From the NCBI GenBank assembly GCA_022264855.1, contig JABYQU010000011.1:310001-374000 (forward strand): a DNA stretch of 64,000 bases. Direction: 5' to 3'. Every line of letters starts with the position of its first letter. Positions within the stretch are counted from its first letter, which is position 1. This document shows positions 1 to 64,000 of the stretch, one piece after another. This DNA comes from Lenzites betulinus. Its lineage: Eukaryota; Basidiomycota; Agaricomycetes; Polyporales; Polyporaceae. Made by a program: the position numbers and the translations under genes. The notes under the pieces are model-generated. The model was not told the origin of the DNA, did no database searches, and was given only the letters and a program-made list of their open reading frames with translations.

Positions 1-11
1 TGGTTATTTGA

Positions 12-1686
12 TCAGAACACAGAAGATGGCGGCATGAACCAATGATTCGGAGATGGGAGCTTCTTCTTTGCAACGCGGATATCGAAATCATCCTGACGGA
101 ATCCTGGCAGTCGGACCGCCTGCGCGTACTAGCGGTCAGGGGACGACCGAGTGCACATCTTGGGGAGGGTACGTACTGTCCAGACGCGACCGTCAGCAAT
201 GATGTTTTCGATCGTTGGTTGGTGCGTCATAATCGTGCGAATGTCCAGTTTGGAGAGAGGTGGCCGGGGCGTGTGATTCGCGTGCAGGTCGCCGACCTCC
301 ACGACTGTATGTATGCGCTTCGCTTGTGCGACGGCCATTGCGAATTCATACTGCGGAGTTGAGATAGATACTTCTACGAGATGCTTGGAAATAGCATACC
401 GAATCCTTGGCAGGGATGCTCAGTGCAAAGCGCTCGAGGTCTGCGCACTTCCCACAGATCCTTGCCACACTTTCTTTGGTAAGGGTGCAGTTCAGAATAG
501 CGAGGTGGTTGAGCGTAGCGTGATGCGAGTCGACGAGGTTCACGATGACGGAGTCGCTGAGCGTGATCCTGTCTGATAGACGCAACGTCAGGGACTTCAG
601 CGGACAGGACCATGCGCGTGTTAGGTTGATCATTGTCGTCCAGAAGGCAGGCGGCTGGTTCGCAGTAGTGGCGATGTACTGAGTGTCAAGCGCAAGGTGG
701 CGAAGGCGCGGGAGCGGTGATATGACCAGCGGCAGGGGGCGGGAAGATTCCTATGGGACAGATGGGTCAGGGGCGGGTATATGCATATCACCAACTGCAC
801 TTACGAAGGTGGTGAAGGCGAGACTCTCAAGATCAGGCGTGTACTGGATCACTCGTATGATAGCGACATGGTCGACTTTCGGGCAGTTTATGACATGTAG
901 GCGCGCCAGACGAGGCAATGTGGGCAAGATGATCTCTAGCATTTCCATGCTGAGCGTGTGGATAGTCTTCATACCGCATGAACACAAAGCGACACGTCAT
1001 GACAGCTAATGTAACTCACATGCAGACTGAGGGACGTCAATGTGGGCCCCAAAGCCTCCATCCATCTGGGAAAGATGTCTACGACATTCCAAGAGCTACT
1101 GTCGATAGTGAGGTCGCGCAATCCCGTGATCCTCGCGAGCTGCTCCGACTGATCAGTGGTGAGGTTTCCGACGAAACGCAAGGTCTCTAAACTTTCTTTG
1201 CCCTGCAGGGAGGGCAAGAAAGAAGGGAGCACGTCCAACGTGCACGTGAAGGATGCGAGATTCTTGCATATTGCTAGGGCGCGCGAGCAATCAAGGGCGA
1301 ATTTCGGCTGGGGCGCATACTTTACGGTGGGTATTGCTCGTATGTCTGCGCTGCATTTGAATAAAACGGTACAGCGTACATGTCGATGTGCAAACCAATG
1401 TGTCTAACGTGAGACGCCAGGTTGCAATGGGCCAAAACCACAGCAAACGGCGACATTATCTGTTCGTAGCACAAGTTAGCCCTCTTCCCTTGCGTTGGGG
1501 CGAATCACGCACCGAAGGGTAGCGTTTGGCTTGATGCAAGCCGAAGTTCAACGTTCTGTACAGTCTCGGGATCACGGCAGCAAGGAACGAGCGGCTGACG
1601 AGAGAGACAGAGACCAAGTCATTGCCAGAGATGTATGCGAATATGAGCTCGAGACAGTCAAAGTTGAGATTGTCTGCAGAGACCAT
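12..1686 (-). CDS. F-box/LRR-like protein
   Basis: Likely substrate adaptor of an SCF ubiquitin ligase. Exons (minus, 5' to 3'): 1686-1513, 1459-1396, 1345-1020, 966-805, 750-400, 350-177, 128-12; all junctions keep frame and give 455 aa. Residues 1-45 form an F-box (NFDCLELIFAYISGNDLVSV, then LVSRSFLAAVIPRLYR). The rest is leucine-rich, with helix/strand repeats of the type seen in expanded basidiomycete F-box families, and a late GRVWT motif near the C-terminus as in those families. Start chosen at 1686 because the F-box begins directly there. The second intron uses an unusual GTTTGC donor, needed to keep the conserved reading frame. Substrate is not predictable. The last exon is the least certain part. 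Confidence 0.75.
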
Positions 1687-1864
1687 CGGCGGAGGTGGTG
1701 GTGAGTGACAGACCAGAATATAAATGTCGGTAGCGATAGGCGCCCTACATGCGCATTACCGCGTCGGCATTTCCCGGCCTCCTCGTCCACGCCGCCGATC
1801 CAGCCTTCCCCCATTCAACTCTCAGACCCCTCCTCCTCCGTCGTCGTCGCTGCCGTCGCCGACG

Positions 1865-4800
1865 ATGCCGGCCTCCACAACCTCTTTAGGGTCTCTGAGC
1901 TCGCCCTCTCCCTCCCCACCTCCCGCAGAGGAGCAGCATTCTAACCACAGCGGTGGCGCAGGCCTCGACAGCGGCTCGGAGCTTTCAGAGCTCACCGAGG
2001 ACGAGCAGGACAATGATAATCGCACCAACGAAGACGACTCATCTCGCACCTCCAAACGCAGGAAGGGTCCTCGACCCGACCGCATAGTTCCTGCACCCAT
2101 GTGGGACTGGGCATACAAGCAGAAGAAATCGGAGAAGAAAGACAGGCCTGACTGGCGCACGAAGATGGTTGAAGAGGAAGAGGAAGAGGAGGAACAGGCC
2201 GGACCTGCGAAGGCGATGGAGGAGGAAGAAGACGATGACCAGGGTAAGGAGTCCAATGTCGACGACGACGAGGACACCTCTCCCAGGAAGGATCGCGCTC
2301 TAAGCGACAACGACGCCGAAGACAATGATGACGACGACCAACCCGAAGGAGACGGTCAGTACTTCGACGACGACGACGCCTCTCACTTCATGCGCAAGGA
2401 TGTGAGTGGCGACGTCTCTGGGGAAGACGAGGACTACGTCGAAGACCCCGTACTCGACGCGCCTGACGCGGATGGCGATCGAACGCCCAAGGTGGCGGCG
2501 TCACCTGACCTCACCGACGACGAGAACGAGAACGGTGGCGAAGAGGAAGATTACGAAAACGACCAGCAGGAAACGCTAGAAGCTGCCAAAGATGGGTCGG
2601 ACGTCGACGAAGATGAAGACGATGCTGATGTGGCTCCCGACGACGCTGACGCGCTAGAAGGGGATGAGCCTCCAACCACTGAGGCAGTGACACCCACGGA
2701 AGGGATAATCGACCGCGGAGAAGGCGACGCGGATGTGGCTATGGAAGTGGACGCGCCAGCCACCGTCCTGATGTCCCCGGTCGCTGTTGCCGGCTCCTCA
2801 ATAATGGCTGGCTCTAGTCTCATCCAAGCTCCGTCCCCCAACTCTTCCCAGCCGTCCACACCTTCCGCCTCACGCGTATCTTCGCGCTATCCATCTGCTG
2901 AACCAGAACCAGAACAGGAAGTGGCCTCCGAACCTGAAGCGGAACCCGAACCAGAACGCAAACCCTCCGGCGGCCGTGCCCCGCGGTCAAGAAAGGGCAA
3001 GGCCCGCACGCGCCCACGGAGATCCAGAGTGGCAGCAACCGTTGAAGTTGGTGAGGGGGATCACGATGCAGATGCGGCAGAAGGCATCGAAGGCGACATT
3101 GTGGACGCTGACGACATCGACGCTGCGACTCCTGAGCTCGATCTTGACTCGGATATGCAGCCCGCGCATCGTGCGGAGGCACTTGACGTTCTTGCGTCTA
3201 TCGAGCTCAAGTTTGCGCTGTTGCGAGAACGGTTGTACGTGGAGAAGATGGACACCCTGGCATGGGAGGAGGGTCTGATTGCGGACGGTGCGTTGTGGTA
3301 TCCAGTGTGCATGTGCGAGGTCTGAACGCATGTATCGCGCTCTTGTGTGCTTCAGGAACTCATCCAGAGCTTCTGCATCTACACTCTGAGTTGTCGAAGC
3401 GACGGGACAAGCGTTTGGAGCTTGCCTCTCGCAGGCGTGACTACGAGACTGCAAACGTAACCAAGCGTCGTAGACTCGACGAGGAAGGTGTATGGAGCTG
3501 GTGGAAGGTACAACCAATTTATTCATTTGCGGATGTCTGTATATCTGACACTGTTTCTAGGATGCTAGAGATGAGCTCCAAACGGACATGATTTCGGAGA
3601 CAAACAGCAAGAGACGCAGATTGGAACGTGAGCGACGTGCTCTCGAGCGTCCTCAGCCCAGTACGTGCACGTCCGCATACTATCACCCACCTCTTAATTA
3701 ATAAACAATCGGCGGTGGTAGCTCGTCGCTTTCCTTTGCCGCCGTCGGAAGTTCCGCCCGCCCCCAGCCTACGGGAAATTGTCAAATCTAGCCCATTTGG
3801 CATTCCGGAAGCAGCGCTACCTCTAGCGAAGCGGCAGCAGCTCAGGCGAGATCCCGCCCCACCGGGCTCCCTGGTCTATCCTCAGATCACACCGCTGTCG
3901 CATATGGAGATCATGCAGGACCTGGACCTGTTCATCCAGCACCGGCGCGCGGCCGCTGGTTTCGATCCTCATCGTGGCGGCCCCGGCTTGATGAACAGCG
4001 TCCTCGGTGGGATGCCCCCGCCTGGCGTGGATCCGTATACTATGGGTATGCACATCCTGGACGGCCCTCCCGGCAATCGCTTCACTCCGTTCCACCAGCC
4101 GCATCTTCAACCTCCAGGGTTCATGCCAGGTTTCGCTCCGCCTCCGCCTCCGCCTCGTCTCTCTCACCACCATTCAGCACCACCTGGAGCGCTCCCGCAT
4201 GTACCCCACCCGCATATGCAGCTAGAGCCGGACATGGCCATGGGGATGCGCCCACCATCCGGACTACCTCAGCATCCGTCGCACACACAACAGTTCGGAG
4301 GTCCTGGACCAAGTACCCTTATGAGACGCTCCATATCTCCCGTACCTCTCAGCAACGGTGCCGGACCCAGTTCAGGACCTTCCATAACCATGGGGGGAGG
4401 CTCCATCCCCCCAGGGTTTACGGGGCCTAAGCCAAACGGATGGACCGGGCCGTCGACTGGAGTCCATATGAGTAGTGGAACGGAGCCCAGTCGCGCGAAT
4501 GGCATAGAGGGACGCGACAGAGACAGGGACAGGGATAGAGACAGAGATAGGGATCGGGACAGGGACAGGGACATGGACAGGAGCAGGATGAGTGAAGCCT
4601 TTGGCCCCCGCGAACGCGCCGAGCGGGAACGTATCCAAAGGGATATTGAGAGGGACCACGCCGAACGTGCATATCATCTGCAGCACGGTCAGCCGCGACA
4701 CATACCTCATCATGCACACGCGCATCCGCAAGCCCAAGGCCCACACGCAGCCCACCACCACCTTCACCATCACCACCATGTCCGTCACCATCACCATCCG

Positions 4801-5904
4801 CCACAACAGGGCGCGCCGGGGCCCAGTGGTGCTCCCCAAGCCCCACTCATGGCAGGACCCCTGTCCGGTCCAAGCAACGGACCCACCAGCAATCCGTCGC
4901 TCAGTCCGCACAGCGGGCGCGAACTGGAGTCGCGACGACCACGTTCTGGTGCGCCTACTGAGCTGATCGAGTTGACGTCCGCGTCGCAGAAGTCGTATCA
5001 GGGAGCCTCCCCGCGAATGTCCGCGTTTTGGAAAGGGAACGATGAGCCAATACCGCTTGATGTCCAACGCGAACGCGAACGTGACCGTGGTAGAGCCACC
5101 GGGCCCTCAGGACCTTCGCCGCTCGGCCCGCACGATCGCCTGCCTTTCACAATGGGCCCATCGCAGCCGATTCAGGACGGCCGCCCTAGCTCACCGCGCA
5201 GCCAACTCCCCAATCTTCCTCCCTCTATGCCCTCTTCTCGACGCGGTTCATGGTCCGCTGCCGCCGAAGATAGCAACCTCGGTCGCCCATCATCCGCCTC
5301 TCACGGGCCTCCACCTTCCGGGATCCCTCCGCTCGGTGCCGGCCATGGTGCTCAGCGCCCGACAAGTTCGCGCATACCGCAACTTCCCTCGACACCGTCC
5401 TACCACAGTTCGTTTGGGTCACCTTCGTTCAGCCACCCTCCTCCTGCCACCCCACCACCGGCCTCTTTGGGTGGCACGTTGCGCTCACCTGTACGGGCTG
5501 GCCAACCTGGACGCGGGCTCGGCCTAGGACCCTCGGGCATGCCCATGTCCCCGCCCCCGCCATTGCCCCACAGTCCCCGTCCCGGAGGCAGTCCGGGGAT
5601 GAAGCTATCTCGGGGGCGCCCGTCATCCCCTCGGCTAGGCAAGGCGCTCGCCAAAATGGAAGGTTTTCCGATGCCAGAGAGCGGAAACATCGCAACGATT
5701 GGTGCCGGGAACGGCGGAGGAATGTCCCCCTCCGCAGGCCAGGCAGGATTATCGGGACCAGGGGCGCTCCTCCCGCCCTTGTCTTCCGCTCTCCCGCCCC
5801 CGGGTCTTGCGCGCATGTCAAATGGCGGGCTCTCTGAGAAGACCCCAGCTCATTTACCTGGCGGGCCGTCCCCGGCCAAGGTAATCCCCGTAGATGGGTC
5901 ATGA
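1865..5904 (+). CDS. Sds3/Dep1-like subunit of the Rpd3/Sin3 histone deacetylase complex
   Basis: Nuclear scaffold subunit expected to bridge Sin3 and the deacetylase. Exons 1865-3287, 3356-3507, 3561-3660, 3722-5904; 1285 aa. Residues 1-430 are acidic and Ser/Glu-rich with a conserved DRIVPAPMWDWAYKQKKSEK stretch. The Sds3-like domain spans the exon 1/2/3 junctions (about 437-565): ALDVLASIELKFALLRERLY, then GTHPELLHLHSELSKRRDKR, then a basic coiled coil. The C-terminal 700 residues are low-complexity, Pro-rich, with an Arg-Asp repeat and a His-rich tract. A longer frame opens at an ATG at 1724. I prefer 1865 because the extra N-terminal stretch is pyrimidine-tract translation. Family assignment rests on the central domain; the C-terminal extension is unusually long. 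Confidence 0.82.
4516..4580 (+). repeat. hexanucleotide microsatellite (GACAGR)n
   Basis: About ten degenerate copies of gacagg/gatagg/gacaga in tandem, in frame within the Sds3-like gene and encoding an Arg-Asp dipeptide run. Length variation here would change the protein without a frameshift. Confidence 0.8.
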
Positions 5905-6608
5905 TCGGTCCTGCTCTGTATTTTGTGGTTTCGTATTCCTTTTTCTAATTTGTCTCGACTCTCGAACTTGGATAGCTGTCTCCCACAATGTTTTGTATCG
6001 CGATGTCTAATGTATCTTGACCCTTCACTTCACTCTCGTCGTTGTTCCGCCATTCGGTGTGGTTCCTATTACTAGCGTGAGTTGTTAGGCATCTGTTTTC
6101 GGAGTACTACACTAATCCCCAGATTTCTATCAGACTCGGACTCGGCGACGTGTTGCCAAGGTACATATGCCAGAACCGCGGCGTCTCCGCAGCCGAGTGC
6201 AACGGCAGAAGCCCACAAGGCTATGCTGAGAACCACCAGATGTCTGCTGCGCACACCAGCAGCCGCGTACTGTGGGTAGCCATGAAGAATCTAAGGGCGA
6301 TACTCGCCGAGTGGGACAGCCACAGGTCGACATGGAGAAAACTGCGCTCACGCGCGGCGTCCGCGGCATAGGAGCAAAACATGGATGCACCGCAAGGGCA
6401 AGCTCATATGGCGTTGTGGGACCGCTTATCACCCCGCGCGCACTTCGCGGTCCGCAGTTCAGTATTTCAATTCGTTTGCTGTACTGCGACCCTGAGCGAG
6501 CGCATATATGCATCGGCGTTGGTGCCAGGTAAGCAAACGCGTCCTCTGTCTCTCCCTATCCACCCGCTCTCGGTCGTTCTTTTTCTTTCTTCCTTGCGGG
6601 CGAACGGC
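5905..6608. other. Intergenic: 3' UTR of Sds3-like gene and promoter of next gene
   Basis: No supported gene. A short hydrophobic reading frame on the minus strand (6072-6254) has no splice partners or recognisable family and was not called. A pyrimidine-rich stretch (6545-6600) precedes the next start codon. Confidence 0.5.
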
Positions 6609-7778
6609 ATGCATATGGTCATGATTTATAGGCGTTGCGTCGTCCTGTTCTGCCTGTTAGGTGTAATTCGCGCAGCGCACATCCCTGCGTTAGAAGAGCA
6701 CCGCTCTCGCCACGTCGAATCTGTGGTGAGTTCTTAATCCTGCTCGTGCATTCCAATGTCACTAACCGTTGTACATCCTCTTGGAGTAGACTGTAAATGC
6801 TGATCGTGTCACCCGTCCTACATCATGCATGCAACCCCTCTGTCCGTCTTCACTCGAAGGAGAAGACGATGCCAAGCACGGGGTCAACAGACCGTTGAAA
6901 CTCGTACGCGCCTACGCACGCGTCGCGTCTATCATCGCATCACCGACGGTCAGTGTCGTCGCGTACTGCGCAGAGCGCAGGGCGGTGTCCATGAGATGCT
7001 GAAGTGGTCTACTTTAATCATCGCCCAGACACCCGCCGACTTGACCAACCGCGCACCAGCTCTTCCCCGTGCGGAATCATCGTCCGCCTCCGACACGGCA
7101 ACATCTCCGGGTTTTGAGCCAGAGCGATCCTCTAGTATCGCGACGGGGCCAACGAGGGGATTTGCTGGTTTTGGGCCAGGGCCACCGCAATCCTCCAGTA
7201 TCGCGACGGCGGAGACGAGCAGTGGAACGTCTGCGTTCTTATCCTCTACCGCCACGATGCCTTTCACCACGGACACCTCGACCATTTCTGCATCGCCCAC
7301 CAACGAAGCCAGCTCCGAGTCTTCCAGCGCCTCCGCCTCGCCCACGCCAAGTGTAGAAAGCTCGTCCTCGATCACCAATACCCAGCTCGCGCCGTATGCG
7401 CACTCTCTCCTCGTCGTCGTGATCATCCTCTCCATCGCCCTCTTCGCCCTCGTCATCGCTCTGGCGGTCGTGATGCTAAGAAAACGCAAGGCGCGCGCGC
7501 AGTACATCGAAGTGGCGGAGATCTCCGCCCCCGTGTCGCTCAAAGGCTCCGCCGCGGCCGCGCGCGCGAGTTATGCGGACGACGACGAGGGGTCTGGGTC
7601 GGACCACACTGTTGGCCCGCGCCCGCGGTCATATGCGGACTCGTCCTTGGACCCGTTCCTCGATAGGGCGCCGACGAGGGAGGATCGTGGCCCGGGAGAG
7701 CAGCATCATGCGCAGGCGCAGGTTGAGGTTGAGCGGCATCTGTCGACTGTTTCATCGGTTTCTAGATATTCTCAGTAA
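6609..7778 (+). CDS. Secreted/surface Ser-Thr-rich single-pass membrane protein
   Basis: Looks like a fungal cell-surface protein with signal peptide, Ser/Thr-rich (probably O-glycosylated) ectodomain, one transmembrane helix and a cytosolic tail. This layout is common to wall-stress sensor-like and SKG6-like proteins, but no named domain is seen. Proposed exons 6609-6725, 6790-6948, 7029-7778. The first exon encodes MHMVMIYRR plus a hydrophobic signal segment ending near RAAHIP. The ectodomain is rich in SSSA, TSP and SSIAT repeats. The membrane helix is SLLVVVIILSIALFALVIAL, followed by the basic stop-transfer RKRKAR and a Ser/Arg/Pro-rich tail. The second intron is uncertain: donor at 6949 (GTCAGT) or 6904 (GTACGC), both in phase. 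Confidence 0.6.
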
Positions 7779-8329
7779 TCTTGGTGAGGGTCGTGGCTGA
7801 ATGCGTGGATTAAAACGTTCGGATTCAGATACTCTTGGACTTCGGAACATCATCTAATGGACTTTGTCCGCAATGTGTAGGGTACGCGTTGGCTACTGTA
7901 TTATATATTACCTTGGCGGCTTGGAAGCAAACTGTCCGTGCCTCAAACGTTAAATTGCGGGTCTTCATCGAATGACGAACGTGTCGTATACTCACACTGG
8001 ACGATAATCGTTGGGAGTAAGAGTATCTTACTATCCTCCGTACTACCACGGCCCCCTTCGAAACAAGCGTTTGACTTTGAGCCCTACGGCGAGTGAGCGT
8101 ATCCACCCTCTTCGTTGGACTATAAGTACTAGGATACATATTGTAGACCTCGACATGATCAATTCGCTACGTGGGTAGATTAAGCGCTGGATATAGCATA
8201 TAATATGATGCGTACGTACACGCAGTAAGTGCAGTATAGCTGCACCTCGCTCAATCTGAATTCACAACCACCACATCCTAGACCATAAATCGACTGCTTA
8301 TCCTACGATCTGCAAGGCCGGCAACAGAT
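7779..8329. other. Intergenic, nothing recognised
   Basis: AT-richer than the flanking genes. No open frame with coding character, tRNA or repeat seen. It holds the 3' UTR of the surface protein and the promoter of the Nudix gene. Confidence 0.5.
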
Positions 8330-9640
8330 ATGTCGGGACCCATTCCCGCCGAATCGTGTACGTTCCTCAACATCGTGCAGTCGTGCGACAACTTCCGTCT
8401 CTCTTCAAACACGGAGATATTACTGCCCTGGCTGCTCACGCCCTCCCCATCTTCGCCTGCTGTTGGACTTCTGCGCCCCGAAGTAGTCGCCCAACTCCGT
8501 GCCGAGGCCTTAGCCTCCCCCACTCCCGTCTGGGAATTCCTGCAAGACTCCAAAGGGCGGGAATGGGCGGTGAGCTTCGCTCGGGAGATCGCGACGCCCG
8601 CCGACCGCTCCCGCGTTATGAAGGACATGTGCGAGCGGTGGCGGGACGCAGGGCTCTTCCCCGACGAGATCGGCGCACGTAAATGGCGAAACGAACTCTA
8701 CCCTGTCTACCGCCGCCCGTTCGGCGTGCGTGACTGTCCCGGGCGCGGGGATCCAGACGCAGAAGCCGACGAGCTGAACTATGCTTTCCGGATGGAGCGC
8801 GCGGCGAGTGGCCTATTTGGAATTGTCACGTATGGCGTACACATGACCGTGTACGAGGAGCACCCGGCGACGGAAGGTGAGTGGGAGGGCGCGAGGTACA
8901 AGCTGTGGGTTCCCCGCCGCGCAGCGACGAAGCAGACATGGCCGGGATATTTGGACAACAGCGTGGCCGGCGGGATTGAGGCCGGGCTGGGCGTGTTTGA
9001 CTGCGTCGTGAAAGAGGCAATGGAGGAGGCGAGCATCCCCGAGGATGTCGTGCGGCGACACGCGCGCGCCACCGGCAGCGTGAGCTACTTTTTCCAGTAA
9101 GTCCGTTCTCGTTCCCGTTGTGCGATAGCGCGTTTCGCCGCTGGTGCTCGGAAACTATACCTGAAGTGTTGCCTGCAGGACGCCTCGTGGATGGCTTCAG
9201 CCGGAAATCGAGTAAGTTCATTTCTCATTGGGGTCGACGTCGTCAACTGGTGCTGAAGGTTGCTTGGAGATACGTGTATGACTTGGCGTTGCCTCCGAAC
9301 TCGGACGTGCAGCCGAAACCGCTCGACGGCGAGGTGGAATCATTCGAGGTTGGCATCCCGGGCTTCGTTGTGCCGTATAGCCCTCATCTTTCGTGTCAGC
9401 TCCTGCCTCTCGAAAAGGTGATAGAACACATGCGCGCTGGGTCGTTTAAGTACAACTGTGCTATCGGTATGTCGTCCTTATCCATTTGCAGTGTGCCATT
9501 GGTTCTATGCCCCCACAGTGATCGTCGACTGGATGGTCAGAAAGGGCATACTCACGCCGGACAACGAACCGGACTATCAGGAGATTGTGACGCGGCTGCA
9601 CGGGCGGTTCGACCACGACGGGTGGGCGGACGCCCGCTAG
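8330..9640 (+). CDS. DUF4743/Nudix hydrolase (YJR142W-like, TPK-related)
   Basis: Cytosolic Nudix hydrolase of the fungal/plant type with an N-terminal DUF4743 domain. Relatives act on oxidised thiamine diphosphates, but the substrate here is inferred. Exons 8330-9096, 9179-9211, 9270-9466, 9519-9640; 372 aa. N-terminal half: RKWRNELYPVYRR and LFGIVTYGVHMTVYEE. The Nudix region (about 207-240) reads LDNSVAGGIEAGLG then KEAMEEAS. KEAMEEAS matches REuxEExG, with Lys for Arg and Ser for Gly as in this subfamily, and the upstream Glu of the box is replaced by Leu. Conserved continuation GWLQPEIEYVYDLALP is produced only by the chosen splice sites. The second exon is 33 nt. Confidence 0.82.
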
Positions 9641-9907
9641 GAGGAGATCGCGCTGAGAAGCTGGCGGGAGCAGAGAGAAAGGTAGATCAAATGCCGCTCT
9701 GTTTTCGTATCCCGCGCGGATGGCAGGTTCCCTGAATGCTGATGCCCGCTTCTGCGATAGATTGTACGCTAAGTAGATGCACGAGCAGCGGGAACCTTGA
9801 CTGCCTTCCATACGGGCGTCAGTGCTCAAATGAATTGTGCGTTACACAACAAAAGCGCCGCGTCTCGCGAATCGTCGTGCTTCATTGGTTGACCTCCTGC
9901 CCCAACC

Positions 9908-10941
9908 ATGGCCTTTCTGCTTATCGCCCTTCGCCGTCTCTCCATAGGCCTCGTCTACAACCTGCAGAACATACTCGTCAACACAGCGGTGTTGACGGTC
10001 GATTTGTTGTGCACCTTCTACAATCTGCTAACACCCAACCGGCGCGTCGGGCATGTCTTGCAGAAAGGCCAGCCGGGTTACGGCGGAAAATGGCCACAGT
10101 ACATTCCACCAGCCGCGGGCGATAGCCGCTGCTCTTGCCCTGCACTGAACGCGCTGGCGAACCACGGTAAGCCTGCTCGGTTTGGATATCGGGGCTATTT
10201 ACAATGAGGGACATAACCACAGGCATCCTCCCTCACGATGGGAAAAACATATCCTTCAAGGAGCTCAACCACGTCATCCGGCAGACCTACAATTTCGCAC
10301 CCACGTTTTGCTACTTCGTGCCAAACTACATCGCGACCGCGCTCGGCAGGCCATACTCGAACGGCCATTTCGACCTAGCGGACATCGATGCTCACAACTG
10401 TATCGAGCACGACGGCTCGCTTACGCGTGTCGACAGCGCGGACGACCCGGACCAGGGCAAAATCGCCGTGCCACTCGTCGAGGCGCTCCTCAGCAGCGGT
10501 ACTGGTCCCGGTGGGAACCTCACGCGTGCGGACCTCTCGCGTGAGCTGGGCCGGCGTCGGCTTGAGTCGAAGAACGCGAACCCGAAGTATAACGAGTCGT
10601 TCATCCACAAGATGTTCGGGAGCTCCAAGTGCGTTCAGCTGGTCTCCTTCCACTCCTAGTGATTTCTTTGCTCACCGGAGATATCGCACAGCGGTTCTAC
10701 TATGCTCACGATCTTCGGTGGGCGGGTTGACGACCTGCGGCCGATCCTCTTGGAGGAGCGTATCCCGGACGGGTGGGAGCCACGCGTCCGTCACAGGCTC
10801 GGTCTGTCGATGTGCGAGTTCAACACGACCGTGCTCCCGGTCGAGCTCGGCATCAAGGAGGAGGTCGACGGCTCGCTCGCTACAGCAGGGTCGGCGCGCT
10901 ACCTCTCGAAAATCGATACGACGATGTCCTCGGAGAAATAG
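9908..10941 (+). CDS. Heme-thiolate peroxidase / peroxygenase-family protein, copy 1
   Basis: Peroxidase_2 (chloroperoxidase/unspecific peroxygenase) family, expected to use H2O2 for oxidation, oxygenation or halogenation. Exons 9908-10166, 10223-10628, 10692-10941; 304 aa. Heme-thiolate ligand is Cys77 in SRCSCPALNALANHG, where the usual PCP is SCP. Acid-base motif is EHD at about 148-150 followed by GSLTR, placing it in the short EHD group rather than the EGD long peroxygenases. ILPHDGK follows the first intron as in the family. Residues 3-42 form one or two hydrophobic segments without a clear cleavage site, so a membrane anchor is more likely than secretion. Tandem paralogue of the next gene. 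Confidence 0.85.
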
Positions 10942-11667
10942 TGCCTAACTTCCGGGAGGCGGTGCACCGGCGTGCGTAGTACGCGCCCCCGTCCTTCGTG
11001 ATCCCGAGTCCAAGCACGGCGTTCCGCTGTCTCCTTCTTGTACACGCCGCGCGTATACTTAGCGATGCATGGAAGTCTGAGTTGCCGCACACGTGGTTCT
11101 CCCTCGGAGAGATTCGAACTCCAAAAGCTTAGCACCTTGAAGCGCTGCTCGCGTACGGAATCGTTACTGCGGATTTTTGAATGCTTGACGTATCAATCAT
11201 TCACTGCAAGACAACTTACATGGAAGTTGCAGTGCCGCTAAGCCGTTCGTAGGTCAATGGCGCGGAGCCACACAAGTCTCGAGATACGCGTGTGAGTTCA
11301 GACTTTCGGAAATGTCCACATCACGGAATATCGTAGATGAGAAGGCGAGCCGCTGGAGAGTACATTGGACCCCGCACAGCTCTTCAGTCCTCCCGTTGTA
11401 TAACACACCTATTCTATGTCACCGGGGACGTCGGTTCCGTGTCCATAGACCAAGAGGATTGGACACACACGCCATCCAACCCTTCGCGTGAAGAACGAGC
11501 CGCTGTGTACTACACGAGGTTACGTCCAACGTCGACAAGGTTCCCTGCTTCCGCCTGTGGCGTGCGTCCATGGCGTCGAATAGCTGGGGAACGCCCAGCT
11601 TGCGACTGTATAAAGTTGCTGCTGTTGCAAACCACCACCCACCAGTCCCCTCGTTCCATCTTCTCAC
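10942..11667. other. Intergenic spacer between the tandem peroxidases
   Basis: Promoter and terminator region of the tandem pair. A tRNA T-arm-like string lies on the minus strand at about 11100-11125, but no complete tRNA can be folded around it. Nothing else recognised. Confidence 0.5.
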
Positions 11668-12742
11668 ATGGCCTTCTTTATCATTGTCAGACGCCTCTGG
11701 CAGGGGCTCACCAGCACGCTTTTCGACGTCCTGATCCACATCGGGTTGTTGATCTGGGACGTCCTCCTTACCCTTTTCAACCACGTCGTCCCGAAGCGCT
11801 CTGTAGGGCGCGTCGTCAAAGAGGGCCGCGCGGGCTTCGGTGGAAAATGGCCTGAGTACATCCCCCCGGGCGAAGGTGACAGCCGGTGCTCGTGCCCCGC
11901 TCTCAATGCGCTCGCGAACCACGGTACGTCCTCGCTCTACCTTCTCGACTCCAGTCTCGCTAACGCAGGCGGTCACAGGCATCCTCCCTCACGATGGGCG
12001 CAACATCAAATTCACGGAACTGGGTCGCGTCATCCAGGACGTGTACAACTTCGCTCCGACGTTTGGCTTCTTCGGGCCAAAGCACGCGGCGGACTTCCTT
12101 TCGCGCGACTACTGGAAGGATAGCCTCGACCTGAAGGATCTGGACGTGCACAACAACATTGAGCACGATGCGTCTGTCACTCGTGCGTATTCCTTCTATG
12201 GACATCATGGCCACATTTCATAAGTTGACGCATGGCGCCAGGGTTGGACACCTTCCAGGAGACGGACCAAGGAAAGATCCCACAGGATCTCATCGAGGAG
12301 GTCTTGACGTGCGGCACCGGTCCCGGCGGGCAGCTTGTCGAGGCAGACATCTCACGTCTCATGGGCAAGCGGCGCGTCGAGGCCAAGCAGGCGAACCCGG
12401 AGTACAGCCTCTCGCTCTTCCACAAGCTGTTTGGGAGCTGGAAGTAAGTTGCCTCTTCTCTTCCGGGGAGTGCTCATACTCATTGATGTCTGCAGCTGCT
12501 CGACCCTCCTCAGGATCTTCGGCGGCAACGTGCAAGACCTGCGTGTCATTCTGGGCGAAGAGCGTCTTCCGGATGGCTGGGAGCCGCGCTTCCGCCGCAA
12601 GATGGGCCTCACTATCCTCGAGTTCAACTTTACGGTCTTGCCGGTGGAATTCAGTGTGAAGGAGGAGGTCGATGGTTCCATCGCTGAGGCCGGAAGGGAC
12701 CGCTACCTTGGGAACCATGCTGACGCCAAGAAGACGGAGTAG
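11668..12742 (+). CDS. Heme-thiolate peroxidase / peroxygenase-family protein, copy 2
   Basis: Tandem paralogue of the preceding gene. Exons 11668-11923, 11979-12182, 12242-12443, 12496-12742; 302 aa. It has one extra intron, placed just after EHDASVT. Heme-ligand Cys76 lies in SRCSCPALNALANHG. EHD is at about 147-149. The hydrophobic N-terminus (residues 3-43) again suggests membrane attachment. C-terminal block EFNFTVLPVEFSVKEEVDGS matches copy 1. All splice junctions keep frame and restore conserved residues. Probably arose by local duplication; intron gain or loss after duplication is implied. Confidence 0.86.
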
Positions 12743-13175
12743 TGGGGAATCGCTTAGGTTTGTGGCAAAGAAAGTTGGCACGTGAGGGTAAATACAAGGT
12801 ACCTTGACATCATATACTTTGCCGCAACTTCTTTCTTGGACACGCTCGTTACATTTTCACACTTAGTCGTTGATAGATTCTGACCTGATATTAGCACGTT
12901 GACTCGTCGTAACGATGTTGCCCTTCGATATCGACATGGGGTGGATGCTGCACCCCTCCTCCTAATACATATCTCCAGACTTTGACATTTTTTCTGAAGA
13001 CTGACTGTGTTGTATTCCAAGTTCAGAACCTAACGGTTAACCTACGCCGCGCGCCGATTCTACGACATTTTTAGGCGCGGCGTTGGTCACGTGTTATAAT
13101 TTCTTCCCCGATTTGGAGGATGCTCGTTCATGGAGGTTGGCCTATAACCTCCAGCCTCGGCCCTCGACATACAGT
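12743..13175. other. Intergenic, nothing recognised
   Basis: Spacer between peroxidase copy 2 and the SFM1-like gene. A CACGTG-like site and AT-rich DNA occur before the next start, but no specific regulatory element can be assigned. Confidence 0.45.
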
Positions 13176-14221
13176 ATGGCGTTCTCCTATGTCATAGGTA
13201 TGCAAAATTTACAATAGAATGATAATATGCCTGACATGCGACTGCAGAGCACATGGAAGAGGATGAGGATACACAAAAGTCCATCCCTAAATGGGTTGAG
13301 CTCGAGTACATGGTAAGACATTCTTGCGAGGCATATCTATCATACTCACACTTGGATTAGCATATGAGAACATTCGCAGGGCCGGAGGCAACAGTACACT
13401 TCACACATCTGTCTGCAGGCTCATGCAACACCCTCTCGTCTCTCTTCGCACAAGATGCGGATTCCACAAGAGCGCAAGCGTTTGCGCATACAAAATCTGT
13501 GCTTCAGCTTATGGAGGAGAAAGGGGTCTCTATCGAGAAAGTATGCCTTCTTGATCCGAAAGCCGAGAACGAACTGTCGCCGGAAGACGGGGACGGCCGA
13601 TTCGAATGGTTCCTCTTCGGTGTAAGCAACGGATTGAAACGCGCCGGGGAACGTCGCTTGTGATATACTGAAGCCCTGACCGACAGGGCATTTTGGGTGT
13701 GTAGCCCACGCGTCTCCGTATCAAGGCCCGCTCTTCACGATATGGACCATTCAGGTGACAACCCTCCGCGCGACCGGACGGGCGAACTTCGTGCACTAGG
13801 CTTTCCCGGTCGGCGCCTGGGTCCGGTTCAAATGACGACCGACACCGCACTTGGCGTCACAAAAGTTGTCGTTCAGGATAAGAGTAAGGGTCTTCGAATA
13901 TGGGTCGTATCTCGCTTTTTTGACAATCGTTCACAGAGCCATTACCCGAGATCCCATACATGGTAAGCTCTGTCGGGATAGGGCAAGCACGCGGATATTC
14001 ACCCAAGCACCCCAAGGACTTCCCTACAATCGTCTTCAACCCGAAGGAGAGCGTCGAGATGCCTTTCAGTGAGCTCCACATCCTCTTCTGAAACATCGTA
14101 GTTGCCCCTCTGATGCACCCTGCCCTGAACAGGGTACATCTCAGACGGCAAGGGCCCGGTTCTGCCTCCTGGGATGCGAGAGCACCTACACGAGGATTTG
14201 AATCAGAGCTTCGACTTTTGA
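13176..14221 (+). CDS. SFM1: SFM1-like protein methyltransferase (SPOUT, DUF431)
   Basis: SAM-dependent SPOUT-fold enzyme; the yeast homologue methylates an arginine of ribosomal protein uS3. Exons 13176-13197, 13248-13312, 13361-13621, 13687-13696, 13755-13883, 13937-14068, 14133-14221; 235 aa, the usual family length. Conserved blocks: MAFSYVIEHMEED, IPKWVELEYMHMRTFAGPEA, FEWFLFGGILGDNPPRDRT, LGPVQMTTDTAL, LPEIPYMVSSVGIGQARGYS, LPPGMREHLHEDLNQSFDF. The fourth exon is only 10 nt. Without it the conserved GGILGD SAM-site segment is lost. Assignment is from recall of the family, not a search. Confidence 0.88.
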
Positions 14222-14751
14222 GAGTTAACTCGCCGCCACCAGGTGAGCGGAAGAGAGCGTTTTTTTGAGGTGCTGCAGCATCCATGAGCTAAGCCACGCC
14301 CCACAGCATAGTCGATCTGTCTTTGGTCCTATGGTGCTCTACCGTAGGGTAGCCAATTCATGATCAGAAGCACGCGCACGCACACGATCCTTCCTCCCGG
14401 GACCACTTGCGGTGATTGTGGGGTAGTCATTGACAAATCCTTGCTCGGATATAGCATGTATGTGCCATTGCTCCTTAAAATGTATTCGAGGAACCGTGAG
14501 ATTAAATCGAAACGGGGTCTGGAAACATGTCAGATGCTCTCGTCCGTCTCACGACCGCTTCGACTGCAAAAAGCGCCCTCCATCCAAGGTGCTATCGTCG
14601 AACTCGATGAGTCAGTTCAGACCAGGACGACGCCATGTGTCGTGAGGGAGCCGTATATCTACTGGCATTCTGACTTCACAGACGGAGCAGCTGTTTCGTT
14701 CTCTCACTCACCTTACGCTGAACCGCCACACCAGCAAGTACTCGCTGCAAG
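14222..14751 (+). promoter_or_regulatory. Promoter of AAD copy 1, homologous to that of copy 2
   Basis: About 330 bp upstream of the start (from the string cttgctcggatatagca near 14440) can be matched by eye to the region upstream of AAD copy 2 (58050-58390 on the minus strand). Shared words include cgtctcacga, caaggtgctat and tttcgttctctcactcacc. No expression signal beyond this can be named. Confidence 0.6.
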
Positions 14752-16232
14752 ATGTCTAAGCTGTGGGCCCCTCCCCCTCCCCCCGCGACCGCTCTCGGTA
14801 TTCACCGCAAGCTCGCGCCCCTCGCCGGCGTGCACGTGTCCCCCATCTGCCTCGGCGCGGGGAGCATCGGCGACAAATGGAGCGATCTGGGCATGGGCGC
14901 GATGGACAAGGCGTCCAGCTTCAAGCTTCTCGACGCGTTCTACAACAGCGGCGGCAACTTCATCGACACGGCGAACAGCTACCAGGACGAGTCCTCGGAG
15001 GAGTTCCTCGGCGAGTGGATGGAGGCGCGCGGGATCCGCGACCAGATGGTCATCGCGACGAAGTACACCAACAACTTCAAGAGAGGAACGACAGATATCC
15101 AGCGGAAGACCCAGTACATCGGCAACAATATGAAGTCACTGCACCTCTCGGTCGAGGCATCGCTGAAGAAGCTGCGCACGGACTACATCGATATCTTGTA
15201 CGTGCACTGGGTAAGTTCTCGTAGCGCCGCGCACATAGAACCCTGGCTTACGATTATATTCACAGTGGGACTGGGATTGCACGGTCGAAGAGGTGATGAA
15301 TGGCTTGCACAACCTCGTTGTTTCCGGCAAGGTTCTCTACCTTGTAAGTGACAAGATAGACATATCTGCGCGTTCACGAGGTTGACGTCGAAATCTATAG
15401 GGTATCTCGGACACTCCCGCTTGGCTCGTGTCGAAGGCGAACATGTACGCGCGCCTCATGGGCAAGACACCATTTGTGATCTACCAAGGTCGTTGGAACA
15501 TCCTTGAGCGCGACTTCGAGCGCGATATCATCCCTATGGCCAGGGAAGAGGGTGGGCAGGTCGTAGATCAATGTCCTCGCATGCGCTTACATTCATGTGA
15601 TCATTAGGGATGGCACTCGCGCCCTGGAGCGTTCTGGCTGCTGGGAAGATCCGCACCGACGAAGAGGAAGAAAGGCGTCGGCAGACGGGCGAAAAGGGTA
15701 AGCACAGGCAGCCTCTGCTGCTAGTCTTGGGCCTGAACGTTCGTTACAGGGCGTACGATCAGCAAGCCTGAGTGGGAGCGGACCGAGCAGGAGAAGAAGG
15801 TCTGCAAAGCTCTCGAAGAAGTTGCCAAGCAGGCGGGAGCTACGAATATCCAGGCTGGTGAGTTTCTGGCGCATCCTTGTGACGTGCCTGCCTTGACATC
15901 GTGTTAGTTGCCATCGCCTACGTGTTGCAGAAAACACCATATGTCTTCCCCATCATTGGCGGGCGCAAGGTCGAGCAACTGGAAGCCAACATCGAAGCAC
16001 TCAGTCTCTCGCTCTCCGAGGAGCAAGTCAAGCATCTAGAGAGCATTGTGCCGTTCAACCTCGGCTTCCCTCACGACATGGTAGTAAGTATCGCTCCTAG
16101 TTCTCGAATTTGCACGTACGCTGACTACTTCGCGTAAATCAGGGCGATGGGACGGAGTACATAGCGATATTAAAATCGGCGGGTCATTTCCAGAAGTGGC
16201 CCCTCGCACAAGCTATTCGTCCTTCGTCCTAA
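14752..16232 (+). CDS. Aryl-alcohol dehydrogenase-type aldo/keto reductase, copy 1
   Basis: NADPH-dependent aldo/keto reductase of the fungal AAD group, expected to interconvert aromatic aldehydes and alcohols during lignin-aromatic metabolism. Exons 14752-15210, 15266-15343, 15401-15551, 15608-15697, 15750-15857, 15908-16083, 16143-16232; 383 aa, normal for the group. Catalytic tetrad visible as Asp72 (FIDTANSY), Tyr77, Lys104 (IATKYT) and His152 (LYVHWWDWD). Cofactor-binding tail: [20 protein letters not shown]-terminus [16 protein letters not shown]. Cytosolic, no signal peptide. Near-identical gene structure to copy 2 at 56558-58049 on the other strand. Confidence 0.92.
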
Positions 16233-16730
16233 GGTGCTAGCCGCTACACTCCACGAGTGGTACTGTTTTGGTACGCTTTACACGCAAGCACGAGGTTGTG
16301 GTGTGACCTGCGTTGGGATTCTGTACATGTACAACTCTGAACGAATGAACAAGCACGAGACGCTGGCTTCAGTCTGAACGTTGTGGGACAGACTTTATCC
16401 GTTCCTGAGACTCCGTTTCGTGAAACAGTGTGCTGAGAAAAGTCAGATGCAGGACGAGACTCTGAACGGACTGAAGATATATCGCAGAGACACAGCCAGA
16501 AGCTGTTGACTAATCATGAAGGTCTTCACGAGTCATATTCCGACATACAGAGAAGTTTAAGGGGCTAGCGCGCAACGGGCGTCGGAAAGCTTCTCATTTA
16601 GGCGCCCGGAAGCTGATAGGCAAGCGCCACTGAGTTTCCAGCGGAGCGTGAAATATATGACAGAGCTATACAGTACCACTGCTTGGGTTACTCATCGACC
16701 GCAACCACCTCCTCCCCACAGCAAGCAAAC
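16233..16730. other. Intergenic; promoter of the eS30 gene
   Basis: No coding signal. The last 60 bp carry a C-rich tract (cctcctccccaca) just before the start codon, as is common for highly expressed ribosomal protein genes. Confidence 0.5.
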
Positions 16731-17248
16731 ATGGGAAAAGGTCGCTCTTCGTCGTTGTTGTCTCTCGCAATGCTGCCGCTCATCTGTTTGTTGGAATGCT
16801 CTAGTCCACGGATCCCTCGCCCGTGCCGGTAAGGTCAAGTCTCAGACCCCCAAGGTCGAAAAGCAGGAGAAGAAGAAGACCCCCAAGGGCCGTGCCAAGA
16901 AGCGCATTTTGTACAACCGCCGGTATGTTTATGAGCTATAGCAGTGCCTGCGCTGTGCTGACGATGCTGTAGCTTCGTGAATGTCACCCTGCTCCCTAAC
17001 GGCAAGCGGAAAATGTGAGTATCTTTACCCAAGCTCTCATCATGCGCAGGCCTATGGCGGCTCCTCCTTGCTTGCTTGCGCCCCTTCAAGATGACACTCC
17101 AATTCTAGCATAGTTCACACTGAAACTATCGTGTTGATAAACAAGCATCTGTCTTTCGCTCCTATCTGACTCGTTTCTATTCGCACTCTCATCCTTCGAC
17201 GCTCATCGCTAACCTCCCTCCCCTAGGAACGCGAACCCCGAGAAGTAA
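16731..17248 (+). CDS. RPS30: 40S ribosomal protein eS30
   Basis: Small basic component of the 40S subunit. Exons 16731-16740, 16805-16922, 16973-17014, 17227-17248; 63 aa, the full family length. Sequence blocks: [56 protein letters not shown]. The first coding exon has only 10 nt and uses a weak GTCGCT donor, but the junction recreates the invariant MGKVHGS. No ubiquitin-like FUBI domain is fused upstream, as normal in fungi. The third intron is 212 nt, far longer than the others in the window, and contains a snoRNA-like sequence. Confidence 0.95.
17084..17174 (+). ncRNA. Intronic C/D-box snoRNA, double guide to 25S rRNA
   Basis: Lies inside the 212-nt third intron of the eS30 gene. Box C-like AAGATGA 17088-17094, D' CTGA 17120-17123, C'-like TTGATAA 17134-17140, D CTGA 17166-17169. 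The D' guide GCATAGTTCAC (17108-17118) is the exact complement of the large-subunit rRNA string GUGAACUAUGC. The D guide GUCUUUCGCUCCUAU (17151-17165) pairs over 15 nt with AUAGGGGCGAAAGAC, with one G-U pair. The rRNA strings are recalled from the yeast 25S sequence. By the box+5 rule the targets would be the first A of GUGAAC and the second G of AUAGGGG. No terminal stem is obvious and box C has one mismatch. Confidence 0.78.
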
Positions 17249-17561
17249 AACACCGTGCCATGGGACTCTACTCGACGCACCAGGCGTCCACACTCCACGG
17301 CCATTGAGCCCCCCGACGATGTTGCACGGCGATTCTGGAGAGTTGTTGGTTCGGGAGCCATCCGCTGTATCACTCGCATCTCGCTTTCATGTTACTCTAT
17401 CCGCGCATATGCCCCCGTATACGACTATGACTTAGGGCAACCAACTGTGAGCGATGCTCCTCATCACAGTGTATGACATAAGAATGTGTATCATATTGTC
17501 GACATGCTTCGGACGTCAACCGGTGGTATCCCATATCGACATCAAGTTGCAGTCCAATTGT
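17249..17561. other. Convergent 3' region of eS30 and EMC2 genes
   Basis: Tail-to-tail spacer of 313 bp that must hold both 3' UTRs. No gene seen. Confidence 0.5.
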
Positions 17562-18755
17562 CTACTTTACAAGAGTGGCAAGCGCAGCAATGAGCTCGAC
17601 ATCCCCTGCAGGAGGAGACTCATGTTTAATATCCAGGTATGCTGTACGCAGACGTTCCGTCGACAGATTGTCGAGAGCAGATAGATTTGAGGTGGTCGGG
17701 GCGGGAGTTTGTGAAGTCGAAGACGCAGCGCGAGGCTCCGTGATGAGCTTCTGCGTACACTATATGCCATCGGTATCGGATGGTTAGCCACGGTGTTGGC
17801 GCAGGTTCTGATAATGACTGACCAGCTTCACACCGAGCCACGCACGCAGTGTGATGCCTGCCGGGATAGAGTCGCTCGGGGCCATGTCCCCATCATCGTC
17901 ATCCGTCATGTCGACCACCTGCAGATACATCTTGAGGGAGAGCGGGACGTCCTCGGCTAGGTAAGCTGTCTCCGCGAATAGGAGAAAGTGTGACGGGTTC
18001 TGTGGAGAAAGCAGCAGCGCGTGGGTGAGAGACTGTAGGGCATAGGTGTATCTGCGTATACGAATGAACACTTCGGTCACAGAAGTAGTAAGAAGAAGAA
18101 CTTACTGCTGACATGAGAGGTAGATATCCGCGAGCTCCAGCCAGCCGTCGACCTCGGTATAGAATGTGTCGAGCATGGCAGAGAGTTCATCCACTGCGCG
18201 GTCAAGCTTGCCAGTTTGACGGAAAACATGGGCCCTTCTCCGCCAGATAGCCTGGTAGAGCGTCAGGATAGAGTCGCCGTGCACGAAGGGCCGAGTACTT
18301 ACAGAATTTGAGGAGTCCTCTTCGAGCAGCTCATCGTAGAACCGGAGCACGGCTTCCGGGGACTCCGTAGCTTCTAGTCTGATGCCCGTGAGCACATGGG
18401 TTCTAGGAGAATCGGGGAACTTGTCGGAGATGATTCTGAGGCATTTCTAAACGTGTGACGAGTAGACATGAGCGATGTCTCGGGAGAGTATACAGGTGTA
18501 CGCACGTCAGCAACCTCGATGTTTCCTTGGTCAAGCGCGGCGAGGGCGAGCTTTTCTACAGCGTCCCATCCTATGCGCGGCAGCTTCGTTCAGGGACAAC
18601 AGGTGTGAGGTTGTAAGTTGCGTACCTGCTTCGCCCTTGCTAGCATATGCGCCATGCTCAAGAAGAGCCACACCCGTATCCAGAGTGTCCTTGGACTTCT
18701 GAGTTGTCCGTGGCTTGTATCCAGCGAGCCTTTGCAGTGCAAACGTGACTTCCAT
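17562..18755 (-). CDS. EMC2: ER membrane protein complex subunit 2 (TPR protein)
   Basis: Soluble TPR subunit of the EMC insertase, on the cytosolic face of the ER. Exons (minus): 18755-18626, 18570-18506, 18446-18303, 18251-18106, 18051-17823, 17759-17562; 303 aa, the family length. Family blocks: GWDAVEKLALAALDQGNIEV, RTHVLTGIRLEATESPEAV, then AIWRRRAHVFRQTGKLDRAV directly after an intron, GWLELADIYLSCQQYTYALQ, and NPSHFLLFAETAYLAED. The intron at 18252-18302 could be read through in frame, but removing it restores the conserved spacing between EEDSSNS and AIWRRR. Convergent with eS30. Confidence 0.9.
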
Positions 18756-18882
18756 TGCAAGATGAGCGAGGAAATATTAGAAGCAAAGGAAGTATGTTGG
18801 CAGTATACGGAAGTAGGCGTAGTGGGACGCGACGATTGAATCACACAGGCGCGTATTTCGCCTAATGCTACTTCAGGGAGGG

Positions 18883-18919
18883 CAGGGGGCAACCGCCCCG
18901 GAGAGCGCTGAAACCAACC
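18883..18919 (+). repeat. Left terminal inverted repeat of the TIR element
   Basis: 37-bp imperfect repeat: 16 bp identical to the right end, a diverged 10 bp, then 11 bp identical. Confidence 0.85.
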
Positions 18920-19282
18920 TGGGTGGTGGTGGTGGTCAAACCGGTGTCCCGGGTCCTCAGCACTTTCTAAGAGGGTAGAGGGTCAAACTTGCGCAACTTC
19001 CGTGGTACGCATTTGTAACTCACAATAATTGGCCTAGACGTTGATTATGCTACAGGCAACCATCTGTGATATTTTGGTGGCTTTAGAGGAGTTGCGAGAG
19101 CATAAAATCAAGTCATTGGTAGTGAACCTGAGGAGGTGGAATTGAAGCGCCCAGCACTTGCCATATCCGAATGTGATCTATCATACCCCGGTGATCTAAT
19201 CTATTCGATCCGCTCGCACTTCAGAATCTGCATGTCAGCCATCTCTACGACTTCCATCGTTTAATCCACTATGTCTTCGACC
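18920..19282. other. Left interior of the TIR element, non-coding
   Basis: No coding sequence seen. A block rich in GGTGGT and ACCGGTGTCCCGGG at 18925-18975 resembles, in the opposite orientation, sequence at 34530-34575 near the right end. An ATG at 19271 is cut after 17 nt by the copia insertion. Confidence 0.55.
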
Positions 19283-19287
19283 TCAGA

Positions 19288-19843
19288 TGTTGAACTTCCG
19301 TGTTTACGGCTGTGCCGGACCGGGAGTTGCCGTGTGTGGCCGTGCGTCTACAATACGCCGGCATGGACATTCTTACTTACCTGTTATGGACATTGTACTA
19401 TACACGGCATCTCATCATCTTTACTGATGATTCTGGTGCGTTCTACGCTGCTCCGGTACATTCCAGATCCCTATGGAAGTCTCTAGAATATGGCATCATT
19501 CTTGCGCGATATGTCGTCGTAGTCTTGCTCATCGTCTTACTCATCGCATAGGCTACTTACTCAGCGTCCTCTGGACGTCACATGCTTCTCTTTTATGCTT
19601 ACTCATCGCAGTCCTCCAGTAGTATATAAGGAGGACATTCTCTGCCATAGCTCTTCAGTCTTTCGCTCACAGACTGAAGAGTAAGTCCCACTACCTCTAT
19701 GCCTACATATGTGTTACTTACCAGTACTTGTAGTTCCTCTTTGTGCGGCTCATAGGTACTGTCAATATGATTATAGTCTTTCGCTCACAGACTGAAGATT
19801 CCTCTTTGTGCGGCTCACAGCCTTCCAGGTTCAGAGTTCTTCA
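19288..19843 (+). repeat. 5' LTR of the copia element
   Basis: Starts TGTTGAACTTCCGTG, ends GAGTTCTTCA. A TATA-like tagtatataagg occurs near 19618-19630, a likely promoter TATA box. A short ORF is repeated identically in both LTRs and is not considered a gene. Confidence 0.95.
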
Positions 19844-19863
19844 GGTTATGAGCCCTGCGCTCT
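19844..19863 (+). other. Primer-binding site matching initiator-tRNA(Met) anticodon arm
   Basis: GGTTATGAGCCCTGCGCTC directly after the 5' LTR is the complement of the anticodon stem-loop of initiator tRNA-Met (GCGCAGGGCTCATAACC), not of a tRNA 3' end. Drosophila copia and yeast Ty5 are known to prime from a cleaved half-tRNA in the same way. Confidence 0.8.
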
Positions 19864-20857
19864 AACCGGTTGCTACCTCAGTCGACACCGCGCGCGCACC
19901 CTATCCGTCGACCTTCCGCTGGTTTGTGCACACCCTCCCCCATCTTTCCTAACCTCTTGACTGTGCCCGCCGACACTGCTACCAGGGGGACATTTCTGCG
20001 CTTGTGACGCAGCCCTGAGTGCTTTTCTCATAGCCCTACATAGCCATACGTACACAGGCCTTTGTAGTGCGGCCTTCTTTCTGTATCCCTCGGCCGGGCC
20101 CTGCACTTGCGGTAGCCAGTCGTTGTATCCGGGTTCTTTAGGAACTTTGGAGCCGGAGGACAACCGTTCGGACCCTCCTTACGATACTTTTTGGCTTGAG
20201 TACGCACTTTACATAGCTTTCTTGGGCACAGTTGGCGACTTCTATCTGGATTTCTGGGTATATCGGCTACCTAGATTTCTGGCTCACCTCAATAGGTGTT
20301 CATCTCTACCTTACCGTGCACACAGCGAGTCAATCATCGCGCTTCCCTGAACCGTTTTGGAGCCCACAACTGCTGAACCACTTGACTTGGACTCAGAGGA
20401 AGAAGTCGACGCCACTCTCGACAACTCTTCTGAAAGCGCAGCGACTTTTGACTGCACAGGCCTTCCTCATATCTTCGACACAGAGGATCGGTTTGATCGA
20501 CACCAGGACAAAGACGACGAGTGGCAGGAGTGTGACAACTTTCCTTGCCCTAATCGCTACGGTCCCGTCGGCGTAACTACCCAGGAGTGGGCCGCTCCTG
20601 CTCATCCTAGTCAGGTTCCAGCACACCTCGTACCTCTCCCACAGTCCCCAGAGGCTTGGGACGTACCTCTCCCGTCTGTTGACAACTCCCCGTCTCCCGT
20701 TGCAACTCCTCTCCCTCCGGATCCATTCCTCGAAGTCCCCACTCTCTCTCCCCCTTCTCCGGTTCATCTCGAACTTGTTCCGGAGTACCCAACTCTAGAT
20801 TTCGCTTCGGAACGCGCCGAGGACTTCGCAGACTCTCCCCAATTCCTTCTACTCACA
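19864..20857. other. Copia leader, about 1 kb, partly open in frame with gag
   Basis: Long leader between primer site and gag ATG. From about 20351 the frame is open without an ATG and runs into gag. Its translation is acidic and Pro-rich. Either untranslated leader or a non-AUG N-terminal extension. Confidence 0.5.
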
Positions 20858-23800
20858 ATGGGAGACGTCAAGCCGGATTCTGTCCCTATCCTCTCTTCGG
20901 CTGCTCAGTACTCTGACTGGGCTGCCAAGATGAAGGGTCTTCTGATGTTTATGAACTGCTGGGAAGTGGTTTCTGGTTCGGATACCCCTCCGACTGAAGT
21001 TGAGGCTCTCAAGGACTACAAGAAGCAAAACGCGCAGGCTTCTGGTTTGCTCTTCATGCGGACCGGGCCTAGCTTCCACTACCTCCTTGAGAAGACCACC
21101 ACCACTAACAACACCACCACTGTCACCTCGCTCACTGCGAAACAAATGTGGAATGCGCTGAAGGACAAGTTTGGGAAACCGAACTCAGCGCACATGTGGG
21201 GTCTCTTTGAATCGCTCATTAGCGAGCCTCGTATGTCGGACCAGCGTTCCCTCCAGGATCAGATCAGTCGGTGATACGGTAAGAGGTGCTCTGACGGCCG
21301 ATAGCCGAGGGGTAGAGGACGTCTAGGTGGGTGATGAAGGGGAGTAAGGTCTCGAGCTCCCTGGGTTCGCTGGTAGGCCGCCCGTGTACTGTTCGCGCGC
21401 AAGCGGGTGGGATGCCTCTCAAGCACAGGGCGGGCGCGCGCGCGGACTCGCGCTGTAGAAGGGCGCGCGCGGAGGTAAACTCAGTAACGCAACGCGCGCA
21501 GGAATAACGCAACACTCGCAGTCAGCCGCGGGGCTTCGCAACGCAGTACGCACGCAGTAAAACGCAGGAGAGAACGGAATAGACGCGATATACGCAACTG
21601 ACGGTACACTGTCACAGCGGAGAGGTCTCCAGTCGTCCTGCCTTGAAGTGGAAGCGGTTGCACGTCGAGAAGCGCGAGGGACACGTTCCCAGCAGTTGAG
21701 AGAGTGAGGGGTGGATTGTCTGGGGGGTTCGAATGCCCCGAAATGACTATGTACAAGAATGCCCGCAGGCTGAATCAAAAACACGTGCTACCACACGGAA
21801 GATAAGCGGAAACCGGGCCCGGGATGCCTCGCGCGCCGGGCGCACTCGCCGCGCGCGATCCGACTCTTCGCGCGCCTCGTGCGCGCGCCACTGATGCGCC
21901 CAGCGGACCCGCGCGCGCGAGCAGCTAGGGCAGAGGGCTCTGGATAGCGACAGGCATCGCGCGCGCCGTGGTGAAGTGCCCCGCGCGCATCTTGACCTTG
22001 TGCGCGATGGGCTACATGCACTGCGCGCGCGACATAGGGGGTACCAAGGTGTGCAGTGGGCTCTGCGCGCGCTGTGGTTGGTGTGCGCGCGCAAGGGGGG
22101 AAAAGAAGGGTTTCTGGCCTGGAACACCTGTGGAGCGTATCATCGGATCGTCACGCGGATTCGCGAGATCTCGACCAATGGTCTTGAACTCAAGGAGAAC
22201 ATCCAGGCCCTCATCCTCCTTTCCAAGGTCCCGGACTCGTATCGGTCAATGATTTCTGCGCTCATGGCAACTACAGAGGTTGACAAAATCACCGTCGACA
22301 CCATCCTCGAGAAGACGCTCTCTGAGGAATCCATGCGCAAGACCGGACAGTCCGCCTCCCGCATCTCTAAGACCAAGCCCAAGCCTTCTGGTCCTTGTGA
22401 CCATTGTGGTAGTGCGACGCATCATGAGTCGACCTGCTACAAGAAGCATCCCGAGCTTCGTCCCAAGGGCAAAGGCAATGGCGGGAAGAAGAAAGGGAAG
22501 GAGAAGAAGGACAATCCCCCGGCCAATCATACTCATACCGTTGCTCCGTCTGCCAATGTACTTGTAGCTACTGAGTCCCCCGCTGATTCGCAAATGCACG
22601 CTTCTTTCTATCGTGCGGCACATGCCGCGGGTGTGAATCATACTCACTGGCTCATGGACTCTGGAGCATCTTCGCATGTCACCTGGAACCTCGCAGACTT
22701 TGCCGAGTACAAGCCTTTCGATAAACCTCTGAACTTTAGCACTGCAGCTTCTGGCAGCGGTAGCATCGTTCAAGGACTTGGCGAGGGAACGGTGGAAGCG
22801 GATATCTTTATCGGTGGTGTAAAGTGGAAGATAACACTGACCAACGTATGCTACGTCCCTCGGGCGTCATCGCGGTTGTTTTCCACCGGAACCATTGAGA
22901 AGAACGGTTATTCTATCTTCCAAGGAGGCGGGAAGATGATAATCTTCGACAAACTGCCCAAGGGCTCTGTCGAGCATGGTGCGACGATCTCCATTCCTGG
23001 ACATAAAGTCCTGGAGGCGTTGTATGACCCGGTGTTAAACCTGTATACCTTGCATATGGATATCTCTCCTAGCAAGAAGCTCCACCTGACCGTTCTGTCC
23101 TATAAGACTTGGCATTGCCGCTATGGCCATGCAAGCAAGGAGGCATTGTCTCGCCTTCCTAAGAACGTGAAGGGTGTTGATGCTATTGATCCTGCGGACA
23201 CTGAGCCTTGCAAGGGATGCGCCTGGGGCAAATCCACTTGTCTCCCCTTTCCACCTTCTGAGAAACGTGCGAGTGAAGTTCTTGAACTCATTCATACGGA
23301 TCTCGACGGTCCTATGCGAACTGCGTCGGTTGGCGGAGGTTTCACCTACTTTGCTAGCTTTATCGATGACTTCTCCGGTCTTGGTTGCGCCTACTTTCTG
23401 AAGCAGAAGTCTCAAGCTTTCGAGGCTTTTAACACCTTCAAGGCGTGGGCTGAAAATCAGACTGGGAAGAAAATCAAACGGGTTCGTTCGGACCGTGGGG
23501 GGGAATACCATTCCGCTGAGTTCTCGGATCATCTTCGTAAACTCGGGATCGAACACCAGATGTCTACACCAAAGACGCCACAGCAGAATGGACGTGCTGA
23601 GCGCTGGAACCGTACTATTGTCGAGAAGGCAATGGCCATGCTACACCAAGCGGGTCTTAGCCACGGTTTCTGGATGCACGCTGTAGACACAGCCGTTCAT
23701 ATCTACAATCGTCAGCCCATGCGTCGCCTTAAATGGCGCTGCCCCATCACTGTCTGGGACGGGACCGTGCCGGACGTGTCCTACTTCCGGGTGTTTGGGT

Positions 23801-25986
23801 GCAAAGCTTTCGTCCATGTGCAGAAGTCAGAGCGCGCGGGAAAACTCGACAAGAAGGCAGTCGAGATGATCTTTGTGGGGTATGAAGCCGGTTCAAAGGG
23901 GTACAGATTTTGGAACCCGGCCACCCGCTCTATCGTCGTATCTCGCGATGTGATATTTGATGAAGAGTTGTTCCCTGCACGTAAAACCTCCGGTGATGCT
24001 CCTGCTGCCCCACAGGACAATCCCTTCCCAGAGCACCCTGATTCGTCGGATGTGATCTCCAATTTCGACTCCGGCGATGACCTCCCTTTCCCTCTTCCTA
24101 TTCCTCTCAATGATCCTCTTCCGGACGTCCATCGTCCACCTACTCCTGAACCTCCACCCGCTCCTGCACCTGCACCTGCTCCTGCTGCGCCTGAAGTCCC
24201 GCCTGCTGTCCCACCTCCTCGTCCTACCCACCAACGGCAACGTCATGAGCCAGTGGGAGGTCCCAGTGTTGCGCGCGATCGTCCTCGTCGAGAGAACGTG
24301 CCGCGACCTGAACGTTACAGGGATAGTGTCTATGGCAACGAACCCCCTGCTCGTGTTGATTCGCGGACAGATGACGACGGCACTCAGCATGCGGAAACTC
24401 TCCTAGCTATACTTGCAGCCTCTCAGTATAAGACTGGCCTACCTAATTCACATAAGGAAGCCATGAAGTCTCCTCACGCTGCTAAGTGGACGCTTGCTGA
24501 GAAAGCGGAGTTTGACTCGCTCATGGAGAACAAGACTTGGATACTCGTTCCTCGTCCCAAGGGTCGTCACGTCGTCGCCTGTCGCTGGGTGTATGACATT
24601 AAACATGATGGCAGGTTCAAGGCTCGTCTTGTAGCCAAGGGGTTTACCCAGATCTGGGGGGAGGACTACCATGAAACCTTCTCGCCTGTAGCGCGTTTCG
24701 AGTCTATTCGCTACCTCTTCGCGCACGCTGCGCTTGAAGACTGGGAAGCTGAAACTATGGACGTCGCTACCGCCTTTCTCAATGGCGACTTGAAGGAGGA
24801 AATCTACATGGAACAACCGGAAGGTTGGGCAGTGCGCGGCAAGGAGGACCACGTCTGTCTCTTGAAGAAGGCTCTCTATGGCCTCAAGCAGGCGTCGCGT
24901 CAGTGGAATGAGAAAATCCACAAGTCCCTCCTTGACCTGGGCTTCCTTCGTACCTATTCTGATGCTGGAGTCTACGTATATCGTCAACAAGGGGGGGATG
25001 GGTCCGTTACAATTGTCGTACTCTATGTCGACGACCTACTTCTCTTCGGAAACCGGCCTCACTATATCAAGCACGTAAAAGACACGCTGATGAAGCAGTA
25101 CAAGATGAAGGACTTGGGACCCGTTCAGCGGTTCCTTGGGCTTCGTATCACTCGTGATCGTTCCACTCGTACTATTGAGATCGACCAAACCGAGTATATT
25201 GAGTCCGTTCTTCAGCGCTTCAACATGGCGGATTGCAAGCCGGCACGTACCCCTCTCCCTGCGGGCGCGGTTCTAGAAGCCACAGACCAGCCTGCCTCAG
25301 ACTCCTTCAGGACCCGCTACCAGAGCTTAATAGGCAGTCTTCTGTACGCCACTCTCGGTACGCGACCTGACATCGACTTCGCTGTGACACGGTTGTCTAA
25401 GTACAACGCCCAACCGTCGAATGCGCACTGGGACTATGCCAAGTACGTTCTGCGTTACCTTCAAGGGACAAAGAACTACCGGTTGTGCTACCAAGGGGCG
25501 TCCAATGATGGTCTGCTGTCCTACTTGGACTCTGACTATGCTGAGGACCGTGATGATCGGCACTCTACCACCGGCTTCGTCTTCTTGATGGCAGGCGGCG
25601 CTATCTCATGGGCGTCGAGGCGGCAGCCTACAATCTCTGTCTCCTCTACTGAGGCGGAGTACAAGGCGGCATCCGATACCTGTCGTCAGCTGACTTGGCT
25701 GAGGACATTCGGCAGCGAGTTGGGGGATGACATTTCGCGGCCTACGCCTTTGTGCGTGGACAATCAGGGATCTATATTCCTCGCCGTTAACCCCGTCGTT
25801 GACCGTCGTACCAAGCACATTGAAGTCCGTTACCATTACGTTCGAGAGCAGGTCAAACTAGGGAACGTTGAGATCTTCTATGTCGCTACTGCGGACCAGC
25901 TTGCTGATGCCCTCACGAAGAACGTGCCCTTCTCCATATTGGACCGTTTCAGAAGGGGTATTGGTTTGGTCACCTCCGCATCTTGA
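20858..25986 (+). pseudogene. Copia Gag-Pol polyprotein gene, split by an insertion
   Basis: Single-frame Gag-Pol typical of fungal copia. Gag starts MGDVKPDSVPILSS (ATG at 20858, context acaATGG). The frame stops at 21272 where the 871-bp element sits, and resumes at 22147. Subtracting that element and one duplication makes the two halves continuous (about 1417 codons). Downstream domains: CCHC knuckle CDHCGSATHHESTC; protease WLMDSGASSHVT; integrase with HTDLDGP, SDRGGEYHS and NGRAERWNRT; reverse transcriptase with LYVDDLLL; RNase H with SSTEAEYKAA. No other stop or frameshift is seen, so function was probably lost only through the nested insertion. Confidence 0.93.
21272..22142 (+). mobile_element. 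871-bp LTR-like element nested in copia gag
   Basis: Starts TGATACGG and ends GCGTATCA, so termini are TG...CA with a 7-bp inverted repeat, flanked by the 4-bp duplication TCGG (21268-21271, 22143-22146). No coding capacity; very rich in gcgcgc. Best explained as a solo LTR. A short non-autonomous DNA element cannot be excluded. A diverged inverted copy of exactly the same length lies at 36934-37804. Confidence 0.75.
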
Positions 25987-25997
25987 ACGAGTGGGAG

Positions 25998-26553
25998 TGT
26001 TGAACTTCCGTGTTTATGGCTGTGCCGGACCGGGAGTTGCCGTGTGTGGCCGTGCGTCTACAATACGCCGGCATGGACATTCTTACTTACCTGTTATGGA
26101 CATTGTACTATACACGGCATCTCATCATCTTTACTGATGATTCTGGTGCGTTCTACGCTGCTCCGGTACATTCCAGATCCCTATGGAAGTCTCTAGAATA
26201 TGGCATCATTCTTGCGCGATATGTCGTCGTAGTCTTGCTCATCGTCTTACTCATCGCATAGGCTACTTACTCAGCGTCCTCTGGACGTCACATGCTTCTC
26301 TTTTATGCTTACTCATCGCAGTCCTCCAGTAGTATATAAGGAGGACATTCTCTGCCATAGCTCTTCAGTCTTTCGCTCACAGACTGAAGAGTAAGTCCCA
26401 CTACCTCTATGCCTACATATGTGTTACTTACCAGTACTTGTAGTTCCTCTTTGTGCGGCTCACAGGTACTGTCAATATGATTATAGTCTTTCGCTCACAG
26501 ACTGAAGATTCCTCTTTGTGCGGCTCACAGCCTTCCAGGTTCAGAGTTCTTCA
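25998..26553 (+). repeat. 3' LTR of the copia element
   Basis: Same length as the 5' LTR, two differences seen. Preceded by the purine-rich GAGTGGGAG (25989-25997), the probable polypurine tract. Confidence 0.95.
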
Positions 26554-26558
26554 TCAGA

Positions 26559-27172
26559 TGGCCATAGCACTTCTATAAATCTATCTATCCAATGTCATCA
26601 CCCTCTGGACTGAGTTTAACATCGCCCAAGGTAAGCGTCACATGTGAAGTTTGCGGCAAACTGTCTATCTCGACAAGAATCCCAACCCGCTCCTGGCTCT
26701 GCCACATCGAGGATAGAAAATATGCAATGGAATCCTCCAGCGACAGGAGAGAAGGCCCTACTTACCTCAGGTATTTCCGGCAGCGGTGAGCAGACCTACT
26801 CTTCTGATGCTCTACAGGGATCCCATTCATGGTCTCCCGCTCCTGGCCCTGCTCCCTCGTCATCAGCCTCCGTCCATTCATAAAATTCACCCCGCTTGCA
26901 GATAGCTCCCCTCCCATCTTGCAACGCAGCGAAGAGGCCCGAGCCCAGCCATAGAGCTTTTGCTTATCCATCACCCACTTGTACAGGTTACTCACTGAGC
27001 AGGTGCGAGAAGGACGTTCGTTGTGAACTTTGTAGCCCGGTAACTCGACTGAAATCGAGCCCCTCCTTGAGTGTGCCATGGTAGGCCGTGGTGTTTTGAC
27101 CATGATTGAATAGACATTGGGTTCAGTCCATCCATAGCTACATCGCATCGCTATCTTATCAACTCGGCAAAG
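26559..27172. other. Middle interior of the TIR element, no supported gene
   Basis: Lies between the copia and gypsy insertions. Has a TATA-like tctataaatc at 26571-26580 and several short open frames on both strands with no recognisable family or consistent splicing. Treated as non-coding remainder of the TIR element. Confidence 0.45.
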
Positions 27173-27177
27173 GGTGG

Positions 27178-27541
27178 TGTTAAGACGATGCCTAGTGGTT
27201 TGCTTGTTAGGCTTTTAGCACAGGGACTTAGATGCTTCACACAGAGGGATCGAGGTTCAGAGGGGAGGTTCGAAGGGCGATAGATAACCAGGTCGAGCTG
27301 AGGTTCTCCTCAGCTCTCCTACTCGTATATATACATGTGAGACACTCTGTAACCATGAGGCACAGCCTGCAGGTAACCACGCCGTAGCCATAAGGTACTG
27401 AAACGCGTAGCGGAAACACACTGTAGCCATGAGGCACTGAAACACGTATCCAAAACACAAGGTATCCACGAGGCAGAGTCCGTGACTGATTCCAGACATA
27501 ACGTGTGACCAACCGTTACTGAAGCACGTACGGTTGTAACA
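27178..27541 (-). repeat. 3' LTR of the gypsy element
   Basis: 364 bp. Differs from the other LTR at four positions seen, three near the left end and one near the right end. Confidence 0.95.
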
Positions 27542-27580
27542 TAACCCCCTTTCTATGGTAGGAAGTCGCCCTCGACTTCT

Positions 27581-28552
27581 TCAGATAGTGTCGCGGAAGT
27601 GTCGAAGCTCCGGTGAGCGTGGAGGAGAGCGAGGGGACGCAGTTCCGAACCAAGGGCAGTCCGCGTCGAGATGTCCTGCACCCCACATCCTGCACCAACG
27701 ACACTGTCTTTGGGGACAGTATAGCGTTCTGTGGCCGACGATGATGCAGTTGAGACAGAACTGTTCATTGGCTATCGCGTCGAGGATGGGGTATTGACTG
27801 GTAGTCGCGTTTTCCGCAGCGACAGGTACCGGAGTGGCGTAGAATGGGATTGATAGCTGCGGTGGAGGAGGGATTGGAAGTGGTGCTTGCCACGATACGG
27901 GTCTGGGGGTGTCAGGACGAGGACGTAGGGGTTGGATCTGTTCGAGACAAGGTCGAACATATCGTGCTTCAGGGGCCGGGGATAGCGCGCGTGTTTGTCG
28001 AGACGATGCTGGACCTCCCGGATGCTCGGTTGGCTCTGGTTCACCGAGTTCCGGTACAATTCGTCCAAAGTACTGTTGGAGGCGGTGGCGGTTGGTGGGC
28101 CACGAGAGGGCATGGTCGATGTTCTCTCGTGCGTCCGAGAGGTGTTGCATCCCTTCGTCGAGGTGGTAGAGCGCGTGTGCCGCTTCTTCTCCGGGGACAT
28201 TCTCCAATGCTTGTTGTACTGCTTCGAGGTGACGGATTACGCGCCTTTGGTAGAACTCCTGGCTGACCACTACCCACAGGTTGTAGTTGCGTCTCGAAAG
28301 GGTTTCGTCGACTATGTCTTCGAGCTCGTTTTGAGTGTCGACGGCTCGTGCATAGGCCACAGCGAAAGCTTCTATCCGTGGGTCCGACAATTGTACCGCT
28401 TCAGATTCGTGAAGAGTTTCCTCCGACGAGTTCGACGATTGAGTGGGTGCGATGTTTTCGTCGACAAACACGTAACTGGCGGTGTCTTCGACGGGTGTGT
28501 TAGGCCGAGTCGGGACCCAGGTATTGCGCGAGAATGGGAGTTCCATCCCCAT
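27581..28552 (-). CDS. Chromovirus ORF C: zinc-knuckle protein of unknown function
   Basis: 323 codons from ATG at 28552; the frame is open back to about 28660 without another ATG. It overlaps the end of ORF B in a different frame and stops about 40 bp before the 3' LTR. N-terminal half is acidic and probably helical (EAFAVAYARAVDTQNELEDI, HLEAVQQALENVPGEEAAHA). The middle is Pro-rich. The C-terminus has a canonical knuckle CLNCIIVGHRTLYC (CX2CX4HX4C) followed at once by a second, longer one CRWCRMWGAGHLDADC (CX2CX6HX4C). No membrane segment. This is not Gag, which is separately encoded upstream. The knuckles suggest nucleic-acid binding. I do not recognise a family. Confidence 0.65.
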   Translation of the reverse strand: MGMELPFSRNTWVPTRPNTPVEDTASYVFVDENIAPTQSSNSSEETLHESEAVQLSDPRIEAFAVAYARAVDTQNELEDIVDETLSRRNYNLWVVVSQEFYQRRVIRHLEAVQQALENVPGEEAAHALYHLDEGMQHLSDARENIDHALSWPTNRHRLQQYFGRIVPELGEPEPTEHPGGPASSRQTRALSPAPEARYVRPCLEQIQPLRPRPDTPRPVSWQAPLPIPPPPQLSIPFYATPVPVAAENATTSQYPILDAIANEQFCLNCIIVGHRTLYCPQRQCRWCRMWGAGHLDADCPWFGTASPRSPPRSPELRHFRDTI

Positions 28553-28715
28553 GGCTGGTCGCAGTGTCTTCGACGGTGGTGGGAGAGAGTGGGTCGCGGT
28601 GGTCGAGGAGGTGTTGGAGGAGTGAGAAGTAGAGTTGGGAAACGTATCTGAGGAAGGCAAGAGCGAAGAGGAATGCGGTGAAGGTGGTGATGAGGACGGC
28701 GACTATGTTCCCCAT
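28500..28715 (-). CDS. Chromovirus ORF B: 71-aa single-pass membrane protein
   Basis: ATG at 28715 lies inside the last codons of ORF A, with start and stop overlapping in ATGGGGAACATAG. One strong hydrophobic segment at the N-terminus (GNIVAVLITTFTAFLFALAF) followed by RYVSQLYF and a polar Ser/Thr/Asp tail. No homologue recognised. Spacing relative to ORF A and C suggests polycistronic or spliced expression. Confidence 0.55.
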   Translation of the reverse strand: MGNIVAVLITTFTAFLFALAFLRYVSQLYFSLLQHLLDHRDPLSPTTVEDTATSHGDGTPILAQYLGPDSA

Positions 28716-28873
28716 GCGTTGAAGTCGTCCTTCTTGGGGGGGTAGTCCCTGGAGAGGAGGGTCCTCTCGAGTAGTCGTTGAGAGAACTCTCGCAGGATGT
28801 AGGCGATGGCTGCGAGGGAGATGGCGAAGAGGGCGAGAATGTAGAGGCAGAGGAGTGCGAGGAGTGCGAGCAT
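28703..28873 (-). CDS. Chromovirus ORF A: 56-aa membrane protein
   Basis: ATG at 28873 lies 9 nt after the pol stop codon. Residues 1-27 are almost entirely Leu/Ala/Ile (MLALLALLCLYILALFAISL, then AAIAYILREF), then a charged tail RLLERTLLSRDYPPKKDD. Could be a signal-anchor or small viroporin-like protein. Function unknown. Confidence 0.5.
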   Translation of the reverse strand: MLALLALLCLYILALFAISLAAIAYILREFSQRLLERTLLSRDYPPKKDDFNAWGT

Positions 28874-28881
28874 GTTGAGGT

Positions 28882-31800
28882 TTAGGCCAGTTTCTTGGCC
28901 CGCTTATATCCTTCTAGGAGCTCCTGGGCATGAGGCAGCAGCATGTCTTCCGGTTCCCATGTATTTTCGGCACTGGAGTATCCTTTCCACTTGATTCGGT
29001 AACTGATTCCGCCTCGTTGCTTCTTGTGTCCCACGATGGCCTCAACTTCGTATTCTTCTTGATCGTCGATCAGATCAGGTGGAGGGCGCGTGTAGTTGGG
29101 GCCGTGTGTGTCGTTTTCCTTATAAGGGGTGAGGAAACTTGCGTGGAACACGGGGTGGATCTTCCATGTTTCAGGTAGCTTGAGACGGTAATTGAGGGTG
29201 CTGATGACTTCGAGGATTTCAAATGGTCCTTCTCGTTTGGGCGCAAGTTTCCTGGTGGCGTATGACAGTTTCAAATTCTTGCCTTCGAGCCAGACTTTCT
29301 GCCCTTTCTTGAAGGGGATGAACTTTCCCATAATGCGGTCCCTCATTATTTGCCGGGCTAGCTCATGTGCCGCTAGCGCTTCGTCACGTGCCTTTTGCAG
29401 GCTCGTTAGGCGGTCTTGTACCAGGGGGACATTGGTCCTTGGGTAGGCAATAGGGATCAAGGACGGGTTGTATCCCATCATGAGGTAGAAGGGAGAGGCG
29501 TTTCTGGCTGCATGGGCTCGTTGATTGTGCGCCACTTCTGCGTCGATCAGGTGTCTTGACCAGGTGTCTGGTCGTCCAGTGCAGAAGATCCAGAGATAGA
29601 CTTCGAGTTCTTGATTGGCTCGTTCCGTTTGTCCGTCGCTCTGTGGGTGATATGCGGTGCTGAGAGACAGTGTGATCTTCAGGAGTCTTCCTAGTTCCTT
29701 GGTGACGTGTGATGTGAATTGTGGTCCTCTGTCGGAGATGATCTTTTCTGGAAGGCCAAAACGTCGGTATACGGTTTGATACATGAGTGCGGCTGTTCCA
29801 ATGGCGTCGATGGTCTTGTTGCAAGGTGTAAGGATTACCCCCTTTGTAAGGCCGTGGTCTACCATGACCATGATTGAGTCAAAACCATCGGATGTCGGTA
29901 GATCGGTGATGTAGTCGACAGAGACTTGCTGGAAGGGTCGTGTGACGCCGTCAGCCGAGATGGGGTTCAGCGGTGGTGTGGTGGGATGTGTATTGATCTT
30001 GTTTTGCTGGCATTCCGTGCACCCTTCCACGTAGCGAGACACCATAGTGTGCATTCCCGGCCACCAGTAGTCGCGTCGTAGGAGTTCTAGTGTTTTGAAG
30101 CGTCCGGGGTGTCCCATTGCCGGGGTGTCATGGTAGCGTTGGATTAGGTCTCTCCGAAGTTGTTCATCAGCGGGGACGTAGCATCTGTTCTTGAAGAATA
30201 CCATTCCGTCCCGTTCTTCCCAATCCGATAGTGCAGATTTGATGGGGGGAAGTGTTCCGGTCTTCAGTGCCATGTGTATTGCTTGGAATATCTGGTCTTT
30301 GATGACAAACTCTCTGAAGCGTGTTTGCAGTTCGGAGTCAATCATCCTGACGAAGAGATGTTCGGGTAGGAGGACGCGGTCATTATTGTCGATCTTCTTG
30401 TCATGGCCAAGGTCGTGTTGTCTGGACAGGGTGTCGGATTGGATCATGTCTTTTCCTGGGACGTGGTGTAGCTGGATGTCGAATTCTGATAGGAAGAGTA
30501 GCCATCTTGCTTGCCGTCGGTTCAGCCGGTGGGCATCACGATAGTAGGTCAGGTTCTTGTGGTCAGAAAGGACTTGTACTGGATGAGGTGCTCCGAGGAG
30601 GTAGTGGCGCCATTCTTGTAGAGATCGGATTATCCCTAGGAGTTCTTTGTCATAGATCTCGTAGTTTCGTTCTGCTTCGTTGAATCCTTTGGACAGGTAT
30701 GCACATGGATGGAGGTCGCCATTTTCGTCTCGTTGTCGGAGGACAGCTCCTGATGCAAAGTCCGATGCGTCTGATTCGATGAAGAATGGTTTGGAGATGT
30801 CAGGCATTAGCAGGACAGGTGCTGTGGTGAATCTGTTCTTCAGGGTGTCAAAGGCTTGCTGACAGGCTGGTGTCCATTCCCACTTGGTGTTCTTTCGGGT
30901 TAGGTCGTTCAGCGGTTTTGCAATATCCGAAAAGTGATCGATAAAACGCCTGTAGAAGTTGCCAAAGCCCAAGAACGACCGTACCCCTTTGACGTCAGTG
31001 GGTTCTTTCCAGTCCTGGATGCCTTTCAGCTTGATAGGGTCCATGGCTACCTGGTTTTCCCGGATGATCATCCCAAGATATTCCACTTCTGGTGCGTCAA
31101 AAGTGCATTTCTCCAGCTTCAAGAACAGGTCATTTTCTTGTAGCCTTTGCAGCACCCTTCGTGTCCGTTCTTCGTGTGTCTTCTGGTCTTTCGAAAAGAT
31201 GAGGATATCGTCCATGTAGATCACAAGCCATCCTTCGTTGATCATGTCTTTGAATAGGGCGTTCATCATTGCCTGAAAGGTTCCTGGGGAATTGCATAGT
31301 CCGAAGAACATGACCATGGGTTCAAATAGTCCACAGTGGGTCTTGAAAGCTGCTTTCCATTGATCACCGTCCTTGATTCACACGTTGTTGTAGCCTGATC
31401 GCAGGTCTAATTTGGAGAAGACCTTGGCACCTTGCAACTTGTCAACCAGTTTGGCTACTAGCGGGAGCGGGTATGCATTCTTGATGGTTCCTTCGTTGAG
31501 GTAGCGGTAGTCTTGACATGGCCGTAAAGATCCATCCTTCTTGCCAACAAAGAATAGTGGTGATGCCATTGGGGATTTGGATTCGCGAATATAGCCTTTC
31601 TTTAGGTTTTCATTGATGAATTCGTCGGCTGCTTGTTGTTCCTGTGGAGACAGCCGATATGGTTTGAAATCCTTAGGCACGAAATCCGGTTTCAGTTCAA
31701 TGGCATGGTCCCAGGGTCTTGAGGATGGGAATTGTTCCGCCGCTTTCTTCTCAAATACCGATGCAAATTCTTGGTATGCTTCAGGTAAGATCTTCTGGTT

Positions 31801-32697
31801 ATTCCCGGATGCTTGTTGTGCGAGCGCCATAGCTGGGTTGATCTTGGCCTGTATCCAGAGATTCATAGAGTAGATGAAGCTTGTTCCTTCCGGTGCTCGA
31901 TAGATTCGTCCTACTCGCGGGCGGGGACGGACTCGCTGGTCTTGTTCCTCCTGAGGGTCTTCTGTGGTGAGTTTGTCTCCTAGCTTCAGGTAGTCCCCGT
32001 GGTGCTCAATGGTCTTGTCCAGGTACGCTAGTATCAGATTGTCAGTGCATTGTTCTTGGTGCTCGTCATTTGGCGTGGGTAATTCCGCAAAGGGTGCTTT
32101 CATGGTGTCCTGTTGTGCAGTGGTGCTGCCTTCTTCCGACTGTTGGCGCATACTGTCTTCAGGAATATCTTCTATGGTTGTCTTCCGCATGATTCGTCAA
32201 GTGAAGTGGTTCTGTTCTGGGAACCAGAGCTGTCGCAAACGTTCAGAGAGTTGTAGATTCACTTTTGCTGGGTCGATGTGAAGGGAGCCTCGGGTGAAGT
32301 CAATTTTGGCGTTGACCCGTTGTAGCCAAGGAAGCCCTAAGATGATCTTCTCCTTTCCTAGAGAGGTGACGAGCATGCGGACAAGATGTCGATGTCCTCC
32401 AGCTTCGATTTCTAGGACTGAACAGTCTTTGATTGTCCCTTGCTTGTTTGGGGTTCCATCGGCGTTGAAGGCTCGTATAGGGACCTTGAGGGGTTGTATC
32501 GACACTTTCTTTTCTAGGACATATCGATAGTCCACAAAGGAGTCTTGTGCTCCCGTATCGATAAGGGCTTGGGTTTCGACGATTCGGTCCGTGATTATGG
32601 CCAGCGGTATCCTCATGGATTGCTTGGTGGTGTCTGCCATAATTACAGCACGGACCTGCGTGCGTGGTTTCGACGTCGCTTCGGACCACGTTCTCAA
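28882..32697 (-). pseudogene. Chromovirus Pol (protease, RT, RNase H, integrase, chromodomain)
   Basis: Entered from gag by an apparent -1 frameshift at 32697-32703. Protease: [26 protein letters not shown] and [10 protein letters not shown]. RNase [16 protein letters not shown]. Integrase zinc finger [20 protein letters not shown] with CTECQQNK, and core motifs [17 protein letters not shown] and [11 protein letters not shown]-terminal chromodomain [19 protein letters not shown]. Two TGA codons interrupt the frame, at 32197-32199 between protease and RT and at 31378-31380 inside RT just before IKDGDQW. The second sits where relatives have Arg, so a CGA-to-TGA change is likely. Otherwise continuous. 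Confidence 0.92.
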
Positions 32698-33611
32698 AAA
32701 CCCTCCTCCAGGATGACCTTCACCATCGAGTCCCTCTCAACTGGGTTGGTAACTCCTCTGAGTGCAGTGCGAATTCTGGCTGTTGTGACAGTGCGAGTGT
32801 TCCCGTCTTCGTTGTCCTCTTCTTCGGCTTCTTCCTCGGTTTCGGTCATCCGCATTTTGCGTGCTGGCCGTTTCCCTTTGTTCTTCCTGGTTGGGCAGTG
32901 GCGAGAGAGATGTCCAATTTCATGACAGGTGAAGCATCGTCCTTCCTTGTAGTGTCGGTCTCTTTCTTCGGTAGTCATGTGATCGACATCCATGGCATCA
33001 GGGTCCTTCTCCTTGTGGCTCGAGTAGCGCTTTGGGAAGAATACTGGCTTCTTCGTCGAGTTCTTGTCGTAGGCTTGGCCTAGTCGCCATTGCTGTTCAA
33101 GGCGGGCTGCTTGGGAGTAGAGCGTGTTGGTGGTCGTTGGCATGGTAGCCAATGCAAACATCTTTTCTCTCAAGGGTTTGTTCAGCCCTTGATAGAAAAA
33201 GTCGGCAATGACGTTGAAGTCGTTGATTCTGCATTGACTGATGACATTCTTGAACTCGAGAATATATTCTTCCGCTGTCTTCTTGCCCTGATTGAGGTTC
33301 CGTAGCAGGACTCTGGCGCTGGCGGCCATATCGACGTCTTGGAACGAAGCTTTGAGTGCTTCCTTGAAGGCATTCCAAGTGCCATAGTTGACGGGGTTCT
33401 GAGCTTCTGCATTGGTGATGAAGTCGCTGGCCCATTGTCCTGCCGTTCCTTCGTTCATCAGCATGAGAGCGAATGTTATTTTCTTCTCGTCGGTGTTGAA
33501 CTTGGTTTCGTAGAATTTGAAGTAGAGAGCACATTTCTGGGTCCATCCGATGAGCTCTTCTCGTTTGCCATCAAAGGTCGGCGGCATTTTGAGCTTGACT
33601 TCGTCTGCCAT
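32694..33611 (-). CDS. Chromovirus Gag
   Basis: Capsid-nucleocapsid polyprotein: MADEVKLKMPPTFDGKREEL, retrotrans_gag core (WASDFITNA, AFKEALKASF, EYILEFKNVI) and CCHC knuckle CFTCHEIGHLSRHC. First in-frame ATG is 33611, giving 305 aa. The same frame is open upstream to about 34083 without an ATG and is acidic/Pro-rich, so a longer product from a near-cognate start (for example GTG at 33938) is possible. Ends TTT TGA, overlapping the -1 slippery site. Confidence 0.88.
   Translation of the reverse strand: MADEVKLKMPPTFDGKREELIGWTQKCALYFKFYETKFNTDEKKITFALMLMNEGTAGQWASDFITNAEAQNPVNYGTWNAFKEALKASFQDVDMAASARVLLRNLNQGKKTAEEYILEFKNVISQCRINDFNVIADFFYQGLNKPLREKMFALATMPTTTNTLYSQAARLEQQWRLGQAYDKNSTKKPVFFPKRYSSHKEKDPDAMDVDHMTTEERDRHYKEGRCFTCHEIGHLSRHCPTRKNKGKRPARKMRMTETEEEAEEEDNEDGNTRTVTTARIRTALRGVTNPVERDSMVKVILEEGF
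32697..32703 (-). promoter_or_regulatory. Programmed -1 frameshift heptamer G GGT TTT
   Basis: On the minus strand the gag frame reads GAG GGT TTT TGA. G GGT TTT fits the X XXY YYZ rule and the stop codon follows directly. Slipping back one base joins the protease-pol frame (TTG AGA ACG). A downstream stimulatory structure was not checked. Confidence 0.7.
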
Positions 33612-34164
33612 TCTTTCTGTGATTCTGGGTTGCGGTTGGGGTTCTTCATGGATATGGATAGTGGCTACTGCTTCTGTCAATGCAGGAAGTTCTCCGGTGG
33701 TTCGTGGGGTGGGGGTGTCAAAGCTATGCTGAGATTGCTCTGATTCGCTCTCAGAGTTCTCGGGTTCTGGTTCTCTTGGGACAGGGTCTTCCTGTGCGAT
33801 CTGGTCGAGTGGGGTCGGGTTCGGTGTGACTCTTAGTCTCGGGGCTTCTCTTCTGGTGAAGCGATAGTATCGTTCGTCGTAGTTGGGGTTCTCTGTTCGG
33901 AGTTCGTCGACAGTTACGTCTGTTCGTTCTTGGTTCACATATTTCCACTTATCGTCTCCTACTGGGTAGACTAGGCGTCCTTCGTGGTAGATTAACCCGG
34001 TGCTAGGGTTAAAGGACCAGTCTTCTGATTCGTTCGGGATTGGTTCCGTGTCGATTCGTCGGGTTACCGCTCGCTTTTCAGCAGCGGTTCAGGTTCAGGT
34101 TCGTCGGGTTTCAGCTGGTTGTCTAGATCTTGGTAGATCGACGGGTGGGGAGAGCTCGACCTTA

Positions 34165-34528
34165 TGTTAAGACGATGCCCAGTGGTTCGCTTGTTAGGCT
34201 TTCAGCACAGGGACTTAGATGCTTCACACAGAGGGATCGAGGTTCAGAGGGGAGGTTCGAAGGGCGATAGATAACCAGGTCGAGCTGAGGTTCTCCTCAG
34301 CTCTCCTACTCGTATATATACATGTGAGACACTCTGTAACCATGAGGCACAGCCTGCAGGTAACCACGCCGTAGCCATAAGGTACTGAAACGCGTAGCGG
34401 AAACACACTGTAGCCATGAGGCACTGAAACACGTATCCAAAACACAAGGTATCCACGAGGCAGAGTCCGTGACTGATTCCAGACATAACGTGTGACCAAC
34501 CGTTACTGAAGCACGTACAGTTGTAACA
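34165..34528 (-). repeat. 5' LTR of the gypsy element
   Basis: 364 bp. In element sense begins TGTTACAACTGTACG and ends at 34165. The sequence just inside (minus strand of 34145-34164) is the probable primer site; the tRNA was not identified. Confidence 0.95.
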
Positions 34529-34577
34529 GGTGGTGGGTGGTCGATCAGTGTCCGGAGTCCTACACTTCACTTTTTGG

Positions 34578-34614
34578 GGTTGGTTTCACGGAAAGTCTGG
34601 GCGGTTGCCCCCTG
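34578..34614 (-). repeat. Right terminal inverted repeat of the TIR element
   Basis: Inverted partner of 18883-18919; followed by the AGGGAGGG duplication. Confidence 0.85.
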
Positions 34615-34622
34615 AGGGAGGG

Positions 34623-35463
34623 CGATCTTCAACGGGCGCCTTTCTGAAGTAAGTTGCCTCGCGTTCTCTACTCATCCAGTCCCTCACTTTCCTCCACCGT
34701 CACTCAGCAGACATGTAGGCAGGTGGACAGACCCCCGTGTTCGTTATGAGTGAGTTAATTAGGCAGGGGTAAATGGAATAGAACTGACAGAGATGTGTAG
34801 ACACTGCACCTGAAAGGCAATCAGGCCGGAAAGCACAAATTTAGAATACCACCGCTGCAAAGGTCCATTAATCGACGTATGAAGAGACCTAAATAGCTGA
34901 ATATGTCCGTTAGACCACCGCGCATGTTATTCGAACATGTCTGGGCCCAAAGCCATGCTCAAGGTGATCCTGGACCCGATGGGCGGTCTTCTGTAAGTGT
35001 TTGCGAAATTCAAAATGCTACAGCGTGTCCCAAATGGCGTCAGGTTGACCCACAATCGACATGTTATCCTCCGCTAAATTCACGTCACGCACCCCGCCGC
35101 AAACAACATTATTAAGCTGAGCAGGACACAGGGAGGGGAGGGTAGGTTGTTCCCCGAAGAACTGCAAACATGCTGCAGCGAAGTGGGCTCTGTAGCAATC
35201 AATGACATGATACCGTCGGGCACGGCGATCCCAGCCACGCATCAGGAAACACCAAATCGTCCAGATGGAGACACGTGCCTCCAGCGCTCCGTGGGCCTCC
35301 ATCTAGAGACATGTTCTCCATCCCGTTGACGAACATTCATAATTTGCTTGTTTTCGTCTGTGAATATGAAGTTCTGCTCTTCTGAAGCCTTACCACGATT
35401 TTTTAAAAGGTGAACAAGCGACACGGTGGCGGTGAGTTGCGCAGGCAAGCCATGGGACAGGCT
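34623..35463. other. Spacer between two TIR elements, no supported gene
   Basis: Short open frames on both strands without recognisable domains. Could be remains of an older gene or element. Confidence 0.4.
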
Positions 35464-35493
35464 CCGTAGTCTAGTGCTGCCACGATGTGAGGT

Positions 35494-35600
35494 CACCTTG
35501 AAGCAAGGTGCACATCGCCTTGACGGCATCTCGGCCGGCCTGTTCAAGGTCACATCAAGGTCACCTCAAGGTGACCTTGAGGTCAGTCAAGGTTGTGAGA
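35494..35600. repeat. Left subterminal CAAGGTSACCT repeat cluster
   Basis: At least six copies of caaggt or its complement within about 100 bp, several joined as palindromes (TCACCTCAAGGTGACCTTGA). Candidate transposase-binding sites; mirrored at 38365-38440. Confidence 0.75.
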
Positions 35601-36670
35601 TTCCCAGAGACGCTGAGCGGCCCGAGCCTGTTGGGCACTTCTCTCGCGTGGAGCAGGTCACGTTCACGACGCGACGCGATCATCCCGTCGCGATTGACTC
35701 TCTTCCACCATGCTCATTTCTCTTCCTTCCCGCTCGTTTGCCCCTTCATATTGTCCTCGTGAATAAGCTATCAACCTTTATTTCAACTCTGAACCCTGGA
35801 TGAAGGAATTCCCAACTTGTTTACCTGCTGGAGCACACCCATTTCACTGGCTAGCAGCTTCATTAATGGTAAGTGCACTCCACTGTAGCTACACCAGTCA
35901 ATGCCCTCGTAGTAGTAGTCCGAGACATCAGGAATCAATTTTTTCTATGCAAATTGCACTGAAGGATCCATACATAAAGCCGCGGGGAGCATACAGTTTC
36001 TCAAATTCATCATGTCCACTGATTCCACTGCGAGTACTGTGGTGCGTGCCTTGAATCCGCTCTCTTGTATTTGTTCGCCTCCCTCTCCGCTCGGTGGTGA
36101 ACGTTTGAACCGTCTACACATAGGCAAACATCATCCGGAAGCCCCTTCCCATATCAGTACGCCCAACACTCTCCACATGAGCGATCAGGATATGCTCAGA
36201 CCGGGCCGACTCCTACCAGCTTCGGCACACCATCCAGCGGCACTGTGCAACAACATCCACACAATGATGAGCACAGAATTGGTGGGTGAGAATGGTCTCT
36301 CTAAACAAGATTCATGCCCAGACGCGGGCTTGCACAGAGTGCGGTTATTGACACTTTGCCTTATAGCAGCGGTGATGCACTCAACCGACCAGTAAGGACA
36401 GATGGAAGAGACGGTCGAGAGCCCAGAAGGTCGAGACCGGGCTGCAAAGACGTCTCGCGGAGCGCGAGGAGATGCTAGGCTCGCGTCGGGTGCCCTTACG
36501 GCGGTGCGATACGCAGAGAAGCGCGGAGGGAGGGGAGTGGTAGCGGTCAGGCGGAAGGTAGGCGACGACTCAACTGAGCTGGCGTTCCCGCGGTACGCAG
36601 GAGGGTCGCTTCGTAGCCGGTGTCGGCGTTGCAGAAGGCTCATAACGCAATCGCAACGCTAAACGCTAAT

Positions 36671-36762
36671 CGCAGGGTTCGCAGGGTTCGCAGTTCGCAG
36701 AGTTCGCAGAGTTCGCAGTTCACAGTTCGCAGTTCGCTGTTCGCAGGGTCGTCGCAGGGTTC
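36671..36762 (+). repeat. TTCGCAG minisatellite
   Basis: Tandem degenerate copies of gttcgcag, ttcgcagag and gttcgcagg over about 90 bp. Confidence 0.8.
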
Positions 36763-36933
36763 TTTTTGGGGAAATGAAGTTCTGAGCCAAGGGGAAACTG
36801 GATTGTCACGGCCCGAGGGCGTAGGTATTTACAGGGAGTGTCCGCACGTCCGACGCCATCAGAAAGTCTCTACGGAAGGTCCCTCGCGAAGGGGATCGAG
36901 GCCGCGATGCGCCGGCCGCCAACGCGTAAACAC

Positions 36934-37804
36934 TGATACGCTCCACAGGTGTTCCAGGCCAGAAACCCTTCTTTTCCCCCCTTGCGCGCGCACACCAACC
37001 ACAGCGCGCGCAGAGCCCACTGCACACCTTGGTACCCCCTATGTCGCGCGCGCAGTGCATGTAGCCCATCGCGCACAAGGTCAAGATGCGCGCGGGGCAC
37101 TTCACCACAGCGCGCGCGATGCCTGTCGCTATCCAGAGCCCTCTGCCCTAGCTGCTCGTGCGCACGGGTCCGCTGGGCGCATCAGTGGCGCGCGCACGAG
37201 GCGCGCGAAGAGTCGTATCGCGCGCGGCAAGTGCGCCCGGCGTGCGAGGCATCCCGGGCCCGGTTTCCGCTTATCTTCCGTATGGTAGCACGTGTTTTTG
37301 ATTCAGCCTGCGGGCATTCTTGTACATAGTCATTTCGGGGCATTCGAACCCCCCAGACAATCCACCCCTCACTCTCTCAACTGCTGGGAACATGTCCCTC
37401 GCGCTTCTCGACGTGCAACAGCTTCCCCTTCAAGGCAGGACGACTGGAGACCTCTCCGCTGTGACAGTGTACCGTCAGCTGCGTATACTGCGTCGATTCT
37501 GTTTCTCCTGCGTTTCACTGCGTGCGTACTGCATTGCGAAGCCCCGCGGCTGATTGCGAGCGTTGCGTTATTCCTGCGCGTGTTGCGTTACTGGGCTTAC
37601 CCCCGCGCGAGCCTTTCTCCAGCGCGAGTCCGCGCGCGATCCCGCCTTGTGCGCGAGAGGCATTCCTCCTGCTTGTGCGCGAATAGTACACGGACCGGCC
37701 TACTAGCGAACCTAGGGAGCTCGAGACCTTACTCCCCTTCATCACACACCAAGACGTCCTCTACCCCTCGGCTATCGGCCGTCAGAGCACCTCTTACCGT
37801 ATCA
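36934..37804 (-). mobile_element. Second copy of the 871-bp LTR-like element
   Basis: Inverted relative to 21272-22142 and exactly the same length. By eye the copies differ by roughly a tenth or more of positions. Ends TGATACGC...CCGTATCA. Flanks are acac and acgt, so no clean duplication; it may be an older insertion or one LTR of a truncated element. Confidence 0.7.
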
Positions 37805-38364
37805 ACGTGGAACGTACCCTTGCGCCCCGACGGACCGGCCCATGCCCTCGCGATACCGCGCGATAAGCCGTCCGCACACGGACAAGGCCCCTATGCTGCA
37901 ATGAGCCCTCCGCACGCCGGAGCTCTCGGACTCGCGGAAACCGCGAAAAGAACAGGTCGCGGGCGTTGGCTCGGCGCGGGGCGTATCAGCGGCCTGTCAG
38001 CCGGCACACAATTTGGAGCAATACCGTTTGTGTCCCAGCTCCATCCGCCATCTACCCCCGCTCGATTTATACCCCGTCCCTCACATACGACATGGGTTCC
38101 CACATTAGAAGATGCGACAGGCCTAGTGCTGAACACCGCCCAGAAGACTTGGTAGATATACTTGTGTCCCTCGAGCAGACTTTGGATATGCTTCATATAG
38201 GAAACCTCAACGATCTTGTCATGCTATTCGATGGATCCTGCCCAAGCACACATGTATCTTAGACTATCCAAACTATTCTACAATGCTTAGATACAAGTAC
38301 TTGCAACCCTTCAAGTTGCCTGAGATTCACGAAGTGCGAAATGCGCTGCACCGGATCTCTCACG

Positions 38365-38440
38365 TGATCACCTCAAGGTCACCTTGATCGACCTCAAGGT
38401 ACATCAAGGTATCAACTCCGACACCTTGAGGTCACCTTTA
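38365..38440. repeat. Right subterminal CAAGGTSACCT repeat cluster
   Basis: Same words as the left cluster (acctcaaggtcaccttga, acctcaaggtacatcaaggt) just inside the right terminal repeat. Confidence 0.75.
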
Positions 38441-38469
38441 CCTCACATCGTGGCAGCACTACCGTAGTC

Positions 38470-39099
38470 TTCATTTTGGCACTGATGGAGTCGCCCTGTC
38501 TCCATATGATGGGGGGTGTCTCCAGCGCCTCCATCCAGCCATGCCTTACCATATGAGGCCCATGGTTCACGGAGGCTTTCCTGATGCGGCGTTGGCATGC
38601 ATGACAGGCGGGTCATTGGCGAGGCCTACAGCGAGAAGAGTGGACATGTGGCGAAGTGTGTTGAACGTCTCCCGCACGACTGTCTTCGGATGGCCCTGGA
38701 GTTGGGAAGAACCAGGGCTGCCGAGCTCACAGTGTTTGAGCGCGGTAGTGAGGATCAAGATGTGACGGCGCAGCTCATCGACGTTGGCGCACTCGAAGAT
38801 GTCTTGACTAGAATCTGCACTCTGGGAGTGTCCGCCCCGTGTGTCAGGAGGTGCAGTAGGAGCAGACATAGCCGTAAAGTCCAGATAAAGGTTGGTTGAA
38901 GTGGTAGCTGTAAATAAGAGGACGACGAGCTCAAGGATGGAGATGAATCCTGACGAATCCCGCCTGTTGCCTAAATTGGCAGAGGGCGGGATATTTCCGA
39001 ATCAGGAAGAGGCGCGATCATCCCCCTCCAGGCCAAGTCTATAACGGATCCGCTTTTCTCCTCCCGCCATCATCTTGACCGTGCACATCGTCGCCCACG
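38470..39099. other. Intergenic upstream of FOL1 with one possible small ORF
   Basis: A 100-codon ATG-initiated frame lies on the minus strand (38869-38567), polar, ending at the edge of the second TIR element. No family recognised. The rest is probable FOL1 promoter. Confidence 0.4.
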
Positions 39100-41878
39100 A
39101 TGAGGTAGGAAGCTACGGCTACGCACTTGGATCCAACAAGTTCATACTTCCGTAGCGACTTCATACGGGTCAAGGATATCGCCCTCACCGTCTCCTTCTC
39201 CGATGGGTCGCGGTGGCCGTCGAGCGCGCCCCACGCGCAGCCAGTCATTGTGACATGCAGCATCGCCCACGACGTCCGTCGTGCTGCTGACGGCGACGAT
39301 CTCGCGCACTCCGTCAACTACTCCGCGGTGGCCTCTAACATCAAGGCCGTCGGAGACGCCGAGGTCTTTCCCTCCATCGAAGCCTTTGCAGATCGCATCT
39401 GCGCGACACACTCGACGCGCTTCCCCGGGGCCGGCGCACTCACGCTCAGCATCGCAAGGACAAAGGCGCTACTGTATGGCGCATCGTTCGGCGTCGAATT
39501 CACGAAGCCAAGTCCGGCTGTGGAACCACAGGAGGAAACGTTCTTTCTCCACGACCTCGCTTGTTATGCGGTGCTTGGAATACATCCGCACGAACGCCAA
39601 CGGAAACAGAGCGTACGGATCGACGTCTCCGTGACGAAAAGGAGGTCGCGTGCGGCACCACTCGACTTCCGGACGTTGGAGCAACATATCTTTGACGTAC
39701 GTATATGCACACTTTGTTACTCATGATCATTCTCACGAGTCCACCTAGTACGTCGAAGTCTCCAAGTTCCTGACGGTCGAGTCCTTGACCTCCGAAGTGG
39801 CCAAGTCGACACTTGCCTTCCTTGCAGATGTTTCCGCTCGTATCACTGTACGGATCTCAAAGCCGAGTGCACTCCTCACCGCGGAAGCTTCGGAGCTAGA
39901 GGTGACCCGTACATTTGCTGACATCGGAGCTGGTGTCGCGAATAGCGCCCTCTCCGGTACGACATCCACGTCTTCTAGGGGGCGCGATGTGTGGACGAGT
40001 GCTGGGAGTGCCTCGAGCTCAAAGCCCTCTTCGACCTACCCATCTCTCCCCCACAAGGCCGCGATAGCTATAGGATCCAACATGGGCGACCGGTTCGCCA
40101 ACATAGAATGCGCCCTCCGCCTGTTGGAAGCCCCGGGTGCGGATTTCGAGAACTGGTCCGGGGACCCTCGGGTGGTCGTGGTGGACACCAGTTTCATGTA
40201 CGAGTCTGCTCCGATGTATGTCGCAGAACAGCCTAGGTTCATCAACTGCGCGTGCATAGTGAGCATACAGGCAGCTCTGCTGTGTTGACACAAGTTGACA
40301 ACGTTTGATAGGTGGAGACCAATTTCGAGCCTCGTGAATTGCTGTCCTTCTTGAAGCAAGTAGAAAGCGCTGTCGGGCGGGTCGAATCCTTCAGAAACGG
40401 ACCGCGGGCGATCGATCTCGACATCGTGCTGTATGATTCGCTGGTGATAGATACCCGAGCAGACTCTGCTCGTGGTACGCTCGACAACCTTAGCGGAGAG
40501 CTTCTGATTCCCCACCCACGACACGGAGAAAGAGAGTTCGTGCTACGGCCACTGGCAGAGTACGCGTCCCAGCACCAGTTCACTGACTGGCATATCTGAC
40601 CTCGGTGTGTCTAGTATGATTCCCGACCTTGTTATCCCCTCGACTGGCAAGACCGTCGAAGCGTCTCTGATCGCGCTGATGTCGCGGCCTTCCACCGATC
40701 CCGCGATGTACAAGGTTTTACCGTTCCCTCGCTATCCGCTTCCCCACTACAAGGGTGAAAGACCGCCACACATGACAAAGATTCGCCCAGTTCCACCCAC
40801 GGCAACCTACTGGTCGTTCCCGGTAACGTCGTTTGCCTCGACGAGCAGCAAACCGCCGCCACGAAAGACGTACGTCATGGCAACGCTTAATGCAACACCG
40901 GACTCGTTCTCGGACGGCTCTGCGCATTATAGCTTGCCCGATGCGCTCTCGTACGCAAACGCGGCTGTCGCGGATGGTGCGAATATCATCGACATCGGGG
41001 GATACTCGACGCGCCCGGGCGCCGCGTACGTCTCGCCGGAAGAGGAGTTCTCTCGCGTTGTGCCCGTGGTGCAGGCCATCCGCGGCTTGTGGCAGGACGA
41101 CGCCGTGACGACTCCCGGGGGCAGACTGCCGTCTATTGCTAGGACGGCCGCGACGCTCATCAGTGTGGACACCTTCCGGTGGGAGGTCGCGGAGGAGTCC
41201 GTGCACGCGGGCGCGAATTGCATCAACGACGTGTACGCGTTCAGCGGCGCGGACTGGCCGGCGACGGCGCGATCCGCGGAGCACTTTGCGAAGATGCGCC
41301 AGGTATCGCGCGACCTCGCAGTGCCCGTGATCCTGATGCACTCGCGGGGGCCCGCGTCGGCGAATAAGGACTACTCGCAGTACGACTACGCGGCGGACGA
41401 GCACGGGCGCGGCGCGGTACTGGAGGGCGTACGGCTCGAGCTGGGCGCGAAGGTCGAGGCTGCGGTAAAGGGCCGCGGGGGCATTCGGCGCTGGCTCGCG
41501 ATTGTTGACCCCGGGCTCGGGTTCAGCAAGACGGTGGAGGGGAACGTGGAGGTGCTCCGGGACGCGGGAAGCGTGGTGAGCGCGTACTCGGCGCGCCTGC
41601 GCAGCCTCACGGCGCCGCCACAACGTCCGTTGCGGAACCCTCTGGCGGGGTACCCGCAGCTGATTGGGGCGTCGCGGAAGTCCTTCCTTGGCGCGATCCT
41701 CGAACGGCCGGACGCGGTGGGAAGCTACGAGGGCCGGCAGACGCGACCGGTCGAGCGGGATTTTGCGACCGCTGCGGCGGTGAGTTGTGCGGTGCAGCAG
41801 GGCGCGACGATCGTGAGGGTGCACGACGTCCTGCGTCTTGGGGACGCGGTGAGGTTGAGCTCAGCGCTGTGGTCTTGA
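39100..41878 (+). CDS. FOL1: Trifunctional folate synthesis protein (DHNA-HPPK-DHPS)
   Basis: Catalyses three steps to dihydropteroate: dihydroneopterin aldolase, hydroxymethyl-dihydropterin pyrophosphokinase and dihydropteroate synthase (the sulfonamide target). Exons 39100-39104, 39156-39696, 39749-40258, 40312-40559, 40615-41878; 855 aa. Two FolB-like domains (about 8-250), HPPK from about 285 (AIAIGSNMGDR, FRNGPRAIDLDIVLYDS, IPHPRHGEREFVLRPL), DHPS from about 436 (MATLNATPDSFSDG near 525, IIDIGGYSTRPGA, LIGASRKSFLGAI). The first coding exon is inferred to be only 5 nt (ATGAG), spliced to give MSDFIRVKDIALTVSF; the long frame itself has no suitable ATG. The rest of the model is firm. Confidence 0.92.
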
Positions 41879-42346
41879 ATACTACCACTGTCAAGCCGTC
41901 TCTGGCTTGGGGCTTCGTGGGTTGCGTAAATGTGAACTGCGTTTTGCTGTACACGGAGGCGATCCAGCATATGTACAGTACAACAGAGCAAGAAATAGAT
42001 CTGTGATGGCGCAAGGAAAGGCAGCTTACCAGGGGGAATCAACATGTGAGAAGTATATATATGCGGCTTGTAGCGACGGTGGGCCGTCGGTAGCGGGGTA
42101 TGGAGAACCGGGATATGCATCGGCTGACTAGTTAACCTCTACAAGGAATGCTCTCATTACTGCCAATCTAATCGAAACGCGTTGCAAGTAAACCCTACTA
42201 AGTATTAATGATCAGCCTAGGTCTACCATGTTACAAAATCATCCCAGTCCACGCGTAAGATGATGTATGGCGCAAGATGCACGTAACGGTACAAAGAGGG
42301 CTTGTAGTTAGTAGCTGACATCAGCAGTCATTTCAAGTGATCGACG
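41879..42346. other. Intergenic, FOL1 3' region
   Basis: No gene or repeat recognised. AT-richer than FOL1. Confidence 0.5.
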
Positions 42347-42374
42347 TTAATAGGGGGACAACCGCTGATACTTT

Positions 42375-42935
42375 TCCGGAGACTGAACCGTCCCTCCTTT
42401 TCGGAGACTGAACCAGCTCCGATTCCGGAGACGTCTCCAAAAAGGGGGATCTTTCATTCGTCTCACGCGTATTTTCTGAAAGCTCATAGGGTCTCCGGAA
42501 GAGGAGATACTGTTCCTTGACGAATATTCTCTAAGGCGTCGCCTCTAACGGAGATGTTTGCGTGCACATAGTACATGTCATCAATACTCGGAGATTCAAA
42601 CGTCTCCGATAACGAAGACGTCTCCCAAAACGGGGACGTTCACATCAAATCATTTCCCACACGTGCTGCATGCAATATTCATAGACGTCTCCGTAAATGG
42701 AGACGTCCCGCTATTTTCGATAGACCTCTGAGAGTAAATACGTAGACGTCGGCATAATTGGAGACAACCTCTCAAACGAATTCTCAGCGCCAAGCTTCAG
42801 TGTCTCCGGAAATGGCGACACTTAACATCAAGCGGACCTTAGCGGAGTACTTGGTCGCGTTGGCGCTGTAACGTCTCCGGAAAAGGGGACGTGTCAGGCG
42901 CCGAGGAAGCGTCTCCTAATCGGGGGACACTTCCC
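42375..42935. repeat. Array of GTCTCC...GGAGAC palindromic units
   Basis: About ten degenerate inverted units (acGTCTCCgnaaannGGAGACgt type) spaced roughly 50-70 bp inside the left end, e.g. around 42430, 42600-42640, 42685-42705, 42800-42825, 42870-42890 and 42908-42930. Likely subterminal binding sites. The right end has only the terminal units (45800-45870). Confidence 0.75.
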
Positions 42936-45589
42936 TAAATAGATACACGATCCGAGCGTATATGAGGTTCGCCGTCCACCTCTCCTGTTCCCCCGACAAT
43001 CCTCGCCGACGTCCTGCTGCATGCCGAACCTATCGCAGCAGCGTTGGCCAGATCTCTTATCTGCAGCAACCGGTCCTCATCTGCGTCACACTCTTCTCGG
43101 GCTAGTCTCGGGCCGTCTATTCTCAAGCCAGTTAATCTTCTTGTTTGCTTGCGTGTACGCCCTCTACTCACCCACTAATGACCGCACATGTATGCATGAG
43201 CTCTGACGCGGACTTCCATTTGTCACAGATGACCCAGAAAGCCAGCGCGACGGTGCAGGACTTTCGTCGAGCCTGAGGGTGAGCACGTTCTTCACCAAGG
43301 GCATCACTGCCTAAACTGTCCTTCGAAAATTGTGAGTGAATGATACCGACAACACTATTTTGCTTATCGCTGACCCACATCGCCAGGCACACCTTCTACA
43401 ACCTGTCATGCCCGCTGAGCCTTGTATGTATGCCCACCAAGCGTGCTCGTGTCTACCCCACCGTCCATGTCTACGCCTGCGCCACTTATACTGGCACCCA
43501 TTTTTACTGCCGTCCCAACCTTAATGTATCTATGTCTGTGTATGTAACTATTTCTGTGCCTGTGCTGCCATTCATGTACTGTTGTAATCGCGTGTTACAT
43601 GTGACTTATCGATTCAGAACTTGTACCAATACTACGTGCTCTTGCTATGATGCATACTTCTTCAATGAATCCAGCATCGAGTTGTGTGCCCCCCTCTCTT
43701 GTTTGTCGTCAACCGCGCCTTGTGACCCCAATCACAGTTGTTCACGCACTGTCTCGCCCGGCGGCACACGGCCCATTACAAGTATGAGAAGGGTTGATAT
43801 GTGCTGCAAGGTCGTCCTCTGCTGCAGACATGAATATAGTATTGCAAACAAATCATGCAGAATTTGTCGACAAGAAACCGGGCATGGGCAAAGAAATATA
43901 CTTTGCAAACAAGGCAGCGCTCGAAATATCTTACATGCGTCATCCGAGCAACGTTGTCGACGTCGGTCGGATCGATGTTAATTAATGCAATAAATTCAAC
44001 CGTTCAACGTTCAAGGGCGGGACTCGGGGTGTGAAGCTCGTGGACTCGTACTAGACCTAGTGTAGTGTAATGGCGGGCAAACGTACTAGTTCAGGCCTCA
44101 GCACGAGCAAATTGGTATAGTACGAAATGGCGCCCCTTGACCGTGCACGATGTTGCGCATGCTATTTGGGATGCAACGTGAGCAGAGATACTACTATCGC
44201 AGGAAAGCCATAGCATGCAGTGGCCGTCTTCTGCCAGTAGTTTAATGTAGTACTTGGTCGGGAGCCTTGTATGAGCGCGTATCTCAGTCAGACGAGTGTA
44301 CGCGGGACTGAGGTGAGCGAACGGGATGCTTTGCATATATGTACGAGGGACAAACAAATGAAAGACTAGTCGAGTCTGGTACATGCATCGTAGACGCGGG
44401 CGGGCAATAACTGTCTGTAACTTAACGGGACAGTCGTAAACGTTCCAGGACAGGGCGCGAGGCCTGGCGGGTTGACGTTGAACGTTGAACCGTCAACATC
44501 ATGAGCACTTGGTAATACTATGTAGGTACACTGCTCGGAGCGGCCTGTTGCGAGTGCCAGGCTACCTACCAGTACTAAGCACAATCCGCAAGCTAGCGTC
44601 AGTATTACCTTGCACCCGGACCCCAATATTGAAGCAGCTTTTCCTGCGCGCCGCGGCCGGTCCCTGCACTGGCGTTCTAGAAGTCCAGGCAGAGCGTGTC
44701 CGGCGGTATGGCTCCGAATACACGCAAGGTCTACGCCGACGTCTAGGCGGCACTTCCCCAGTACTCTGAATTAGATGATTATACATAGGCTGCGGTTACT
44801 GCACGGTAAGTGTCCAGCATAGACAGCAATATAAAAAAGTACTTCTCGCCACTCGAACAAGTTGACTTCTGAGCTCGCCAGGAATATTCCGAGATGTGTC
44901 GCTCACAGTAGTATGACGTTGTGGCGAGACAATCGGAGGTGGTGTACTTGAGGCTGCATGCTCAATAGCGTGCGGGGACGTACTACCATGTAGTGATTAT
45001 ATGCCATTATTAGCATGGACACAAGGACTGACCGGTACTGACCTAATGTCGTCCCTCTGACATGACACAATCACATACTTGGCCGACTTGTAACACGCGG
45101 GAGAAGTCATGGATACGATTTAAGGTAAAATAAGTGATAAATGCATCGCCAAATAAAGACTACTACAGCTGGAACTATGGAGAGTCGGAGGGCGGTGTGC
45201 ACACTGTGCAGCACAACCATAAGTGTCAGTAAGAAGGCCGTCGACCAGACTAGCAAGTACTTCACATATAAAGCTCACCTTATGCAGGTCCCTTTTGTTC
45301 TACAACTCCAGCAGTGTGGCCCAATCTGCCTCCGACGGTGATGTCCGATACGCAAGTGCAAAACATACCCTTGTTATCGGAAGGCTAGGTGGACAAGGAT
45401 AGCTTGTGGTCGGGGATGAATGGAACTTAGGAGAGCGAAAAGAACAGGTTGACCAGGAATCTGCGTCGACAGGATAGCAAGACATGTATGAACAAGACAA
45501 GGCACGCCAGTTGACGTTGATCAGCAGGAGAAGGGCGAGCAGGAGGTGGTGGGAGGACGAGAAGGCAGAAGGGCGCCTGACGAGCGCGG

Positions 45590-45690
45590 CAGCTGCCGGC
45601 CCCGGACACCCCGCCCCCGGGGATCCCGGCCGCCGCGGGGCTGCAGCCGCCGCTGGCAGCACGACCCCGCGGTGCGGGGCGTCGGCGGAG
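45590..45690. other. GC-rich tract inside the third TIR element
   Basis: About 100 bp almost purely G/C with short inverted repeats (cccccgggg, ccgccgcgggg). No function assigned. Confidence 0.5.
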
Positions 45691-46103
45691 GGAGGGAAAC
45701 GACGGAGGCCTGTATATATGCATGTACAAACGTCTCCATTACGGGTGACGCTTACACGCTAGCTAGTAATAGCGCCATTTGCTAGACAAGCAAGCTGTTT
45801 TTGGAGACGTCTCCGTTACCGGAGACGGTTCAGTCTCCGAAAAGGAGGGACGGTTCAGTCTCCGAAAAAGTATCAGCGGTTGTCCCTTAATAGGAGGTAC
45901 TTACACATTTGCCTTACATAATACGTATCGCCCTTGTATCCGTCCCTCGAGGTCCGAGCTAGAAGTATCAAGCCTTCCTCTCGACCTCTTCTGCAGATCC
46001 CGACATCCCTCACCACCGCTCATGGTACATAGACACCGCAGCAGCTGCTGACAGAGGGACACTCTTGACTTTGTACACTACGCATACTAGCACTCCGTTC
46101 TCA

Positions 46104-49100
46104 ATGGCACCGTCTGCAATCCCCGGCTCAGCCACACCTTCGACAAGCAAACGCACACCAACCGCAACGAACGACAGGATGATGCGAGCGGAGGATGCGG
46201 AAGTGAGGCCGTACGTTATTGTGAGCGATCTTGGAAAGGGGAGCTTTGCTACCGTCTATCGCGGATACCACGAGGTGTGTTGTGGTTCACCGTGCACAAC
46301 GGTACACATCTGACTCAAAGGACGGTGATCTAGCAAACGCACCAGTCGGTTGCCATCAAGACTGTCAATCGCAGCGGCTTGAGCCCCAAGTTATTTGACA
46401 ACTTACAGGGGGAGATTGAAATCTTGAAGAGCCTCTCGCACCGACATATCACGCGGCTGCTTGACGTTATAGTGAGTCCATTTGCGTATCACATCGCGGT
46501 GTGCCGTGTGGTATACCGGGCGAAGGAGTTTAGTTCCTCTCCCAATATACGTTGGCGTGCTGACTCTGTTTACAGCGCGCAGAGAGGAATATATACCTTA
46601 TAATGGAGTTCTGCGCCGGAGGAGACCTCGCGAACTATATCAAGAAACGTGGTCGAGTAGAAGGCCTTGAATACGTCCCTTCGCCTGGTGCGGCACCGAC
46701 GTATTATCCACATCCGAAGCATGGCGGATTGAGCGAGATTGTCGTGCGCAGTTTCTTGAGGCAACTAGGTAGGTTGCGGTCCCGTCCGCTGATAGCACAA
46801 CATTTGACCTGTGAGGCTCGGCAGCGCGGGCCCTCAAGTTCCTGCGCCAAAGGACTCTCATTCACCGTGACATCAAACCCCAGGTACGTAGAGACCTTGT
46901 ATACACCAGGGCGAGAGCTTCACAGGATTGCAGAATCTTCTTCTGAACCCGGCGGGCCCGGATGAGTATTCACGGGGACACCCGCATGGAGTCCCTGTGT
47001 TGAAAGTAGCCGACTTTGGGTTCGCACGTTTTCTTCCCCAGGCGATGATGGCTGAGACGTTGTGCGGGTCACCGTGAGTTTGTTCTTCTATGCGGCCCTT
47101 CTGCACGGTACTCAACGGATACAGACTATATATGGCCCCAGAGATCTTGAGCTATCAGAAATATGACTCCAAGGCGGACCTCTGGTCTGTGGGTGCAGTG
47201 CTGTACGAGATGGCAGTCGGAAAACCTCCGTTCCGCGCGCAGAACCATATCGAACTGCTCAAGAAGATCGAGGAATCTAAGGGTATCAAGTTCCCTGACG
47301 AAGATCCACAAGCGATAGCTCGTGCTCAAGCCAAAGGCCAGGATATCAAAACCGTCCCTCCAGATATCAAGGCGCTCATCCGCGCGCTGCTCAAACGCGT
47401 ACCTGCTGAGCGTGCCAGTTTTGAGGACTTCTTCACGAGTACGGCCATGGTCAACTCCAAATTTCCGAGAGCTAAGGAACCCACCCCACCGCCAGACGAC
47501 GACGACGACGAGCCAGATCGAATACCCGATCATCATCGTATCATACCTCCCGAGGTGCTCGATCCAAAGGCGATGATCCCACCCGCGAAGATCAAGTTCA
47601 GACGCAAATCGCACACAGGTGATCCGTTGTCACAGGATAATCCACCCCTCGACGCGTGAGTCCTCCTGCAGCGCCCCACCATTATAGCATGTTCACCTTC
47701 GTACAGGGGAACGGATGTGGCAGGCCCGTCGCGCCCACGCTCCCCACCTGGGCAGTTGCCGCGCTTTAGTCCGCAAACACAGCCCAAACCTCTCTCGGGT
47801 ATTGCTTCGGATAATTCTTCAACAATCCCTGGGGAGACGGAAGAGGATGGCATGCTGCGTCGCGAGTACGTCCTGGTTGGAGACCGGCGTGCAGTTGAGA
47901 TCAACCGCGCTGTCGATGGTAAGATCTCTATGTGTGTAGGATTGGGAGATGTCTTACAGGGGGCACAGAGATCACATCTCGCCGCCGGCCACTTCGCGAT
48001 CGGAAAGTACTCTCCCCGCTCACGGACGAAGCCTTGAATATTGGACAAGATGACCCTACACCTGAGTCCCCGAGCCCTCCGACCTTCCCCCCACCCCCCG
48101 TACCCAATGTACCACCATCCTCATCTCCGTCAAGTGTCGGTTCCCGCGGTAACGGCAATGCTCTCACTCGGGCGCTGACCATTGCCACGGGGATCCTTCG
48201 TGGGGGCAGCACCAAGAGGCGCCCGTCATACAATCGCGAGTACACCCCATCGTCTCCAAGGAAGACGCAGACATTCGGAGGTGCACGCGGGCTGGGTCTC
48301 GGACTTGAGCTGCAGGGCCAGCGGGACGTCGAAGAGGAAGAGCTTCTCTCCACGCTCGAGGAGCTTGCGCAGAAGACGGAGGTACTTGAGCACTGGGCGG
48401 ACGAAATGTACGACTACGTCAAGGCGTTCCCGCAGAGTACGCATTCATCTACCTTCACCTCTTGCGGACTTGTTTTCACACGCCTTGCTCAGAGCCGCTA
48501 CCGGATCCAGCAAAGTTCTCGCGACGGCAAGGCGAGACAGAACGTCTCGCGGCGCGGCGGAAGAATGCAGACATCCAGGCGGAGTACAACGCAATGACGT
48601 GTGTCGCGCTGTACATGCTGCTCATGTCGTTCGCCCAGAAGGGCATCGACAAGCTGCGGAATTACTACGAGCACATGCAGATGCGAGATCCGGATGGGGA
48701 GCTGGAGATGAGCGAGGGGTTCGATGAAGGTGTGTAATCGTGTTCGCGCTTATCAGGAGGTTGGCTATTGACACGGGCGTGTAGCGTTGACTTGGTTCAA
48801 GGAGCATTTCATCAAATGTCACGATCGTGCCGCCTTGGTGAAGACATGGCTGCCTGCCCAGTACGGCGGTCCTCCCACGTTCTTGGATCAACTCGTCTAC
48901 GACCATGCCTTGGTTTTAGTGGGTTGTTTTTCTTGTGGCAATCAACTGCATCTCAAAGATGTTCTCTGCCAGAGCCGCACCGCTGCGCGAAAAGAACTGT
49001 TCGATCAAGCACAGTCGCCTGACGAGTGCGAGAAGCTATACGAGGAGTCGCTGTGGTGTTTGTACACCCTCCAAGACGACCTCCTACAAGCAGAGAACCC

Positions 49101-49367
49101 GTTCCTGGAAGAAGACCGCAACACCATCTCCACATGTACGTGCCCCCAACACGTTTCAACTTCGCAAAGAGAGGTTTACATTGGTACTTTGCTGTAGGGA
49201 TCAAACGGACGAAGCTCCGTCTCGTCCGATGCCGTGTGCGGATGGGCATGAGCGATCGCGAGCGCGTCAAGGATGCGCGAATGGACCACAACCTCGTCGA
49301 CGTCCTGCGGATACCCGCGCCGTGGGACGTGCCTGAACCAGACCCGAATTCGCCCCAAGAACCCTGA
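46104..49367 (+). CDS. ATG1: Serine/threonine protein kinase Atg1 (autophagy initiation)
   Basis: Kinase that starts autophagosome formation with Atg13/Atg17. Exons 46104-46274, 46334-46471, 46576-46768, 46825-46883, 46934-47073, 47125-47655, 47707-47918, 47960-48436, 48493-48729, 48785-48918, 48973-49135, 49198-49367; 874 aa. P-loop [12 protein letters not shown] (43-54), Lys66 (VAIKT), HRDIKPQN (181-188), DFG Asp214, [20 protein letters not shown]. Ser/Pro-rich linker, then the conserved [18 protein letters not shown] and a C-terminal Atg13-binding (EAT/MIT-like) helical region. The intron at 48919-48972 is in frame and could be read through; removing it joins DHALVL to SRTAARKEL as in relatives. 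The upstream TIR element may contribute to its promoter. Confidence 0.93.
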
Positions 49368-49872
49368 GCACCCCTTCGCTCGCCTTTTTGTCCTCGTTGC
49401 CTGTTTCACGGTCTGTACTACTAGGTCCCGTTTAGACATCATCTGTAAGTATCTGTACGAGCATCATCCGCTGCCCCCAGCCTATCCGCCATCGTAGCCA
49501 TTTCCTGTCCTCACTTCCTTCCATATACGTTCAACTATTGTTGTTCTCGCAGTCTGCTTATTTACGTAGGCTTTTCACTGTCTCCTCGGACGATCACGCA
49601 CTATGTCAATTTTCGGCTCCAGGACTCTCATGTGTACCATAGTACTTGCAGTGTCCAGTATCGTCTATCATAGACCCACAGAATTCACATTCAGGATTCA
49701 CGATCGCGTGTTGTGCATTAAGCAATTGCAGTATTTAAATTACATGTGCGAGGGATCTCCGTGTCCGATAACAAATAATACACTCTCACCACTAAGCCAT
49801 ACCACCAACACAACACAAGTGGCCCAACCAAAAAACAAGCGTGCTGCGCGGTGGAACGAGAACACCCGCTAT
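49368..49872. other. Convergent 3' region of ATG1 and RTF1
   Basis: Tail-to-tail spacer of 505 bp. An unsupported small frame at 49603-49914 lacks domain features. Nothing else seen. Confidence 0.45.
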
Positions 49873-51969
49873 CTAGAAATCTCCAAGGTCGATCTCCACG
49901 CTTTGCAGCAGTGACGCCTCAAAGCTCAGCCCACTCTTCGTCTGCGTTGCTCCGGCGGGTGACACAGAACGGGGCGTGGCCGAGTCGCCATCAGCAGGCG
50001 CGGAGGTACCGGGAGTCCCTAGCCTGCACACACGAGCACCACCATCACGCCGGACGGAGCGAATGCACAAGGATCGTCAACAAGCCGCTCACACACGCAC
50101 ACGCACCACACGAGCAGGAAGACAGCACCGACCTGGATCCCCCCATCTTCGCCTTCAGCCGGCTCGCCGCGTCAGACAGCGTCGGCGTTGCGGTGCCCGC
50201 GCGGAGCTGCCGGTCGCGCCGCTTTCGTTCGAGCTCTGCGCGCTCGGCCTTGCGCACCGCGTCTTGATTCGCCTTGCGGTTACGCTCGTTCAGCCGCGCG
50301 AGCAAGTCTGAAGAATTCTCCTCGCGGCGTGCGTCTCGCGCGGGCGCGAGTTCGTTGAGCTGCAGCTCGATCTCGGCCACCTCATCCAGTTCGCCTCGCC
50401 GGAGGGCCAATGTACGCGCCTGCAGCAGGCGTGAACGCTCCATGGCCATGGCTGTGCCGCTCATCGTCGTGGTATGCATCGCCTGCTTGCGAGCAAGCAT
50501 TGCGGCAATATCACTCTGTGGTGGACGATGTCTAGGGTGAAATGTCAACGGTGACGACACCTGGAATGACTGACCTCTGTCATCGGCTGGTTTGCCAGCT
50601 TCTCGAGCTGTGCGACCTTTTTCTCGAGTTGCCGTTTCGTTGGGAGCTTGACCTTTTCGACCTCGCACACCTTGACGAGGCGGTCGAACTCCTTCTGCAG
50701 GGCACTGTCTAGTCCGGCAAAGCTCATAGAATGACCGGACGCACCTGCTCAAACGGAGCGTTGGATACTTTGTCCATGGCGAACCGCCGAGTGGACTCCC
50801 CATGCTTGAGCTCCAGCTCCTGGTTGACTGTTTGGTCATTCACCTTATAGGGCTTGACCAGGTTCGCTGCGATATCTGGATACCGCTGAATAGATGCGCC
50901 CATACTGGCTATGAAGCCACCTACCGACAACCTCACATATACGGTAGACGGGCTGGTTGCTTTCCTGACCGATCAAGTACCGTACCCAGCTCCCTGGGGC
51001 TATGTTCATATATATTGAACAAAAAGCATTGACTGCCCTCACCTTTCACGTAATCCTCGAACCATGGCGACATGCAGTGTTTCGCGATCTGGTTGCGGCC
51101 TATTCTGCACTTGTTGAGGTCCTCGAGCGTGATCTGCTCCTCGTCGGGATTGCTCTTGCCATAGAGTTTGCGGTCACGTTCCTCCTCTTCCTCATACTTT
51201 GTGATTTGACCGTCTTCCTCGTCTTCGGATGTCTCCATATCCATCGGGGAGGATGAGCGATCACGTTTGGGCGAGTTATTCCTCGTCTACTACGATCAGA
51301 CGGATTTCAACAGGGCTGAGATGAGACCAGCATACACGTTTCTTCTCATCTTTCGCCTTCCGCTTCGCCTTCAGCTCGTCGAGCTTACGCGACTTCTCCT
51401 TGGTCGCGCCACGAACGGCATGTTGCCCTGCAAAGACGTCAGCCCGATGATCCTCACTGCGCGGGGGGACGTACGTTTTGCGGCCTTCGATACACTCTCG
51501 TCTTCACCTCCCCGACCATTCTGCATCTTAAGCATGTTTTCCAGCTGTCGCTTGTCAGTGTAACGCTGAATCTCCTCCTGGCGTTGGGCAAGGATGTCTT
51601 CACGATCAATTTCAGACATGTCCATAAGGCTGGCCATGCTGTGAGTGGGGGGCACGGGAGGTGAGGGAGTGGCTGAGATGCCCACCGGGCGCGATCCGCC
51701 TCGTCTATATATTTGCCTTCTAGAGGGTACGGGTTTGTCTCCGTCTCTTCTTCACTCTCAGGTCTCTCTGGATCAGATTCTGTGTCGTCACCCACGCTGC
51801 AGCAGTCAAAGAGCATTGAGCGGCATTATGCTAGGGTTGCCAAAGACGAAGCTTACTCTGGTTTGCGGCGTTTGGACGATGTATCCGGCTCCCTTCGTTT
51901 GCGCTTCCGCTCCGACTCGCCCGCGAGCGCAAGCAGCTCGTCGTCAATGTCGCCTTCTGAGTCTGACAT
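49873..51969 (-). CDS. RTF1: RNA polymerase-associated protein Rtf1 (Paf1 complex)
   Basis: Nuclear elongation factor that couples the Paf1 complex to Pol II and promotes histone H2B ubiquitination. Exons (minus): 51969-51857, 51796-51686, 51638-51475, 51427-51336, 51286-51043, 50999-50925, 50875-50745, 50694-50575, 50515-50133, 50023-49873; 527 aa. N-terminus MSDSEGDIDDELLALAGESE; histone-modification region around EADRARMASLMDMSEIDRED; Plus-3 domain about 218-345 (LNKCRIGRNQIAKHCMSPWF, WVRYLIGQESNQPVYRICEV, LVKPYKVNDQ, LKHGESTRRFAMDKVSN); then MTESDIAAMLARK. Ends SVEIDLGDF, the usual Rtf1 C-terminus. The junction inside the Plus-3 domain (50876-50924) is the least certain. Confidence 0.9.
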
Positions 51970-52324
51970 ACTGCTCTAGAGTGCGGGTCGCGTGGAGATA
52001 CAGGGAGGGGAAAGACGGTGGTGGTGGTCAAAGCAAGACGTACGGCTCTGAGCTCTCGACCACCGCTGTTGTGGCGCATCGGGGTGGCTCGGCAAATGCC
52101 GTGATGCATTGTGGCCATTCTGGGAAATTTCGCATGGGCGCTAACAAACCTCTCCTGAACCGCGAAGGCTTGTCTGGGATTCAAGTCTCTCGTTCGCTCT
52201 CTCCGCTCTCAGTCTGGGGCCTCTAGTCTAGGAAGATAGTGCATACCTAATTTCGCTCTGTGGTATATTGAAAGAGGTTGCCGTTGTACAACTCTCAAGC
52301 GCAACACCTCTGTATTAAATCATC
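51970..52324. promoter_or_regulatory. Divergent promoter between RTF1 and SOF1
   Basis: 355-bp head-to-head spacer that must hold both promoters, suggesting possible co-expression of the two nuclear housekeeping genes. No specific motif assigned. Confidence 0.6.
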
Positions 52325-54149
52325 ATGGTCGTAAGTAATGCACAGTATCCACATTGCCTATCTGTGCTTACTGCCCGTGAATCTCAGAAAATATCTGTGC
52401 TGCAGCATGCACCATCCGCACACCTACCATCACGTCCAGGGGACCCCACGCCCACTTCACGAAATCTCGACCCCCTCATGCATCCATTCGCCCGTGCTAG
52501 AGAACGCACGCGAGCCCTGAACGCAGTCAAAATGGAGCGCATGTTCGCGAAACCATTTATTGCAAGCTTGGAAGGGCATGTGGATGCTGTCGAGACTATG
52601 GCCAGAAAGCCTGACTCACTCGACGTGGTTGCGAGCGGCAGCTGGGACGGCGGTGCGTTCACATTGGAGCGAGGAGTTATATACCCATTTCGCACAAGTC
52701 GCTGATACGAGCACAGGCCTTATTGTGCACGATGTATCCCGGAGGACAAAACTGCTGAGTGTCGACGACGCGCACAAGGGCAAGGTCTCGGGGGTTTGCT
52801 TCGGGCAGGACAGCCGGCTCTTGAGCTGCGGTGTGGACCGGAATATCAAACTGTGGGACAGCAACAAGGGGTTCGTAGACGATGATTCAGGAGCCGGTCC
52901 ATCCCAAGTAAGCTCATAAATGCCTTTCTACTAACCACGCTCACACATGTTATACAGAAAAAACCCGTCAGTATATATCCTGGAAAAGCCGCCTTCAAGT
53001 GAGTTGCGATTATAGACAATGTGAACGTTACTGATATCTTGTCGTTAGCTCTATAGACCACCACCGCTATGACCCCCTTTTCGCCACCGGCTCTAACCTC
53101 GTTCAAGTGTGGGACGAGACCAAGTTTGTTAAATCTACTCAAAAGCATAGGCTGTAGCTCACGCATCCACGGCATTCAGGAGCGCAGCAGTGTCAAATCT
53201 TACCCTGCCCACAGCGACGGAGACAGTGACTGCTGTCCGTTTCAACCTCGCAGAAGCATCAGTGTTGGCCAGCATCGGTTCCGACCGCTCCTTCACCCTC
53301 TATGACATCCGGACAGGTAAGGCAGAACGGCGGATTATCATGCAGGTACACATGTTCTCTAATTTTTCCACCTCAGTCGGGTCCTAAAAGATTTTCATTT
53401 AGATGCGTAGTAACGCGCTATCATGGTCTCCTACGTTCCCTACCACCGTCCTGCTCGCATCCGAAGACCAAAACCTTTACACCTTCGACATCCGCGCACT
53501 CAATAACCCATCCCAGATATACAAAGGCCACGTCGCAGCCGTCATGAGCTGTGATTGGAGTCCAACCGGCCTCGAGTTCGTGAGCGGTGGCTGGGACAGG
53601 ACCGTGAGGCTATGGAAGGACGGCGCAGGGACTCAACCAGAGGTGTACCACACAAAACGGATGCAACGGTACGTCCGCATTACCCCACGACCCTATCCCC
53701 GCACGGACTTACGTGGTTCCTATCCAAAGGGTGATGTCGACCCTCTACACGGGCGACTCGCGCTTCGTCTTGTCAGGCTCTGACGACGGCAACGTGAGGA
53801 TATGGAAGGCGCACGCATCCGACAAGCTCGGGATCGTCACCGCGCGCGAGCGCGCTGCGATCGAGTACCGCCAGGGCCTCAAGGCGCGCTGGAAAGCCGA
53901 CGCGGAGGTCAACAAGATCGCGCGGTACGTCTACGTACACATCCACATTTGTTTCTGTGCCGCTGACCGAGGTACGATGATAATAGGACGCGGCACCTCC
54001 CGAAGCCGGTGTACAAGGCCGCGCAACTCAAGCGGACGATGGTGGACGCGCACCGCGTCAAGGAGGATCGCCGGCGCAAGCACACACGCGCGGGCGAGAA
54101 CAAGCCCAAGGCAGAGAGGAAGAAGGTCGTTGTCGTGGAACAGTCGTGA
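52325..54149 (+). CDS. SOF1: Sof1/DCAF13-like WD40 protein, U3 snoRNP/SSU processome
   Basis: Nucleolar WD40 protein for 18S rRNA processing. Exons 52325-52330, 52388-52652, 52717-52907, 52958-52998, 53049-53123, 53180-53345, 53403-53668, 53730-53924, 53987-54149; 455 aa, the family length. First coding exon is ATGGTC only; its 57-nt intron could also be read through in frame. N-terminal HLPSRPGDPTPTSRNLDP, then about seven WD repeats (DDAHKGKVSGVCFGQDSRLL, GHVAAVMSCDWSPTGLEFVS, LSGSDDGNVRIWKA), then the Sof1 domain (ARERAAIEYRQGLKARW, RHLPKPVYKAAQLKRTM, EDRRRKHTRAGENKPKAERK). Exon 5 ends at a GTTTGT donor. Confidence 0.92.
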
Positions 54150-54473
54150 TTGTACGCTTCCAATGTTGTCTGCTGTGCATATACTCTGGGCTATTTCCGG
54201 CTCTCTCACATTCGCATGCTCGGAATCGGCCCCGCGATCCCGCGGTTCTTGCAGTTCAATTCTCGAGTGCAGCGCCAAGGGTCAATGTTTCAATGATGAT
54301 ATACACGTTAGCCTTGTAAGGATCCGTCATATCTTTTGCCGGTGTAGTACACAAGATCTAAGCTCATCATTTATACGATGAACCCGCTTAGCTGATCATC
54401 TCCGTTGTCGTAGCTTAAAGCCACGCACACCCAAGAAGACACCCCCGCATCCTCTGGCAACAGCTCGCGTAAA
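54150..54473. other. Convergent 3' region of SOF1 and the next gene
   Basis: Tail-to-tail spacer of 324 bp. Nothing recognised. Confidence 0.45.
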
Positions 54474-55020
54474 TCAGTCGACCCCCAACAGCACGCTCGC
54501 CCCAACACCCGACACGACGAGCGGCACGACCGACATTGCCATCGACCTCTTTAATGCGCGATCTCTTGTCAGCTTCCAGCCACACTGGTCAGCGATGCGT
54601 ATGCACACTCACCGCGCTCCTGCCGCCCCCAGCCATGGGCCGCGGCCACACCTTCGAAGGATACGTCCTGTACCGGTGCGGGGCCACCATCGCGCGCGCG
54701 GGCAGCGGCCGCGCCGGGCCGTCGAACAGTGTGGGTGGTGGGAGCGTCTGAGGCGCGGATCTCGCCGCCGCTGGGGCGGAGCCTGAGTACGATGCGCGCG
54801 AGGGCGCGGCGGCGGCGAACCGGACATGCGTGCTGGGTTCGCCTGGGCGCTCGGGGGCGTCGAAGATGTCATGATAACCCGCGGTGAAGGACGCCAGCTT
54901 TGGCTGCGTTGCCTGCGCGGCGGCGGAGGTGGATGCGCTCGCCATCTGTCGGTGCGTGGATGTTCCCGGGGAAGAGGGGTGGACGAGATGCAGGGGTGTG
55001 AGGGGGCGTGTGGGGAGCAT
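54474..55020 (-). CDS. Small protein of unknown function with C-terminal hydrophobic tail
   Basis: Proposed exons (minus) 55020-54613 and 54548-54474, spliced in phase 0; 160 aa from 55020 or 135 aa from the better-placed ATG at 54945 (MASASTSAAAQATQPKLASF). Ala/Pro/Ser-rich middle, an Arg/Tyr block APHRYRTYPSKVWPRP, then a short hydrophobic C-terminus SMAMSVVPLVVSGVGASVLL ending GVD. This layout would suit a tail-anchored or mitochondrial protein. No family recognised. Support is the single intron with good donor and acceptor and sustained coding bias. Confidence 0.45.
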
Positions 55021-56557
55021 CGTGCGATGTGAGCTGCAGGTTTTGTAGTATCGGTGTCTCGGCTATCTAGAACGGCTAGTGCTGCGATACGGGCTCAGCT
55101 GCGGGAAGAGGAGTGGTCTAGAGACCAGGTATGGACACCCTCAAATCTATCCAATATATAGCTGACTTGGCTGGGTCTGTTCGATGCCAGTGCCTAGAGC
55201 ATGATTAGAGCTGGGAAGGACGACGGAGTTGAAGCGGCGATATTGTTCCCGTCAGTCGCGGGTCCCATGATGATCGTGCACATATACACAGGCGTACGTT
55301 ATAAACGTTATTCCCTGTATATAGATGTTCCTGAACCTGGACTGCCAAGGAAACGTTCACGTTAGCACAACGGAATCAAGAATTCCTCAACGCTCCAGGA
55401 AGTTCGCGTACCGACGGAGGATGCAGCATCAGCAACCTCCGACCTGCTACCATTCAAGCTGTTTAGGATGCTTTCGGGCCACGTCCACCAGTGAGTACAG
55501 GCGGATCATGGCACGTAGCACCGCACTGGCCGTCCGCTCAAACGCCATGTTGGTCGCTGATAGGCCGTAGAACTGCGCAGCGCAACAGGGAGGGCGACAA
55601 CACGCAGGAAAGACAGGCGGTCGTCATCGGGCCAGTGGATGACGCATTCTAGGAACGTTCTGGGGGGCGGAACATCAAGAATATCGCTTTGAACGCAGGT
55701 CGATCGCCGAAAAGCCGAATCCGTGCACGGCATAGTACTTGAGCTCATGCTCACTAGCAGGAGTGCACCCTCATTTGATAAACGTTCCAGCTCCAACCCG
55801 ACTGTAGGACGCATATGCTAGGCTGACATGAAGGTTGTGGAACGGTCGCATAGATCCCCCCGGGGGGGGGGGGGGGGGGGGGGCCTCCATACCAGGGGAG
55901 TTTGGCAAGAGGAGTCGAAATGGGCCTATTCTCCTGCTCTGCTCAGGATCGCCCTGCGCATATCCGAGCCGGAGCTACTCGCAGCTCAGCGCCCACCAAA
56001 CTGAAAGTATGAGGAAATTATGGCTTACCGCCTCACATCGCCTGTAGGTAGACGCGTTGCTTCGATGCTAGGAGGATGCCTGAAGTATTGGAGCCGTAGA
56101 GATGAGGTGCATGGGTGGTACGTTCGAGCTGCTGGTCTACATGCTTCAGGCCTCGGGTTCTGCATATATGTGCCATGCATAGTCCAGGAGGCTTGGTTTT
56201 AATGAACCTCGCTACCCCACTGGCGTGTGAGTGGCTCTCAGCACGCTTGATATGCGCGGTCGTGATTCTAAGACTCGATCCTGTCAATGAACCACAAACA
56301 GCGTATGTACAAGTCGGAACGTACGTACATCGACGTCGACAGTGCGTCAACCTGATGGCGAGCACCCAGGTTAGCTGTGGGAGGGAGACACATCATAATG
56401 AGTCGTGTCTCACGCGCACGTCGGACGAACGCTTCAAATTCAAAGCAGCTCTGCGTGGTTCAACTACTTGTACATGAACATCACCCCAAAATCACAGTAC
56501 CGGAAGCCTCGTTCTCACATGCCGAAAGGTAATACTCGTGGAGTCTACGCTGGCACC
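55021..56557. other. Intergenic with a diverged direct repeat
   Basis: No supported gene in 1.5 kb. 56065-56330 resembles 59125-59325 on the same strand (shared words such as atgctag, attggagc, cacgcttg, tgcggtcgt). A G22 homopolymer lies at 55862-55883. Confidence 0.5.
55862..55883 (+). repeat. G22 homopolymer preceded by C6
   Basis: Run of 22 G directly after six C. Prone to length error in sequencing and able to form G-quadruplex. Confidence 0.9.
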
Positions 56558-58049
56558 TTAGGACGAGGGACGAATGGCTTGCGCGAGAGGCCACTTCTGG
56601 ATTGCACCCGCCGATTTCGATAATATGGTGTACTCCGTTCCATTGCCCTGATTCACGCGAGACAGTGAGTTTACGTGCAAGATCGATAGGCAGGAATGAT
56701 ACTTGCCACCATGCCGTGAGGGAAGCCGAGGTCGAACGGCACGATGCTCTCCAGATACTTGACTTGCTCCTCGGAGAGCGAGATACTGAGTGCCTCGATG
56801 TTGGCTTCCAGTTGCTCGACCTTTCGGCCGCCGATGATGGGGAAGACGTATGGTGTCTTCTGCAGCACGTAGGCGATGGCAACTAATACGTTGTCGATGT
56901 TAAGACAGGCACGTACTCATATGCATGCCTCAGAAACTCACTAGCCTGGATGTTCGTAGCGCCTACCTGCTTGGCGACTTCTTCGAGGGCCTTGCAGACT
57001 TTCTTCTCCTGCTCGGTCCGCTCCCACTCGGGCCTGCTAATCGTACGCCCTGTAACGAACATTCAGGTCCAAGACCGGCCGCAGAGGCCGTTCACGCTCA
57101 CCCTTTTCACCCGTCTGGCGACGCCTCTCTTCCTCTTCGTCGGTACGGATCTTCCCAGCAGCCAGAACACTCCAGGGCGCGAGCGCCATCCCTAACAACC
57201 AGACGTGAGCGCATGCGACAGTGTTGACTTATGTCCTGCTCACCTTCTTCCCTAGCCATAGGAATGATATCGCGCTCGAAGTCGCGCTGAAGGATGTTCC
57301 AAAGGCCTTGATAGATCACGAATGGCGTCTTGCCCATGAGGCGCGCGTACATGTTCGCCTTCGACACGAGCCAAGCGGGAGTGTCCGAGATACCCTATAG
57401 ATTTCGACGTCAACCTCGTGAACGCGCAGCGATGTCTACCTTGTGACTTACAAGGTAAAGCACCTTGCCGGCAACAACGAGGTTGTGCAAGCCATTCATC
57501 ACCTCTTCGACTGTGCAATCCCAGTCCCACTGTGAATGTTATCGTAAGCCAAGTTTCTATGGGCGCGGCGCAACGAGAGCGCTAACTTACCCAGTGCACG
57601 TATAGGATATCAATGTAGTCCGTGCGCAGCTTCTTCAGCGATGCCTCGACCGAGAGGTGCAGAGACTTCAAGTTGTTGCCGGTGTACTGGGTCTTCTGCT
57701 GAACATTCGTCGCTCCTCTCTTGTAGTTGGTGGTGTACTTCGTCGCGATGACCATCTGGTCGCGGATCCCGCGCGCCTCCATCCACTCGCCGAGGAACTC
57801 CTCCGAGGACTCATCCTGATAGGCGTTCGCCGTGTCAATAAAGTTGCCGCCGCTGTTGTAGAACGCGTCGAGAAGCTTGAAGCTGGACGCTTTGTCCATC
57901 GCGCCCATGCCCAAATCGCTCCATTTGTCGCCGATGCTCATCGCGCCGAGGCAGATGGGGGACACACGCACGCCGGCGAGGGGCGCGAGCTTGCGGTGGA
58001 TACCGAGAGCGGTCGCGGGGGGAGGAGGGGGAGCCCACAGCCTAGACAT
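56558..58049 (-). CDS. Aryl-alcohol dehydrogenase-type aldo/keto reductase, copy 2
   Basis: Paralogue of the gene at 14752-16232. Exons (minus) 58049-57591, 57529-57452, 57394-57244, 57191-57102, 57049-56942, 56882-56707, 56647-56558, each exactly the same length as its counterpart in copy 1; 383 aa. Catalytic Asp72, Tyr77, Lys104 and His152 all kept. Differences are mostly conservative ([13 protein letters not shown] against [13 protein letters not shown]). The last intron starts GC instead of GT (GTG|GCAAGT), where copy 1 has GTA|GTAAGT. TATA-like tatatatataatgg at about 58137-58150 upstream. Confidence 0.93.
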
Positions 58050-60404
58050 CTTGCGGCGAGTATCTGTTGCTACGTGCGGTGAACGTTGGGGTGAGTGAGA
58101 GAACGAAACTGCTGGTCGGTCTGTGGGGTCAGAAGGCCATTATATATATTGATGCTGGATTATCCCCCATGACGCATACCGCTGCTCTGGCTGACCTGAC
58201 TAACCGACTTCGATGATAGCACCTTGGATATTCGTTATGCAGTCGAAGCAATCGTGAGACGGATAAGAGCAGATGACACGTTTCCGGGCCCTGGACCGAT
58301 ACAAACTCACAATTCTCGAGTGTTCTACCAGCGACCGTGAAATTGATGACATCGCAACGGCGATACGTGCTATATCCGAGCAAGTATGGGCCAATGGCTG
58401 CCTCTCGATGACTCTAAGCACGCTTGGCGCGAATGGCCGTGCAGGCTGAAATGGTGTATACACCAATCCATTGAACACTGTTGCTGCAATATCAATGTCG
58501 AGCCGCGGCCTTTTCGCGATCTCGCATCAAATCTGTCGGCTGGCATCTGATTAGGGGAGACAGTGTGCCCGACTGAAGCCCCAAAGGCCAACTTGGGGCA
58601 GCCTTAGGCTCTTAGCCGTCCTTCGCCGTGCATGTATTTGCAGCCGACAAGGACCGCCCGGACGCCAGCGCTGGATATTGAATGGGGAAGTAGGAAGTAG
58701 CAGATTACGGGGATGATCGCTGACACAACCAACATGGTGAAATTGGTGAGTAACATGCATACAACTCTGTACGCAGCTCTCCGTCAGACTCAAAGTTCTG
58801 ACATAAAACCCTGGGACAGCACTCACTACGAAGCAGCTCAGATTTCTCGACTGTCAAAGGCTGAAGGAAGCAAGCCTTCTGGGCCGACGACCAAGGGGAC
58901 TCAAAAGACATGGGAGCTTCCCAAGACGATAAGCATGCCTTCTGGAGTAAACGGACCCGTCACTAGCCCTGCTCTCGAAGAACTCGGGGCATCATCATGT
59001 CCAGCTCAAAGCGAGGATGCTTGACCTACGGTCGTTCGCAGCACAATGCTCCACCGAGCAGCGTATTAGGAGTGTGGCTTGCCGCGTCACTCCGCACCTG
59101 GGTGTATTATTATACGTATTCTTGATGCTAGCGGAGACTCGGAAGCCTGGAGGATTGGAGCTGTGTAAACGAGTACGCATGAGCTCCGAGTCTTCAGCTT
59201 CATGGGCCTGCTCTACTAGGATAACATGGCTACTTACCTCATGTCAGAGGCCCCAAACACGCTTGGTGTGTGCGGTCGTAACTCTAGGCCCCGATTGTGT
59301 GAGCCACAAGAAGCGTATTGGAATCATTCTCAGCCAATTGGGGGCGTAGCAAAGTATGTACAAAGAGTATTGGAGTCAAGTTGATAGAGTGCAGCTGAGT
59401 TGGTGAATCACCCGCTCAGGGCAGTTTCGAAATGGCTCAGTACGTAGTGTTGTAACCCAGGCTAAGCGTGGGAACAAAGAGTCTAGGCGTCATATTATAT
59501 CATCATCGGATTCATCCGAGGGCGAGCCCGGAAGTGTACCACCAAGGTCCATCCCATGATGATAAGGCAGTCTTCACTACGGTCGCCCAGGACGTACGGA
59601 TGATATGTAGTGCCCCCGCAGGGCTCGCAAGGCACATCGAGGCAAGGTGTATGCGTTCACTTCAACCTACAAGACTTCTGAAGATGATCAAACCTACTTC
59701 AAGATGCGTTACCGTAGGACCCGGGTGGGATCGCACTGGCACACCAAGCTTTGGACGGAGGACGGCTTACAGTCCTATCAAAGAAATAAACCTAGGTGAT
59801 ACTGGGGAGGATTGAGCAATATCCGCGGCAGCAGAACCTCCTACCTGCATACGCCTTTGTCCAGAACAATCTGTGCGCCGCTAGATGTCAAACGTGTGCT
59901 TAGCGGATTGTCAATGTACCACTCCGAAGGTGAGTACCTCACCTCGTTCATCATGCATCAACATCCGGCGCTCATAGTATGAGACCGTTCAGTACTTCTT
60001 ACCCGCGCCCGTCGCGCTCAAGCCACCCCGGCGCACTCCCTACCACACACCACCAATCGCTACGTCGAATATCGGTGCATGCCCAGAGGTTACCGTACAT
60101 TGCATGGCTGTTAAACTAGCGCTACCGGGTCTCTGCTTCATGATCATGACAAGTATATAAACTGCGGGCGGTGCCCTGCTGCCGATGTTATAGGAGGCCG
60201 CCCATATCGTGACGGTACGCCCGGCACGCCGCTCGTTCACCGCCCCGCTCAGCCGTGGAATTAAGATTCCAGACATCTCCCCCCGTCAGGGAAGGCTTCT
60301 TCGCGTGGCCCAGCTGACGGCGAAGGCGCTTAGTATCCAGGGTCGCTCAAAACCTCGTCGGTGGCAAGTTCGTGCACGGCGAGAGGGCCTCTCCACAGAC
60401 CACC
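58050..60404. other. Intergenic: AAD copy 2 promoter, repeat, P450 promoter
   Basis: 58050-58390 is homologous to the AAD copy 1 promoter. 59125-59325 is a diverged direct copy of 56065-56330. A TATA-like tatataaact lies near 60153. The open frame 58713-59024 has no recognisable domain and was not called. Confidence 0.5.
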
Positions 60405-62830
60405 ATGTCTTCTGTCGTACAGCTCGCGGGATACGCCTTCGTTCTCTATGTCAGCTTACGACTCCTTCGATGGTTCCTGCAGAAGTCGCCGCTGGATGTC
60501 ATCCCTGGCCCGCCACCTGATTCTTGGATCTCTGGTACGTCAGAGGACTTGTACGAGGCTGAAGGCTGCATGCTAACAGTTTTCTCAGGTAACGCAACGG
60601 GAGTACTCGGCCTGGAGTCATGGGGTTACCAGGACAGGCTTGTTGAACGATACGGCAGTGTGTTCACCTGGAATGGATTGTTAAAGGTAGGACGCACTCT
60701 GCACACTGTTGTTACAAGGGTGACGAACTTTCGTGCAGAAGAAATGTCTTTACACCTTTGATACACGCGCTCTGCACAGCATATTCATAAAGGACCAAGA
60801 CATTTACATAGAGAGTCCAGTCTTTGCCAAGTACGGTCGATCGTATTCCACGAGGCGTTGGTCAATTCTAACCTCGGCCGAAGGGCTTTCCAGCTTTTCC
60901 TCGGCCCTGGACTTGTTGCAACATTTGGTAGGCCAGTCGTCGAGTTCTTTCATCATACATAACACCAAAGGTCCTCTTTAGGCGCTCAGCACCGCCGGCA
61001 GCGGAAGATACTCAATCCTTTATTCTCGGGGAAGCAAATGCGTGGACTTACACCCATTTTTACGCCCATCATCCACAAGGTTAGAACCTCCCCGCATCCT
61101 TGCGCGTGTATCACCTTTGCCTCAACGTGTCTGTATCCATAGCTCAAAGACGCGATCTCTGTTCGAGTGGCCGACGAGACTCGTGAAATTGACATGGTCG
61201 GCTGGATGGGGCGTGCAGCCCTCGAGCTGATTGGCCAGGGTGGACTCGGGCACTCTTTTGACACCCTGACAGAGGATGTCGTAGAAGATGACTTCATAAA
61301 CTCGGTCAAGACGTATTTGTGCGTCCGATCCCTAATCGTTGGCATCGTCTCGAGCTGCGATGAGCGTGTGCGCTGACCCTCCCTCGTTCGCAGCTCCACG
61401 CAGTCCCAGTTGCCTATGCTCGTGCGTATCATGATCCCGACGATGATGAAGATTGGCTCCCGGACGTTCCGTCGCAAGGTGGTGGAGATGCTCCCCGAGG
61501 GACCCTATCAGGCAATGAGGCGTATTAGCGACACGATCACCCAGCGCTCGCAAGAGCTTATAAATGAGAAGAAGAAGCTATTACAGGAGGGTGACGAAGC
61601 CACTAGGCAGCAGGTGGGCGAGCGCGCGGATATAATGAGCGTTCTGCGTGAGTGAGGACTCTCCGGTCACGGGCAACTCTGAGGTCAAAACGCTGACCAT
61701 TTGCAATCAACTTTGTCAGTCCGGGAAAACATGAAGGCGTCCACAAATGACCGTCTTACCGATGAAGAGGTCATTGCTCAAGTAGGGTGAGTTCGATCCC
61801 ACGGGCTGCCACTAGCTGGTTGGCGAAAGGGTTAACCCGTACGTAGGACGCTTGCCATTGCGGCGATGGACACGACCTCCAACACGCTAGCACGGATCCT
61901 CTATATGTTGTCGATGCACACAGATTGTCAGGAGAAGCTGCGCGAGGAGCTCATCCGGGCACGCGACGACGGTGTCGGAAAACTGCGAGACTTGGGCTAC
62001 GACGAACTCGTGCAGCTCCCCTACCTCGACGCTGTATGTCGGGAGACTCTGCGCGTGTATGTCTAGCTTCTGTCTTCTCTAATTCATTCTGTGCTAGGAA
62101 AGCTAACATTTGCGCACAGGTACTCACCGGTTGGTGGGCTCGGGCGGGTGTACGCTGCTCGCCATCTTCTCCGAGTCTCTCGTTGACTTAATCTCTGCTC
62201 ATAGCGCCCGCAAGGACACGACCCTACCGCTCTCCACGCCCGTTCGCTGCTACGACGGGACTCTCATTGATTCTGTTCCTATCAAAAGGGGGACAGCGAT
62301 ATTCGCAGATTTCCGGTCCTGCAACACCAACAAGGAGCTCTGGGGCCCGGATGCGCGCGAGTGGAAGCCGGAACGGTGGCTCAGTCCGCTCCCGAGCGCG
62401 CTAGAGGACGCCCGCATCCCCGGGGTGTACTCTAACTTGTGAGTCCTTCTCGAAGCTGAATCTATTATATGTTGTGTCTGCTTGCTGACCGACAAGTCGA
62501 ACAGGATGTCGTTCAGTGGCGGTAGCAGAGCGTGCATGTATGTCATGGTTTCCTTTCCTGTCGAACGGTTCCTGATAGAATACTTTACAGCGGCTTCAAG
62601 TTCTCCGAACTCGAGATGAGTGCGTTGGGCAACATTATTCCTTACTGGATAGTGTCCACAACTAACCCGCTCATCTGTGCTCAGAGGTCGTGCTGTCGAT
62701 ACTCATTCCCGCCTTCAGCTTCGAGCTGACGGACAAGCCTGTCACCTGGAATGCCTCCGCTGTTTCCTACCCGTCCGTGGAAGGTGCCAAGGCGTCGCTG
62801 CCCCTTCTTGTTACCCGGATCAGGGCTTGA
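60405..62830 (+). CDS. Cytochrome P450 monooxygenase
   Basis: ER-anchored heme monooxygenase of a basidiomycete multi-intron clan; substrate unknown. Exons 60405-60534, 60589-60686, 60739-60830, 60884-60927, 60982-61079, 61143-61318, 61394-61647, 61720-61786, 61847-62056, 62120-62149, 62205-62438, 62505-62537, 62591-62619, 62685-62830; 546 aa. N-terminal membrane helix LAGYAFVLYVSLRLLRWFL, Pro hinge DVIPGPPPD, C-helix HRRQRKILNPLFS, I-helix AAMDTTS (about 325-331), K-helix ETLR (386-389), PERW, heme loop FSGGSRACIGFKF with Cys488. Exon 10 (30 nt) is set by a GTACGC donor, the only one that keeps frame into VARKDTTLPLS. Confidence 0.9.
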
Positions 62831-63962
62831 GCAGTGCTGGGTCTTGAGACGGGATGAGGAGGTGGCGAACAGCGCTCACTCACCAAATTGCGAGGAACTT
62901 TTCTGCTTGTGCTTTGTGGTCTCAAACTCGTCCCCCTTGTTGAGCTTAGTCCGTGTTGCGAGACTCTGTCGTTGATAGTACATATAGCGGGCCATAGACC
63001 AGGCTTCCGCAGAAAGTTACCCACACTCGGTGGTACCCAACATGAAGCAATAGCTGGCAATGGTGATAGTAACCCAGTCAAACAGAAGTCGGGGTCCTCG
63101 CTGGCAGGCTCTTGTTTTCGGCGGACCCTGGACACTTATCTGGCGTCTCTCTCTCTCACTCCCACCACCACCTCATGCTCCAAACTCGAGGCGGTCTTAT
63201 CTATAGGTTCTACCTTGTATGAATATACACTGGTCTCTGGCTGATGTCTCACCCATTGCAAAACCGAGGTTTGGACGATGTCAACTGGTTTAGCGGCAGG
63301 TCTCTCCCAAAATTTTGGTGTCCAAAAACTCCGGATGCTTTCCCTCGGTCAAAGCACCGCTTGAGAACACTACCGAAGCCGAAAGGCACTATCAAGCTCA
63401 CGGTGTGTTCATCATGTCCGCATCCGCACGCCACACCAAGCGCCGTCGCATGCCCGGTGTTACGCTGCGCTTGGAGTGGCCCACTGTGTTATATCGAATG
63501 CCTTCATAATAGTTGTTGTTTCAATACGAGATGCCATCTGACCTGGGGTAAGAAGCATGCGCAGGAGACTTCCCAGGTTCCACCACCTGCGCGCTCGCAA
63601 ACGTGGCGAGTTCCACCCTCGGAGATGCACCCTCGGAGCGACGGAACGGATGCTGTCGCCCACGGGATTTCATTTCGAGCTTCTCGCCCTCATATCGGCC
63701 TTCTCGAGCTTTCCTCGCGTTCGCATTTTCCGATTCCGGTGTGGCGCGAGGCACCAAGCCTCGAGGGTCCGGACGCTAATCCAGGCCTCATTGCAGACGC
63801 GTGTCGATCCGCGCGTTCCGCAACACTGCAGAGGCATGTTCTCCGCCCTCGCCATGTCCTGTTATAAGCTGCCTATCGCACAGATGGGCCCCGATCCCTT
63901 CCACCATCTGCGATACCATCCCCCCTTCTTTCCCCCGCCTTTTCTTCTTCGCCTTTTCAGCC
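62831..63962. other. Intergenic, nothing recognised
   Basis: P450 3' region and the promoter of a possible next gene. A long pyrimidine tract (about 63918-63960) ends just before an ATG. Confidence 0.45.
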
Positions 63963-64000
63963 ATGGGTGTCGGCGACCTTGAGAGCCCCCGCAGCCCCGC
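63963..64000 (+). CDS. Possible start of a gene cut by the window edge
   Basis: ATG in good context (gccATGG) right after a pyrimidine-rich tract typical of fungal promoters; reads MGVGDLESPRSP. Too short to identify. Confidence 0.3.
   Translation, partial: MGVGDLESPRSP

Follow-up and report, generated by a model that had tools for sequence, protein, structure and literature searches.

A candidate accessory module of three chained ORFs between pol and the 3' LTR of a Lenzites betulinus chromovirus

Post-pol ORFs in described elements and in the Lenzites chromovirus

Additional ORFs have been marked in fungal elements by Novikova et al. 2010 (PMC2864245), gag and pol are described in the accessible part of Muszewska et al. 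2011 (PMC3248453), and the usual domains are given in that of the Coniophora paper (PMC5689174). In plants, the aORF-3S (Vicient and Casacuberta 2020, PMC7264820) are sense ORFs of unknown function situated between pol and the 3' LTR, retained by most copies and in some cases provided with transmembrane segments. FAST-like proteins are described from pistolviruses (PMC12945298), and in Drosophila elements of the MDG1 group, which lack Env, the FAST-like sORF2 has been proposed to serve the direct cell-to-cell passage of capsids (Voichek et al. 2025, PMC11952523). The sORF2 frame lies upstream of gag, and its product combines an ectodomain with a basic patch, the motif MGxxxS/T being present in four of six cases.

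The element described here lies in a 64,000-nt window of the L. betulinus genome (the whole stretch of DNA analysed, to which the coordinates of the element refer). Like the elements of Novikova et al. 2010 (PMC2864245), it is a chromodomain-bearing fungal gypsy element with extra coding capacity, but the available text of that paper gives no place, size or sequence of the ORF and makes no mention of membrane micro-ORFs or of a second knuckle protein. With plant aORF-3S (PMC7264820) it shares sense ORFs between pol and the 3' LTR that most copies retain; unlike them, its ORFs belong to a fungal chromovirus, form a chain of three overlapping frames, include proteins of 56 and 71 aa, and encode a double CCHC motif. 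The set of ORFs, called A, B and C below, is a real, selected and family-specific variant of the known class of additional post-pol ORFs. ORF B recalls sORF2 (PMC11952523) in its length of about 70 aa, its single hydrophobic segment, its position on the gag-pol strand and its occurrence in an element without envelope, but it lies downstream of pol, has one Arg past the segment and lacks the canonical MGxxxS/T. At most three residues precede the hydrophobic segment in B and one in A, where sORF2 and FAST proteins have an ectodomain. With neither ectodomain nor canonical motif, and with a basic patch that is doubtful at best, B is not classed as an sORF2 protein.

The element itself occupies positions 27178..34528 of the minus strand (7351 nt) and is delimited by an LTR pair, Pfam domains and a flanking 5-bp duplication; the LTR pair, the Pfam domain order and the chromodomain bear out its preliminary description as a gypsy chromovirus. 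The 5' LTR (34165..34528, minus strand, 364 nt) matches the 3' LTR (27178..27541, minus strand, 364 nt) at 360 of 364 sites, leaving four mismatches. Gag (32694..33611, minus strand) is a protein of 305 aa recognised by Pfam Retrotrans_gag, with a single CCHC knuckle, CFTCHEIGHLSRHC. The pol frame (28882..32736, minus strand) encodes protease, RT, RNase H, integrase and chromodomain, with RT and RNase H preceding integrase as in Ty3/gypsy chromoviruses, and the chromodomain stands at the integrase C-terminus (Pfam Chromo, E 8.9e-17, residues 756-806 of 811). In the window copy pol is broken by two in-frame stops; an uninterrupted frame of 1284 codons holds in four other matches. The pol stop at 28882-28884 is 1340 nt distant from the 3' LTR, and a polypurine tract, AGAAAGGGGG, can be read from the sequence at 27545..27554 (minus strand), within the 39 nt that separate the end of ORF C from the LTR.

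A putative primer-binding site, AGGTCGAGCT, is located just past the 5' LTR at 34153..34162 (minus strand); its ten bases are the complement of positions 243-252 of the LTR (window 34277-34286), about 30 nt behind TATATATA (34313-34320; shuffle p=0.001). The LTR-internal ten bases are kept in all 10 other copies examined, and the site past the LTR is identical in eight of the nine other copies displayed, with one change in the ninth. This complementarity suggests self-primed reverse transcription, a mode of priming that Tf1 reportedly uses. The window also contains a Copia-like element (19271-26261, plus strand) with a 1245-aa frame at 22249-25986; since an identical peptide is encoded on both sides of this frame, at 19363-19551 and 26016-26261, these ends are probably the LTRs of the element, which seems to bear a G+C-rich insert at about 21275-22140.

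The preliminary description had placed ORFs A, B and C downstream of pol, and its coordinates, lengths and motifs are all correct. ORF A (28703..28873, minus strand, 56 aa) starts 8 nt past the pol stop and overlaps ORF B (28500..28715, minus strand, 71 aa) by 13 nt, and ORF B in turn overlaps ORF C (27581..28552, minus strand, 323 aa) by 53 nt, the start contexts being AAC-ATG-C (A), CGC-ATG-G (B) and GCC-ATG-G (C). Each of the two smaller proteins has one N-terminal hydrophobic segment, at residues 2-20 of 56 in A and 4-22 of 71 in B, followed in both by an amphipathic stretch. The top 19-residue hydropathy, taken from a hydropathy scale, is 2.82 for A, 2.57 for B and 1.14 for C, in agreement with the earlier view of A and B as hydrophobic micro-proteins. 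B begins with MGNIVA, has one Arg directly past the segment and a net charge of -4; A begins with MLALLA, has several Arg/Lys in its tail and a net charge of +1. A and B were rejected as mutual duplicates, the p of 0.042 obtained with plain shuffles rising to 0.166 when segment and tail were shuffled separately.

ORF C combines a predicted helical region and a proline-rich linker with two zinc knuckles, CLNCIIVGHRTLYC (CX2CX4HX4C, residues 266-279) and CRWCRMWGAGHLDADC (CX2CX6HX4C, residues 284-299), and is, beside gag with its one motif, the second knuckle protein it had been taken for, with Pfam zf-CCHC absent from its matches at E 1. Structure prediction, proposed at the outset as a check on ORF C, gave a helical region at about residues 58-165 ahead of the linker and the knuckles, at the low confidence of a single-sequence AlphaFold model (mean pLDDT 40, pTM 0.25) that was too poor to be used for a fold search. 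The possibility that ORF C duplicates gag was rejected, the alignment being confined to the knuckle (hhalign probability 1.2, best BLASTP E 0.031). Inspection by eye revealed no -1 slippery heptamer at the A/B overlap, and RNA folding at the three junctions gave z values of -0.74, -1.76 and 0.95. The sequence CCGTCGAAGACAC occurs twice within 28494-28576, 82 nt apart, encoding VEDTA in B and standing in another frame near the start of ORF C.

Among 5.8 billion proteins ORF C has no relative at E 0.01 (2145 candidates), and ORF B yielded no candidate. Gag, which is similar to C in length, finds 32 matches in the same collection, ten of them at 48-86% identity and one from Trametes pubescens, which indicates that the collection does contain related elements. 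Judged by these searches, a widely shared ORF C appears unlikely, and its fast divergence is conceivable. No relative of ORF C was found in viral contigs, but the same is true of pol, hence this collection is uninformative. Neither Pfam nor NCBIfam gave a credible match for any of the three ORFs, solved structures gave none for ORF C, and Rfam yielded no match at all. No paper describing the A/B/C gene set was found in a literature that excludes Repbase reports and most subscription journals.

Copies of the family and selection on the ORFs

The genome searched comprises 37.4 Mb in 108 contigs, and all copy counts are lower bounds. At least 21 matches to C and at least 16 each to B and A are present. 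A match to the 3' part of pol defines at least 18 loci of the family, of which 16 reach the chromodomain end and carry, without exception, the sequence of A, B and C, so that same-strand ORFs between pol and the 3' LTR are found in 16 of the 18. The region is not a fragment captured by a single copy, one of three outcomes that the preliminary description had named as contradicting its proposal. Another, copies devoid of these frames, does occur at the remaining two of the 18 loci, but both break off upstream, inside the chromodomain.

The three ORFs differ in how well they are preserved. ORF B is closed at 71 aa in all 16 copies. ORF A keeps its 56 aa in 11 of the 16; two copies end it after residue 27 or 32, past the hydrophobic segment, and three shift to another frame after residue 46. 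ORF C has 323 aa in eight copies and 315 aa, through an in-frame deletion of 8 residues, in one; six copies have a premature stop, which in one of them removes just 7 residues, and a single copy has an interrupted frame. The three copies with the frameshift in A have in common a one-base difference in a C run, where an assembly error is conceivable. Their LTR pairs differ at 0-1 of 365 sites, which implies that they moved recently without full-length A, alone or helped, and full-length ORF A is expendable in cis.

Identical LTR pairs are present in five of the 11 copies for which they could be measured, the other five of the 16 having no usable pair, and 5-bp target duplications flank nine of these 11. 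Three of the nine duplications (L015, L016, L019) read CAAGC or its complement GCTTG, which may point to preferred target sites or to a repeat into which the copies inserted. Two near-identical copies of the family (L018 and L022, contig C33; pol tree branch 0.0004 each) stand in head-to-head orientation, with about 10 kb between them, in what looks like an inverted duplication. Six young copies with nearly identical pol fall into two groups in the ORF C tree, a discord that suggests exchange between copies.

The lengths of the ORFs carry unequal weight. In Markov-1 resamples of the 1340-nt region an ORF of at least 323 aa appeared in 2 of 1000, and in resamples of its first 380 nt one of at least 71 aa appeared in 210 of 1000. 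Beneath A and B, stop codons are almost absent whichever of the three frames is read. For these two ORFs length alone therefore proves nothing, and it is the other copies that decide. Comparison across copies, called for by the preliminary description, gave pooled pairwise dN/dS values of 0.144 for A, 0.083 for B and 0.166 for C, similar to those of gag (0.183), protease (0.242), the first part of RT (0.196) and the stretch from RT through integrase to the chromodomain (0.110); these rest on 15-16 rows per gene, with copies missing more than half of the gene omitted and codons with stops or gaps set aside.

Because substitutions are mostly C-to-T or G-to-A, the numbers of synonymous variants were tested against a null in which identical base changes were scattered at random. 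Under this spectrum-matched placement, synonymous variants are in excess in ORF B (10 of 13, null mean 5.1, p=0.0024), in ORF C (74 of 137, null mean 42.6, p<2e-4) and in the pol end (18 of 27, null mean 9.6, p=0.0008), and number 8 of 14 in ORF A (null mean 5.5, p=0.125); the p values are approximate, the copies being related by descent and their variants non-independent. The two alternative frames of A, B and C display no such excess. Neutral decay, named beforehand as a further contradicting outcome, is rejected for B and C but not for ORF A. B and C are shown to be protein-coding and to have been kept by selection during the multiplication of the family, and ORF A is probably coding.

Both the A/B and the B/C overlaps are free of variants. 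The latter is spanned by an 84-nt run without any substitution (28491..28574, minus strand), which is explained by double coding; an RNA signal there, with a fold z of -0.74, is conceivable. All eight knuckle ligands of ORF C are invariant in the nine aligned copies, as are most other residues (the alignments of ORF C and of ORF B each include nine of the 16 copies), and at about 3% divergence such invariance is weak evidence. Across 16 copies of ORF C, amino acid-changing variants per 100 codons amount to 17.1 in the knuckles, compared with 14.7 and 18.6 in helical region and linker, respectively; the knuckle region is no more constrained than the rest.

Post-pol genes in other chromovirus lineages of the genome

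A search with the pol end yielded at least 109 matches, with 120 of 132 candidates scored, and from these we examined 20 flanks outside the A/B/C family, besides three short pieces and two ends belonging to the family itself. Five of the 20 flanks come from a single family, at about 50% identity in pol, whose post-pol frame reaches 400 aa (L029) and is whole in some copies and broken in others; in one copy the frame is followed by a G-run and the LTR-like start TGTTACAA. A further flank (L045) has a post-pol gene of 299 aa with matches at 100%, 100% and 63% identity, and weaker relatives of it (30-48%), containing a repeated motif like ALIPHPIYGPGAQNAL, are located beside pol matches at three further places. 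The post-pol proteins at L048, L049, L050 and L045 have a repeated motif like ALIPHPIYGPGAQNALVxYR, kept across diverged families. Two more flanks, L046 (709-3225) and L047, have an 838-aa frame past the chromodomain in copies that are 99.8% alike; the N-terminal part of its product is coiled-coil-like and Arg/Ser-rich, and relatives at 44-48%, both with stops, stand beside pol matches at two more places. The other 12 flanks, inspected by eye, contain no convincing post-pol gene, L043 and L044 sharing a frame of 235-239 aa.

For one pair each of two of these genes, dN/dS is 0.27 (400-aa type) and 0.24 (at a dS of 1.37, which is near saturation). Profile comparison detected no similarity of ORF C to the 400-aa and 299-aa types, and each of the three proteins is encoded by a single large ORF without a CCHC motif. 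Unrelated post-pol genes thus occur in at least three further lineages of chromoviruses in this genome, where the preliminary statement that chromoviruses normally end with the chromodomain is a poor guide. The A/B/C module belongs to a more general tendency, but two micro-ORFs together with a double-knuckle protein were observed in one family only.

Possible roles of the module

What could be the use of these ORFs to the element? The reading that we prefer, and to which we give about an even chance, is that of a family-specific accessory module of micro-proteins and a knuckle protein, placed between pol and the 3' LTR of a recently active chromovirus. B, and likewise A, would be single-pass membrane micro-proteins, ORF C with its helical domain, flexible linker and two knuckles would bind nucleic acid, and the whole might act at a host membrane, aiding the assembly of particles or the movement of the element's RNA or cDNA. 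Translation could proceed from genomic RNA by stop and restart at the junctions, given the 8-nt gap and the overlaps of 13 and 53 nt, or alternatively from a spliced RNA. The accessory module is argued for by its presence at all 16 loci that reach it, the intact B in 16 of 16, the frame-specific synonymous excess in B and C, the variant-free overlaps and dN/dS values like those of gag and pol, as well as by the hydrophobic N-termini with their amphipathic continuation, the two knuckles, the young insertions and the constrained post-pol genes of other lineages in the same genome. Counted against it are the frameshifted or truncated A in five of 16 copies, the broken, shortened or interrupted C in seven of 16, and searches in which no homologue or fold was found.

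The same chained order, with its short gap and overlaps, would also be expected if ORF C were the sole working protein, a second nucleocapsid or RNA chaperone, and A and B served as relay frames, passing re-initiating ribosomes along from the stop of pol to the start of C, and the tolerance of ORF A to truncation and frameshift fits such a role. We regard this as unlikely, since conservation is seen in the protein sequence of B, 10 of whose 13 variants are synonymous (p=0.0024), and B is intact in every copy; the copies with a frameshift in A, moreover, are young despite their altered relay. A more far-reaching proposal would make B, A or both small fusogens similar to FAST proteins and sORF2, passing capsids between cells or hyphal compartments while C packages nucleic acid. 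B at 71 aa is close to sORF2 in length, has one hydrophobic segment with an amphipathic stretch behind it and an MG start, and is encoded on the strand of gag and pol; in Lepidoptera, sORF2 lies downstream of pol in 7 of 22 cases, according to the accessible part of PMC11952523. However, the segment of B begins at residue 4 and leaves no room for an N-terminal ectodomain, its first six residues lack the S/T of the canonical motif, a single Arg directly follows the segment, and the net charge of the protein is -4; A has a basic tail, yet an ML start. By this analogy a fusogenic role appears improbable. We are equally doubtful of its evolutionary corollary, that fungal chromoviruses evolved a kit for envelope-independent transmission or membrane assembly convergent with the insect sORF2 system, a kit in which one or two membrane micro-proteins would take capsids to or across a membrane, accompanied by a second, nucleocapsid-like knuckle protein.

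The remaining explanations deny the ORFs a role of this kind or assign them a classical one. Captured fragments of host or foreign genes, functionless in the element, would agree with the failure to find relatives of B and C in other elements, but B and C are under selection, all genome matches to C are at least 90% identical, the 16 longest lie within element copies, and no diverged host copy exists among them, which makes capture very improbable. Chance open frames are favoured by the C-rich, stop-poor DNA, by the frequency of ORFs as long as B in the resampled A/B stretch and by the absence of significance for A alone; they are scarcely tenable in view of the frame-specific synonymous excess and the overlaps without variants, and for B and C they are refuted at the level of the synonymous-excess test. 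The position past pol and the hydrophobic segments could recall a classical envelope protein, one way to understand the assembly or envelope-like module that the preliminary description had suggested. In this classical sense the suggestion is not supported: A and B, with 56 and 71 aa, carry their hydrophobic part at the extreme N-terminus with no surface domain left, C has no strongly hydrophobic segment, and Pfam identified no envelope family, so that the probability of an envelope protein is next to negligible.

Fungal LTR retrotransposons are usually described through gag and pol alone. The constraint on B and on a second knuckle protein, similar to that on gag and pol, means that some step of the life cycle seems to use them, and the family hints in this way at an unrecognised helper step in the copying or spread of the element. 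With unrelated post-pol genes in at least three further lineages, chromoviruses may represent an unmined store of accessory genes. The accessory module also raises a testable question, namely whether small membrane proteins serve assembly or movement in envelope-less elements outside insects.
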